From Ruminococcus sp. (GTDB lineage: Bacteria; Bacillota; Clostridia; Oscillospirales; Acutalibacteraceae): a DNA stretch of 48,914 nt. The notes below the pieces were generated by a model. That model made no database searches and was not told the origin of the DNA. It saw only the letters and a list, made by a program, of their open reading frames with translations. Below are positions 1 to 48,914 of the stretch, in pieces. Each line of letters opens with the position of its first letter. Positions within the stretch are counted from its first letter, which is position 1. Made by a program: the position numbers and the translations under genes. Where the stretch lies: NCBI GenBank assembly GCA_017416065.1, contig JAFQDM010000020.1, forward strand, positions 1 to 48,914, read 5' to 3'.

Positions 1-1
1 A

Positions 2-133
2 ATTGTCAGATTTGATTTTGATAACAAAGTGCTTACTTTAAAAGTCAGTGGCAACGGAACAGGCGGATCCGAAGATCAGCTCCCTTCTAACCCCATGGCT
101 TCTGAGCCCGATGAGTATGATCCCTTTGCCTGA
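2..133 (+). CDS. C-terminal end of an unrecognised protein (partial)
   Basis: Only the last 43 codons lie in the window, in frame 2, ending at TGA 131-133. The visible tail begins with an alternating hydrophobic/charged stretch (RFDFDNKVLTLKV), which could be a final beta strand. It then becomes Gly/Ser/Pro rich and acidic, ending PDEYDPFA, so the extreme C-terminus is probably disordered. A strong intrinsic terminator lies 44 bases downstream, so this gene ends its transcription unit. The acidic tip vaguely recalls SSB-type tails but lacks the DIPF ending, and I do not assign a family. Confidence 0.55.
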   Translation: MVRFDFDNKVLTLKVSGNGTGGSEDQLPSNPMASEPDEYDPFA

Positions 134-176
134 CCTTTTCATTCTTCTTTTCAGATGATTTCTTTTATCTAAATCA

Positions 177-208
177 GGGTGGATGCTACCTCGCATCCAC
201 CCTTTTTT
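177..208 (+). terminator. Intrinsic terminator of the upstream gene
   Basis: A perfect 10-bp stem (GGGTGGATGC 177-186 with GCATCCACCC 193-202) has a 6-base loop and is followed by six T. It separates the partial first gene from the promoter at 231-259. Confidence 0.9.
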
Positions 209-230
209 ATGTATATTTTTACTTTATATG

Positions 231-259
231 TTGCATTTCCTCTGTCGATTTGATATAAT
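231..259 (+). promoter_or_regulatory. Sigma-A type promoter of the dockerin/LRR gene cluster
   Basis: TTGCAT (231-236), a 17-base spacer and TATAAT (254-259). The expected start is near 266, giving a leader of about 36 bases with an AAGGA ribosome site near 290. It probably drives the dockerin gene and, because the next gene follows within 14 bases, the kinase-like and PqqD-like genes too. Confidence 0.8.
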
Positions 260-301
260 AAATTGGATACAAATGAATTGCAGATAAAGAAGGAATAAAG
301 T

Positions 302-1537
302 ATGAAACTAAAAACACGTTTTATTCATATTTTGGCACTTACAGTAGCTATGCTCGTGTTGTTATCAACCATATCCGTTTTCGCAGATGGTGTTGGTGAC
401 GGAGAATGGGTGTATGAAAGAACATCAGGCAACAGCGAGTATTATATAAAGAGTTACACCGGCACTTCCGACAGAGTTAAGATTCCGGCTCTCTTTCAGA
501 CCAAGCAAGTTACTAAAATTACCGAGAATGCTTTTCTGAACAATAATGTTATTTCATACGTAGAGATCCCTGCAACCATTACAGAGATTGGAAATAAAGC
601 ATTCTACGGATGCAAGTCACTCGAAGAGGTGAACATCCTCGGAAATGTAGAGGTAATCGGCGCTCATGCGTTTTATGGCTGCGTATTGCTTTCAACCGTT
701 AACATAGACGAAGTTGAAGACCTTAAGATGATTCCCAGAAACTGCTTCAGCGGATGCTTGAATCTTAAGTCCTTTGAGGTGCCCGAGGGTGTTGAATCAA
801 TAGGGGATAGAGCATTCCTTGATTGCGTATCTCTGGAAAGCATAGTTATTCCTGCTTCGGTTACATCCATCAGCGACATCGCATTCAAGAATTGTACGGA
901 TGTTACCATATACGGATATGCTGATTCATATGCCCAACAATTTGCCGCAAAGAACAATATTCCCTTTGCGCTTGTAGGGCAGGAGCCTCTGCCTACCCAG
1001 CCAAACACTCAGCAGCCCACTCTTCCTGAGGAGCTGCCCACAGCTTCAACCCCTGAAAAAGAGACAGACCCTGTAAATTCAACAGAAGCATCTTCCGGTA
1101 TTCAGGAGGACACACAGCCTACGGAAAAACCTCAGGTTCCTACCTCAACGGATCCTACAGAAAATTCTCCTGAGGATACCATGCCTTCAAATCCTATAAA
1201 TACTGAGCCTGAAGGGGATCCCTTTGATACAGCTCCGACAAACGCTTCAACAGCAGGCACAGACTCAACTGACGATCCCTCTGAGCCTTCGTCTGATAAT
1301 CAGGGTAAGAAAAAGTACATTATAGGTGACGCAGATCTTTCAGGAAAAGTTACCGTTAAAGATGCAACCCTGATTCAGAAGTATGCCGCCTCTCTGGTGA
1401 TCCTTGACAAAACCCAGCTGTTCCTTGCAAACTGTAACAGCGTCGGAGACGTTAACGTAAAGGATGCAACTCAGATCCAGAAGTACTGCGCAGGCTTTCT
1501 TAACATTTTGTTTGTAGGCCAAGAAGTTGAAATTTAA
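302..1537 (+). CDS. Secreted BspA-type leucine-rich repeat protein with C-terminal dockerin
   Basis: 411 residues. A signal peptide covers residues 1-28 (KLKTR, hydrophobic core, cleavage after VFA). Residues about 75-215 carry BspA/LRR_5-type repeats (IGNKAFYGCKSLEEV, IGAHAFYGC, IGDRAFLDCVSLESI). A Pro/Thr/Ser/Glu-rich linker spans about 225-335. A type I dockerin ends the protein (about 340-405). Its first calcium loop is canonical (D343, D345, D354); the second starts NCNSVGD and lacks some acidic ligands. Both halves carry DATxIQKY. Dockerins attach proteins to cohesin-bearing scaffoldins, so this is probably a surface or scaffold-bound adhesion protein. The ATG has an AAGGA ribosome site 7 bases upstream. 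The following kinase-like gene starts 14 bases after the stop, so the two are probably co-transcribed. The ligand is unknown. Confidence 0.88.
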   Translation: MKLKTRFIHILALTVAMLVLLSTISVFADGVGDGEWVYERTSGNSEYYIKSYTGTSDRVKIPALFQTKQVTKITENAFLNNNVISYVEIPATITEIGNKAFYGCKSLEEVNILGNVEVIGAHAFYGCVLLSTVNIDEVEDLKMIPRNCFSGCLNLKSFEVPEGVESIGDRAFLDCVSLESIVIPASVTSISDIAFKNCTDVTIYGYADSYAQQFAAKNNIPFALVGQEPLPTQPNTQQPTLPEELPTASTPEKETDPVNSTEASSGIQEDTQPTEKPQVPTSTDPTENSPEDTMPSNPINTEPEGDPFDTAPTNASTAGTDSTDDPSEPSSDNQGKKKYIIGDADLSGKVTVKDATLIQKYAASLVILDKTQLFLANCNSVGDVNVKDATQIQKYCAGFLNILFVGQEVEI

Positions 1538-1551
1538 CCTGGGTGATATTT

Positions 1552-2250
1552 ATGCCACATTATAAAATTGCAGATATCGTCTGCAGGTTTAATCCACGAT
1601 ATGAAGAGACGGCTCATTGGTATAAACCCTACGAGACGGATGCACCTCTTGATTTTGAGCGAGAGATCAGAGCCACCGATGAAAAGATAGAGTATTTTGT
1701 TCGCGAAGGAGAGGACATTACCCCTCCTCTTGCAGAAAATATGATATTAGGAGCATTGTTCAATATAGTGCTTCTTCAGTTTAACGGCAGCTATATTCAT
1801 AGCTCAGCCCTTTTATATGACGATAAGGTTTATCTGTTTTCAGGCTCCTCCGGAGTGGGAAAATCTACCCACACAAAGAAATGGTGCAGATTATTTCCTG
1901 ACAGAGCTCAGGTTATTAACGATGACAAGCCTTCTTTTCGCATTATTGACGATAAGTGCATAGTTTACGGAACCCCCTTTGCAGGCGGTACGGATATTCA
2001 CGTTAATCGTTCAGCAGAGCTTGGAGCCATCATTTTTTTGGAGCAGAGTGAAGAGAACTCAATTGAGCTTTTGCCTCCTGCAAAAGCAATCCGCTATCTG
2101 CTTGAGCAGACACCTAACAAAAGAACCGAAAAAATGGGAGAACGAATGCTGTCTTTGTATTCCGAGATCCTCACTCGTTACCCTGTTTATAAATTGCGTT
2201 GTACAGACAGTGATGATGCTGTCTATGAAGCAATGAAAATACTGGAATAA
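1552..2250 (+). CDS. HPr kinase-like P-loop protein of a RiPP-type cassette
   Basis: 232 residues from ATG 1552, chosen because GGGTGA at 1541-1546 is a well-spaced ribosome site; an upstream in-frame GTG at 1543 lies inside that site. It has the compact HprK-like fold seen in kinases of lasso-peptide clusters such as that of paeninodin. The IHSS histidine is about residue 83, the Walker A loop GSSGVGKST is about 98-106, and an NDD acidic pair is about 124-125, so the core catalytic residues look intact. It lacks the N-terminal domain and the C-terminal signature of true HprK, which is present separately at 31649. It is followed 19 bases later by a PqqD-like gene, then an ABC exporter and a nucleotidyltransferase-like gene. 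The inferred role is phosphorylation of a peptide or protein; the substrate is not identifiable here. Confidence 0.75.
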   Translation: MPHYKIADIVCRFNPRYEETAHWYKPYETDAPLDFEREIRATDEKIEYFVREGEDITPPLAENMILGALFNIVLLQFNGSYIHSSALLYDDKVYLFSGSSGVGKSTHTKKWCRLFPDRAQVINDDKPSFRIIDDKCIVYGTPFAGGTDIHVNRSAELGAIIFLEQSEENSIELLPPAKAIRYLLEQTPNKRTEKMGERMLSLYSEILTRYPVYKLRCTDSDDAVYEAMKILE

Positions 2251-2269
2251 GTCTGAAAGGAAATCAGTT

Positions 2270-2536
2270 ATGAAGATCAAAGAAAATTTTATGCTTAGAA
2301 AAGTTGCAGATTGTTTTGTTGTTGTACCTATCGGTTCTGCTGTTGCAGAGTTCAATGGTATGATCAATCTTAACGAAGCAGGAGCTTTCCTTTGGCAGCA
2401 GCTTGAGAATGATACTACAGAGGAAGCTGTTGTAAATGCTATGCTTGAGCAGTACGATGTAGATAAGGCTACAGCCGAGGCTGATGTTAAAAGATTTGTT
2501 TCACAGCTCAGAGAGGCTTCGTTGCTTGACGAATAA
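2270..2536 (+). CDS. PqqD-like peptide-binding (RRE) protein
   Basis: 88 residues. The sequence reads as a complete PqqD domain: a beta-rich N-terminus (ENFMLRKVADCFVVVPIGSAVAEFNGMI), the typical LNEAGAFLWQQLE helix and a C-terminal helical segment ending FVSQLREASLLDE. PqqD domains, also called RiPP recognition elements, bind leader peptides and hand them to modifying enzymes. It sits between the HprK-like gene and the ABC exporter. No precursor peptide is visible nearby. The ribosome site is AAAGGA upstream of ATG 2270. A terminator-like hairpin follows it at 2561. Confidence 0.82.
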   Translation: MKIKENFMLRKVADCFVVVPIGSAVAEFNGMINLNEAGAFLWQQLENDTTEEAVVNAMLEQYDVDKATAEADVKRFVSQLREASLLDE

Positions 2537-2560
2537 TCTTCATTCGCTAATTATAATAGT

Positions 2561-2590
2561 GCCGTACAGTTGACTGTGCGGCCTTATTTT
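2561..2590 (+). terminator. Terminator-like hairpin between the PqqD-like and ABC genes
   Basis: GCCGTACAG (2561-2569) pairs with CTGTGCGGC (2574-2582) over 9 bp with one G-T wobble and a TTGA loop, followed by CTTATTTT. The T tract is interrupted, so it may lower rather than abolish expression of the exporter. No convincing promoter lies between it and the ABC gene at 2622. Confidence 0.6.
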
Positions 2591-2621
2591 ACATACGTTA
2601 TTTTTGAGAAGGTGAACCCCT

Positions 2622-4364
2622 TTGAACAAAAAGTATACACTTAAAAGCATATTTCAAACCCTCACAGACAGTAAAGCTCTCAGCTGGATATCACAGGCTG
2701 CAAAAAATCAAAGATGGCTAATTATTCTTTTGGCTTTATTTAATGTGATGATGGCAGTTTCCTCTGTGGGAATATCATATATGCTCAGATTTGTTGTGAA
2801 TTCTGCAACAAATTCTGCAATGACCATTTCCGAGAAATTTGATGCAATTACTTTTTGGGGCGGAATGTTTATTGTGCTTATTCTGTCTCAGGTAATTATT
2901 CAGATAGTAGACAAGCATCTTGTGTTTAAGGTTACCGCCCGTATGACCATTGATATGAAAACGGATCTTTACAGAAAAATGCTTCGTAAGAATTACAGTC
3001 AGGTTACCCGTTTTCATACAGGTGAGATGCTCAACAGGCTTAATAACGACCTGGGTGCCATCACAAGTGCCATCACAGGGCTTATCCCCACACTCACGTA
3101 TACAATTTCAAAGCTGATAGGTATTTTTATCGTCCTTTTGTCCATAGACCCATGGTTTACCGTTATGTTTATGGCGGTGGGCATTTTTGTTTTCACAGTT
3201 TCGTTCTTCTTTAAGAAAAAGATGAAAAGCTATCACAAGCAGATCATGGAAACAGACGGCAAGATCCGTTCCTTTATGCAGGAGACACTTTCGAGCCTGC
3301 TTGTTGTGAAGATCTTCAGTGCAGAGGATAAGGTAGTTGACGTTGCAGGTGAGTTGCAGGAGGTCAACTATAAACGCAAAGCTAAAAGAAACATAATTTC
3401 TCTTGTTACTCACGGCTCGTTTGCTTTGGCTTTCCGTGCCGCATATCTTTTTGGACTTTTTTATTGTGCAGTAAAGATCGCTCAGGGTGATTCAGTTATT
3501 ACCTACGGCGTGCTTTCTCAGGTGCTTTCTCTTATTAATCAGATCAGCGCGCCCATCAATTCACTCACAAGCATTCTGCCCTCTTATTATTCCGCCATCG
3601 GCTCTGCAGAGAGAATTATGGAGTTTGAGAATATGGATGACGAGGTTGTTGTAAATGATGAAGATACAGATTTCAGCGCACTTTACCATAACCTGAATCA
3701 GATCAGATTTGATAACATTACCTTCAGATACGACAGAGACCTGATATATGACAATACAAGCCTTTCCATCGAAAAAGGCGATCTGCTTGTAATGACCGGT
3801 ATCTCAGGAATCGGCAAGAGTACCTTGCTTAAGCTGCTTCTTGGAGTATATCCCCTCGAAAGCGGAGAGATATACCTTGAGCTTAAAGACGGCAGCAAGG
3901 TAGTTGTTGACCGCAACATCCGCAGGCTGTTCTCTTACGTGCCTCAGGGTAACTTCCTGCTTTCAGGAACAATACGTGAGAACATCGCCTTTATAAAGGA
4001 CGATGCAACAGACGAGGAAATAAAGCAAGCTATTGATTTTGCTTGTGCAGATTTCATCTATACCTTACCAAAGGGTCTCGATACCGTAATAGGAGAAAAG
4101 GGAATGGGACTTTCTGAGGGACAGGTGCAGAGAGTTGCAATCGCAAGAGCTATCCTCAGCGGAGCACCCATAATCCTTTTGGATGAAGCCACTTCTGCGC
4201 TTGATGAAAATACAGAGCTCAGACTTTTAAAGAATATCAAGAAGCTGTCAAATAAAACATGTATCCTTATATCTCATAAAAAAGCGGCAAACGCTCTTTG
4301 TGATAAGGAGATTAGAATTATAGACGGAAAGATAGTGGTGTATGACCTCAATGAGCAAGCCTGA
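2622..4364 (+). CDS. ABC exporter, fused membrane and ATPase domains
   Basis: 580 residues starting at TTG 2622, supported by a strong GAGAAGGTGA ribosome site at the correct distance. Residues about 30-320 form a type-1 exporter membrane domain with about six helices. The ATPase domain has Walker A GISGIGKST (393-401), signature LSEGQ (497-501), Walker B IILLDE (517-522) and a switch histidine at 552. There is no N-terminal C39 peptidase domain. This architecture exports lipids, peptides or drugs. Within a PqqD/HprK-like cassette the likely cargo is a modified peptide, as with the D protein of lasso clusters, but that is inference. The next gene overlaps its 3' end by 23 bases. Confidence 0.85.
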   Translation: MNKKYTLKSIFQTLTDSKALSWISQAAKNQRWLIILLALFNVMMAVSSVGISYMLRFVVNSATNSAMTISEKFDAITFWGGMFIVLILSQVIIQIVDKHLVFKVTARMTIDMKTDLYRKMLRKNYSQVTRFHTGEMLNRLNNDLGAITSAITGLIPTLTYTISKLIGIFIVLLSIDPWFTVMFMAVGIFVFTVSFFFKKKMKSYHKQIMETDGKIRSFMQETLSSLLVVKIFSAEDKVVDVAGELQEVNYKRKAKRNIISLVTHGSFALAFRAAYLFGLFYCAVKIAQGDSVITYGVLSQVLSLINQISAPINSLTSILPSYYSAIGSAERIMEFENMDDEVVVNDEDTDFSALYHNLNQIRFDNITFRYDRDLIYDNTSLSIEKGDLLVMTGISGIGKSTLLKLLLGVYPLESGEIYLELKDGSKVVVDRNIRRLFSYVPQGNFLLSGTIRENIAFIKDDATDEEIKQAIDFACADFIYTLPKGLDTVIGEKGMGLSEGQVQRVAIARAILSGAPIILLDEATSALDENTELRLLKNIKKLSNKTCILISHKKAANALCDKEIRIIDGKIVVYDLNEQA

Positions 4365-5553
4365 TTCAATCTCTTTCAATGAATATAAATATTTGCTCAG
4401 ATTGCTTGCATCAGTACTCAGTGGCAAAGATGTACCGCGGCCCAATGAAACGATAAATTGGGCCACGGTTTTTTCTGCTGCTTCAAACCATTCCGTTGCG
4501 GGAATGACCTATTATGCAATCAAAAAACTCCCCTCGGACTGTATGCCTTCTGAGCAAGTGCTTGCAAGTTTTCTTTCCTCTTACAGAGCAGAGCTTGTGC
4601 TGGAGGGGAATATTCAGTTTGAAACAGAAAGGCTGTTTACTGAGTTGACCTCTGCAGGCATTGATATTTTACCTGTAAAGGGAATCCTTCTCAAAGACTA
4701 TTATCCCGTTCCTTCAATGAGAACAATGACCGATGTGGACGTTCTTTATAAACTAAAGGATAAAGAAAAGGTGATTGAGGTTTTTAAAAAGTACGGATAT
4801 ACTCTTAACAGCGATGGCTTAGGGCAGCTGGATTTTACCAAAGAGCCTGTACATCATTACGAGCTACATTCATCCTTGCTTTCTGAAGATAAAAAAGACT
4901 TCGAGTATTTCAGCAACATTTGTGAGAGAGCGATTCCCACAGAGCAACCACACATCTTTACTCTTCGTCCCGAAGATTTCTATATCTACATTCTGGAGCA
5001 TCTTGCCAAGCATATTGAAGGCGGCGGTGCAGGAATACGTATGGTTTTAGATGTTTTTGTGTACGGCAAGGCTCACAGCGAAGAATTTGATAACGATTAC
5101 GTAAATTCAGAACTTAGTAAGATAAATCTTTGCAAGTTCAGACAAAGAATAGAGGAGCTGGCTGCAAGTTGGTTTGCTTCAGATGAGCCTGATGTTGAAT
5201 CAGCTTCTGCCCGGTTTATTTTAGATTGTCCTACCTTTGGCTATGTAAGCAATGCCATTGCATATGATTCTTTGATGCAGGAACGCAGAAAAGGCAAGAA
5301 GCAATCGGGTATCTCCCGATTGCTTCGCAGAATTTTTCCCCCGACCTTTTATATTCATCGCAGGTTTCCTGTCACAAGGAAATATAAATTTTTGTATCCT
5401 TTTTTCGTTCCTGTATATTGGCTACTCAGAATATTCAAGGATAAAAACGTTAACTATTCCTCCGTTAAGCTTTATCTGAATCCCGAAGATTCTAAAAAAT
5501 TTGACAGCATCAACAGGATGATAGATGAGCTTGGGTTTGATAAAAGAGTATGA
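4342..5553 (+). CDS. PF14907-type nucleotidyltransferase-like protein
   Basis: 403 residues, overlapping the exporter gene. It matches the uncharacterised NTP_transf_5 family: a KGILLKDYYP segment, then PSMRTMTDVDVL with acidic residues at about 131 and 133 in the position of the metal-binding DxD of nucleotidyltransferases, and a downstream EHLAKHIEGGGAGIRMVLDV block that is typical of the family. Members accompany HprK-like kinases in some lasso-peptide clusters. Activity and substrate are not known from sequence. ATG 4342 was kept because GTGGTG lies just upstream; ATG 4351 is an alternative. Confidence 0.78.
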   Translation: MTSMSKPDSISFNEYKYLLRLLASVLSGKDVPRPNETINWATVFSAASNHSVAGMTYYAIKKLPSDCMPSEQVLASFLSSYRAELVLEGNIQFETERLFTELTSAGIDILPVKGILLKDYYPVPSMRTMTDVDVLYKLKDKEKVIEVFKKYGYTLNSDGLGQLDFTKEPVHHYELHSSLLSEDKKDFEYFSNICERAIPTEQPHIFTLRPEDFYIYILEHLAKHIEGGGAGIRMVLDVFVYGKAHSEEFDNDYVNSELSKINLCKFRQRIEELAASWFASDEPDVESASARFILDCPTFGYVSNAIAYDSLMQERRKGKKQSGISRLLRRIFPPTFYIHRRFPVTRKYKFLYPFFVPVYWLLRIFKDKNVNYSSVKLYLNPEDSKKFDSINRMIDELGFDKRV

Positions 5554-5574
5554 AATGCTTTTGAGGTTAGTGGA

Positions 5575-6213
5575 ATGAAGAAATATAAAACTATAATCTG
5601 GGACTTTAACGGAACGATCATTGATGACGTTAATGCGGCCTTGGGTGCTGTGAACGATATGCTCACCAAACGTTGTCAAAAGCCCATTGACCTTCAAAGG
5701 TACAGAGACGCAATAGATATCCCCATTTGGAACTTCTATCTTACAGTCTTTGATCCGGGCACGATCACCCGTGAAGAAGCAATAGTTGAATTTGACCTTG
5801 GGGTAGACAAGCATCTGCAAAAGAATCCTCTTATGCCTTATGCAGACAAGGCTCTTTCTTATTTTAATACCCTCGGCAAGCGGCAGATCATCGTCTCGTC
5901 ATCTCATATTGATAAAGTCAGAAAACAGCTTGCAACTCTGGGTGTGGAGAATTATTTTACTCAGGTGCTTGCTTTGTCAGACTACTACGCAGGGGACAAG
6001 ACTCACCTTGCCTGTGAATATATGAAAGCACACGGCCTGCTCCCGTCAGAAACCTTGGTCATAGGGGACTGTGTTGCGGATTTTCGTATGGCAAATGAGC
6101 TTGGCTGTGATTGCATCCTCAACACAATGGGGCATCAAAGCGCAGAAGCCCTCTTCAAAACAGGTGCCGTAGTCATAGATTCACTATCAGAGCTTATTAA
6201 TATTGTAAAATAA
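5575..6213 (+). CDS. HAD-superfamily hydrolase-like protein with DxN motif
   Basis: 212 residues with phosphoglycolate-phosphatase-like layout. Motif I is D10-F-N12-G-T instead of DxDGT. Motif II is IVSSS (106-110), the conserved lysine is in GDK (142) and motif IV is GDCVAD with D165 and D169. The cap region lies between motifs I and II. The second aspartate of motif I normally acts as acid/base in phosphomonoesterases, so the Asn may change the reaction or slow it. The gene follows the nucleotidyltransferase-like gene by 21 bases and ends the cassette before a terminator. The substrate is unknown; a role in removing or processing a phosphate added by the cassette kinase is only a guess. Confidence 0.75.
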   Translation: MKKYKTIIWDFNGTIIDDVNAALGAVNDMLTKRCQKPIDLQRYRDAIDIPIWNFYLTVFDPGTITREEAIVEFDLGVDKHLQKNPLMPYADKALSYFNTLGKRQIIVSSSHIDKVRKQLATLGVENYFTQVLALSDYYAGDKTHLACEYMKAHGLLPSETLVIGDCVADFRMANELGCDCILNTMGHQSAEALFKTGAVVIDSLSELINIVK

Positions 6214-6215
6214 AG

Positions 6216-6253
6216 AAAACCGTATGTACTCGCTTCAGAATACATACGGTTTT
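6216..6253. terminator. Bidirectional terminator between the HAD gene and rex
   Basis: AAAACCGTATGTA (6216-6228) pairs perfectly with TACATACGGTTTT (6241-6253) around a 12-base loop. A and T runs at both ends let it serve the forward cassette and the reverse rex operon. Confidence 0.85.
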
Positions 6254-6267
6254 GCTGTTATTAAGAT

Positions 6268-6915
6268 TTAATTGTTTCTGTCCTTACTTTTCATAAGGTA
6301 AGCAAGGGTCATCAGGCTTTCGCTCAGGTGCACGTCCTCAACTGCACAGTCAGGGTAGTTAGTGCGGATGTCATAGTGGCTGAAATTCAGAAAGTTTCTG
6401 ATTCCTGCCGCGTAGAGCTTCTCCACAACTGCCCCTGCAGAGGTAGTAGGCAAGCAAAGTATGGCCGCATCAATGGAGTTTTCGCTCATAAACTTATCAA
6501 GCTTTGAGTCGTCGTTTATGATGAATCCTGCAAGCTCCGTGCCTACAAGCTCAGGGTTTTTGTCAAAGAGCCCCTTGAGCTGAAAACCGAACTTTTCAAA
6601 ATCAAAGTGGTAGAGTACTGCTCTGCCAAGATTTCCGATTCCGTAGATCACAGTATTTTTTATGGTATCAATGCCCAAAAGCTTTGCAATCTCCTGGCGG
6701 AGTGTTGCCACAAAGTATCCGTAGCCCTGCTGACCGAAGCCGCCAAAGCAGTTCAGGTCCTGCCTTACCTGCGAGGCTGTGATGTTCATAATCTCAGCAA
6801 GCTTTCGGGAGGATATTTTGTCCACACCGCTTTGTTCAAGAGTACAAAGACATCTGTAATATTTAGGCAGTCTGCGAATAACAGGCATGGAGATCTGTCC
6901 ATCTGTTTTGCTCAT
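6268..6915 (-). CDS. rex: Redox-sensing transcriptional repressor Rex
   Basis: 215 residues, the usual Rex length. The N-terminal winged helix contains MPVIRRLPKYYRCL and SSRKLAEIMNITASQVRQDL. The Rossmann domain begins VIYGIGNLGRAV (glycines 92, 94, 97), and the C-terminal domain-swap helix ends the protein. Rex senses the NADH/NAD+ ratio and represses fermentation and respiration genes when NADH is low. It is the last gene of a reverse operon, 24 bases after icd, an arrangement that would tie 2-oxoglutarate synthesis to redox state. I saw no clear TTGTTAAN4TTAACAA-like Rex site in front of the operon. Confidence 0.93.
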   Translation of the reverse strand: MSKTDGQISMPVIRRLPKYYRCLCTLEQSGVDKISSRKLAEIMNITASQVRQDLNCFGGFGQQGYGYFVATLRQEIAKLLGIDTIKNTVIYGIGNLGRAVLYHFDFEKFGFQLKGLFDKNPELVGTELAGFIINDDSKLDKFMSENSIDAAILCLPTTSAGAVVEKLYAAGIRNFLNFSHYDIRTNYPDCAVEDVHLSESLMTLAYLMKSKDRNN

Positions 6916-6939
6916 AATAGTCCTCCCGTAAGTTGTGAA

Positions 6940-8151
6940 TTAAGCCATAAGCTCGGTAAGCTTTTTGCCGATCTCCTTAAGGAAATCCTGAGTGTTTACC
7001 TTCTTTTTATTCTCAAGTGTAGAGATAAGGTACAGGTCACCTGTCATAATACCGCTTTCAATGGTGTCTGTTGTAGCCTTCTCCAGCATATTTGCAAAGT
7101 TTACAAGTTCAGCATTATTATCAAGCTCTCCGCGCTTTCTCAGAGCACCACTCCATGCAAAGATGGTAGCAACAGAGTTTGTGGAGGTCTCTTCGCCCTT
7201 AAGGTGCTTGTAGTAATGACGCTGAACCGTTCCGTGTGCAGCTTCATACTCGTAAACTCCGTCAGGAGAAACAAGTACACTTGTCATCATTGCAAGTGAG
7301 CCGAATGCAGTTGCAACCATATCACTCATAACGTCGCCGTCGTAGTTTTTGCAAGCCCAGATGTAGCCGCCGTTACTTCTGATAACACGTGCAACGGCAT
7401 CGTCAATGAGTGTGTAGAAGTACTCAATGCCTGTAGCCTCAAACTTCTCTTTATATTCAGCATCGTAGATATCCTGGAAAATATCCTTAAAGTTGTGGTC
7501 GTAGATCTTGCTGATGGTGTCCTTGGAGGAGAACCATACGTCCTGCTTTGTAGCAAGTGCATAGTTAAAGCAAGAGCGTGCAAAGGAGGAGATGCTTCTG
7601 TCAGTATTGTGCATTCCCTGAACTATTCCGTCACCCTTGAACTCCATAATGGTGGAACGGGTCTCGTTGCCCTCGGCATCTGTAACGCAAAGCTCAGCCT
7701 TTGAGCCTGCGGGAGCCTTCATCTCTGTGTTTTTGTAAACGTCTCCGTAGGCGTGTCTTGCAATTGTGATGGGCTTTGTCCATGTGGGGATAAAGGGCAC
7801 AACACCCTTTACAAGGATGGGAGCACGGAAAACTGTGCCGTCAAGAATAGCACGGATGGTGCCGTTGGGAGATTTCCACATCTGCTTCAGATCGTACTCT
7901 GTCATTCTTGCGGCATTGGGTGTAATGGTTGCACACTTAACTGCAACACCGTACTTCTTTGTAGCCTCTGCGCTCTCAACGGTAACACGGTCATCAGTTG
8001 CGTTTCTGTTTTCAAGCCCCAGGTCGTAGTATTCAGATTTGAGGTCAACAAAGGGGAGAATAAGCTCCTCTTTTATAAGGGACCAGATGATTCTGGTCAT
8101 TTCATCTCCATCCATCTCAACGATGGGGGTAGTCATTTTGATCTTATCCAT
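6940..8151 (-). CDS. icd: NADP-dependent isocitrate dehydrogenase, eukaryote-like dimeric type
   Basis: 403 residues. The start KMTTPIVEMDGDEMTRIIW and segments such as CATITPNAARM, WKSPNGTIRAILDGTVFR and the EAAHGTVQRHY block identify the homodimeric NADP enzyme related to mitochondrial IDH. It oxidatively decarboxylates isocitrate to 2-oxoglutarate. Its start overlaps the aconitase stop by 8 bases, so the two are translationally coupled and make the oxidative TCA branch used for glutamate supply in anaerobes. rex follows 24 bases downstream. Confidence 0.95.
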   Translation of the reverse strand: MDKIKMTTPIVEMDGDEMTRIIWSLIKEELILPFVDLKSEYYDLGLENRNATDDRVTVESAEATKKYGVAVKCATITPNAARMTEYDLKQMWKSPNGTIRAILDGTVFRAPILVKGVVPFIPTWTKPITIARHAYGDVYKNTEMKAPAGSKAELCVTDAEGNETRSTIMEFKGDGIVQGMHNTDRSISSFARSCFNYALATKQDVWFSSKDTISKIYDHNFKDIFQDIYDAEYKEKFEATGIEYFYTLIDDAVARVIRSNGGYIWACKNYDGDVMSDMVATAFGSLAMMTSVLVSPDGVYEYEAAHGTVQRHYYKHLKGEETSTNSVATIFAWSGALRKRGELDNNAELVNFANMLEKATTDTIESGIMTGDLYLISTLENKKKVNTQDFLKEIGKKLTELMA

Positions 8152-10081
8152 TGTTCTGCTCCTTTGTATAATTCAGCAGACCGCCTGCAAGGATGATATC
8201 CTTCATTCGCTGTGTGAGCTCACACTTTGCAACTATGGTCTTGCATGTTGTCTTGTTTTCAATAATAACGTCTCCGCCGTTTGCAATGATATCTCTAACC
8301 TCGGGCATAACTATCTCGTTGCCCAGAGCGATCTCATCGTAGTCTGCTTCGTTTGCAAACTCAAGGGGAAGAATACCTGCATTAATAAGGTTTGCTCTGT
8401 GAATTCTTGCAAAGGACTTCACAAGCACAGCCTTTACTCCAAGGTACAAAGGTGCAAGAGCAGCGTGCTCTCTGGAGGAGCCCTGACCGTAGTTGTTGCC
8501 GCCTACAATGATAGAGGAGCCCAGCGCCTTTGCGCGTGAGGGGAACTCCTTGTCGCAAACCGTGAAGCAATGCTCAGAGATTGCAGGGATGTTTGAGCGC
8601 AGGGGCAGGATCTTTGCACCTGCAGGCATAATGTGGTCTGTTGTAATGTTGTCGCCAACCTTCAGAGCAACTGATGCCTCAATGCTTGCCTCCATGGGCT
8701 TTGTGGTGGGGAAGGGCTTGATGTTGGGTCCGCGAAGTACCTCAACAGAGTCCATCTCAGCCTCAGTAGCAGGCTCAATTATCATATTGTCGTTTATAAG
8801 GAACTTTTCAGGAAGCTTGATCTCAACTGCTTCGCCCAGAGTTCTGGGGTCTGTAAACACACCTGTCAGCGCAGATGCTGCTGCTGTTTCAGGAGATACA
8901 AGGTAGATCTGTCCGTCAGCAGTGCCGCTTCTGCCCTCAAAGTTTCTGTTGAAGGTTCTCAGCGAAATGCCTGCAGAGTTAGGGGACTGACCCATACCAA
9001 TGCAAGGACCGCAAGCACATTCAAGGATTCTTGCGCCTGCTGCAATCAGGTCTGCAAGTGCACCGTTCTGTGCCAGCATATTGAACACCTGCTTGCTGCC
9101 GGGTGCAATTGAAAGAGAAACCTTGGGAGATACGGTCTTGCCCTTGAGGATAGCGGCAACGCGCATAAGGTCAAGGTAGCTTGAGTTTGTGCAGGAACCG
9201 ATGCAGACCTGATGAACTTCTTTTGCACCTATTTCTTCAATGGTCTTGATGTTGTCAGGGCTGTGAGGACAAGCTGCCATGGGTACCAGAGTGCTCAGGT
9301 CAATTTCAACTATCTTATCGTAAACAGCATCCTCGTCAGCAGAAAGCTCCGTGTAGTCTTCAACTCTGCCCTGAGCCTCAAGGAATGCTTTTGTTATTTC
9401 GTCTGCAGGGAAGATAGAGGTTGTGGCGCCAAGCTCGGCACCCATATTTGTGATCGTTGCACGCTCAGGAACGGTCAGGGTCTTAACTCCCTCTCCGCCG
9501 TATTCAATGATCTTGCCTACGCCGCCCTTAACAGAGAGCAGACGAAGCACCTCAAGGATAATATCCTTAGCAGATACCCAGGGCTGGAGCTTGCCTGTCA
9601 GGTTAACTCTTACCATCTCGGGCATTGTGATGTGATATGCGCCGCCGCCCATAGCAACTGCTACGTCAAGTCCGCCTGCGCCGATTGCAAGCATACCGAT
9701 TCCGCCGCCGGTGGGAGTGTGGCTGTCAGAGCCGATGAGTGTCTTGCCGGGCTTGGAGAATCTCTCCAGATGAACCTGATGGCAGATACCGTTGCCGGGG
9801 CGTGAGAAATATATACCGTGCTTTTTGCACACAGACTGAATGAATCTGTGGTCGTCAGCATTTTCAAATCCTGTCTGGAGTGTGTTGTGGTCTATGTAAG
9901 CAACACTTCTCTCTGTCTTAACTCTGGGCACGCCCATAGCCTCAAACTCAAGATAAGCCATAGTGCCCGTAGCATCCTGTGTAAGAGTCTGGTCTATCTT
10001 CAGCGCTACGTCTGTGCCTCTCTTCATCTCGCCTTCCACAAGATGAGCCTTAATGATTTTTTCCGCAATAGTATAACCCAT
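8144..10081 (-). CDS. Aconitate hydratase (Aquifex-type, iron-sulfur)
   Basis: 645 residues from the ATG whose complement is 10079-10081. That start follows a strong AAAGGAGGAA ribosome site; an upstream in-frame ATG at 10117 would put the ribosome site inside the gene. Iron-sulfur cluster ligands are visible at GSCTN (C297) and CGPC (C357, C360). The swivel domain near the C-terminus contains YGQGSSREHAALAP. It interconverts citrate and isocitrate. It is the first gene of the operon with icd and rex, with a good promoter at 10123-10151. The family resembles the shorter single-chain aconitases rather than the 900-residue AcnA. Confidence 0.93.
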   Translation of the reverse strand: MGYTIAEKIIKAHLVEGEMKRGTDVALKIDQTLTQDATGTMAYLEFEAMGVPRVKTERSVAYIDHNTLQTGFENADDHRFIQSVCKKHGIYFSRPGNGICHQVHLERFSKPGKTLIGSDSHTPTGGGIGMLAIGAGGLDVAVAMGGGAYHITMPEMVRVNLTGKLQPWVSAKDIILEVLRLLSVKGGVGKIIEYGGEGVKTLTVPERATITNMGAELGATTSIFPADEITKAFLEAQGRVEDYTELSADEDAVYDKIVEIDLSTLVPMAACPHSPDNIKTIEEIGAKEVHQVCIGSCTNSSYLDLMRVAAILKGKTVSPKVSLSIAPGSKQVFNMLAQNGALADLIAAGARILECACGPCIGMGQSPNSAGISLRTFNRNFEGRSGTADGQIYLVSPETAAASALTGVFTDPRTLGEAVEIKLPEKFLINDNMIIEPATEAEMDSVEVLRGPNIKPFPTTKPMEASIEASVALKVGDNITTDHIMPAGAKILPLRSNIPAISEHCFTVCDKEFPSRAKALGSSIIVGGNNYGQGSSREHAALAPLYLGVKAVLVKSFARIHRANLINAGILPLEFANEADYDEIALGNEIVMPEVRDIIANGGDVIIENKTTCKTIVAKCELTQRMKDIILAGGLLNYTKEQNNG

Positions 10082-10122
10082 ACGGATTCCTCCTTTTTCA
10101 TATTTATAAAAATACATTATAT

Positions 10123-10151
10123 ATTATATATCAAAACAAGCCCTTTGTAAA
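10123..10151 (-). promoter_or_regulatory. Promoter of the aconitase-icd-rex operon
   Basis: On the reverse strand TTTACA (10146-10151), 17 bases and TATAAT (10123-10128); a second TATAAT overlaps at 10116-10121. The -35 lies inside the imperfect palindrome CTTTGTAAAG (10143-10152). Confidence 0.7.
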
Positions 10152-10237
10152 GAAAAAATAAAGTAAGCTAAAACTAATATACTACCTTTATATAGAATAA
10201 TTTTCATATAATATTACCATAGTATTTTTTGTCGCAT

Positions 10238-10252
10238 TGTGATATAATCACA
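10238..10252 (+). promoter_or_regulatory. Extended -10 promoter of typA inside an inverted repeat
   Basis: TGATATAAT (10240-10248) is an extended -10 element; no good -35 is present. The hexamers TGTGAT and ATCACA (10238-10243, 10247-10252) are exact inverted repeats spaced by three bases and bracket the -10, so a dimeric repressor could bind here. The expected transcript starts near 10255. Confidence 0.5.
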
Positions 10253-10281
10253 TATTGGAATTTTCTATAAGGAATGATATT

Positions 10282-12102
10282 GTGAGCGAAAACAAAAATC
10301 TGAGAAATATTGCTATCATTGCACATGTAGACCACGGCAAAACAACTCTTGTTGACCAGCTTCTGCGTCAAAGCGGAATCTTCCGCACAAACGAGGTTGT
10401 GGCAGAAAGAGTTATGGATTCAAACGACCTTGAGCGTGAGCGCGGAATCACGATCCTCTCCAAGAACACAGCCGTTATGCACAATGATATTAAGATAAAC
10501 ATCGTAGATACCCCCGGCCATGCAGATTTCGGCGGAGAGGTTGAGCGTATACTGATGATGGTAGACGGCGTGCTTTTGCTTGTTGATGCCTTTGAGGGAT
10601 GTATGCCTCAGACCCGCTTTGTTCTGAAGAAAGCTCTGGGACTTAAAAAGAAGGTAATCGTTGTTGTTAACAAGATCGACCGTCCCGGTGCTCGTCCTGA
10701 GGAAGTAATAGACGAGGTGCTTGACCTGTTCATTGAGCTTGGTGCAGATGACGACCAGCTGGAGTTTCCCGTGGTGTATGCATCAGGCCGCGACGGCTTT
10801 GCTATGCTTGATTACAAAGAGCAGGGCACGGATATGCGTCCGCTTTTTGAGAAGATAATTGAAGAAGTTCCTGCCCCCTCAGGCGATATGGAGGGCGGAC
10901 TCCAGCTTCTTCTTTCAAACATTGACTATGATGAATACGTAGGCAGGATCGGCATCGGCAGAATAGAGCGAGGCTCCCTCAGATCCGGTCAGCAGGCAAT
11001 GCTCTGCTGTGCAGATGGCACCGCGAAAAAGGTAAAGATCGCAAAGCTTTACCAGTTTCAGGGTCTTCACAGAGTAGAAACAGACAGTGCCACAGTAGGT
11101 GATATCGTATGCGTAAGCGGCATAGGAGATATCAACATTGGTGAAACACTCTGTTCTGTAGATCAGGTTGATCCCTTGCCCTTCATCAAGATAGATGAAC
11201 CCACCGTTTCGATGAATTTTATAGTTAACAACAGCCCCTTTGCAGGCAGAGAGGGTAAGTTTGTTACCTCCAGAAACCTCAGGGACCGCCTTTTCCGAGA
11301 GATAGAAACAAACGTTGCCCTCAGAGTTGAAGAGACGGATTCAACAGATACCTTCAAGGTTTCGGGCAGAGGAGAGCTTCATCTTTCAATTCTTATTGAG
11401 ACAATGCGCCGCCAGGGTTATGAATTCCAGGTTTCCCGTCCTCAGGTAATCACCAAGGTTATAGACGGTGTCACCTGTGAGCCTATAGAGTACCTTATGA
11501 TCGAGGTGCCTGATAATTACGTTGGCCCCGTTATGGAGAAGCTGGGCTCCAGAAAAGCAGAGCTTATCAATATGGGCGCCAGAGCAGGCAGTAATATGAC
11601 TCATATTGAGTTCAGGATCCCCTCCCGAGGACTTATGGGTTATCGTCCCGAATTCCTCACAGATACCAACGGAAACGGTATTATGAACAGTGTTTTTGAT
11701 TCCTACGAACCCTTAAAGGGAGAAATTATTACCCGTCATAAGGGCTCACTCATAGCTCACGAATCAGGCGAGAGTGTTGCCTACGGACTCTATCAGGCAC
11801 AGGAAAGAGGCAGACTCTTCATTGGTGCAGGCGTAGAGGTGTACGAGGGAATGATAGTCGGAGAGAATCCCAAGTCAGAGGATATGACGGTAAACGTCTG
11901 CAAGCGCAAGCATATGACTAACACCCGTGCCTCCGGCTCAGACGACGCCCTCAAGCTGACTCCTCCCACAGTTATGTCCTTGGAGCAATGTCTTGAGTTT
12001 ATAGCAGATGATGAGCTTGTAGAGGTAACCCCTGAATCCATCCGTATGAGAAAAACCATACTTTCAAAAGAACTTAGAATGAAGAAGGCTTTCCGTAAAT
12101 GA
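10282..12102 (+). CDS. typA: Ribosome-associated GTPase TypA/BipA
   Basis: 606 residues from GTG 10282, placed 8 bases after AAGGA; starting earlier would include the ribosome site. The translational GTPase core begins [17 protein letters not shown] (G1 about residues 14-21), with [19 protein letters not shown] and NKIDRPGA motifs. EF-G-like domains III and V and the TypA-specific C-terminal domain ([18 protein letters not shown]) follow. It binds ribosomes and aids 50S assembly under stress. Its stop overlaps the next start in ATGA. Confidence 0.96.
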
Positions 12103-12989
12103 GTTTTGTAATTCTTGACCTTGAGTGGAATGCGGCATACAGCAAGAAGCGCAAGAAGCACATCAATGAAATATTTGAATTCGGTGCAGTTAAAATCGAT
12201 GATAACAGGCAGATCATCGATAGATTCAGTGTGCTTGTAAAACCCTCAATAGGCAAGTTTCTTAACCCCTACGTAAAGAAGCTCACTCATATAAGCTTTG
12301 AAGAGCTTCAGAGCGCACAGCATAATTTTCAGAGTGCACTTGCAGAATTTGCAGATTTTTTGGGGGATAGCATCCTTATGACCTGGAGCACCTCAGATCT
12401 GCTTGCACTTATAGAAAATCAGAACTATTTCACAGGCACCGATTCTCTCAGGTTTTTGACCCGCTACTGTGATCTGCAGAGCTATTGCGAGTATATTCTG
12501 GGAGTTGGCAGCTCCTCAAGGCAGCTGGGTCTTTCCACTTGTGCAGAGCTTCTCTCCATTGATACGCAGACAGAGCACCACAGAGCCCTTTCGGACGCGG
12601 AGCTCAGCTACCTGTGCTTTAAAAAACTATATAAAAAGGTTCCCTTTGAGGAATTTGTGGAGGATGCCGCAGACGAAGAGTTTTATCGTAAGCTAACCTT
12701 TAAGTCAAAGCATATCACAGATCTTAAGAGCCCCCTTGTTGACCGTTCAAAAATGTTTTTTGATTGTCCCGAATGCAGCACACGTTGTATCCAAAAAACC
12801 AAGTGGAACGTTCGCAGTAACAGCTTCAAGGCTGTATTCGTTTGTCCCGAATGTAAGAAGGAGTTTGACGGAAGAGTTTGCGTTAAACAGAAATACGAGG
12901 GAATTGTATTTACAAAGAAGATCGTGGAGCTTCCCGTAAAGGAGGAAGAGCCTAAAAGTACCTCTAAGCCCTCAGAAAACGCAGAATAA
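12099..12989 (+). CDS. DEDDh 3'-5' exonuclease with C-terminal zinc ribbon
   Basis: 296 residues, start overlapping the typA stop by 4 bases. The exonuclease fold has D7-L-E9 (motif I), a middle aspartate about D100 in STSDL, and HRALSD (H161, D166) as motif III, which is the RNase T/DnaQ-like KapD group. Beyond the nuclease, CPEC at 223-226 and CPEC at 249-252 form a probable four-cysteine zinc ribbon, followed by a charged tail. The ribbon suggests binding to structured nucleic acid. The coupling to typA hints at a ribosome- or RNA-linked role, which is inference. A terminator follows at once. Confidence 0.85.
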   Translation: MSFVILDLEWNAAYSKKRKKHINEIFEFGAVKIDDNRQIIDRFSVLVKPSIGKFLNPYVKKLTHISFEELQSAQHNFQSALAEFADFLGDSILMTWSTSDLLALIENQNYFTGTDSLRFLTRYCDLQSYCEYILGVGSSSRQLGLSTCAELLSIDTQTEHHRALSDAELSYLCFKKLYKKVPFEEFVEDAADEEFYRKLTFKSKHITDLKSPLVDRSKMFFDCPECSTRCIQKTKWNVRSNSFKAVFVCPECKKEFDGRVCVKQKYEGIVFTKKIVELPVKEEEPKSTSKPSENAE

Positions 12990-12993
12990 ATTC

Positions 12994-13028
12994 AGCGCTG
13001 TTATCTATTCGGGTAACAGCGCTTTTTT
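12994..13028 (+). terminator. Intrinsic terminator of the typA-exonuclease operon
   Basis: AGCGCTGTTA (12994-13003) pairs with TAACAGCGCT (13014-13023), followed by six T. Confidence 0.9.
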
Positions 13029-13090
13029 GTTTTTTACTGACCTGAATATGGTACATAGGAGTAAAAATAGAACAAATATTCGAAAAACTA

Positions 13091-13119
13091 TTGATTTTAT
13101 TCCAATAATCTGTTAGTAT
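13091..13119 (+). promoter_or_regulatory. Promoter of the sigma-like two-gene unit
   Basis: TTGATT (13091-13096), 17 bases, TAGTAT (13114-13119). The leader of about 85 bases starts with a small hairpin GTGAGG/CCTCAC (13124-13129 with 13138-13143) and ends in an AAAGGA ribosome site. I see no further gene in this 220-base gap. Confidence 0.6.
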
Positions 13120-13209
13120 ATATGTGAGGAAACACCACCTCACAACTCAGAATAACGAATACGGCCCCAATTTGTTATGAGTATGATGTTTATTGAAAGG
13201 ATATGAAAA

Positions 13210-13425
13210 ATGAATTATTCAGAATGGTCTCAGGAATACTACGCAGAAGCAGAGAAGATCAAAAGAAACCTTGGCAGAATGAAAGCAAAGCTCAAAACAG
13301 TACCTATGAATGAACGCAGAACCCTGGAGGACAACATTCACAAGCTTCAGCTTATTTATTATGAGGTACAGCAAACAGCAGGCTATCTTGCAAGCATAGC
13401 AAAGGAGAAGCAAAGTGCCGCGTAA
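13210..13425 (+). CDS. Small helical protein, unrecognised
   Basis: 71 residues, rich in Glu, Lys, Gln and Leu and probably two helices with coiled-coil character (AEKIKRNLGRMKAKL; RRTLEDNIHKLQLIYYEVQQ). There is no signal peptide or membrane segment. A good AAAGGA ribosome site precedes the ATG. Its 3' end overlaps the sigma-like gene by 11 bases, so the two proteins are made together. A partner or regulator of the sigma-like protein is a reasonable inference, not shown by homology. Confidence 0.7.
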   Translation: MNYSEWSQEYYAEAEKIKRNLGRMKAKLKTVPMNERRTLEDNIHKLQLIYYEVQQTAGYLASIAKEKQSAA

Positions 13426-13708
13426 TGAATATTGTGCAGATAACGAGCTGTATGAGCAGATATCGTATCTTTCCTTCACTTCTTCCGGCTCTTCTTCAAA
13501 ATCTGAAAAAACAAAAATGAAGCAGATACTGAAAAAAGCCATTGCCGAAGAGTTGTCTGATATGCAAAAGCTCTGTCTTGTGGAGTATTATCTGAACGGA
13601 AAAAAGATGAATGTTATTGCATCTGAGTTGAATCTTAATCCCTCTACAGTAACCCGTCACATTAAGCGGGCGAGGGAAAAGCTTCGCCACATAGCAAGCT
13701 ATTACTGA
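13415..13708 (+). CDS. Sigma-70 region 4-like DNA-binding protein
   Basis: 97 residues from GTG 13415, preceded by AAAGGAG 7 bases upstream and overlapping the previous gene. The C-terminal half reads as sigma region 4: an EELSDMQKLCLVEYYLNGKKMNVIASEL segment, then helix-turn-helix NLNPSTVTRHIKRAREKLR. The N-terminal 45 residues are Ser-rich and lack region 2, so it cannot be a complete sigma factor. It could be a region 4-only regulator, or half of a split sigma whose region 2 is elsewhere. Confidence 0.75.
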   Translation: MPRNEYCADNELYEQISYLSFTSSGSSSKSEKTKMKQILKKAIAEELSDMQKLCLVEYYLNGKKMNVIASELNLNPSTVTRHIKRAREKLRHIASYY

Positions 13709-13712
13709 AAAG

Positions 13713-13752
13713 AAAAGCAGAAGTGCCTGATTATAAGGGCACTTCTGCTTTT
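13713..13752. terminator. Bidirectional terminator after the sigma-like gene
   Basis: AAAAGCAGAAGTGCC (13713-13727) pairs with GGCACTTCTGCTTTT (13738-13752). It serves both the forward sigma-like gene and the reverse Cys-rich gene. Confidence 0.88.
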
Positions 13753-13772
13753 TATGTGCATATATTTGTGAT

Positions 13773-13991
13773 TTATAAAGCAAAGTCTTCAGGATCAAAT
13801 TTATCCAGGGCTTTTGGCGCTGTGATCTTGCGCATAACGGGGTTATAGTTGAATCTTGAGCATTTTCCTTTTTTGTTGATGGACTTTTTGTACTTGCAGA
13901 AGTTTTTGCCGCCTTCCACAACACAGTTCTGGCAGTAGTCACAGCTGTGAGGAATATTGGCACCTAAAAGTGTTTTGTTATTCTTAAACAT
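13773..13991 (-). CDS. Small cysteine-rich protein (probable zinc binding)
   Basis: 72 residues. Cysteines cluster as HSCDYCQNC followed by FC and KC; with the nearby histidine this could bind zinc. The C-terminal half is Lys/Pro-rich (NPVMRKITAPKALDKF). Similar short proteins are, to my recollection, common and uncharacterised in Ruminococcaceae. A GGAGG ribosome site precedes the ATG. Its promoter overlaps that of the divergent YlmD-type gene. Confidence 0.7.
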   Translation of the reverse strand: MFKNNKTLLGANIPHSCDYCQNCVVEGGKNFCKYKKSINKKGKCSRFNYNPVMRKITAPKALDKFDPEDFAL

Positions 13992-14020
13992 TGTAGACCT
14001 CCGAGTACTTTAATATAAGA

Positions 14021-14049
14021 ATTATATCACGAATATCATTGTCTTGCAA
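14021..14049 (-). promoter_or_regulatory. Promoter of the Cys-rich gene
   Basis: Reverse strand TTGCAA (14044-14049), 17 bases, TATAAT (14021-14026). Its -35 overlaps the -35 of the opposing promoter at 14039-14044, so the two should compete. Confidence 0.75.
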
Positions 14050-14067
14050 GATGTTTTGCTGTATAAT
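14039..14067 (+). promoter_or_regulatory. Promoter of the YlmD/PgeF-type gene
   Basis: TTGTCT (14039-14044), 17 bases, TATAAT (14062-14067). It predicts a very short leader before the AGAGGTGA ribosome site at 14076. Confidence 0.75.
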
Positions 14068-14088
14068 AACCTACAAGAGGTGATTGTA

Positions 14089-14916
14089 TTGAATTTAAAT
14101 TCAGAAACCATGACCTTGCACAAAGGAGAGGTCCCTTTTCTTACATACAATAAGCTCAGCGAAATACCCTTTATCCGCCATGCCTTTTCCACCAGGCTCG
14201 GAGGTGTGTCCAAGGGTGAGTTTTCATCTATGAACTTATCCTTTGGCAGAGGAGATGCGGATGAAAACGTAACAGAGAATTATAAAAGGCTTTGCAAGGC
14301 TGCTGGCTTTGAGTACGAGTCGCTCACAGCCTCTGCTCAGGTGCACGAGACAGTCGTGCGCAAGGTTACTGCGCCAGACAGAGGAGTGGGTATATACAAA
14401 CCTCGTGATATGCACTCCGTTGATGCTCTTGTTACAAATGATACGGGAGTAACCCTTGTAACCTACTACGCAGACTGTACCCCCGTTTTTTTTGTGGATA
14501 CTGTAAACCGTGCCATAGGTCTTGCTCATGCAGGCTGGAGGGGTACAGTGGGCGAGATATCCCGCAAGGTGGTAGAGATGATGCACAGGGAGTTTTCTAC
14601 CAATCCCGATGATCTGATTTGTGCAATCGGCCCCGTAATAGGCAAATGCTGCTACGAGGTAAGTGCAGACTGTGCCGCAGAGTTCAGTAAGCTTTTCGGC
14701 AATGAAAGCCCAGTTATTACTCCCGGGAATAAAGAGGGAAAATATATGGTTGACCTGGCTTTTGCAAATAAGCTTATATTGATGCAAGCAGGTGTAAAAG
14801 AAGAAAACATAACCCTCAGCGACCTGTGCACTCAATGCAGCAGCGACCTGCTCTGGTCCCACAGAGCCACAAACGGCAAAAGAGGTACCATGGCAGCTTT
14901 TATGTGCATAAAGTAA
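14089..14916 (+). CDS. YlmD/YfiH (PgeF, LACC1-like) multicopper-fold protein
   Basis: 275 residues from TTG 14089, chosen because AGAGGTGA lies 5 bases upstream and just after the promoter. Family hallmarks are HAFSTRLGGVS near the N-terminus, SAQVHE, YADCTPVFF, GLAHAGWRGT and IGPVIGKCCYEV, placing the conserved His-Cys-His metal site. Members have been described as polyphenol oxidase-like, purine nucleoside phosphorylase/adenosine deaminase-like, or as peptidoglycan editing factor. The last role suits a cell-wall-linked gene. The exact activity is not decided by sequence. Confidence 0.88.
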   Translation: MNLNSETMTLHKGEVPFLTYNKLSEIPFIRHAFSTRLGGVSKGEFSSMNLSFGRGDADENVTENYKRLCKAAGFEYESLTASAQVHETVVRKVTAPDRGVGIYKPRDMHSVDALVTNDTGVTLVTYYADCTPVFFVDTVNRAIGLAHAGWRGTVGEISRKVVEMMHREFSTNPDDLICAIGPVIGKCCYEVSADCAAEFSKLFGNESPVITPGNKEGKYMVDLAFANKLILMQAGVKEENITLSDLCTQCSSDLLWSHRATNGKRGTMAAFMCIK

Positions 14917-14920
14917 AAGG

Positions 14921-14954
14921 CGGAAGAGTCAGATGTTGACTCTTCCGTTTTTTT
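14921..14954 (+). terminator. Terminator at the convergent 3' ends
   Basis: CGGAAGAGTCA (14921-14931) pairs with TGACTCTTCCG (14937-14947), followed by seven T. It overlaps the last codons of the opposing pseudouridine synthase gene. Confidence 0.85.
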
Positions 14955-15879
14955 CAAACCATACGTTATTTGCTTTGAACTCTTTTTCAGAGAGATACGA
15001 GAGGGGAGAATCCTCAATAACAGAAAACTTCAGTTTATATGAATAAAGTGCCTGACCTGTGTGTCCCTTTATCCTCAGAGGATGTCCTCCGTACTTTGTG
15101 TCACCCGCAAGAGGTGTGCCGATAGATGCCATATGAGCGCGGATCTGATGAGTTCTGCCGGTAAGCAGATCTACCTCTGCAAGGGAATATTTTCCCTTTG
15201 CGTCGATCACCCTGTAGGCTGTGGCAATTTCCTTTCCGTCATCAGTATTTTTAGTAACGGAAACCTTATTTTTCTTTTCATTCTTTGTAAGCATACCCGT
15301 AAGCAAGCCTTCCTTTTTCTTGGGTACACCTTCACAAAGACAAAGATACAGCTTTTTGATCCGCCTTTCTTTTATAAGGGAGTTGAGCTCCTTCAATGCT
15401 GCAGCATTTTTAGCGGCAATAATAAGTCCGCCTGTGTTTCTGTCCAGTCTGTTTGCCATAGCAGGGGAGAATGAATTTTCGGCTTTAGGATCGTATTCAC
15501 CCTTTGAGTATAGGTAATGCCGTACCCTTGCCACCATGGAGTCAAAGTGATATGTTTTATCAGGGTGGGCAAGCACTCCTTCAGGCTTGTCAATAATTAT
15601 AAGATTTTCGTCTTCATATACGATATTCAGCTTCTTGGGGGCTTTCATAAATTCATATTCATCATACTTAGCCTCAAAGAATTCATCCTTGATGTAGAAG
15701 GTGAGCACGTCCCCAACGCACAGCACATCATCAATAGCGCATTTCTTACCGTTTAGCTTAATGTACTTTGTGCGTATGTATTTATACATCAGAGACTTGG
15801 GCATAGTCTTGAATCTTTTGCTCAGAAATTTATCCAATCTCTGGTTTGCATCATTGTTGTTTATGGTAATAGTTTTCAT
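14929..15879 (-). CDS. RluA-family 23S rRNA-type pseudouridine synthase
   Basis: 316 residues. An S4 RNA-binding domain lies at about 10-65. The catalytic domain begins NIVYEDENLIIIDKPEGVLAHPD. The active-site motif is NRLDRNTGG with D146; RluA enzymes usually have HRLD, so the histidine is replaced by Asn. The second signature is GRTHQIRAHMASIG. It isomerises uridines in rRNA; assignment to RluC or RluD specificity is not possible from the sequence. It has its own strong promoter at 15910-15938. Confidence 0.9.
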   Translation of the reverse strand: MKTITINNNDANQRLDKFLSKRFKTMPKSLMYKYIRTKYIKLNGKKCAIDDVLCVGDVLTFYIKDEFFEAKYDEYEFMKAPKKLNIVYEDENLIIIDKPEGVLAHPDKTYHFDSMVARVRHYLYSKGEYDPKAENSFSPAMANRLDRNTGGLIIAAKNAAALKELNSLIKERRIKKLYLCLCEGVPKKKEGLLTGMLTKNEKKNKVSVTKNTDDGKEIATAYRVIDAKGKYSLAEVDLLTGRTHQIRAHMASIGTPLAGDTKYGGHPLRIKGHTGQALYSYKLKFSVIEDSPLSYLSEKEFKANNVWFEKNGRVNI

Positions 15880-15909
15880 ATTCCTTCTGCCTTTTCGGTT
15901 TATATGCTT

Positions 15910-15938
15910 ATTATATCAGTTCAGAGCGTACTTTTCAA
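15910..15938 (-). promoter_or_regulatory. Promoter of the pseudouridine synthase gene
   Basis: Reverse strand TTGAAA (15933-15938), 17 bases, TATAAT (15910-15915), close to ideal sigma-A consensus. Confidence 0.85.
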
Positions 15939-16002
15939 CTCCATATGATAATCTGTGTAACACATTCTTTATCATTGCATAGTATACCACAGAGGTGATG
16001 CT

Positions 16003-16146
16003 ATGAGATGCTTCGGCTATAACCGTTGTCTGTGGTTTGCGGCAGGTCTGCTTGTGGCAAGCTGTCTTCCATACGAGTTCGTTGTGGTTGTAGCGGCAAT
16101 CACTATCATAATTATATGCAATATGTTCAGGAGGCGAATGAATTGA
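16003..16146 (+). CDS. 47-residue membrane protein overlapping spoVM
   Basis: A short gene with a very good AGAGGTGAT ribosome site. The product starts MRCFGYNRCLWFAAG and is almost entirely hydrophobic, with two short segments (LWFAAGLLVASCL and FVVVVAAITIIIICNMF) split by a PYE turn, then a basic tail FRRRMN. It is probably a hairpin or single-pass membrane protein. Its TGA overlaps the TTG start of spoVM, so translation is coupled and a sporulation role in the mother cell is likely. I do not recognise a named family. Confidence 0.7.
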   Translation: MRCFGYNRCLWFAAGLLVASCLPYEFVVVVAAITIIIICNMFRRRMN

Positions 16147-16226
16147 AAGTTGTACTTATTGAAAATCCAAAATTCCTGTCCTTTTTCTTGCGTAAAATTT
16201 ATAAAATTAAGAAGCAAAAAACATAA
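16143..16226 (+). CDS. spoVM: SpoVM, spore coat membrane-curvature peptide
   Basis: 27 residues from TTG 16143, 8 bases after AGGAGG. The product begins MKVVLIENPKFLSFFLRKIY and ends in a lysine-rich tail. It aligns with Bacillus subtilis SpoVM (26 residues) without a gap through the diagnostic PKFL, with the conserved proline at residue 9, an amphipathic helix after it and a basic C-terminus. SpoVM recognises the convex forespore membrane and anchors SpoIVA, whose gene is 4 kb downstream with the SipL-like gene. A conventional gene caller would probably miss it because of its size and TTG start. Confidence 0.85.
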   Translation: MKVVLIENPKFLSFFLRKIYKIKKQKT

Positions 16227-16241
16227 TATCCATCCTTGTGG

Positions 16242-16267
16242 GCGGTGCTGTGCAAGCACCGCTTTTT
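16242..16267 (+). terminator. Terminator after spoVM
   Basis: GCGGTGCT (16242-16249) pairs with AGCACCGC (16255-16262), followed by five T. Confidence 0.85.
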
Positions 16268-16281
16268 CTTTGCGTCTGAGA

Positions 16282-16298
16282 TTCAAAACACATTTGAA
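16282..16298. repeat. Short inverted repeat upstream of the starch-binding gene
   Basis: TTCAAA (16282-16287) and TTTGAA (16293-16298) are separated by ACACA. It lies about 50 bases before the -35 of the downstream gene and could be an activator site. The evidence is only symmetry. Confidence 0.25.
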
Positions 16299-16349
16299 CA
16301 AAGTTATTGCTGTAAATTATCTTTTTTGCATTTATTCGTAAAAATTGTC

Positions 16350-16378
16350 TTGAAAACTCATTATCCATCTGCTACCAT
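16350..16378 (+). promoter_or_regulatory. Promoter of the starch-binding dockerin gene
   Basis: TTGAAA (16350-16355), 17 bases, TACCAT (16373-16378). The leader is short and ends in AAGGAGG before ATG 16408. Confidence 0.65.
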
Positions 16379-16407
16379 AATCTTAAATAATATAAGGAGG
16401 CAAAGCT

Positions 16408-18360
16408 ATGAAACGCTCAAACAAAATTCTTGCTTTACTTTTATCTTTGGCAATAATCATTTGCGCTGTAGCGGCAGTGCCTGTATTTGCTGCAGGCGAT
16501 ACTGTCTATGTAAAGGTATCCTCAAGCTACGGCACCCCCAATTGCTATATGTGGAACAGCTCCTCTGACCAGAACGCAGGCTGGCCGGGAGTAAAGATGA
16601 CAGATGAAGGCGACGGAGTGTATTCCTACACCCCCGACAAAGCCTATTCAAAGGTGATCTTCAATAACGGCTCCTCTCAGACAGGAGATCTTTCCTATCC
16701 CGGAGCCAACAGCATATATTTGCTGGACAGCGACAAGTGGGAGACCTACGACCCTACTGCCGCAGAGCCCGTTGTATCCATCAGCAAAAAGGATGGTTCT
16801 TCTTTTAAAACAGATACTGTCACAGTAACAGTAACCGCCAAGTATGCAGATTCAGCGTACTATACTGTGGACGGCGGTGCACAGGTAAGCTTTACGGATA
16901 CGGCAGACGTTACTCTTGGAGCAGATACTCAGATAGGCTCCACAGTAACTCTTTTGGTTTCTGCAACCAATAAAAACGGATCGGTATCATCAACGGCAAC
17001 GTATACAAAGAAAGACCCCTCAGCCTCCTCTGACAGTACCGCAACCACCTCAAAGCCCCTCGACGGATATTTTTCCACAAATCCGAACGGACAGGTTGGC
17101 AAGAATACTGCCATCTCTATCGACGGCTCTATTTCCGATTGGGACAGCTCAATGCTCATTGCTCAGGGTACTGCTAACGACGACCCCAGAGTATACCGTC
17201 CCAATTCCATGTACGAGGTTGGTATTGACCTTTATGCTCTTTACGCTGCATACGACAGCACAAATCTCTACCTTATGTGGGAGATGACAAACGTTCAGGA
17301 CGTTGTTGCACCTAACGACGATTATCCTCTTTCTCAGGGCACACTCTGGCAGACTCAGGAGCTTCCCTTCTTCATTGCTGTTGATACAGGCGATTCAGAT
17401 ACAGCAGTGGGCAACAAGGGCGGCCTTGCAGAAGGCGGCACTATCTGGGATTCAGGTATGACATTTGAAAACGGCTTTAATAAGCTTATTTCCATTAACA
17501 CCAAAGGCGGCAACGGTCCCTGGGTATACGGCGGAGACGAAGAGGGCCTCAATCCTGTTGAGATTTTGGATGCCTCCACTTCCGATATAGAAATGAATTT
17601 CGGCAAGGGAATCCTCAGCAAAAACGTATACGGTATCAACGGCGCTTACGGCGAGCACAACGGACGAGTTCCCGGTGATGTAGCAGACGAAACCGCAGAT
17701 TGGGTAGATTTCAATACAAAGGGTCACAAGAGTGCATCTATGGATTTCTTCTACGAAATGTCCATTCCCCTTGATGAACTGGAGATCTCTGTCAATGATA
17801 TAGAGACCTCAGGTATTGGCGTAATGCTTGTTGCAACCATGGGCAAATCTCCCATGGATTGTCTGCCCGGAGATCTTGTGATGACCGACCAGGCTCATCT
17901 TGACGACGAAGCGGCATCTCAGGTCCACAACAGCTTTGAAAAGAGTGACGAAGACAACATCACAGTTCCCTTTGCAAGAGTTGGCAAGCTCCTCAGCGGC
18001 AGCACAGGAGGCAATGATCCTTCAATTCCCACAACCCCCACAATTCCCACAACCCCTTCAGAGCCCACAGAGCCTACAACTCCTGCAGAGTCAGAGCCTG
18101 CATCTTCTGCCCCTGCAGAAGAGTCAACCGCACCCACGCAAGCTCCTCCCGCAGTTGTTCTGCTCAAAGGTGATGCGGATTGCGACGGTGTGGTCAACAT
18201 CAGAGATGCAACGGCGATCCAAAAGCACGTTGCAGATATTATCACTCTGACTGAGCAGGGAATGGCAAACGCAGAAGTAGACGGTAACGGTATCCTGAAT
18301 GTCAAGGATGCGACCTTTATCCAGAAAACCATAGCAGGTATCCCCACAGCACTTCTGTAA
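16408..18360 (+). CDS. Secreted multidomain starch-binding protein with dockerin (amylosome type)
   Basis: 650 residues. The signal peptide is about 1-29 (VPVFAAG). Residues about 32-112 look like a CBM26-type starch-binding module (VYVKVSSSYGTPNCYMWN, GWPGVKM, FNNGSSQTGDL). A beta-sandwich of FN3/chitobiase-tail type follows at about 118-203. Residues about 215-535 read as a CBM9/DOMON-like domain (ISIDGSISDWDSS; LYALYAAYDSTNLYLMWEM). A Pro/Thr/Ser/Glu linker precedes a dockerin (588-645) with two good calcium loops (D589, D591 first) and DATxIQK in both halves. No glycosidase domain is present, so it is a binding rather than a catalytic subunit. The layout recalls Sas20-like proteins of the Ruminococcus bromii amylosome; that equivalence is inference. 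Confidence 0.85.
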   Translation: MKRSNKILALLLSLAIIICAVAAVPVFAAGDTVYVKVSSSYGTPNCYMWNSSSDQNAGWPGVKMTDEGDGVYSYTPDKAYSKVIFNNGSSQTGDLSYPGANSIYLLDSDKWETYDPTAAEPVVSISKKDGSSFKTDTVTVTVTAKYADSAYYTVDGGAQVSFTDTADVTLGADTQIGSTVTLLVSATNKNGSVSSTATYTKKDPSASSDSTATTSKPLDGYFSTNPNGQVGKNTAISIDGSISDWDSSMLIAQGTANDDPRVYRPNSMYEVGIDLYALYAAYDSTNLYLMWEMTNVQDVVAPNDDYPLSQGTLWQTQELPFFIAVDTGDSDTAVGNKGGLAEGGTIWDSGMTFENGFNKLISINTKGGNGPWVYGGDEEGLNPVEILDASTSDIEMNFGKGILSKNVYGINGAYGEHNGRVPGDVADETADWVDFNTKGHKSASMDFFYEMSIPLDELEISVNDIETSGIGVMLVATMGKSPMDCLPGDLVMTDQAHLDDEAASQVHNSFEKSDEDNITVPFARVGKLLSGSTGGNDPSIPTTPTIPTTPSEPTEPTTPAESEPASSAPAEESTAPTQAPPAVVLLKGDADCDGVVNIRDATAIQKHVADIITLTEQGMANAEVDGNGILNVKDATFIQKTIAGIPTALL

Positions 18361-18397
18361 TTTGATATGCCTTTTACTTGAATTTTAATATTTGATT

Positions 18398-18430
18398 AAG
18401 CCATCGGTTTTGCCGATGGCTTTTCCTTTT
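18398..18430 (+). terminator. Terminator of the starch-binding gene
   Basis: AAGCCATCGG (18398-18407) pairs with CCGATGGCTT (18413-18422), followed by a T-rich run. Confidence 0.85.
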
Positions 18431-18433
18431 GTG

Positions 18434-18461
18434 TCATAAAAACCGTCTCAGCGCAATATAA
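18434..18461 (+). promoter_or_regulatory. Candidate sigma-E promoter of the sipL-like gene
   Basis: TCATAAA (18434-18440), 13 bases and CAATATAA (18454-18461) fit the ATA-containing mother-cell sigma-E pattern loosely. The predicted start near 18469 leaves room for AAAAGGAGAG before ATG 18493. Confidence 0.4.
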
Positions 18462-18492
18462 ATAGAGCAGAACATAAAAGGAGAGAAAAATA

Positions 18493-20022
18493 ATGGACTA
18501 TTTACTTAAAAATCAATACGTTTGTGCGGGCGCAGAAATTCTGGACACGGTTACTCAACAGGCGGTGGACCTGGATTTTACCTTGCCTGATTATTGTGCA
18601 GATATTGAGAAGATCTTAAAATGCACTCTTGTACCCAAAATCTATACCAGAACCTTTTCTGCAGGCCAGCTCAGAGTAGACGGTGCCTCAGTGCTTAGCA
18701 TTCTTTATTGCGACAGCAACAAAAAAGCCCTTAGATGCTGTGAGCAGACAGTACCGTTTTCTGCTACCATCCCCGTTAGCGAGGATGCCGCAGAGAATGC
18801 AGTGATCACAACAGCAAAGCCGGAATATCTCAATTGCAGAGCTCTCACACCCCGCAGGTTAACGGTACACGGCGCATTTTCACTGTATACCGCCATCCAC
18901 ACCAAAAGAATATACGATATTAAAAAGGAATGTTCCAACGAAGCTCTGCAGATAAAAACGAAAAACGCCGATGTGTTTGAGCTTTGCGAACTGAATCAGG
19001 AACAGTTCAACGTTGCCCAGACTGTGAATCTACGCCCTAAAAACGCCGTTGAATCTATAGTAAGAAGCGACGTAACGGCTCTTGTGACGGATTTTCAGCA
19101 GAGCTCAGACAAGTTGCTCCTTAAAGGTGAGGTCACCTTAAGAATGTTGTATATATGCGATGCGGCAACGGGTGAGGTTGACCAGTTTATTTATGTATTT
19201 CCGTTTTCACAGAGTATAGACTCAAAAGACAGCGACTGCACAGTTACAGATGTGCGTCTTGATGTTCTCACTTACGAGCTGCTTCTGCGTACAGGTGTGC
19301 TTACAGAGGAGCCGTCAATCAGCATAGATCTTAAAATGTGCGCTTCTGTTTCAGGATACAAACAGTCAAACATAACCTTCATTACAGATGCTTATTCAGT
19401 TGCTGAGCATACAAGGCTCTCAGTTGATTCTTTAACCCTTTCTTCAGAGGTTTATCCCTTAAAGGCTAACTGTGCGGTGAAGTCCTCTCTGCAATTGGGA
19501 GAACGGCAGATCTCAAAGATCATGGATATTTTCTGGGAAGAGCCTGCTGTTGCCGTAGATCTCAAGGATGGTAAAGCGGAGCTTACGGGCAAGGTAAAGC
19601 TTTGTATCCTTGCAACCGTGGAGGACGGAGAACTTGTATGCATTGAGCGCCAGGCAGATATAAAGCATTCGGAGACTCTCAGCAAGGTCTTTTCTGTTTG
19701 CAAGCATATCCGAGCATCCGTAACCTCCGTAAGCTACAGAATGGCAGAAGAAAATACCATAGACGTACGTCTTGATATGCAGGTATCTGCATTGCTTTCA
19801 AACAGTATCACCTTTGAGCAGGTTGTATCAGTTGAGGGAACAGGGGAGACAGATACAGGTTCATACAGCCATCCGCTGACCTTGTATTATGCTCATAAGG
19901 GGGAGCAGGTGTGGGAAATCGCAAAGCGTTACTCAACTTTGCTGTCTTCTCTTTGTGAAGAAAACTCAATCGAGGAAGAAGAGCTCACAGAGGCTCGTAT
20001 GCTTATGATCGTCAATGCATAA
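18493..20022 (+). CDS. sipL: SipL-like DUF3794 spore-coat morphogenesis protein with LysM
   Basis: 509 residues without a signal peptide. The N-terminal region (YVCAGAEILDTVTQQAVDLDFTLPDYCADIEKIL) and a later repeat (LDVLTYELLLRTGVLTE) mark DUF3794 segments. The last 60 residues form a LysM domain (LYYAHKGEQVWEIAKRYSTLLSSLCEENSI). In Clostridioides difficile SipL binds SpoIVA through its LysM region and is needed for coat attachment. Here the next gene is spoIVA, which strongly supports the name. A terminator separates the two, and each has its own candidate sigma-E promoter. Confidence 0.87.
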   Translation: MDYLLKNQYVCAGAEILDTVTQQAVDLDFTLPDYCADIEKILKCTLVPKIYTRTFSAGQLRVDGASVLSILYCDSNKKALRCCEQTVPFSATIPVSEDAAENAVITTAKPEYLNCRALTPRRLTVHGAFSLYTAIHTKRIYDIKKECSNEALQIKTKNADVFELCELNQEQFNVAQTVNLRPKNAVESIVRSDVTALVTDFQQSSDKLLLKGEVTLRMLYICDAATGEVDQFIYVFPFSQSIDSKDSDCTVTDVRLDVLTYELLLRTGVLTEEPSISIDLKMCASVSGYKQSNITFITDAYSVAEHTRLSVDSLTLSSEVYPLKANCAVKSSLQLGERQISKIMDIFWEEPAVAVDLKDGKAELTGKVKLCILATVEDGELVCIERQADIKHSETLSKVFSVCKHIRASVTSVSYRMAEENTIDVRLDMQVSALLSNSITFEQVVSVEGTGETDTGSYSHPLTLYYAHKGEQVWEIAKRYSTLLSSLCEENSIEEEELTEARMLMIVNA

Positions 20023-20030
20023 TTGGCATA

Positions 20031-20056
20031 AAAGCGGCAGTTCACTGCCGCTTTTT
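20031..20056 (+). terminator. Terminator between sipL and spoIVA
   Basis: AAAGCGGCAG (20031-20040), loop TTCA, CTGCCGCTTTTT (20045-20056). Confidence 0.9.
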
Positions 20057-20076
20057 CATATGCAGTCCCATTAGTG

Positions 20077-20105
20077 GAATATTCCAAAGGTTATGTGCAT
20101 AGATT
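20077..20105 (+). promoter_or_regulatory. Candidate sigma-E promoter of spoIVA
   Basis: GAATATT (20077-20083), 14 bases and CATAGATT (20098-20105), against the known pattern of an ATA-centred -35 and CATACAMT -10. A start near 20112 gives a leader of about 32 bases with GGTGGAGG before ATG 20144. B. subtilis spoIVA is also sigma-E dependent. Confidence 0.55.
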
Positions 20106-20143
20106 TTACTATAAATAATACAGAAACAGGTGGAGGCAAAGCA

Positions 20144-21622
20144 ATGGAACAGAGAAACATATACAAGGATATTGCAACCCGTACAGCAGGCAACATTTAC
20201 GTAGGAGTTGTAGGCCCTGTCCGTACAGGCAAGTCTACGTTCACAAAACGGTTTATGGATACCCTTGTAATTCCGAACATACCCGATGAATACCGCAGAG
20301 CCCGTGCAAACGACGAACTGCCTCAATCTGCCGCAGGCAGAACCATAATGACCACAGAACCCAAGTTTATCCCTGAGGATGCTGTGGAGATCGACCTGGG
20401 AGACAACGTCACCTTGTCCGTTCGGATGATAGACTGTGTGGGCTACATAGTAGAGAGTGCTTTGGGATACATTGAGGAGGATACTCCAAGAATGGTCAAA
20501 ACACCCTGGTTTGATGCAGAGGTTCCCTTTGACCAAGCGGCAGAATTCGGCACCAAAAAGGTTATCACGGATCACAGCACCATCGGACTTGTAATAACCA
20601 CAGACGGCTCCATAAGCGATATTCCCAGAGAAGATTACACAGAAGCAGAGCGCAGAGTCGTCTCAGAGCTCAAAGAGATAAACAAACCGTTTATAATTCT
20701 TCTTAACTGTCTTGATCCCTCCTCTGTCAGCTCTCAGCAGTTGGCATCAGAGCTTGCAAGGGAGTACATGGTCCCCGTAATCCCAACCTCCTGCCTTGAG
20801 CTTGACGAAAATGAAATAAAGCGTATACTTGCTCAGATACTTTTTGAGTTTCCCGTGCAAGAGATAAAGGTGGATATTCCTGCCTGGCTTCTCACTCTTC
20901 CCAAGGACCATTGGCTTAAATCCGCAATATTCGAGAGCATCCTCCAAAGCGCAGGAAGGATAAGTAAACTCCGCCAGGTTCAGCAGGTGGCAGAAAGTCT
21001 TTGCCAAAACGAATATATTGCAGAGTCCAGGCTTACCGGAATAGATATGGGTACCGGCATAGCAGAGCTTTGCGTTGTTCCACACAGAAATCTGTTCTTC
21101 AAGGTGCTGTCTGAACAGACAGGGCTGGATATTCCCGACGAAAAATCCCTCCTTGACAGTTTTTCTGACCTTTCGGGCAAAAAGCAGGAGTATGAGCGTA
21201 TAGCAAAAGCCTACGAGGATGTGCTGGAAAACGGCTACGGTATCGTAATGCCCACTATGGAGGAACTGAAGCTTGAGGAACCGCGCATCATAAAGCAAAG
21301 CGGTAAATACGGAGTCAAACTCAGAGCCTCAGCACCCTCAGTGCATATGATGAGAATAGAGACCTGCGCAGAGGTAACACCTCTTGTAGGCTCAGAGCAA
21401 CAGTCAGAGGAGCTTGTAAAGTACCTGCTTCGTGAGTTTGAAGAGGATCCCGTCAAGATCTGGCAGTCAGACATATTCGGCAAATCCGTAAACGAGCTTG
21501 TGAGCGAGGGACTTCACAACAAGCTTTACAGAATGCCTGCTGATGCAAGACGTAAGCTTACGGAAACAGTGGAGAAGATCATCAACGACGGATGTAACGG
21601 ACTTATATGTATTATTCTGTAA
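20144..21622 (+). CDS. spoIVA: Stage IV sporulation ATPase SpoIVA
   Basis: 492 residues from ATG 20144, the same length as the B. subtilis protein. This start has a GGTGGAGG ribosome site; an upstream in-frame ATG at 20093 would precede it by 17 codons. The N-terminus MEQRNIYKDIATRTAGNIYVGVVGPVRTGKST is diagnostic, with Walker A 24-32 and lysine 30, followed by AGRTIMTTEPKF and a DCVGY switch. SpoIVA hydrolyses ATP to form the static filament layer that is the basement of the spore coat, recruited by SpoVM. Its partners SpoVM and SipL are both encoded upstream. Confidence 0.96.
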   Translation: MEQRNIYKDIATRTAGNIYVGVVGPVRTGKSTFTKRFMDTLVIPNIPDEYRRARANDELPQSAAGRTIMTTEPKFIPEDAVEIDLGDNVTLSVRMIDCVGYIVESALGYIEEDTPRMVKTPWFDAEVPFDQAAEFGTKKVITDHSTIGLVITTDGSISDIPREDYTEAERRVVSELKEINKPFIILLNCLDPSSVSSQQLASELAREYMVPVIPTSCLELDENEIKRILAQILFEFPVQEIKVDIPAWLLTLPKDHWLKSAIFESILQSAGRISKLRQVQQVAESLCQNEYIAESRLTGIDMGTGIAELCVVPHRNLFFKVLSEQTGLDIPDEKSLLDSFSDLSGKKQEYERIAKAYEDVLENGYGIVMPTMEELKLEEPRIIKQSGKYGVKLRASAPSVHMMRIETCAEVTPLVGSEQQSEELVKYLLREFEEDPVKIWQSDIFGKSVNELVSEGLHNKLYRMPADARRKLTETVEKIINDGCNGLICIIL

Positions 21623-21660
21623 AAAACACTCTCTAAATTAAATAAATATGTGTATTGCAA

Positions 21661-21689
21661 AAAACCGCCGAAATTTTTCGACGGTTTTT
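21661..21689 (+). terminator. Terminator of spoIVA
   Basis: AACCGCCGAAA pairs with TTTCGACGGTT (one mismatch) and ends in a five-T run at 21685-21689. Confidence 0.8.
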
Positions 21690-21700
21690 GCTTTTTACTA

Positions 21701-21729
21701 TTGAAAAATCTTTTTAAAAAGTGTAAAAT
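21701..21729 (+). promoter_or_regulatory. Promoter of the decarboxylase gamma-beta genes
   Basis: TTGAAA (21701-21706), 17 bases, TAAAAT (21724-21729). It leaves a leader of roughly 80 bases before ATG 21816. Confidence 0.7.
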
Positions 21730-21815
21730 GAATATATCTATAATGTATAAGGGTAAATCTTATGTTTTTTCGGCTTTATCCTCAGTACATATTCTTATTT
21801 TGGAGGAACCTGTTT

Positions 21816-22241
21816 ATGCAAAATTATATCAGGCTTGCAGCCGATGCCACACAGCAAGCCCCTTCAAACCAATCCTTGATAATCCTTATCACAGGCTTTG
21901 TGGTTGTTTTTTTGGTGTTGCTTCTTCTTATCGGCCTGATCAAGCTCTATTCAGGCATTGTATATGCGGCACAGAATAAAGCAAAGGCAAAAGCCAAGCC
22001 TGCACAGCCTGCTTTGGCGCCTGTAGCGGCAGAGGCTGTGACTGTTGCTCCTGCTTCTCATAATGAGGGCTTGGATCTGCAGACTGTTGCAGTTATCACC
22101 GCGGCAGTGGAAGCTTTCTACGGCAGCACAAAGAAGGTCAGGGTAACAGGTATCCGTCCTGCAAATACTGCTCGCAATGAGTGGGCAAATGCAGGCATCA
22201 GAGAAAACATTCCTGCAATGAGAACGGAGGGTTTGTTATAA
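21816..22241 (+). CDS. OadG-type gamma subunit of a sodium-pump decarboxylase
   Basis: 141 residues from ATG 21816, which has GGAGGAA 8 bases upstream; starts further up in the frame lack one. A single membrane helix (LIILITGFVVVFLVLLLLIGLI) is followed by an Ala/Pro/Lys-rich linker and a C-terminal segment (DLQTVAVITAAVEAFYG, VTGIRPA) typical of longer OadG-like proteins. The subunit assembles the pump and binds the carboxyltransferase in the family. Its TAA shares a base with the ATG of the beta subunit gene. Confidence 0.82.
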   Translation: MQNYIRLAADATQQAPSNQSLIILITGFVVVFLVLLLLIGLIKLYSGIVYAAQNKAKAKAKPAQPALAPVAAEAVTVAPASHNEGLDLQTVAVITAAVEAFYGSTKKVRVTGIRPANTARNEWANAGIRENIPAMRTEGLL

Positions 22242-23482
22242 TGGGTATTTTACAAGGCTTCTGGGATTCCGTTGTGGGTCTGTATCTTGACTCAGGTCTG
22301 GTTTCTCTTAATTGGCGCAACTATGTAATGATAGCAATTGCATGCTTTTTGCTGTTCCTTGCAATCAAAAAGCAGTACGAGCCTTTGCTTTTGTTGCCCA
22401 TTGCATTCGGTATGCTTATAGTTAACCTTTATCCGCCTATTATGGCGGCTCCTTCCACAGAACTCATTCCTGTGGAGCAATATATAGCATCCCATGGGGG
22501 AGAAGCGGCAAATTACGCCGTCACCACCTTAGAGGGGATAAGCTATTATAACGTTCCCACCAATGGCGGCTTACTTTATTACCTCTACCAGGGTGTTAAG
22601 CTTGGACTCTATCCTCCCCTTATCTTCCTCGGCATTGGTTGTATGACAGACTTCGGTCCTCTTATCGCTAACCCCAAGAGCTTTATTTTGGGCGCAGCAG
22701 CTCAGATAGGTATATTTTTTACCTTTATTGTTGCTTCCCTCATTGGCTTTGACCCGCAGGCAGCCGGTTCAATCGGTATCATCGGCGGTGCGGATGGCCC
22801 CACAGCTATTTACGTTACATCAATTCTTAAGCCGGAGCTGCTGGGTCCCATAGCCGTTGCAGCATACTCGTATATGGCCCTTGTACCCATTATCCAGCCT
22901 CCCATTATGAAGGCTCTCACAACCAAGAAGGAGCGTTCGGTTGTAATGGAGCAGCTTCGTCCCGTTTCCAAGCTGGAGAAGATCCTTTTCCCCATAATCG
23001 TTACTATCGTATGTGCTCTGCTTCTTCCCAGTGCAGCACCCCTTGTTGGTATGCTTATGCTCGGTAACCTCTTTAAGGAAAGCGGAGTTGTAGACAGAAT
23101 CTTCAAAACTGCTCAGAACGAGCTTATGAATATTATCACAATCTTCCTGGGTCTTACCGTTGGTGCTACCGCCACCGGTGATGTATTCCTCAGAGGAGAT
23201 ACATTGAAGATCATCGGCCTCGGTCTTGCGGCATTCTGCTTGGGTACAGCCTTCGGTCTTCTCTTCGGTAAGCTTATGTACATCTTCACAAAAGGCAAGG
23301 TTAATCCTCTTATCGGATCTGCAGGTGTATCCGCGGTTCCCATGGCAGCCCGTGTTGCCAATAAGGTTGGCCAGTCAGAGAACCCCTCAAACTTCCTGCT
23401 TATGCACGCAATGGGTCCCAACGTTGCAGGTGTTATCGGTTCAGCTGTTGCCGCAGGTGTGCTTTTGAGTATTTTGGGCTAA
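22241..23482 (+). CDS. Sodium-translocating decarboxylase beta subunit (OadB/GcdB/MmdB family)
   Basis: 413 residues from ATG 22241, preceded by GGAGGG; the longer reading frame upstream is out of register with a ribosome site. About nine or more membrane segments are evident. The conserved IGIIGGADGPTAIYV segment carries the aspartate used in sodium transport, and GATATGDVFLRGDTLKI and a C-terminal HAMGPNVAGVIGSAVAAG follow. It couples decarboxylation of carboxybiotin to sodium export. The alpha carboxyltransferase and biotin carrier are not in the window, so the substrate (oxaloacetate, methylmalonyl-CoA or glutaconyl-CoA) is open. Confidence 0.93.
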   Translation: MGILQGFWDSVVGLYLDSGLVSLNWRNYVMIAIACFLLFLAIKKQYEPLLLLPIAFGMLIVNLYPPIMAAPSTELIPVEQYIASHGGEAANYAVTTLEGISYYNVPTNGGLLYYLYQGVKLGLYPPLIFLGIGCMTDFGPLIANPKSFILGAAAQIGIFFTFIVASLIGFDPQAAGSIGIIGGADGPTAIYVTSILKPELLGPIAVAAYSYMALVPIIQPPIMKALTTKKERSVVMEQLRPVSKLEKILFPIIVTIVCALLLPSAAPLVGMLMLGNLFKESGVVDRIFKTAQNELMNIITIFLGLTVGATATGDVFLRGDTLKIIGLGLAAFCLGTAFGLLFGKLMYIFTKGKVNPLIGSAGVSAVPMAARVANKVGQSENPSNFLLMHAMGPNVAGVIGSAVAAGVLLSILG

Positions 23483-23511
23483 TTAGGATTCAAACATTCT
23501 AATATTTGCTC

Positions 23512-23532
23512 ATAATTCTGCGTTGGAATTAT
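23512..23532. repeat. Inverted repeat after the decarboxylase genes
   Basis: ATAATTC (23512-23518) and GAATTAT (23526-23532) form an AT-rich 7-bp stem without a following T run. It may be an operator or a weak stem before the Wzz-like gene. I found no convincing promoter in this 110-base gap. Confidence 0.3.
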
Positions 23533-23595
23533 AACTCGCTTGTTTTAGTCTATTATAAAATAATGATATTAATTTGAAGTAAGGAGATGGTATGG

Positions 23596-24294
23596 ATGAG
23601 AGATATAACGATTAATGATATTCTTAAAATGATAATTGCTCATATCAAGCTCATCATTATTGTATCTGTAATTGCAGCTTTGGGTGCCTATATTTATGCA
23701 GATAACTTTATTCCCAAAAGATACTCTTCAAGTTCTATGATATGCATCAAGTATATCGGTACAACAGAAGGTACTACCGGAGAAGACACAAAGTTTTCAT
23801 CCGGTACGATCAATCCCTCCACAAGTCTTGCAGACCACTGTGCCGTTATTTTCACATATTCCGAGGAAATGCGTGAGATCATCCCCGGAGGTTACACCGT
23901 AACCATTCGTCCCGTTAACGAGTCAAACGTTCTTTCAATAGCTGTTTCAGGTCGTGACGGTCAGGTTTGTGCAGATACGGCAAATGCTATCCGTAATGCT
24001 GCCCCCGTTGTTTTTGACAAATACTACAGCGGCGGTGAGGCAGTACCCTTTGGCTATGCGGCAAGCGTACCGGGTCAGCACTCATCTCCTGATGAAACAA
24101 GATATGCACTTATTGGCTTTGTGGCCGGTCTTATCATTTCTGTCCTGATTTCAATTATTATTGAAATTATAGATACCACCATCAAACCCGGAGACGACCT
24201 GTTCAAATCCTACTCAGTACCTGTATTTGCAGAAATCGTAGACTTTGATTCCGACACTTCAGCCAAAAAGAAAGGCGGTGCAAGACGGTCATGA
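23596..24294 (+). CDS. Wzz/YveK-type polysaccharide co-polymerase membrane protein
   Basis: 232 residues from ATG 23596; the ATG at 23587 lies in the AAGGAGATGG ribosome site and is unlikely. An N-terminal helix (LIIIVSVIAALGAYIYA) and a C-terminal helix (YALIGFVAGLIISVLISIIIEI) flank an extracytoplasmic domain, the layout of chain-length determinants and BY-kinase activators. The short cytoplasmic tail would contact the kinase encoded next, whose start overlaps this stop in ATGA. No glycosyltransferase or polymerase genes adjoin it. Confidence 0.85.
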   Translation: MRDITINDILKMIIAHIKLIIIVSVIAALGAYIYADNFIPKRYSSSSMICIKYIGTTEGTTGEDTKFSSGTINPSTSLADHCAVIFTYSEEMREIIPGGYTVTIRPVNESNVLSIAVSGRDGQVCADTANAIRNAAPVVFDKYYSGGEAVPFGYAASVPGQHSSPDETRYALIGFVAGLIISVLISIIIEIIDTTIKPGDDLFKSYSVPVFAEIVDFDSDTSAKKKGGARRS

Positions 24295-25007
24295 AATTAG
24301 GTTCATCCAAAAAGAATGCAAATTATGCAGATAAATCCAAGAACGTTATTAACGGTGACAGTAAGTTCGCCATCGTTGAGGGCTATAAGATTGCCAGAAC
24401 AAACCTGGTTTTCTCCCTTGCAGCATCAGAGAGCAAGATAGTTGTTGTAACAAGCTGGTCAAAGGGTGAGGGTAAGTCCACAGCCACAGCCAACCTTGCA
24501 ATATCCTTCTCCAAAATGGGTAAAAAGGTTCTCCTGATGGACTGTGACCTTCGTCGTCCCAATATCCACAATCTTATCAGACTGCAGAACAATGCAGGTC
24601 TTTCTGAGGTTTTGGGTAAGTTCAAGACTCTTGATGATGTTGTCAACAAGGATGTTCTTCCTTACCTTGATGTTCTCACGGCAGGCTCCATCCCTCCCAA
24701 TCCTTCAGAGCTGCTTGCATCCTCATATTTTGAGTCTCTGCTTCACAGCATAGAGGAGACCTACGATTATATTATCATTGATACTCCTCCCGTTGGTATT
24801 GTTACCGATTCACTCATTCTTAAAGACTTCATATCAGGTTATGTGCTTGTTGTCCGTGAAAAGGTTACAACCCACGGCGATATTGAGAAAGCGATCCAGA
24901 GCATCACCCTTGCAGACAGTAAAGTGCTGGGCTTCCTCAAGGTTGGCTGTTCTCTTACTGAGAAGAAATATGCCAAAGGTAAGTACGGATACTATAAATA
25001 CTATTAA
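24291..25007 (+). CDS. BY-type tyrosine kinase (CpsD/YwqD family)
   Basis: 238 residues. Walker A is GEGKST (59-64), preceded by SWSK rather than the common SxxPGEGKS. Walker A' is VLLMDCDLRRPN and Walker B is DYIIIDTPPVG. A tyrosine cluster ends the protein (KYAKGKYGYYKYY), the autophosphorylation site of this family. It regulates polysaccharide export with its membrane partner encoded upstream. Two-gene layout, then a terminator. Confidence 0.9.
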   Translation: MKLGSSKKNANYADKSKNVINGDSKFAIVEGYKIARTNLVFSLAASESKIVVVTSWSKGEGKSTATANLAISFSKMGKKVLLMDCDLRRPNIHNLIRLQNNAGLSEVLGKFKTLDDVVNKDVLPYLDVLTAGSIPPNPSELLASSYFESLLHSIEETYDYIIIDTPPVGIVTDSLILKDFISGYVLVVREKVTTHGDIEKAIQSITLADSKVLGFLKVGCSLTEKKYAKGKYGYYKYY

Positions 25008-25013
25008 TTTCCA

Positions 25014-25044
25014 CAACCCGTTGCTTGTCAACGGGTTGATTTTC
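25014..25044 (+). terminator. Terminator of the BY-kinase pair
   Basis: CAACCCGTTG (25014-25023), 5-base loop, CAACGGGTTG (25029-25038), then ATTTTC. Confidence 0.8.
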
Positions 25045-25074
25045 GGTAAAATATGCAGGATTTAAAAATAAAAC

Positions 25075-25103
25075 TTGCAAAATCCTCTCAACTATAGTAA
25101 TAT
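25075..25103 (+). promoter_or_regulatory. Promoter of the aminotransferase gene
   Basis: TTGCAA (25075-25080), 17 bases, TAATAT (25098-25103). Confidence 0.65.
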
Positions 25104-25155
25104 ATATCAGGTCAATTAATATAAAAATGAATTTTCCACATGGAGCGTGAGCAAT

Positions 25156-26433
25156 TTGTCTTATTCAGAACTTACAAAAGAGCAGCTTTTACAGGAGCTT
25201 TCCCAGCTTAAAGCACAGTACAAAGGATTTGTTGAGAAGAACCTTTCTCTTGATATGTCCCGTGGTAAGCCTTGCACAGAGCAGCTTGATATATCATCAC
25301 CTATGCTGAACGTTCTTTGCAGTGATGATCTCTGCATTTCCGAGCAGGGCTTTGACTGCAGAAACTACGGTATCCTTGACGGTATTCCTGCCGCAAAGGA
25401 GCTTATGTCCCATATGCTTCAGGTCAAGCCCGAGCAGGTATTTGTTGGAGGCAACTCCAGCCTTAATATGATGTTTGATACCATCGCTTGCTTTATGACC
25501 ACCCCTGCAGCAGAGGGAGCAACACCCTGGTTTTGTGTTGAAGACAGAAAGTTTCTCTGTCCCGTACCCGGCTATGATCGTCACTTTGCCATTACAGAGT
25601 ACTTTGGCTTTCAGATGATCCCCGTTCCTATGACAGAGGCAGGCCCCGATATGGACATGGTGGAGAAGCTGGTATCTTCCGATCCTTCCATCAAGGGCAT
25701 CTGGTGTGTTCCCAAGTACGCAAATCCTACGGGTATCACTTATTCAGACGAGACCGTGCGTCGATTCGCAAATCTTAAGCCTGCGGCAAAGGATTTCCGC
25801 ATTATGTGGGATAATGCATATTGTGTGCATGATGTTTCGGATGAGTCCGATTCTCTTTTGAGCCTTATGGAGGAATGTGAGAAGGTAGGTAATGCCGATC
25901 TTCCCCTGGTGTTCTCTTCTACCTCTAAGGTAACCTTCCCGGGTGCAGGAGTTGCAGCTATGGGTGCTTCAGAGAATAATATGAAGATCCTCAAAAAGCG
26001 CTACACAACCCAGACCATTGGAAGCGACAAGCTCAATATGCTTCGTCATTTGATCTTCTTTAAGAATTTTGAAGGAATCAAAAGCCATATGCAGAAGCAT
26101 AAGGCAATCCTCAAACCCCGCTTTGATGTTGTTATAAATAAATTCCGTGAGCATCTTTCCGCTTCTGAGATCGCTCAATGGACTACACCTCGCGGAGGAT
26201 ATTTTGTAAGTATAGACGTTTTCCCCGGCACAGCCAAGAACGTTGTAAAAATGTGCAAGGAAGCAGGAGTTGTGCTTACAGGTGCAGGTGCAACCTATCC
26301 TTTGGGAGTTGACCCTGAGGATAAAAATATCAGAATTGCTCCCTCATATCCCTCTATCAATGAGCTTAAGCTTGCAATGGAAGTGTTCTGCACTTGCGTT
26401 CGTATCTGCGCAATAGAGAAGCTTGTTGGCTGA
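25156..26433 (+). CDS. MocR-type aspartate aminotransferase (PF12897)
   Basis: 425 residues from TTG 25156, which stands about 10 bases after GGAG; GTG 25147 is one base from that site. The N-terminus LSLDMSRGKPCTEQLD, then NYGILDGIPAAKELM, CPVPGYDRHF, PKYANPTG and the PLP-lysine segment FSSTSKVTFPGAGVA identify the family, which acts as aspartate aminotransferase in Corynebacterium. It probably interconverts aspartate plus 2-oxoglutarate and oxaloacetate plus glutamate; the aconitase and icd genes elsewhere in the window supply the 2-oxoglutarate. It lacks the DNA-binding domain of MocR regulators. Confidence 0.88.
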   Translation: MSYSELTKEQLLQELSQLKAQYKGFVEKNLSLDMSRGKPCTEQLDISSPMLNVLCSDDLCISEQGFDCRNYGILDGIPAAKELMSHMLQVKPEQVFVGGNSSLNMMFDTIACFMTTPAAEGATPWFCVEDRKFLCPVPGYDRHFAITEYFGFQMIPVPMTEAGPDMDMVEKLVSSDPSIKGIWCVPKYANPTGITYSDETVRRFANLKPAAKDFRIMWDNAYCVHDVSDESDSLLSLMEECEKVGNADLPLVFSSTSKVTFPGAGVAAMGASENNMKILKKRYTTQTIGSDKLNMLRHLIFFKNFEGIKSHMQKHKAILKPRFDVVINKFREHLSASEIAQWTTPRGGYFVSIDVFPGTAKNVVKMCKEAGVVLTGAGATYPLGVDPEDKNIRIAPSYPSINELKLAMEVFCTCVRICAIEKLVG

Positions 26434-26509
26434 TTCTCTCTATGTCGGAACATTATCTGTATATATAAGCGCTTTATGTGATGAATAACTGTCTTTTTCT
26501 GCATAAAGA

Positions 26510-26538
26510 TTGACTTTTACCATAAAAAATCATATAAT
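26510..26538 (+). promoter_or_regulatory. Strong promoter of the SecD/SecF-like pair
   Basis: TTGACT (26510-26515), 17 bases, TATAAT (26533-26538). The -10 forms part of the 5' arm of the hairpin at 26536-26583. Confidence 0.85.
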
Positions 26539-26588
26539 AACTCTGTTATGTCGGCATTGATCTGCTGATTTAGCAGAGTTATTTTTTT
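26536..26588 (+). terminator. Terminator hairpin whose 5' arm is the secD promoter
   Basis: AATAACTCTG (26536-26545) pairs with CAGAGTTATT (26574-26583), followed by T to 26588. Transcripts entering from the aminotransferase gene contain both arms and should stop. Transcripts begun at the local promoter start near 26545 and lack the 5' arm. A smaller stem TCTGCT/AGCAGA (26561-26566, 26572-26577) remains in them. Confidence 0.65.
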
Positions 26589-26600
26589 ACGGAGGTACAA

Positions 26601-28004
26601 ATGATGAAAAGGCTAGGAAAACCTGTAGCAATTATTTTTGCCCTTGTAATCCTTGTTTTCTCTGTGCTTTCTGTATTTGGCTACAGCTACTATACAGGAG
26701 ACATCAAGCATACCGTGTTCAAAGGCTTTGGCAGTCTTGATTGGGGAATAGATGCAAGCGGAGGCACAAAAATAGCATTGAAACCCGCAAGCTCAGAGGA
26801 TGCTCAGGCTGTTGCTGACGTTATCAGAGAACGTGCAGCAGTTTACGGCCTTAAGGAGTATCAGCTTTATGTTGACAACAACAATAACGATGTGGTTTTT
26901 GTTGTACCAAAGAGTGTAGACAGCGACTACAGCTCAAGTGATGTAGCTTCATATCTTACTTGCTTCGGAGAGGTCAGCGTGCGCCCCGGCGATTCATATA
27001 CCAATATGTTCGTAGATTCTTCAGGGGCTGCGGCTTTTTCTGTTCCCAAAGACGACACAGCCAAGACTGTTCTCCTCGGCAGCAGGCACATCAGATCTGC
27101 AGGTACCTTTGAATATAGTGACGAAAGCGGAAACTATCATTACGTTGAGATCAAGTTCAACGACGAAGGTAAAGATATTCTGGCTCAGCTTACAAATGCT
27201 GACACAGGCACCTACTACAATCAGGTTATGTCTATCTGGCTTGATGACGCAATGCTTGCAAATCCTACCGTGTCAGAGTCTTTTGAGCAGGGTGCATTCT
27301 CCTTTTCAAGCGAGCATATGACAGCAGATAAAGCAAAGCTTTTATCAGCGGTTATCTCTTCGGGCACAATGCCCTGCGATGTTTCTGTTGCAGGCTTCGG
27401 CGAAATTCCTCCCGTGGTCGGCCCCGGTGTTACCGAGGTGGTTTTCTGGGCAGGTATCGTTGCTCTGCTTGTGCTTTCATTTACTCTTATCTATAAGTTC
27501 AGAGCTGTCGGCGTTGTTTCAGTACTTGCTTTGATTATGCAGTTTTCCTCAGTTCTTGCCATCCTTACAGGCTTTGTAGGTGAGGGCAGAACCTTTATGA
27601 TGACGATTCCCGCAGCCTCTGCGTTTGCACTGTGCGTTATGCTCACTGTTTTAAGCTGTACCTTGTTTGCTCGCAAGATCAAGTCAGAGGTCGAAAGCGG
27701 AACCATGATCGATGCCGCAGTAGCTTCGGGCTTTAATTATGCAAGACCCCGTATGTTCGATTTAAGTATAGTTACAGCCCTGATTTCTCTTTCAGGTCTG
27801 TTTATATTCGGCGCATCAGGATTTGCTGTTTCACTTTTCGGCACCTCTATGGCAAGCGGAATCCGCAGCTTCTGCTACGTACTCTTCTTTGGCTCGATCC
27901 TCAATGTTGTAACAGGTTACCTGTTGCCTCAGCTTATTATCAGAAGCCTTGAAAGCTTCAAATCCATTTCTAAACCTTCCATGTTCGGAGGTGCAAAAAA
28001 ATGA
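26601..28004 (+). CDS. Divergent SecD-like export membrane protein
   Basis: 467 residues. A first membrane helix is at about 8-28. DWGIDASGGTKIAL (47-60) matches the GLDLxGG signature of SecD. A periplasmic domain follows to about residue 270, then five helices to about 450. P337 and the following stretch align gap-free with the SecD fourth-helix motif, but the DAN of the family reads L351-S-C353, so the proton-relay aspartate is gone. SecD/F uses proton or sodium flow to pull preproteins outward; this protein may have lost that coupling. The gene overlaps the next in ATGA. Confidence 0.75.
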   Translation: MMKRLGKPVAIIFALVILVFSVLSVFGYSYYTGDIKHTVFKGFGSLDWGIDASGGTKIALKPASSEDAQAVADVIRERAAVYGLKEYQLYVDNNNNDVVFVVPKSVDSDYSSSDVASYLTCFGEVSVRPGDSYTNMFVDSSGAAAFSVPKDDTAKTVLLGSRHIRSAGTFEYSDESGNYHYVEIKFNDEGKDILAQLTNADTGTYYNQVMSIWLDDAMLANPTVSESFEQGAFSFSSEHMTADKAKLLSAVISSGTMPCDVSVAGFGEIPPVVGPGVTEVVFWAGIVALLVLSFTLIYKFRAVGVVSVLALIMQFSSVLAILTGFVGEGRTFMMTIPAASAFALCVMLTVLSCTLFARKIKSEVESGTMIDAAVASGFNYARPRMFDLSIVTALISLSGLFIFGASGFAVSLFGTSMASGIRSFCYVLFFGSILNVVTGYLLPQLIIRSLESFKSISKPSMFGGAKK

Positions 28005-28645
28005 ATCTGAAATTCAACAAATTATTCAAGCCTATGCTGATTATATCTGCAGCAGTAACCCTTCTTGGGGTTTTATTCCTTGTTCTTTTCAGTGGAGGAA
28101 CCTTTGCAAGCTTTACTTTGCAGAATCTTCGCTTCAGTCTGTTTGTAAAGGTGATAGTTACAGCTGTTTTAGTATTTGCGGCAACTCTTCTGTATTTTCT
28201 CATCCGCTTTAAGAAAAAGGGATTCTTCCTTGCACTTTTCGGTGCATTAAGTGCAGTAGTCAGTGCTGTTGTTGCTTTTGCTCTTTGCGTAGTTTGCAGA
28301 GCACCCTTAGGCGAGTATACTTTTGCTCTGATGCTCCTGAGCGTTGTGCTTTCTTATGCTGTTTGTGTCCTTTTTGCAAATAACCTTACCGCCAAGAAGG
28401 TATCTCGCAAGAAAACGGCAGAGCCCTCAGAGGATAATTATTCTGTTGCTGCTGAGCTTACCTGGAAGTCACTTCGGTATTTCCTTGCAGTTATTTGCGT
28501 TGTTCTTGTGGCGGCGCTTGCGGCTTGCGTGGTTTTTGCCGTCAGAGTGGTGCCTATGTACGCTTTGCCTGCAATAATCACAGCCTTATTCTCAGTTGTT
28601 CAGACAATTGCAGTTGGATGCAAGCTCTATGCATCCAAGGCTTAA
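28001..28645 (+). CDS. SecF-like six-helix membrane protein lacking the periplasmic domain
   Basis: 214 residues, shorter than ordinary SecF (about 300). Six helices can be drawn at about 12-30, 47-68, 75-99, 106-127, 160-181 and 186-209. FSGG (30-33) after the first helix corresponds to the FxGG of SecF, and IRFK after the second to the usual YI.-RF. Only about 16 residues separate helices 1 and 2, so the usual periplasmic domain is absent, and no NDT/DRIRE-type motif is visible. Position and overlap with the SecD-like gene support the call; it could otherwise be an unrelated membrane protein. Confidence 0.55.
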   Translation: MNLKFNKLFKPMLIISAAVTLLGVLFLVLFSGGTFASFTLQNLRFSLFVKVIVTAVLVFAATLLYFLIRFKKKGFFLALFGALSAVVSAVVAFALCVVCRAPLGEYTFALMLLSVVLSYAVCVLFANNLTAKKVSRKKTAEPSEDNYSVAAELTWKSLRYFLAVICVVLVAALAACVVFAVRVVPMYALPAIITALFSVVQTIAVGCKLYASKA

Positions 28646-28648
28646 ATA

Positions 28649-28685
28649 ATCAAATCGGGCGGGTTTTCCGCCCGTTGTTTGATTT
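28649..28685 (+). terminator. Hairpin after the SecF-like gene
   Basis: CGGGCGG (28656-28662) pairs with CCGCCCG (28668-28674), with outer arms ATCAAA/TTTGAT (28649-28654, 28678-28683). The T tract is poor, so some read-through into the metal transporter genes is likely. Confidence 0.6.
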
Positions 28686-28727
28686 AGCGGAGTTTATCTG
28701 CACACCTTAAATCAAAGGATAATGTAT

Positions 28728-29480
28728 ATGTCACTAATAAATGTTGAAAATTTAAAGCTGGGTTATGACGGCAAGTGTGTGGTAGAGGGCATCACCTTTA
28801 CTGTTAACGAAGGGGATTATCTCTGCATAGTAGGGGAGAACGGCTCAGGAAAAACCACACTTATCAAGGGCTTGCTCGGGCTTATCGGCAAACTGGGCGG
28901 AACCCTTGAATATGCAGACGTTCTCAGCAAAAACCATATTGGATATCTTTCCCAAAGGTCAGAGCATATGGCAGATTTTCCTGCCTCTGTCAGGGAGATC
29001 GTAATGTCAGGCTTTTTAAATAACCGAAGTTTCGGATTCAGATATTCCGCGTTTGAAAAGCAGACGGCAGAAAAGGTTATGGCTCAGGTGGGAATAAGCT
29101 CGATTCAGAAGAAAAACTTTTCTTCTCTTTCAGGCGGTCAACAGCAGAGAGTGCTCCTTGCAAGAGCACTTTGCGCAACAAAAAAGCTCATACTTCTTGA
29201 CGAACCTACCTCTGCGCTTGATCCCATTGCTACATCGGAGTTTTACAGCCTTGTTAAGTCCCTGAACAAAAACGGAATCACGGTTATTATGGTTTCTCAC
29301 GACGTTACGGCTGCGGTTCGTAACGCTTCCCATATCCTTTGCCTTTCTCAGGCAGAGAATTTCTATGGTACGACCCATGAGTTTATGCACTCAGAAACAG
29401 GCAGAAGAATGCTTGTGTCGGATTGTCCCTGTGATGATTGTCAGCATCTTTCCTGTAAGGAGGTGCGCTTTAATGCTTAA
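28728..29480 (+). CDS. Metal ABC transporter ATPase (ZnuC/MntB type)
   Basis: 250 residues from ATG 28728, 8 bases after AAAGGA; ATG 28722 is too close to it. Walker A GENGSGKTT, Q-loop YLSQRSE, signature LSGGQQQR, Walker B LILLDEP and switch SHD are all present. The sequence belongs to the zinc/manganese importer group. The C-terminus is unusual: CPCDDCQHLSC places four cysteines and a histidine just before the end, a possible metal sensor. The permease gene overlaps by 8 bases. Confidence 0.88.
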   Translation: MSLINVENLKLGYDGKCVVEGITFTVNEGDYLCIVGENGSGKTTLIKGLLGLIGKLGGTLEYADVLSKNHIGYLSQRSEHMADFPASVREIVMSGFLNNRSFGFRYSAFEKQTAEKVMAQVGISSIQKKNFSSLSGGQQQRVLLARALCATKKLILLDEPTSALDPIATSEFYSLVKSLNKNGITVIMVSHDVTAAVRNASHILCLSQAENFYGTTHEFMHSETGRRMLVSDCPCDDCQHLSCKEVRFNA

Positions 29481-30303
29481 CGTTTTTAATTACAGCTTTA
29501 TGGTGAACGCTCTCATTGTAGGTGTGCTCATAGCTGTATGCTGTGCCCTACTTGGGGTTGTGCTTGTGCTCAAGCGGTTTTCCATGATAGGAGACGGCTT
29601 GTCCCACGTGGGCTTTGGTGCACTTTCCGTGGCGGCTGTGCTTAATTTTTCTGCACCCTTGTATTTTTCTCTGCCTGTGGTGATGGCGGCGGCATTCTTT
29701 TTGCTCAGAATCACACAGAACAGCAAGATAAACGCAGATGCCGCTATTGCCGTGATCTCCAGCTCTGCACTTGCTTTGGGAGTTTTCCTTGCCAGTGTAA
29801 ACGGAACAAACATCAATCTTCAGCAGTATATGTTCGGCTCTATCCTAAGTATAAGCGAAACAGACATTGCCGTAAGCATTGCTCTTTCTGTTGTAGTCAT
29901 ATCATTATATGTGTTGTTTTATAATAAGATCTTTACCATAACCTTTGACGAAACCTTTTCAGGTGCAACGGGTATCCGCACAAGGCTCTACAATACTGCA
30001 ATCTCTCTGCTTACAGCAGTCACCATTGTCATAGGTATGAGAATGCTGGGCACGTTGCTCATTTCCGCAATGATTATTTTCCCTGCACTTACCTCTATGC
30101 GGCTTTGTAAGCGATTTTTTACCGTTGTGGTTACGTCTGTCTGTGTTTCTGTTTGCTGTGTTACAGCCGGGCTTTTAACCTCCTTCACCTGTGAAGGAAT
30201 TCCAGTCAGCTCCACAATAGTTCTCTGCAATCTTTTGCTGTTTGCGGTATTCTCTCTTTTGTCCGTGGGCAAAAAGCTCATAAATAAAAAGAAATCAAAT
30301 TAA
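29473..30303 (+). CDS. Metal ABC transporter permease (ZnuB/MntC type)
   Basis: 276 residues from ATG 29473, 6-7 bases after AAGGAGGTG. Seven to eight membrane helices; family motifs include VLKRFSMIGDGLSHVGFGAL, ALGVFLAS and GMRMLGTLLISAMIIFPALTSM. Together with the ATPase it forms the membrane part of a zinc- or manganese-type importer. No substrate-binding lipoprotein gene is adjacent, so it must be elsewhere or be shared. A strong bidirectional terminator follows. Confidence 0.9.
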   Translation: MLNVFNYSFMVNALIVGVLIAVCCALLGVVLVLKRFSMIGDGLSHVGFGALSVAAVLNFSAPLYFSLPVVMAAAFFLLRITQNSKINADAAIAVISSSALALGVFLASVNGTNINLQQYMFGSILSISETDIAVSIALSVVVISLYVLFYNKIFTITFDETFSGATGIRTRLYNTAISLLTAVTIVIGMRMLGTLLISAMIIFPALTSMRLCKRFFTVVVTSVCVSVCCVTAGLLTSFTCEGIPVSSTIVLCNLLLFAVFSLLSVGKKLINKKKSN

Positions 30304-30340
30304 CAAATGCCTTCTCTGTCTTTTGCAGGGAAGGCATTTG
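30304..30340. terminator. Bidirectional terminator between the permease and DUF4363 genes
   Basis: CAAATGCCTTC (30304-30314) pairs with GAAGGCATTTG (30330-30340); the stem extends inward through TCTG/CAGG with one wobble. Confidence 0.85.
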
Positions 30341-30345
30341 TTGTA

Positions 30346-30726
30346 TTATATGATGTTTTGCGCAGTGGGCAGCTCACTGCTTTTTAAAGAGCTTACTTGT
30401 GTCAGAATTTCATTACAGGTGCTGTAAAGCCCTACGGCATCCTCTTGTGCAATATACGTCTTTAAATTTACGATGTTTTTCGTAATTTCATCCACATAAT
30501 CGTGGTACAGGAGCATATCTATCCTCTTAACTTTTTTCATCCAATCCTTTTCTGTTTCAAGGGCGTATCTCAAGGAGCTTTCTGTGTTGCCTTTTTTGTA
30601 GGACTCGCACAGGTTTTCGATCCTCTCGGTTATCTTATCTGCAGAGGAACTGATGTATATAAACTCCACAGAACAGATTAATACAGTAAAGACCAGCAGG
30701 ATCACTGCTATATAAATTCTTTTCAT
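30346..30726 (-). CDS. DUF4363-like small membrane-anchored protein
   Basis: 126 residues with one N-terminal membrane helix (IYIAVILLVFTVLICSVEFIYI) and a helical extracytoplasmic part rich in charged residues (ITERIENLCESYKKGN; EKDWMKKVKRIDMLLYHDYVDEI). This matches the pattern of DUF4363 proteins, which accompany DUF421 membrane proteins in clostridia. Its start overlaps the stop of the DUF421 gene by 4 bases. The function is unknown. Confidence 0.72.
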   Translation of the reverse strand: MKRIYIAVILLVFTVLICSVEFIYISSSADKITERIENLCESYKKGNTESSLRYALETEKDWMKKVKRIDMLLYHDYVDEITKNIVNLKTYIAQEDAVGLYSTCNEILTQVSSLKSSELPTAQNII

Positions 30727-31400
30727 ACCCGGTCACACTTTCTGATTATACTGTATTCCTTCAGCTTGTTTACAGTCATTATCATCACATCCTCGGCCTT
30801 CATGTTTTCCCGACCCAGGATTTTTTCTATCCAGTTTTTGTCCACACCACACAGCTCCATAGAGGTTTTTAAGTATTCTCCGTCACTCAAAACCACAGTC
30901 TCAAGTCCGCAATCCTGTGCAGGCAGGTTCATATCACCAATTGTTGGATTTCTTTTTTGGGGCTTTAATAAAACGCTTATCTGTCCGTTGGTTTCAATAA
31001 TGCAGTACTGAACATCTTCAATGTTGAACACTCCCTGTTGTCTGAGCAGAACAGAGAGGTCCTCAGTTGTAAGTCTTAAGCCTCTTAGCATAGTCTGGTC
31101 AAGCTTACCGTTTTTAATGATTATCTCGGGCTTGCCGCAAACAAGATTGCGTAGACGCGGCAGCTTCAGCATTAGAATACTCAGGAATATCTCTGCGCAT
31201 ACAAGTATAAGCACAGGCACGATTCCCGACAGCAGAGGCTGAGAGGTGTTTTGCATAGGTATTGATGCAATATCCGCAATTATCATAGTAATTACAAGCT
31301 CCGAGGTCTGCATATCGCTTAGCTGACGCTTACCCATGATCCTGATTGCGGTTATAACAAAAATGTAGAGTAATATGGTTCTGATAACAGATATGATCAT
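30723..31400 (-). CDS. DUF421 (YetF-type) membrane protein
   Basis: 225 residues from the ATG with complement 31398-31400, preceded by AGGGGTGA. Three N-terminal helices with IRIMGKRQLSDMQTSELVITMIIADIAS, a family hallmark, then a cytoplasmic domain (PEIIIKNGKLDQTMLRGLRLTTEDLSVLLRQQGVFNIEDVQYCIIETNGQISVLLKP). In Bacillus some DUF421 proteins affect spore resistance. Paired with a DUF4363 gene. Confidence 0.88.
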   Translation of the reverse strand: MIISVIRTILLYIFVITAIRIMGKRQLSDMQTSELVITMIIADIASIPMQNTSQPLLSGIVPVLILVCAEIFLSILMLKLPRLRNLVCGKPEIIIKNGKLDQTMLRGLRLTTEDLSVLLRQQGVFNIEDVQYCIIETNGQISVLLKPQKRNPTIGDMNLPAQDCGLETVVLSDGEYLKTSMELCGVDKNWIEKILGRENMKAEDVMIMTVNKLKEYSIIRKCDRV

Positions 31401-31488
31401 AATTTCACCCCTGTTAATTTGTCCCACAAGGCAGGGCTTTATGCAAGAATACAGGGGTGCAGAATCTTTTATTGAATAAGAATTCAAA

Positions 31489-31509
31489 TTTTGCATATTT
31501 TTTGCATAT
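31489..31509. repeat. Tandem TTTTGCATAT repeat upstream of hprK
   Basis: Two exact copies (31489-31498 and 31500-31509) one base apart, about 16 bases before the proposed -35 of hprK. They sit in the 248-base gap between divergent operons and may be a protein site or AT-rich promoter upstream DNA. Confidence 0.35.
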
Positions 31510-31524
31510 ATTTTCTAAAAAGGC

Positions 31525-31553
31525 TTTTATTTTAAGAACGTTTGAGTTATAAT
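31525..31553 (+). promoter_or_regulatory. Candidate promoter of the hprK operon
   Basis: TATAAT (31548-31553) with a weak TTTTAT at -35 (31525-31530) and 17 bases between. AT-rich DNA precedes it. It is the only good -10 before the 17-kb forward block. Confidence 0.5.
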
Positions 31554-31648
31554 ATACTATGAAAAAATATTAATATATAAGATGAATCTATATAAAGAAA
31601 CATAAAAGCATATTTTTATTGAATTATCAAGCAAAGAGGTGTTTGTTT

Positions 31649-32620
31649 ATGAGCGCACAGTTTTCAGTTTCCCTTGCAAAAATGATCAAAGAAAGTCAGC
31701 TCGAGCCTTTGTATATGCCCCGTGACCCCGAGGAGATAGATATAGTCTCTATGGATATTGACAGACCTGGACTTGAGCTGACGGGTTATATGGACTTTTT
31801 TGACGAGAATCGTGTAATCATCTTCGGCCTTACAGAGTACTCATACTTAGGTCAGTTTGATGATGAAACACAGTTTGAAATGATAGACAGACTTTTCTCA
31901 AAGCATCCCCCCGCAATCATCATCGCAAGAAGTCTTCAGCCTTCAGACGCCATAGTCCGTTCAGCAGAGAAGAACGGTGTGCCTATTCTGCGTTCATCTG
32001 AAACCACGTCGGCAATCTCCGCTTCATTGATCACCTTCCTTAATGCTGTTCTTGCTCCTCGTATCACCCGTCACGGCGTACTTGTTGAGGTTTACGGCGA
32101 AGGTGTGCTGCTTATTGGCGACAGCGGAGTGGGTAAGTCAGAGATTGCGGTTGAGCTTATCAAGCGCGGACACAGACTCATTGCAGATGATGCTGTGGAG
32201 ATTCGTCGTGTTTCCAACAGAACTTTGGTAGGCTCTTCTCCTGAGAACATCCGTCACTTTATAGAGCTTCGCGGTATCGGCATCATCAATGCCCGCCGCA
32301 TCTTCGGTATGGGTGCCGTTAAGCTTACTGAGAAGATAGATATGGTCATCAACATGGAGCATTGGGACACGGAGAAGGTCTACGACAGAATAGGTATGGA
32401 CAATACCTACACAGAGATCATGGGTATTCAGGTTCCCATTATGACCATTCCCGTTAAACCTGGCAGAAACCTTGCAATCATCATTGAGGCAGCAGCTATG
32501 AACAACCGTCAGAAGAAAATGGGCTACAATGCTGCGCAGGAGCTTCTCCAAAGCCTTGGTATGGATGTTAGCGAGGAAAACATCCAAAACAAAAAGGTTG
32601 AAACAGGGTGGGATTTCTGA
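31649..32620 (+). CDS. hprK: HPr kinase/phosphorylase
   Basis: 323 residues from ATG 31649, 8 bases after AAAGAGGTG. The N-terminal domain precedes H142, Walker A GDSGVGKS (157-164), the DD pair at 180-181 and the family signature ELRGIGIINARRIFGMGAV (about 206-224). It phosphorylates HPr on Ser46 and controls carbon catabolite repression. It is a complete HprK, unlike the truncated HprK-like protein at 1552. Its stop shares a base with the next start. Confidence 0.95.
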   Translation: MSAQFSVSLAKMIKESQLEPLYMPRDPEEIDIVSMDIDRPGLELTGYMDFFDENRVIIFGLTEYSYLGQFDDETQFEMIDRLFSKHPPAIIIARSLQPSDAIVRSAEKNGVPILRSSETTSAISASLITFLNAVLAPRITRHGVLVEVYGEGVLLIGDSGVGKSEIAVELIKRGHRLIADDAVEIRRVSNRTLVGSSPENIRHFIELRGIGIINARRIFGMGAVKLTEKIDMVINMEHWDTEKVYDRIGMDNTYTEIMGIQVPIMTIPVKPGRNLAIIIEAAAMNNRQKKMGYNAAQELLQSLGMDVSEENIQNKKVETGWDF

Positions 32621-33342
32621 TGAAGATTATCGCAGATTTTCATACCCACACCATCGCATCCGTTCACGCCTATGCAACTGCTCTTGAAATGATTCACGAA
32701 GCGGCAAAGATCGGTCTTGAGTGCTTTGCAATTACAGATCACGGCATTTCAATGCACGGTGTACCTCATCCGTATTATTTTATGAATCTTCACGCTATCC
32801 CCAAGGTATACGAGGGAGTGCGCGTGCTCAAGGGAATAGAGGCAAATATAGTCGACTCAAAGGGCAATCTTGATGCAGACGAGCAGATACTTTCAAACCT
32901 GGATTTCTGCATAGCGTCACTTCATATGCCCACATATAAGGACACGGTCTCAGTGGAGGCTTGCACCGAGGCATACCTTGCCTTGGCAGATAATCCTTAT
33001 ATAAATGTGATCGCACATTCAGGCTCTCCGTACTTTAAGTACGACTATGAAAAGGTTATAAAGCGCTTTGCAGAAAAAGGCAAGCTTATTGAGATCAACA
33101 ACTCTTCCATCAAGCATAAACCGGAGTTTTATCCCAATTGTGTAGAGATTGCAAAGCTTTGCAAAAAGCACGGCTGCCGTGTATGTGTAGATACGGATGC
33201 TCATTTTGTCACTCAGCTCGGAAGAGCAGAGGAGGCACTCAGAATGCTTGAAAGCATAGATTTTCCCGAGAGCCTGATTGTTAACGCCAACAGGGAGAAT
33301 ATGCAAAAATATTTTGAAGAAAACAACATCCCCCTTTATTAA
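32620..33342 (+). CDS. PHP-domain metal-dependent phosphatase-like protein (YcdX type)
   Basis: 240 residues from ATG 32620, overlapping the hprK stop (TGATG). Metal ligands of the PHP fold are visible: DFHTHT near the N-terminus, ITDHG, the HMPTY histidine, IAHSG and the DTDAH near the C-terminus. These enzymes are trinuclear-metal phosphoesterases; YcdX-type members have broad phosphatase activity. Substrate unknown. Placement between hprK and murB is common in clostridia. Confidence 0.88.
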   Translation: MKIIADFHTHTIASVHAYATALEMIHEAAKIGLECFAITDHGISMHGVPHPYYFMNLHAIPKVYEGVRVLKGIEANIVDSKGNLDADEQILSNLDFCIASLHMPTYKDTVSVEACTEAYLALADNPYINVIAHSGSPYFKYDYEKVIKRFAEKGKLIEINNSSIKHKPEFYPNCVEIAKLCKKHGCRVCVDTDAHFVTQLGRAEEALRMLESIDFPESLIVNANRENMQKYFEENNIPLY

Positions 33343-33352
33343 CGGAGGTTTT

Positions 33353-34255
33353 ATGATAAAAGAAGATTTTCTACTTCGCCTCAGAGCCTCAGGTGCCGAA
33401 TGTACCGAAGCTTCACCAATGAGTGAGCATACTACGTTTCGAATCGGAGGTCCGGCTGACTATTTTATAACGGTCAGCAACGTAAAAGAATTGCAAGAGG
33501 TTATCTCCTTATGCAAAACAAGCCGTGTGCCGTATATGTTCATCGGCAACGGAAGCAATCTGCTTGTAAGCGACAAAGGCCTAAGATGTGCCGTTATCCG
33601 TCTTGTGGGCGAGTTTAAGGAGATGTCAGCAAAGGATAACGTTATCAGATGCGGAGCAGGTGCAACCCTTGCAAAGCTTTGTTCCTTTGCCCATCAGAAC
33701 TCCCTTTCAGGGCTTGAGTTTGCCTTTGGAATTCCCGGCTCTGTGGGAGGCGCTGTCTATATGAACGCAGGTGCCTACGGCGGAGAAATTAAGGATGTTC
33801 TTTGCAGGGTAACTCACCTTACTCCCGCGGGAGAGGTTGAGACCGTCACGGCAGACAGCCTGGAGCTTTCTTACCGACACAGCGTTTATAAACACAATGA
33901 GTGTGTTGTTTTGTTTGCCGAGTTTCAGCTCAAAGACGGCAATAAAACGGAGATCAAAGCACTGATGGACGACATTATGAACCGACGTGTTACAAAGCAG
34001 CCTCTTGAATTTCCCTCAGCAGGCAGTGTGTTCAAGCGTCCCGAGGGCGCCTTTGCAGGTGCACTTATACAGGATTGCGGACTTAAAGGCTGCAGTGTAG
34101 GCGGTGCCCGGGTGAGCGAGAAGCACTCAGGCTTTATTATTAACACGGGAGGTGCCTCCTGTGAGGATGTTATGAAGCTTATCTCTCACGTGCAGGCTAC
34201 CGTTAAGGCTGAAACAGGCTTTACTCTTGAAAGAGAGATTATTTATCTTGAATAA
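33353..34255 (+). CDS. murB: UDP-N-acetylenolpyruvoylglucosamine reductase MurB
   Basis: 300 residues from ATG 33353 after CGGAGG. FAD-binding segments HTTFRIGGPADYF, IGNGSNLLVSDKG and GIPGSVGGAVYMNAGAYGGEI are present. The SAGSVFKRPEG block contains the catalytic serine, and the C-terminal HSGFIINTGGAS follows. It is a type II MurB. It completes UDP-MurNAc synthesis for peptidoglycan. Confidence 0.96.
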   Translation: MIKEDFLLRLRASGAECTEASPMSEHTTFRIGGPADYFITVSNVKELQEVISLCKTSRVPYMFIGNGSNLLVSDKGLRCAVIRLVGEFKEMSAKDNVIRCGAGATLAKLCSFAHQNSLSGLEFAFGIPGSVGGAVYMNAGAYGGEIKDVLCRVTHLTPAGEVETVTADSLELSYRHSVYKHNECVVLFAEFQLKDGNKTEIKALMDDIMNRRVTKQPLEFPSAGSVFKRPEGAFAGALIQDCGLKGCSVGGARVSEKHSGFIINTGGASCEDVMKLISHVQATVKAETGFTLEREIIYLE

Positions 34256-34276
34256 CCCGAAAAGGAGTGTGTTTCC

Positions 34277-35143
34277 TTGGAATTTATAATAATTACCGGT
34301 CTTTCAGGTGCAGGCAAGTCCCATGCCCTGAGAGCCTTGGAGGATATCGGATTTTATTGTGTAGACAATATTCCTCCCGCAATGCTTTTTACCCTGCGTG
34401 AGCTTTGCGAGAATTCAAACGATGCCCGTATGCAGCGTGTTGCGGTTGTTGTTGACGTTCGCGGCGGCGAGGTTTTTGATACACTTTTTGAGGAGCTTCG
34501 CAAATTTAACGCTGAAGGCAAAAAATATAAGATACTCTTTCTTGATGCAAAGAGTGACGTGCTTCTTATCCGATACAAAGAGACCCGTCGCAAGCATCCC
34601 TTGGCAGAAAGCTTCGAGGGCAGTACAACAGAGGATGCCGTCCTGCTGGAAAAAGAGCTTATGAAGCCCTTTAAGGCAAGAGCAGATTATATCATAGATA
34701 CGTCATATATGGCTCTCAAACAGCTCAAAGAGCGAGTCATCACCATGTTTTCAGAGGATTCCTCAGAGGGTTTCATCGTAACCTGCCTTTCCTTTGGCTT
34801 CAAATACGGAATCCCTCTTGAGGCAGACCTTCTTTTTGACGTTCGATGTCTGCCCAATCCTTTTTACGTCAAGGAGCTTAAAGAGCTCACCGGTCTTGAT
34901 GAATCAGTCAGAGAATACGTTCTCAAATTCCCCGAGACCCAGCAATACATCGAAAAGCTTCTTGCTTTGCTGGATTATTCTCTGCCTATGTACAGGGAAG
35001 AGGGCAAGAGTGAGCTTGTGGTAGCAATCGGTTGCACAGGAGGAAAACACAGAAGTGTTACTCTTGCTCGTCTACTCAACAGCCATTTTATAGAAATGGG
35101 TCAGAAATCAACCCTTCATCACAGAGATATCTGGAAGGCTTGA
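34277..35143 (+). CDS. rapZ: RapZ/YvcJ nucleotide-binding protein
   Basis: 288 residues from TTG 34277, 7-8 bases after AAAGGAGTG. Walker A ITGLSGAGKS near the N-terminus, VDNIPP, and the C-terminal IGCTGGKHRSV loop define the family. RapZ/YvcJ binds nucleotides and amino sugars; in E. coli it controls glmS through small RNAs, and in B. subtilis it affects competence. In many Firmicutes it is followed by yvcK then whiA, but here whiA follows directly. Confidence 0.94.
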   Translation: MEFIIITGLSGAGKSHALRALEDIGFYCVDNIPPAMLFTLRELCENSNDARMQRVAVVVDVRGGEVFDTLFEELRKFNAEGKKYKILFLDAKSDVLLIRYKETRRKHPLAESFEGSTTEDAVLLEKELMKPFKARADYIIDTSYMALKQLKERVITMFSEDSSEGFIVTCLSFGFKYGIPLEADLLFDVRCLPNPFYVKELKELTGLDESVREYVLKFPETQQYIEKLLALLDYSLPMYREEGKSELVVAIGCTGGKHRSVTLARLLNSHFIEMGQKSTLHHRDIWKA

Positions 35144-35179
35144 TCTACAGATTTTGGTATCATATAGGGAGGTGGTCAA

Positions 35180-36103
35180 ATGTCTTTTTCACACCAGGTC
35201 AAAAAGGAGCTTGCAAAATTTCAGACAACTGCAAATTCTCAGGAGTTTGCCGAATGCTATGGAATGATGCTTTTCTCCCGACCCTTTACAAGCAGCGAAA
35301 TAAAGCTTAAAACAGAGTCCATCAGCGTTGCTGAAAGATACATCACCCTGTCCGGCAAGCTTTTCTCTGCAGTTATAGAAAAGCAGTCAACTCTTAAGGC
35401 TAACAGGGACTTCATCAATCTCCACACCATAAGCCATATCCTGCCCGATGAATGCAGCAGAATTTATTCAGCCTTTGGCCACGAAGACATGGCAACCACC
35501 CTAAGGCTCAACCGTGCAAATATTGAGGACGATTCCTGTCTCAGCGCTTTTCTCAGAGGTGTGTTTATGGCTTGCGGCTCCGTTAATGACCCTCTTAAGA
35601 ATTACCATCTGGAGTTTTGCGTGGCATACAAGAATCTTTGCAATGATCTATGCACTATTCTTTCAGAGATCGACGAATGTCGCCTTACACCCAAGACCAT
35701 TCTCAGAAGCGGCTCCTACGTAGTCTATCTTAAAGACAGCGAGCAGATAACGGATCTGCTTACGTATATGGGTGCCTCAGGTTGTGCAATGGACATTATG
35801 AACGCCAAGGCGTACAAAGAAGTTCGCAATGCCGCCAACCGCAGAACCAACTCTGAGCTTGCAAATATCAACAAAACTGCACAGGCGGCGGCTCGTCAGC
35901 TGTCCGCCATAGAGAAGATAGAAAAATCATCAGGACTTGCGTCTTTACCCGATCAGCTCTATGAGATCGCTCTGCTCAGAAGGGACAACCCTGAGCTGTC
36001 TTTGCGAGCATTGGGGGAGCTGTTGGAGCCTCCTATCAGCCGCAGTGGGGTGAATCACCGACTTATGAAGATAGTAGAGATTGCTGAGTCAGAAGAGATA
36101 TGA
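35180..36103 (+). CDS. whiA: WhiA-type sporulation/cell-division DNA-binding protein
   Basis: 307 residues, ATG after GGGAGG. It carries an N-terminal LAGLIDADG-like fold that has lost endonuclease residues (FLRGVFMACGSV) and a C-terminal helix-turn-helix (LPDQLYEIALLRRDNPELSLRALGELLEPPISRSGVNHRL), both diagnostic. It binds DNA and affects division and chromosome segregation. The next gene follows after 31 bases. Confidence 0.94.
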   Translation: MSFSHQVKKELAKFQTTANSQEFAECYGMMLFSRPFTSSEIKLKTESISVAERYITLSGKLFSAVIEKQSTLKANRDFINLHTISHILPDECSRIYSAFGHEDMATTLRLNRANIEDDSCLSAFLRGVFMACGSVNDPLKNYHLEFCVAYKNLCNDLCTILSEIDECRLTPKTILRSGSYVVYLKDSEQITDLLTYMGASGCAMDIMNAKAYKEVRNAANRRTNSELANINKTAQAAARQLSAIEKIEKSSGLASLPDQLYEIALLRRDNPELSLRALGELLEPPISRSGVNHRLMKIVEIAESEEI

Positions 36104-36134
36104 AATATACATATACAATAAAACGGAGGGCATT

Positions 36135-36380
36135 ATGAGTACACAGACTCCACAAGATAAATTCAAAGATATGGACTACGAAACGGCAATTGGTAAACTC
36201 AATTCACTTATAGGTATTCTTGAGCGTTCAGAAGGCACGTTCGAAGAGCTCATAGAGGTGTATAAGGAAGCCTTTGAGTATTATAACTTCTGCTGTGAAT
36301 ATTTAAGCGATGCGGCTCTCAGGATCAAGGAGCTTAACGCTAAGATTACAAGTATCAAAGCACCCACGGAGGATAAATAA
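36135..36380 (+). CDS. xseB: Exodeoxyribonuclease VII small subunit
   Basis: 81 residues from ATG 36135 after GGAGG. Its helical core (MDYETAIGKLNSLIGILERSEGTFEELIEVYKEAFEYYNFC) matches XseB. It binds the large subunit XseA to make a bidirectional single-strand exonuclease. xseA, usually just upstream, is absent here. One base separates it from ispA. Confidence 0.92.
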   Translation: MSTQTPQDKFKDMDYETAIGKLNSLIGILERSEGTFEELIEVYKEAFEYYNFCCEYLSDAALRIKELNAKITSIKAPTEDK

Positions 36381-36381
36381 T

Positions 36382-37254
36382 ATGTCTTCTTCAAATGTTA
36401 ATATAGAAAATGCCCTGCAGAAATACCTGGCTCATTATGACGAGCATTATGGAATTCTGATGGAGGCAATGGCTTACTCCGTTGGAGCTGGCGGCAAGCG
36501 TGTGCGTCCAATGCTTACTTTGGAGTTTGCAAAGCTTTGCGGAGCATCACAGGCACAGGCATTGCCCTTTGCTTGTGCCGTGGAGTTTATCCATACCTAT
36601 TCGCTTATTCACGACGATCTGCCCTGTATGGATGATGATGAAATGCGTCGCGGCAAGCCTTCAAATCATATTGTTTACGGAGAGGATACAGCCCTTCTTG
36701 CAGGAGATGCCTTGCAAAGCCTTGCCTTTGAGGCGATGCTGTGTGATGAGACCCTGAGTGCGGTTTCTCCCGCTTTAGCGGCAAAAGCGGCATATGCCCT
36801 TGCCGAGTGCTGTGGTGCACGCGGAATGGTTGGCGGTCAGGTCATAGACCTTCAGTATGAGAACAAAAAGGCAGACGAGACCACTATTAATAAAATGCAT
36901 CTGCTTAAAACAGGTGCTCTTATTAAGGCGGCATGCCTTATGGGAGTAATTATTGCAGGAGCAGATTCACAAAAGCAAGCTGCCGCCGCAGAGTACGCAG
37001 AGTGCATCGGACTTGCCTTTCAGCTTGTAGACGATGTGCTTGACGTAACCTCCACAACGGATCAGCTCGGAAAGCCTGTGAATTCTGATTTGGATAATAA
37101 CAAATCCACATTAGTTTCACTTTTCGGAGTTGAGGAGTGTCTGAGCCGTGCAAAGGCACTTACAGACAAGGCAATAAGCGCTTTGTCAGCTTTCGAGGGA
37201 GATACCTCAACCCTCAGGGACCTTGCTCTTAAATTACTTAACAGAAAAAACTGA
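36382..37254 (+). CDS. ispA: Geranyl/farnesyl diphosphate synthase (IspA)
   Basis: 290 residues from ATG 36382 after GGAGGAT. The first aspartate-rich motif is HDDLPCMDDDEMRRGKP and the second LVDDVLDV; GAGGKRVRP and GQVIDLQ also fit trans-prenyl synthases. It condenses isopentenyl diphosphate units made through the dxs pathway encoded next. Confidence 0.95.
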   Translation: MSSSNVNIENALQKYLAHYDEHYGILMEAMAYSVGAGGKRVRPMLTLEFAKLCGASQAQALPFACAVEFIHTYSLIHDDLPCMDDDEMRRGKPSNHIVYGEDTALLAGDALQSLAFEAMLCDETLSAVSPALAAKAAYALAECCGARGMVGGQVIDLQYENKKADETTINKMHLLKTGALIKAACLMGVIIAGADSQKQAAAAEYAECIGLAFQLVDDVLDVTSTTDQLGKPVNSDLDNNKSTLVSLFGVEECLSRAKALTDKAISALSAFEGDTSTLRDLALKLLNRKN

Positions 37255-37311
37255 TCTTCGTTTTCGCTATAATGTTTAAATCCTGTTTTTCAGGAATAAG
37301 AGGAATAATAT

Positions 37312-39171
37312 ATGGAAAATAACAATTTCCCCTTGCTTTCAAATATAAAATCTCCTGCAGATCTTAAGAAGCTTAAGGTCTCAGAACTTCCTGCTCTTTG
37401 TGAGGAGATCCGCCGCAAGCTGATAATTACCGTGTCAGAAAACGGTGGGCATCTTGCTCCGAATCTGGGCGTTGTAGAGCTGACAGTTGCAATGCATTAC
37501 GTATTCAACTGCCCTCAGGACAGCTTCGTTTTTGACGTGGGACACCAAAGCTACACCCATAAGATGCTCACGGGCAGGTTTGACCGCATAGATACCATAC
37601 GCAAAACAGGCGGACTTTCAGGCTTTCCCAGAAGGTACGAGAGCCCCTGCGATGCCTTTGGCACAGGTCACAGCAGTACCTCTGTATCCGCGGCTTTAGG
37701 CATTGCAAAGGCAAAGCAGCTCAAAGGAGATAAATCAAAAACCATAGCGTTTATAGGAGACGGTTCCTTTACAGGTGGCCTTGCTTTTGAAGGTATCAAC
37801 AACGCAGGCCGTTTTAAGGGGAATTTTATAGTTATACTCAATGATAATAAAATGTCCATCTCAAAGAACGTTGGCGCGGTTTCAAGGCATCTCAACGCAA
37901 TGCGTATAAGCCCTTGGTACGTAGGTGCAAAGGGTAAGCTTGAGAGAGGTCTCAATAAGATTCCGTTTATCGGCAATCCAACCGTTCGTGCTCTTACAAG
38001 ATTCAAGAATTGGATCAAAAAGAAGATATATAAAACCAATTTGTTCGAAAATTTCGGATTCCACTACTATGGTCCCGTTGACGGTCATAACTTAGAGGAT
38101 CTGATAAACGTTCTGCATATTGCCAAAAATCACGACAAACCCGTTCTTATTCACGCAGTTACCACCAAAGGTAAAGGCTATCAGTTTGCAGAGAACGACC
38201 CCAAAAGTTTTCACGGAATCGGCAGGTTCGATATCGACACGGGTGAGCCTCTGTCTCATTCGGATTCCTTCAGCAATTGCTTTGGCAAGAAGCTCTGCAA
38301 GCTTGCAAGTGAAGACAAAAGCATATGCGCAATCACTGCGGCAATGACCGTAGGCACCGGACTTTCTGATTTTTCAGACCAATACAAAGACCGATTCTTT
38401 GACGTTGGTATTGCAGAAGAGCACGCGGTAACCTTTGGTTGCGGACTTGCAACTCAGGAGATGACCCCTGTGTTTGCTGTTTATTCCAGCTTCCTTCAGC
38501 GTGCATACGACCAGCTTGTTCACGATGCAGCGGCTCAGAATCTTCATCTGGTCCTTGCTGTGGACAGAGCAGGTATTGTTGGAGAAGACGGAGAAACCCA
38601 CCAGGGTGTTTTTGATGTGTCTATCCTCAACTCCATTCCCAACACAACTATTTATTCACCTTGTTATTTTGATGAGCTTGATGCCTCTTTGGAGATTGCG
38701 ATCAATAAAGAAAAAGGTCTGACTGCAGTGCGTTACCCCAGGGGTAACGAGCCCTACAGACCGGAAGATTTTAACTATATGAGCACAGATTTTACCGTTT
38801 ACGGTAATCCCAACGCTTCACGCCTGATAGTGACCTACGGCAGATTGTTTGCCGAGGCCTGCAAAGCAAAGCAGATGCTGTCAAACGTTGGCATAGAGTG
38901 CTGTGTTCTCAAGCTTTGTAAAATCAAACCCATTAATCCCGAGGCTGTGCGTTTTGCAAGCAATTTCAGACGCGTTCACTTCTTTGAGGAAGGAATGCGT
39001 AACGGCTCAGTTGCAGAAACCTTCGAATCTGAGCTCTATAAGCTTGGATTTAACGGCTCTTACGGTATGACAGCCATCGAGGATACATTTATCCTTCATT
39101 CCAAGCATACCCAGGCTCTTTCGGCTCTTAAGCTTGATGCAGAAGGTATGTACTCCATAATGAGAAAATAA
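37312..39171 (+). CDS. dxs: 1-deoxy-D-xylulose-5-phosphate synthase
   Basis: 619 residues with ATG after AGAGGAA. Thiamine diphosphate motifs are evident: GTGHSSTSVSAALG, GDGSFTGG-EGINNAG, the central FHGIGRFD, then EEHAVTFGCGLA, and RAGIVGEDGETHQGVFD. It catalyses the first step of the methylerythritol phosphate route to isoprenoids. A TATAAT at 37268 without a -35 lies in the 57-base gap before it and may give weak internal transcription. Confidence 0.96.
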   Translation: MENNNFPLLSNIKSPADLKKLKVSELPALCEEIRRKLIITVSENGGHLAPNLGVVELTVAMHYVFNCPQDSFVFDVGHQSYTHKMLTGRFDRIDTIRKTGGLSGFPRRYESPCDAFGTGHSSTSVSAALGIAKAKQLKGDKSKTIAFIGDGSFTGGLAFEGINNAGRFKGNFIVILNDNKMSISKNVGAVSRHLNAMRISPWYVGAKGKLERGLNKIPFIGNPTVRALTRFKNWIKKKIYKTNLFENFGFHYYGPVDGHNLEDLINVLHIAKNHDKPVLIHAVTTKGKGYQFAENDPKSFHGIGRFDIDTGEPLSHSDSFSNCFGKKLCKLASEDKSICAITAAMTVGTGLSDFSDQYKDRFFDVGIAEEHAVTFGCGLATQEMTPVFAVYSSFLQRAYDQLVHDAAAQNLHLVLAVDRAGIVGEDGETHQGVFDVSILNSIPNTTIYSPCYFDELDASLEIAINKEKGLTAVRYPRGNEPYRPEDFNYMSTDFTVYGNPNASRLIVTYGRLFAEACKAKQMLSNVGIECCVLKLCKIKPINPEAVRFASNFRRVHFFEEGMRNGSVAETFESELYKLGFNGSYGMTAIEDTFILHSKHTQALSALKLDAEGMYSIMRK

Positions 39172-39182
39172 ACGGAGATATT

Positions 39183-39998
39183 TTGTCTATGAAAAAACGA
39201 CTTGATGTTCTTGTTTTTGAAAAAGGACTTTGCGAAAGCCGCGAAAAAGCAAAAGCGGTGATTATGGCAGGTCTTGTATATGTCAACAACCAAAAGGCAG
39301 ACAAGTGCGGCTCCACCTACGAGGAGGACGTTCAGCTTGAGGTCCGCGGCCCTGCTCTGCGCTATGTGAGCAGGGGTGGACTGAAGCTTGAGAAAGCAGT
39401 TGCCTCCTTTGACCTTGATCTTCGGGATGTTGTTGCAATGGATATCGGAGCTTCCACAGGAGGCTTCACAGATTGTATGCTCCAGAACGGCGCCAAAAAG
39501 GTGTACTCCATAGACGTAGGCTACGGTCAGCTTGCGTGGAAACTTCGCAATGACGAGCGAGTTGTCAATATGGAGCGTACCAATTTCCGCAAGGTTACTC
39601 CGGATATGATATCCGATCCCATCGATTTCTTTTCCGTGGATGTATCCTTCATTTCACTCAAGCTTATCCTTCCCGTGGTCAGACCCTTACTCTCATCTGA
39701 GGGTATGGGAGTTTGCCTCATAAAGCCGCAATTTGAAGCCGGCAGGGAAAAGGTGGGCAAAAAAGGAGTTGTCCGCGACAAAGCAGTTCATGCAGAGGTT
39801 ATAGAGTCTATCCGCAGCTTTTGTCTTGAATGCGGCTTTGACGTGCTTGCTCTGGATTATTCCCCCGTAAAAGGTCCAGAGGGAAATATTGAATATCTTA
39901 TTCACATTCGCACAAGTGATGCTCCCTCAATGCTTGCAGAGATTTCAAGTGCAGAGCTTGCAGAGCTTTCTCACAAAGAGCTCGATAAGGAGGGATAA
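39183..39998 (+). CDS. TlyA-family rRNA 2'-O-methyltransferase/hemolysin-like
   Basis: 271 residues from TTG 39183 (5 bases after GGAG); ATG 39189 is an alternative two codons on. N-terminal S4 domain (RLDVLVFEKGLCESREKAKAVIMAGLVYVN). The FtsJ-like methyltransferase domain has MDIGASTGGFTDCML, DVGYGQLAWKLR and IKPQFEAGREKVGKKGVVRD. TlyA methylates ribosomal cytidines and underlies capreomycin sensitivity in mycobacteria. Commonly found between dxs and nadK. Confidence 0.92.
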   Translation: MSMKKRLDVLVFEKGLCESREKAKAVIMAGLVYVNNQKADKCGSTYEEDVQLEVRGPALRYVSRGGLKLEKAVASFDLDLRDVVAMDIGASTGGFTDCMLQNGAKKVYSIDVGYGQLAWKLRNDERVVNMERTNFRKVTPDMISDPIDFFSVDVSFISLKLILPVVRPLLSSEGMGVCLIKPQFEAGREKVGKKGVVRDKAVHAEVIESIRSFCLECGFDVLALDYSPVKGPEGNIEYLIHIRTSDAPSMLAEISSAELAELSHKELDKEG

Positions 39999-40000
39999 AT

Positions 40001-40852
40001 ATGAAAGTTGCAATTATCCCCAATGCCGACAAACCCGAGGCTGTCTCCTGCGCTGTAAATATTGCACAGTTTCTGCATAGTGAAGGTGCAGAGGTTATTC
40101 TCCCTTCGTGGATAGCATTTGAAGATATAAACGATAATTATATATATTCCCATACATACGAGTCCATCTTTGCAGATTGTGACTGTGCAGTGACCGTGGG
40201 CGGCGACGGAACCATTATCCACAATGCCCGCTTTGCGGCTGCAGCAGGAAAGCCTATCATTGGTGTTAACTTGGGCAGACTGGGCTACGTTGCAGAGCTC
40301 GAGCCCTCAGAGATCAATATGCTGTCTAAGCTGATTTCAGGAGGGTATGCAATCAGAGAACGAATGATGCTGGACGTAACCGTTGTGCACAAAGACGGCA
40401 AAAGCGAATCCTACCTTGCGGTCAACGATGCGGTGATCTCTCGTGGGTCATTATCCTGCATAATAGACCTTGATGTGTATGCTCAGGAGGAAAAGATCTG
40501 CAACTACCGTGCAGACGGACTTTTATTCTCTACTCCCACAGGTTCTACCGCCTATGCGCTTTCAGCAGGCGGACCTGTAATTGATCCATATCTTAGCCTT
40601 ATTGAGCTTACCCCCGTGTGTCCTCATTCCTTAACTGCCCGAACAGTTGTATTTGCAGAGGATACGGTGCTTTCTGTCAGATGCAATACCCCGGACGTAA
40701 CCTACCTTACTGTAGACGGTCAGGTTTCCGTGAAGCTTGAATCAGACGACGTGGTAAGAGTCAGCAAATCAGAGCACAAGCTTCCGGTGATAGTGCTCAA
40801 ATCTAAGAATTTCTACAAAGTGGCGGGCGAAAAATTAACCGACCCCCATTGA
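40001..40852 (+). CDS. nadK: NAD kinase
   Basis: 283 residues, start two bases after the TlyA stop with AAGGAGG inside the preceding gene. The GGDGT signature is at 67-71, with the downstream NLGRLGYVAE and SADGLLFSTPTGSTAYALSAGGPV-like block (here ADGLLFSTPTGSTAYA). It phosphorylates NAD to NADP, matching the NADP-dependent icd in this window. Confidence 0.96.
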   Translation: MKVAIIPNADKPEAVSCAVNIAQFLHSEGAEVILPSWIAFEDINDNYIYSHTYESIFADCDCAVTVGGDGTIIHNARFAAAAGKPIIGVNLGRLGYVAELEPSEINMLSKLISGGYAIRERMMLDVTVVHKDGKSESYLAVNDAVISRGSLSCIIDLDVYAQEEKICNYRADGLLFSTPTGSTAYALSAGGPVIDPYLSLIELTPVCPHSLTARTVVFAEDTVLSVRCNTPDVTYLTVDGQVSVKLESDDVVRVSKSEHKLPVIVLKSKNFYKVAGEKLTDPH

Positions 40853-40869
40853 TAACAGAAGGTGAAAGT

Positions 40870-41319
40870 ATGAAACTTAACAGACATGCTAAAATTCTTG
40901 AACTTATAAAGCAATATCCCATAACTACCCAGGAGGAGCTTCTTCTCAGGCTTGAAGAAGAGGGTTACAGCGTAACCCAGTCAACGGTCTCAAGGGATAT
41001 CAAGACCCTTCGTCTTCAGAAATCCCACGGCTTAGACGGAAAATACAGATATTCAGCCCCTACGGGAATTCAGCCGGATGTTAAGAACGGATTCACGGGA
41101 ATCCTCTCAGGTTCCGTTGTTTCTGTGGATCTTGCTCAGAATATTGTAGTTGTCAAGACCTTCAGCGGTATGGCTTCTGCTGCCTGTGCCGCCATAGATT
41201 CTATGAACCTCTCACAGGTAGTGGGCTCTCTTGCAGGTGACGATACGATCTTCATCGCTTGCACGGATAACCAATCTGCAAGCGGTCTCAGAGATTCGCT
41301 AAAGGATTACATTGTATAA
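40870..41319 (+). CDS. argR: Arginine repressor ArgR/AhrC
   Basis: 149 residues from ATG 40870 after AAGGTGA. The winged helix contains EEEGYSVTQSTVSRDIKTLRL, and the C-terminal hexamerisation and arginine-binding domain contains VVKTFSGMASAACAAIDSM and GDDTIFIAC. It regulates arginine metabolism. Confidence 0.95.
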   Translation: MKLNRHAKILELIKQYPITTQEELLLRLEEEGYSVTQSTVSRDIKTLRLQKSHGLDGKYRYSAPTGIQPDVKNGFTGILSGSVVSVDLAQNIVVVKTFSGMASAACAAIDSMNLSQVVGSLAGDDTIFIACTDNQSASGLRDSLKDYIV

Positions 41320-41356
41320 AAGAAAATAACTAAACTTACGAAATGTCGGATAAATT

Positions 41357-43021
41357 ATGCTAACTAATCTTTACATAGAGAACATTGCAGTTATCGAAAA
41401 AACAAATATTGAATTCACCAAAGGCCTCAACGTTCTCACAGGTGAAACAGGTGCAGGTAAGAGTATAATAATTGATGCCATCTCGGCTGTCCTGGGCAGG
41501 AGAACCTCCCGTGAGCTTGTCCGCACAGGAGCCCAGTCTGCATTTGTCAGCGCCACATTTTGTCAAATAGGCAAGGCGGCCCTTGAGGTTCTCACTCAGC
41601 TTGGCTTTACTCTTGAGGATGATCAGCTTATTATCGAAAGGGAGTTTACTCTTTCAGGTAAGAATAATTGCCGTATCAACGGCAGACCTGCGGCTGTTTC
41701 TGTTTTGCGCGAGGTGGGCCGATATCTTATCAATATTCACGGCCAGCACGAGAGCTACGAGCTTATGTCTCCCGATCTGCATATTGGCTACATAGACGCC
41801 TTGGGAAATCTTTCACCCTTGCTCCAAAAGTACAAAGCGCAGTATGCCGAGTATAAGGAGATAAGCCGTGTTTTATCACAGAAGCAAAGTGATGATAAAG
41901 ACAGAGCAAGGCGTGCAGATCTGCTCAGATTTCAGATAGAAGAGATAGAGTCCTCAGAACTTGTTTTGGGCGAATCAGAAGCTCTTGCAGAGGAAAGGAC
42001 ACTTCTTTCCAACTCTCAGCATCTTCGCGAGCTTTTCAGCACGGCACTTTTTTATCTGAATCCTGAAAACGGAGAGTTTCAGGGAGGCTTGAGCCTTGTA
42101 GGTGAAAGCGCAGATTCTATGGACTCTGCGGCAAATCTGATTCCATCCCTTCACAGCCTTTCAGAGAGGCTTCGCAGTTGCTACTACGAGCTTGAGGATA
42201 TTTCCTACGAGGTAGCCAAAGAGGCAGATGATCTGGAGGATGATCCCGCAAGGCTTGAAGAGATCGAGCAGCGCCTTGATCTTATAAATAAACTTATGAA
42301 AAAGTACGGAGATACAGAGGAGGAGATCCTTCAGTATCTCGAAGATATAAAGCAGGAGCTTTCTGCTATAGAGCGCTTTGAAGAAGACAGAGACAAGCTT
42401 TACCTGGAGCAGCAGGAATTACTTTCAAGTTGCACAAAGCTTGCAGAAGATATTTCCCGCAGAAGGGCAGAGGTCTCTGCCAGATTCTCAGAGGAGGTTT
42501 CTGAGCAGATGAAGCTTCTCGATATGCCCAGTGCCGTCGTGGAGGTTTCTCAGAAGCCGGTGCCTCTTGGCGAAAACGGAGCAGACGACATAGAATTCCT
42601 TGTCTCTACCAACGCAGGCGAGCCCGTCAAGCCTGTTGCCAAGGTTGCATCAGGCGGCGAGCTTTCCAGAATGATGCTTGCCATTAAGAATGTTCTTTCA
42701 GGCAGTGACCCCACAGACACCTTGATATTTGACGAGGTTGACACAGGTATCTCAGGCTCCGCAGCGCGCAGAGTAGGTGATGCTCTTAAACGTGTAAGTG
42801 CAGAAACCCAATCTTTATGTGTCACTCACTTACCGCAGATTGCGGCTCTTGCAGACTCCCATTATCTTATCTCTAAATCTGAGCTTGATGGCAGAACCTA
42901 TACCCAGGTCAGCCTGCTTGATACTCAAGGCAGGGTAGAGGAGCTTGCAAGGATCATAGGCGGAGTTGAGGTTGGTAATGCGGCATTTGACTACGCACGC
43001 GAGCTGCTTGGAATCAAATAA
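41357..43021 (+). CDS. recN: DNA repair protein RecN
   Basis: 554 residues. Walker A GETGAGKS (29-36), coiled-coil middle with INIHGQHESYEL zinc-hook-like hinge region, signature KVASGGELSRMMLA and Walker B DTLIFDEVDTGISG. SMC-like ATPase for double-strand break repair. The ATG 41357 has a weak ribosome site (GGAT). Confidence 0.96.
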   Translation: MLTNLYIENIAVIEKTNIEFTKGLNVLTGETGAGKSIIIDAISAVLGRRTSRELVRTGAQSAFVSATFCQIGKAALEVLTQLGFTLEDDQLIIEREFTLSGKNNCRINGRPAAVSVLREVGRYLINIHGQHESYELMSPDLHIGYIDALGNLSPLLQKYKAQYAEYKEISRVLSQKQSDDKDRARRADLLRFQIEEIESSELVLGESEALAEERTLLSNSQHLRELFSTALFYLNPENGEFQGGLSLVGESADSMDSAANLIPSLHSLSERLRSCYYELEDISYEVAKEADDLEDDPARLEEIEQRLDLINKLMKKYGDTEEEILQYLEDIKQELSAIERFEEDRDKLYLEQQELLSSCTKLAEDISRRRAEVSARFSEEVSEQMKLLDMPSAVVEVSQKPVPLGENGADDIEFLVSTNAGEPVKPVAKVASGGELSRMMLAIKNVLSGSDPTDTLIFDEVDTGISGSAARRVGDALKRVSAETQSLCVTHLPQIAALADSHYLISKSELDGRTYTQVSLLDTQGRVEELARIIGGVEVGNAAFDYARELLGIK

Positions 43022-43046
43022 CCTAATTAACTAATTGGAGTAAATT

Positions 43047-45086
43047 ATGAGAAAATGGACAGTTTCACAACTTGATAAAGCACAGGCGCTTTCTGTGAGC
43101 GAGAGTATGGGGATTCCCATGCTCCTGTCTGTTTTGCTCAATATCCGAGGATACACCACACAGGAAGAAATAACTGAATTTCTCTCAGAAGAGCCAAAGT
43201 TCTGCGATCCTTTTCTTCTCAAAGATATGGACAAGGCTGTAGACAGGATCAAGAGAGCAATTGAAGAAAGAGAGAAGATCTGTGTTTACGGCGACTATGA
43301 TGCAGACGGAGTAACCGCCACATCCCTTCTTTTTTCTTACCTTGAATCCGTTGGCGCAGATGTCATGTACTACATTCCCTCCAGAGCAGAGGAAGGCTAC
43401 GGAATGAACCACGAGGCAATCAGACAGTTGTCAGAATGCGGTGTAAAGCTTATCGTTACGGTTGATAACGGAATTTCTGCCGTGGATGAGATCGCCTATG
43501 CAACTTCCCTGGGGATAGATACCGTGGTTACTGACCATCACACCGTACCTGATGTGATTCCCCGTGCTGTTGCAGTTGTAGATCCCCATCAGCAGGATTG
43601 CCAAAGTCCCTTCAAGGAACTTTCAGGTGTAGGTGTGGCTCTCAAGCTTGTGATGGCAATAGAGGGAGAGTATTGCGACCTTACCTCAATCCTCGAGAAT
43701 TTTGCCGATTTAGCTGCACTGGGTACCATTGGCGATGTGGTAAGCCTTACAAGCGAGAATCGCTCTATTGTCCGTGAGGGCATCAAGTATATTCAGAATA
43801 CAGAGCGTGTTGGCGTAAAGGCGCTCCTTTCTCTTGCAGGCTACGAAGACAAGCCCGTCAGCGCAGGCACCCTTGCTTATACGGTCGTTCCCAGAATCAA
43901 CGCCGTTGGCAGGCTGGGTCTCTCCACAAAGAGTGTGGAGCTTCTTCTGACAGAAGACCCACAGCAAGCTTTTGCTCTTGCACAGGAGTTATCCGATGAT
44001 AATTCCACCCGCCAGCAGATAGAAAGGGATATTTTAGCCGAAATTGAAGAAAGAATAATTAATGACCCTGCCCTCACAATGCAGAGTATAATAATAATAG
44101 ACGGAGATAACTGGCATCAGGGCGTGATCGGTATTGTTGCCGCAAGGGTAAAGAGTGCCTTTGGCAAGCCCTGCATCATCATTTCCCGTGAGGGAGATAC
44201 CGCCAGAGGCTCAGGCAGGTCTGTGGCAGGCTTCTCCCTTTCAGATGCAATCACATATTGCAGCGACCTCCTCACTCATTTTGGCGGTCATCCAATGGCT
44301 GTGGGCTTCTCTTTGGATAGTATTGATATTGATGTGTTCAAAGAAGCTATGTACGAGTATGCAGACAATATAGAAGAAATGCCCCTGCCCGAGATCAATC
44401 TTGATTGCAAGTTGAATCCCTCACTTCTGGATATTTCTCTGTTAGACAGCATCAGCGCATTGGAGCCCTTTGGTGCAGGCAATCCTTCGCCTTTATTCGG
44501 ACTTTACAATATGCGTATTGATGATATCAAGGAGCTTTCAGCAGGCAAGCACCGCAAGCTCACCGTGTCCCGGGATAAATCCATAGTAACGGCAATGTGC
44601 TTCAATACAGACACAACCGGATTTTCCTACAAGGTTGGAGACACCGTTGACCTGGCAGTTGCTCTTGATAAAAATTTCTATGCAGGCAATGTTTACTTGT
44701 CCGTGATAGTTAAGGATATTAAATTCAGCAGTGTAGACACAGAGGCACAGCTTATTTCAGAGAGAATATTTGAGAGATTCTCCACAGGCAGAAGCATTCG
44801 TGCAGTTGATGCACGGACGATTTTGCCCGTAAGAGACGATTTCTCTGTTGTTTATCGCTATCTTCGAGAGAATAACGGTTACATTGGCAGTGTGGATATG
44901 CTCTGCGTCAGGCTTTCAATTCCATTGGGTAAGCTCAGAGTTATCCTGACCGCTATGTGTGAGCTTGGTCTTATTGATATCAGGGAAGGTATGACCAAAG
45001 CTCAGATTTCTCTGTGTCAGGTTTCAGGTAAGGTAGACCTTGACTCAGCTCCTGTGATTCAGGAATTAAAAGAGGTGTGTTTATGA
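43047..45086 (+). CDS. recJ: Single-strand exonuclease RecJ
   Basis: 679 residues. DHH phosphoesterase motifs GDYDADGVTAT (82-92), VTVDNGI, VTDHHTVPD, PHQQDC, and the DHHA1 region with GSGRSVAGFSLSDAI and FGGHPMAVGFSL. The C-terminal region is longer than the minimal enzyme. Acts with RecN, in the adjacent gene, in repair of DNA ends. The stop overlaps relA in ATGA. Confidence 0.95.
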   Translation: MRKWTVSQLDKAQALSVSESMGIPMLLSVLLNIRGYTTQEEITEFLSEEPKFCDPFLLKDMDKAVDRIKRAIEEREKICVYGDYDADGVTATSLLFSYLESVGADVMYYIPSRAEEGYGMNHEAIRQLSECGVKLIVTVDNGISAVDEIAYATSLGIDTVVTDHHTVPDVIPRAVAVVDPHQQDCQSPFKELSGVGVALKLVMAIEGEYCDLTSILENFADLAALGTIGDVVSLTSENRSIVREGIKYIQNTERVGVKALLSLAGYEDKPVSAGTLAYTVVPRINAVGRLGLSTKSVELLLTEDPQQAFALAQELSDDNSTRQQIERDILAEIEERIINDPALTMQSIIIIDGDNWHQGVIGIVAARVKSAFGKPCIIISREGDTARGSGRSVAGFSLSDAITYCSDLLTHFGGHPMAVGFSLDSIDIDVFKEAMYEYADNIEEMPLPEINLDCKLNPSLLDISLLDSISALEPFGAGNPSPLFGLYNMRIDDIKELSAGKHRKLTVSRDKSIVTAMCFNTDTTGFSYKVGDTVDLAVALDKNFYAGNVYLSVIVKDIKFSSVDTEAQLISERIFERFSTGRSIRAVDARTILPVRDDFSVVYRYLRENNGYIGSVDMLCVRLSIPLGKLRVILTAMCELGLIDIREGMTKAQISLCQVSGKVDLDSAPVIQELKEVCL

Positions 45087-47290
45087 GTATGGAAAATAAA
45101 TGTGTGGATATGACTCATTATAATGACTACGATAAGCTCAAGGAGCTAATGAGCAAAAGCGGATATAAGTTTGACTTTGAACGTATAGACAAGGCTTATA
45201 ACTTTGCCCTCAATGCCCACAAGGATCAGCGCAGAGTTTCAGGACTTCCGTATATTCTCCACCCCACGTCAGTAGCCTGCATCCTTGTAGGCCTTGGAAT
45301 GGATACGGACTCCATAATTGCGGCTCTTCTTCACGACGTTGTAGAGGACACAGAGTACACCCTTGAGGACGTTACCAAGCTTTTTGGTGCAGATATTGCT
45401 TTGCTTATTGACGGACTCACAAAGCTGTCAAAGATCAAGTACAGCAACCGTGAGGAGCAGCAGGCAGAGAACCTTCGCAAGATGCTTATTGCTATGAGTA
45501 ACGATATCCGAGTTATCATCATCAAGCTTGCAGACCGCCTTCACAATATGCGTACTATAGAGTGTATGCAGGAGCAGAAGCGCCGAGACAAAGCTCTGGA
45601 GAATATGGAGGTCTATGCTCCCATAGCTCACCGCCTTGGTATCACAGCGGTTAAAGAAGAGATGGAGGACCTTTCTCTGCGTTATCTTGACCCTGTAGGC
45701 TATGCAGAGATTGAGGAAGAGCTCAATAACACAGCTCACGACAGAGAGGAGTTCATTGCATCTCTTAAGGAAGAAATCCTTGAGAGAAGTAAGGATACCG
45801 TTCCCAATATGTCCATCAAGGGCCGAGTTAAAAGCATCCACAGCATCTATCGCAAGACATTTATGAAGGGCAAGACCATGGATGAGATATACGACATATT
45901 TGCTGTTCGTGTAATCGTGGATTCCGTTATAGATTGTTACAACGTTTTGGGTATTATCCACGATATTTACAAGCCCATACCCAATCGCTTCAAAGATTAT
46001 ATAAGTACCCCCAAGCCCAATATGTATCAGTCACTCCATACCACGGTCATCAACCACAGGGGTATTCCCTTTGAGGTTCAGATCCGTACCTGGGATATGC
46101 ACCATACCGCCGAGTACGGAATTGCCGCACATTGGAAGTACAAAGCAGGGGTTGGCGGCAAAAACGGAGACAGCCTTGACGAGCATCTAAGCTGGGTCAG
46201 AAAGATGCTGGATATTCAGAAGGAAGCAGTTGATGCAACGGATATTGTCAGCACCATCAAAACAGACCTGAATCCCAACGAGGTATTCGTCTTTACTCCC
46301 AAGGGAGACGTAATCAACCTTCCTGCAGGCTCAACGGTTATCGACCTGGCATATACCATCCATTCCGCAGTAGGCAACAGTATGATAGGTGCCAAGGTTG
46401 ACAGAAGGATCGTTCCCATTGATTATCAGCTCAAAACAGGAGAGATAGTTGAGATCCTTACTCAGAAGGATGCTCAGGGACCCAAGCGTGATTGGCTCAA
46501 GATAGTCAAGACCTCAGAAGCAAGAAGTAAGATTCGCTCCTGGTTCAAAAAAGAACGCAGAGAAGAGAACATCACAGAAGGTCAGGCAGAGTTTGAGCGT
46601 GAGCTTCGCAAATACGGAATCAACATCCCCGAGGATGAACTCGAAGAATTCCTTTCAAAGGTCAACCTCAAAATTCAGGTCAATAATCTTCAGGATTTCT
46701 ACGCTGCCATTGGCTACGGCGGCATCCATCTCTGGAAGATCATGCCCCGCATCCGCGAGCTTTATCAGAAGATGTACGGCAAGCAAGCGGCAGAAGCTGT
46801 ACCTGTAAAGCCTGTAGAGCAGAACGTGCGCAAAAAGGTAGGCTCAGGAGTTATCGTTGAGGGTATGGATGATGTACTCATCAAGTTCTCCCGATGCTGC
46901 AACCCTGTCCCCGGTGATGAGATAATCGGCTTTATTACCCGTGGCTACGGAGTGTCTATCCACAAGTGCGGATGCACAAACGTACCCGAGGATATCAGCA
47001 AAGCCGAGGAGCCCAAGCGTTGGGTCAATGCACATTGGCAGCAAAGCGTCAAAGAGGTATTCCAGACAAGTCTGGAGATTATAGGTATGGACAGAACAGG
47101 CTTCCTTGCGGATGTTTCAAATCAGCTTTCTGCTCTGCATATTATGATCCGATCTCTAAACTGTCGCGAGCTCCCCGACGGTATGGCAATCATCAATGTA
47201 ACTATTGACGTTGTGGATACAGGTCATCTGAAGAGTATCATTGCTCGTCTTTCAGGTATAAGCGGCATAACCTCTATTTCAAGAAAATAA
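45083..47290 (+). CDS. relA: Bifunctional (p)ppGpp synthetase/hydrolase (RSH)
   Basis: 735 residues from ATG 45083, 5 bases after AGAGGTG. The HD hydrolase domain has LPYILHPTSVA and LLHDVVEDT, so hydrolysis looks intact. The synthetase domain has RFKDYISTPKPNMYQSLHT and FEVQIRTWDMHHTAEYGIAAHWKYK. TGS, helical, Cys-rich (CCNPVPGDEIIGFITRGYGVSIHKCGC) and ACT domains follow. It makes and degrades the alarmone in the stringent response. Confidence 0.96.
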   Translation: MSMENKCVDMTHYNDYDKLKELMSKSGYKFDFERIDKAYNFALNAHKDQRRVSGLPYILHPTSVACILVGLGMDTDSIIAALLHDVVEDTEYTLEDVTKLFGADIALLIDGLTKLSKIKYSNREEQQAENLRKMLIAMSNDIRVIIIKLADRLHNMRTIECMQEQKRRDKALENMEVYAPIAHRLGITAVKEEMEDLSLRYLDPVGYAEIEEELNNTAHDREEFIASLKEEILERSKDTVPNMSIKGRVKSIHSIYRKTFMKGKTMDEIYDIFAVRVIVDSVIDCYNVLGIIHDIYKPIPNRFKDYISTPKPNMYQSLHTTVINHRGIPFEVQIRTWDMHHTAEYGIAAHWKYKAGVGGKNGDSLDEHLSWVRKMLDIQKEAVDATDIVSTIKTDLNPNEVFVFTPKGDVINLPAGSTVIDLAYTIHSAVGNSMIGAKVDRRIVPIDYQLKTGEIVEILTQKDAQGPKRDWLKIVKTSEARSKIRSWFKKERREENITEGQAEFERELRKYGINIPEDELEEFLSKVNLKIQVNNLQDFYAAIGYGGIHLWKIMPRIRELYQKMYGKQAAEAVPVKPVEQNVRKKVGSGVIVEGMDDVLIKFSRCCNPVPGDEIIGFITRGYGVSIHKCGCTNVPEDISKAEEPKRWVNAHWQQSVKEVFQTSLEIIGMDRTGFLADVSNQLSALHIMIRSLNCRELPDGMAIINVTIDVVDTGHLKSIIARLSGISGITSISRK

Positions 47291-47311
47291 GAATCAAGGT
47301 AGATAAAATAT

Positions 47312-47767
47312 ATGAAAGCAGTAATCCAGCGTGTCAGCAGAGCAACTGTTTCTGTTGACGGCAATATTATAGGCAAAACAGACACGGGATTTCTTATCCT
47401 TTTAGGAGTAGAAAAGGCAGACGATGAAGTAGAGGCAAGGGTACTTGCCTTAAAGATCGCATCCTTGCGTGTTTTTTGCGATGAAAACGATAAAATGAAT
47501 CTTTCCCTGCAGGATATAGGCGGAGGCGTGCTGGTAATCTCCAATTTCACTCTGTGTGCAGATTGCAGAAAGGGCAGAAGACCCAGCTTTGACAATGCCG
47601 CAAGGCCCGATACCGCCTTGCCTCTTTATGAATATTTCTGCAAATGTATGAGAGAGGCAGGGGTTTCTTCAGTTGAGCAGGGGGAGTTTGGTGCAGATAT
47701 GAAGGTAGACCTTATCAACGACGGCCCCGTAACCCTTATTATTGACTCAAAGGAGCTTTCAAGATGA
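47312..47767 (+). CDS. dtd: D-aminoacyl-tRNA deacylase
   Basis: 151 residues. [17 protein letters not shown] start, [17 protein letters not shown] and the C-terminal [10 protein letters not shown] are the DTD signatures. It clears D-amino acids and glycine from mischarged tRNAs. It follows relA, its usual partner in Firmicutes, and overlaps the next gene in ATGA. Confidence 0.96.
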
Positions 47768-48390
47768 TAGATGTAAAGGTGTTCAAGGTTGGAGTTTTAG
47801 CTACGAATTCCTATCTTATTACAGATAGTGAAACAGGTAAAGCGGCGGTAATCGACCCCGGCTTTGCAGATAAAAGGCTCACAGCCGCACTTGAAGAGTT
47901 GGAAGATGGAGCGTTAGAGTATATACTGCTGACCCACGGACATTTTGACCATATAGGTGCGGTTTCCGAATATGCAGCAAGGTTTGGTGCCAAGGTCGTG
48001 ATTTCTGCCTTGGATGCTCCCTTTCTTTCAGACAATTCCCTCAATCTCTCGGGCAGGCTTTTCAGAGGGATAGAGCCTATGCAAGCAGACGTAACGCTTA
48101 ACGATAACGATACCGTGTCCTTGGGCAGCACAACCCTCAGATTCATACTCACTCCCGGTCATACCTGCGGAAGCGGATGCTATGTAAGCGAAGAGGACAG
48201 GATCATCTTTTCAGGCGACACCCTGTTTTATCGTTCAGTAGGCAGAACCGACTTTGCAACAAGCGATCCTGAGGCAATGCTTTCATCCTTGCATAAGCTT
48301 ATGAGCTTGCAGGGAGATTATCGCGTACTGCCTGGCCACGATATAGAGACCTCAATTTCAGAGGAAAGAATGTATAACCCCTACTTATAA
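47764..48390 (+). CDS. Metallo-beta-lactamase-fold hydrolase (YqgX/glyoxalase II-like)
   Basis: 208 residues. The THGHFDHIG motif carries the zinc ligands, with [12 protein letters not shown] and [15 protein letters not shown] as further metal-site segments and a C-terminal LPGHD. It resembles the YqgX/GloB-like family found after dtd in clostridia. A thioesterase such as hydroxyacylglutathione- or S-lactoyl-hydrolase is possible; the true substrate is not evident. Confidence 0.9.
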
Positions 48391-48412
48391 TAAAAGGATA
48401 ATTATTATTGCT

Positions 48413-48914
48413 ATGAATTTATATACCATAAATCATAAATTCCACTATGAGCTTGAAAATCTCACAAGGGCTTTTTTCCCGAATGAGAAGATCAATGTTA
48501 TTCAATCAGACGTTGCTCCGATTGAGGTGGAATCTCCCTCTGTTATTTCATCTGCGGCTCAGGAGCTTTCCGTAACTCTTTTCATAGATGAATTCAATAA
48601 AAAACTCTGTCTCCCTGCAGGCAATCAGGACGATGAGCTGGAGATGGCAACTTTGCTCTATAAGCTCCTCAGCGAATATACGGGCATTTCTCTTTCCTGG
48701 GGGCTTCTCACAGGCGTGCGTCCCATCAAGCTTTTGCGCAGACTTAAGGAGGAGATGGGGGAGCAGAGGGCAAAGGACTATTTTTCAGATTCTTTACTTG
48801 TAAGCAAAGAAAAGCTTCAGCTTGCTTCGGTTACCTGTGTCAACGAGCAGAAGATTCTCGATATGTCAAAGCCTGATTCCTTCAGTTTGTATATATCAAT
48901 TCCTTTTTGTCCCA
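48413..48914 (+). CDS. hemZ: HemZ-type radical SAM protein (partial, N-terminal part)
   Basis: 167 complete codons are visible before the window end. The ATG at 48413 has AAAAGGAT upstream, though with a long spacing. After an N-terminal domain specific to HemZ, the segment LTGVRPIKLLRR appears, and the last residues SLYISIPFCP begin the radical SAM motif IPFCPxxCxYC, which is cut by the window end. HemZ is a coproporphyrinogen dehydrogenase-like protein. A plain HemN/W starts directly with the SAM motif, so the long N-terminus supports HemZ. Confidence 0.88.
   Translation, partial: MNLYTINHKFHYELENLTRAFFPNEKINVIQSDVAPIEVESPSVISSAAQELSVTLFIDEFNKKLCLPAGNQDDELEMATLLYKLLSEYTGISLSWGLLTGVRPIKLLRRLKEEMGEQRAKDYFSDSLLVSKEKLQLASVTCVNEQKILDMSKPDSFSLYISIPFCP

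Follow-up and report, generated by a model that had tools for sequence, protein, structure and literature searches.

Gene content at the contig end

The window, meaning the whole 48,914-nucleotide stretch of Ruminococcus sp. DNA analysed here, represents contig C17; the genome is 85% complete, and the contig ends at base 1. The kinase, PqqD, ABC, PF14907 and HAD genes at 1552-6213 are all co-directional with nearly no gaps between them (Table 1), and the RiPP-type tailoring and export cassette that an earlier note recognised here, with its paeninodin-like kinase, PqqD and PF14907 gene types, is present as described. Table 1 also compares these genes with those of the Linear Polyphosphorylated Peptides (LPPs), reported in May 2026 with the lpp cluster of Paenibacillus alginolyticus DSM5050, for which kinase, RRE and peptidase functions were shown experimentally; that report, in which B. 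subtilis served as a host species, gives the precursor leader as YxxPxVLxHQxIxFETxxS and places several phosphates on core Ser3 (PMC13381572).

Table 1. Features at the left end of the window
Feature	Position	Strand	Remarks
C-terminal 43 residues of RiPP-type precursor, ending ..SEPDEYDPFA	2..133	+	5' end lost at contig end
Terminator-like hairpin directly 3' of precursor	176..203	+	
Secreted BspA-type LRR protein, C-terminal dockerin-like repeats	302..1537	+	PF13306 2.1e-35; PF00404 0.041, below cut-off
HprK/PEPCK-fold kinase, LppK-like	1552..2250	+	Walker A GSSGVGKS and INDDKPS intact
Stand-alone PqqD / RiPP recognition element (RRE), LppB-like	2270..2536	+	PF05402 8.8e-21
Terminator-like hairpin, PqqD/ABC intergenic	2561..2582	+	LppS site in many other Ruminococcus loci
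MsbA-type ABC exporter, LppD-like	2622..4364	+	Pfam/NCBIfam
PF14907 nucleotidyltransferase-like protein, LppN-like	4342..5553	+	PF14907 3.9e-44
HAD-family phosphatase-like protein, DFNGT motif	5575..6213	+	

No C39 peptidase domain was found among the Pfam matches of the ABC exporter, and its top NCBIfam model, MsbA (2.8e-72), scored under that model's equivalog cut-off. Because positions 1-6400 hold 10 terminator-like hairpins, compared with 5.0 in shuffled sequences, the single hairpin after the precursor is weak evidence. Such a hairpin follows the precursor in 11/11 clade loci including the window, and folding places one between PqqD and the ABC gene in 11/11 clade loci, both counts being without a control.

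A precursor family at a conserved position

The earlier note described the cassette as lacking a precursor, which proved incorrect. With a precursor model built from the precursors of ten relatives, the window fragment being left out, the fragment at the left edge ranked first of 1084 window fragments (E = 2.6e-5; runner-up 0.74), and full-length homologues were found at the equivalent position in all ten of these relatives (L195-L202, L204 and L205). These precursors are 46-57 residues long as listed, with a conserved leader and a variable core; all ten have a Y-x-x-P leader and [DN]P[FW] near the C-terminus, and HQxIxFET is found in none of their leaders. The leader of the window precursor, including the YxxP position, lies beyond the contig end, and the Ser in the remaining fragment aligns poorly with the conserved Ser. 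NCBIfam models matched none of 10 peptides, including the window fragment, at E ≤ 10, and a Pfam scan of nine peptides at E ≤ 1 gave nothing meaningful, with one chance match at 0.13.

These relatives came from a scan of 84,980 species genomes, for which close PqqD sequences were used since a broad PqqD alignment was too weakly conserved; 130 relatives were obtained, and the best 80 were kept as loci. Within these best 80 of 130, PqqD identity was at least 66% at 13 loci, made up of 10 whole cassettes and three lone paralogues. The order in all 10 cassettes, all from Ruminococcus, was giant surface protein, precursor, LRR/dockerin protein, kinase, PqqD, ABC, PF14907 and HAD, with the giant gene itself interrupted by the contig end in L201 and L205 (L199 and L201 were taken as the same contigs as G026 and G020). 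The LRR/dockerin gene was common to the 10 closest cassette loci, the HAD gene occurred in all 11 LppS-less cassettes (the window and 10 relatives), and no scatter of the genes among relatives, a prospect raised in the earlier note, was seen. We also observed a second PqqD paralogue that stands alone, without a cassette, in the same clade (L035, at G000:C31 3560-3823, and the three lone paralogues L203, L206 and L207).

The B2 peptidase and cyclase of lasso-peptide clusters, which the earlier note had found missing, were sought more widely, and the observation held. Transglut_core3, the B2 domain, gave no match at E ≤ 0.01 in the 85%-complete genome of the window and none over the cut-off in the genomes of the 10 relatives, where two weak matches carry internal stops. 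The cyclase family PF00733 has four matches in the window's own genome, none on C17, and matches somewhere in all 10 relatives' genomes, none of them recognised in the cassettes. A lasso cluster lying just beyond the window was rejected: in the relatives the cassette is complete and flanked on its left by the giant gene and, on its right where the contig continues, by a trio of genes length-matched to the window's Rex gene and two neighbours (Rex was scanned).

Kinase and recognition element

Since a sequence search of the PDB with the kinase returned nothing useful, we compared folds, and the best assignment was HprK/P (Foldseek E = 1.3e-6). Walker A and NDD are both missing from 8 of 35 kinase homologues (L045, L047, L050, L057, L058, L063, L067 and L069), and the HprK-like proteins at these loci, in cassettes otherwise alike, are likely pseudokinases. 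Because eight loci carry a homologue without Walker A, the kinase appears not to be indispensable everywhere, and some lineages may skip phosphorylation.

By phmmer, the window PqqD matched the lasso RREs TbiB1 (3.1e-5) and PbaB1 (0.0039) before LppB (0.18); in sequence terms the window RRE is nearer to lasso RREs than to LppB, which counts against an LPP reading.

Other kinase and RRE systems were noted alongside. A second RRE system with an HprK-like kinase occurs at L036 (G000:C19), L083, L085 and L081, where the accompanying enzyme is presumably a radical SAM enzyme, with what we take to be CotH-like or Wzc-like proteins near some; L081 and L085 also encode a peptide that contains Cys and has a YxKP leader. 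Another HprK-like gene is found in five Ruminococcus genomes (L278, at G000:C9, L279, L280, L281 and L282), within a gene run that we assume to be PrkC/RsgA-like. On the Butyrivibrio fibrisolvens D1 plasmid pNP243 (L275, 8428-9417), a 57-residue peptide beginning MKKAYVKPEL is followed by PqqD, an S24/S26 peptidase and pssD/pssE genes.

An LppS homologue is encoded away from the cassette

The LPP peptidase LppS is absent from the window and from the 10 closest cassette loci, yet an LppS homologue is encoded elsewhere in all 10 genomes with these LppS-less cassettes (best E per genome 1.6e-45 to 2.8e-40), and the window's own genome has one on C10 (5.7e-40). Over 59 genomes, uncorrected for relatedness, 43 had both PqqD and LppS, none had PqqD only, two had LppS only and 14 had neither. 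The missing in-cluster LppS places the cassette outside the LPPs in the strict sense, and the statement that it works like an LPP stands. Orphan LppS homologues were also seen beside dockerin-like or large surface proteins at L135, L136, L137, L138 and L146, where no PqqD or kinase was labelled; a gene near these homologues is presumably metallo-hydrolase-like.

Five genomes (G001, G002, G029, G032 and G034) keep the kinase gene together with the giant, precursor and LRR/dockerin genes, and have their PqqD-LppS pair at a second locus. That the gene set is divided in this way between two loci speaks for a single pathway. In four of the five genomes, NTP5 and what we assume to be groESL accompany the split-off PqqD-LppS pair. 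G032 is R. bromii ATCC 27255, whose precursor, MKKEYSSPEFELVKF.., is located at G032:C63:120366, so that a culturable type strain carries this system.

Precursors are dispersed and match their recognition element

Searching 59 genomes with a 45-position precursor model gave 96 matches at E ≤ 1e-3, with a maximum of 14 in one genome (G007) and 13 in G015, which reached 20, the highest count, at E ≤ 1. In related genomes the matches were mostly on contigs without the cassette, and the window's own genome has two further matches, on C8 (3.1e-4) and C5 (5.1e-4). The earlier note's suggestion of a substrate made elsewhere therefore holds for other genomes of the genus, with their many precursors away from the cassette.

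Across the 59 genomes, 35 had both PqqD and the precursor, eight had PqqD with no precursor at E ≤ 1e-3, one had a precursor without PqqD and 15 had neither (Fisher 1.6e-7, relatedness uncorrected); with one genome each from 23 other families, the corresponding counts were 6, 2, 0 and 15 (p = 2.8e-4). The leader class also tracks the RRE class. All 25 class-i leaders (..VEELTKxDVLCAS) are confined to 6 of 36 same-genus genomes, those with a class-C PqqD, such that class-i leaders occur in 6/6 genomes with this PqqD class and 0/30 without it; both sets of classes were defined after inspection of the sequences, with 60 fetched PqqDs classed, and a p value here is indicative only. These observations suggest that many scattered precursors can share one RiPP machine.

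Precursor genes often follow genes for large, putatively secreted proteins

We examined the neighbours of 95 of the 96 precursors, one lying outside the fetched sequence. An ORF of at least 450 aa was directly upstream of 62/95 precursors, compared with 22/392 (5.6%) for a control of 392 other genes of 100-400 aa from the same loci, a comparison slightly biased towards precursors in that upstream ORFs were read stop to stop and control ORFs start to stop. For 74/95 precursors, a same-strand ORF of at least 90 aa ended -12..65 bp upstream, with a median gap of 15 bp among the 74; 21/95 had no such ORF, five of which had less than 400 bp of upstream sequence. Where the start of the upstream ORF was visible, 37 of 40 passed a crude signal-peptide test, and by a crude pattern 16/95 precursors had a dockerin-like gene no more than 200 bp downstream. 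InlB B-repeats were present in all three clade giants scanned, and those of L195 and L038 also have CBM26 starch-binding modules over the cut-off. The genomic pattern hints at a tie between LPP-like peptides and large secreted proteins that carry InlB repeats, LRRs and, in some cases, starch-binding modules.

Leader similarity also tracks similarity of the C-terminal 70 residues of the upstream protein within single genomes (Mantel r 0.61-0.70, three genomes), and the correlation was 0.56 over all 72 pairs. For the same 60 pairs, r was 0.62 with the C-terminal 70 residues and 0.37 with a stretch 250-400 residues ahead of the C-terminus. Part of this correlation may stem from en-bloc duplication.

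This pairing bears on the possibility that the same LPP-like cassette yields a free, diffusible signal or antimicrobial, for which the upstream surface genes merely supply a promoter. The variable cores and the precursors without an upstream surface gene fit such a product, as does the patchy distribution of LPPs in Bacilli, where at least 61 gain/loss events are reported and the pattern is called typical of biological-conflict genes (PMC13381572). However, the close placement of most precursors behind long ORFs, the signal peptides predicted for nearly all of those ORFs with a visible start and the leader/C-terminus correlation, even if it is partly due to duplication, all argue against it, and we consider a free peptide unlikely.

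A model for the cassette

We favour the reading, to which we give a probability of about 75%, that the cassette is an LPP-like variant making a modified linear peptide and that the peptides partner surface adhesins. PqqD would bind the Y-x-x-P leader of the approximately 50-residue precursor encoded at the left edge of the window, and the HprK-like kinase would phosphorylate the conserved Ser close to where leader and core meet, which corresponds to S3 of LppA. The PF14907 enzyme may then attach a further group to the Ser phosphate, the HAD enzyme may edit or recycle phosphate, and the MsbA-type ABC protein would export the modified peptide. The leader might be cut off by the SipW-like peptidase encoded elsewhere (C10) or be retained, and the peptide would act at the cell surface with the upstream giant protein and the neighbouring LRR/dockerin protein. 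A more specific version, which we put forward tentatively and think somewhat doubtful as a whole, is that each adhesin shares a transcript with an RRE-leader peptide of its own, that one machine modifies at least a dozen of these peptides per genome in trans, and that each peptide serves to anchor, mature or crosslink the adhesin it belongs to, on starch for instance, such that these peptides would not be free natural products.

Alternatively, the cassette might act on the giant protein or on the LRR/dockerin protein, to which PqqD would bind, with no peptide substrate involved. Surface proteins do adjoin the enzymes in the 10 closest cassette loci, and a short stretch of 19 aa in the window LRR/dockerin linker resembles the core of the precursor at 57.9% (E = 0.005, without composition correction), but the small precursors bear an N-terminal RRE-binding motif and keep their position in 10/10 relatives, which makes this alternative very improbable. 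Decay of a lasso-peptide cluster after loss of B2 and the cyclase would account for the kinase, PqqD and PF14907-like types common to paeninodin clusters and for the YxxP motif, which is what lasso RREs bind, but it is scarcely credible, since the identical order and open frames in the 10 closest cassette loci argue against decay, no B2 domain passes its cut-off in the genomes searched, as reported above, and LPP RREs form a separate clade according to the LPP report (PMC13381572).

If LPP-like peptides have large secreted proteins as concrete partners, as the favoured reading holds, this offers a clue to the role of LPPs, which is given as unknown in the one paper found on them (PMC13381572).

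Comparison with known systems

HprK-related proteins paired with PqqD-family proteins are known from the HPr-rel-A (TIGR04352/TIGR04353) and SynChlorMet ScmC/ScmD (TIGR04249/TIGR04248) systems. All four models scored below their cut-offs in the window (HprK_rel_A, 12.5 bits against 200; PqqD_rel_X, 18.4 against 35). Paeninodin-like lasso peptides share with the cassette the kinase, RRE and PF14907-like gene types and a Y/WxxP leader motif, but the cassette is without their B2 peptidase and asparagine-synthetase-like cyclase.

The closest likeness is to the LPPs. Both have a discrete PqqD-type RRE, an HprK-like kinase, an NTP transferase, which we infer to be PF14907 in the LPP paper as well, and an MsbA-like exporter, and both have a small precursor with a variable core and, as seen in the ten relatives, a YxxP leader, and no macrolactam cyclase. 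LPPs are called restricted to Bacillota in their report (PMC13381572), whereas a Phocaeicola massiliensis plasmid record (OY725995.1, 2060-6411), a single record from Bacteroidota, has five LPP-type enzyme genes in a row: PqqD (1.2e-12), PF14907 (2e-41), ABC (1.5e-32), a kinase homologous to that of the window (30% over 152 aa, 1e-19) and an LppS homologue (33%, 1e-8). Outside Bacillota, the LPP-type system is seen here as an enzyme set.

In the open-licence PMC literature we found no report of LPPs in Ruminococcus or of a pairing with surface proteins, nor of many dispersed precursors per related genome. LPP clusters have one to three precursors each, in contrast to the many dispersed precursors of Ruminococcus genomes, and many-precursor, single-machine systems of this kind would escape mining centred on cyclase-bearing clusters. 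The leaders of the cassette clade also differ from those of LPPs in lacking HQxIxFET. The earlier note had proposed a new type of system; the enzyme set itself had been published as LPP (PMC13381572), and what is new is the variant in Ruminococcus, which in place of LppS has HAD, LRR/dockerin and giant surface-protein genes and is tied to surface proteins.
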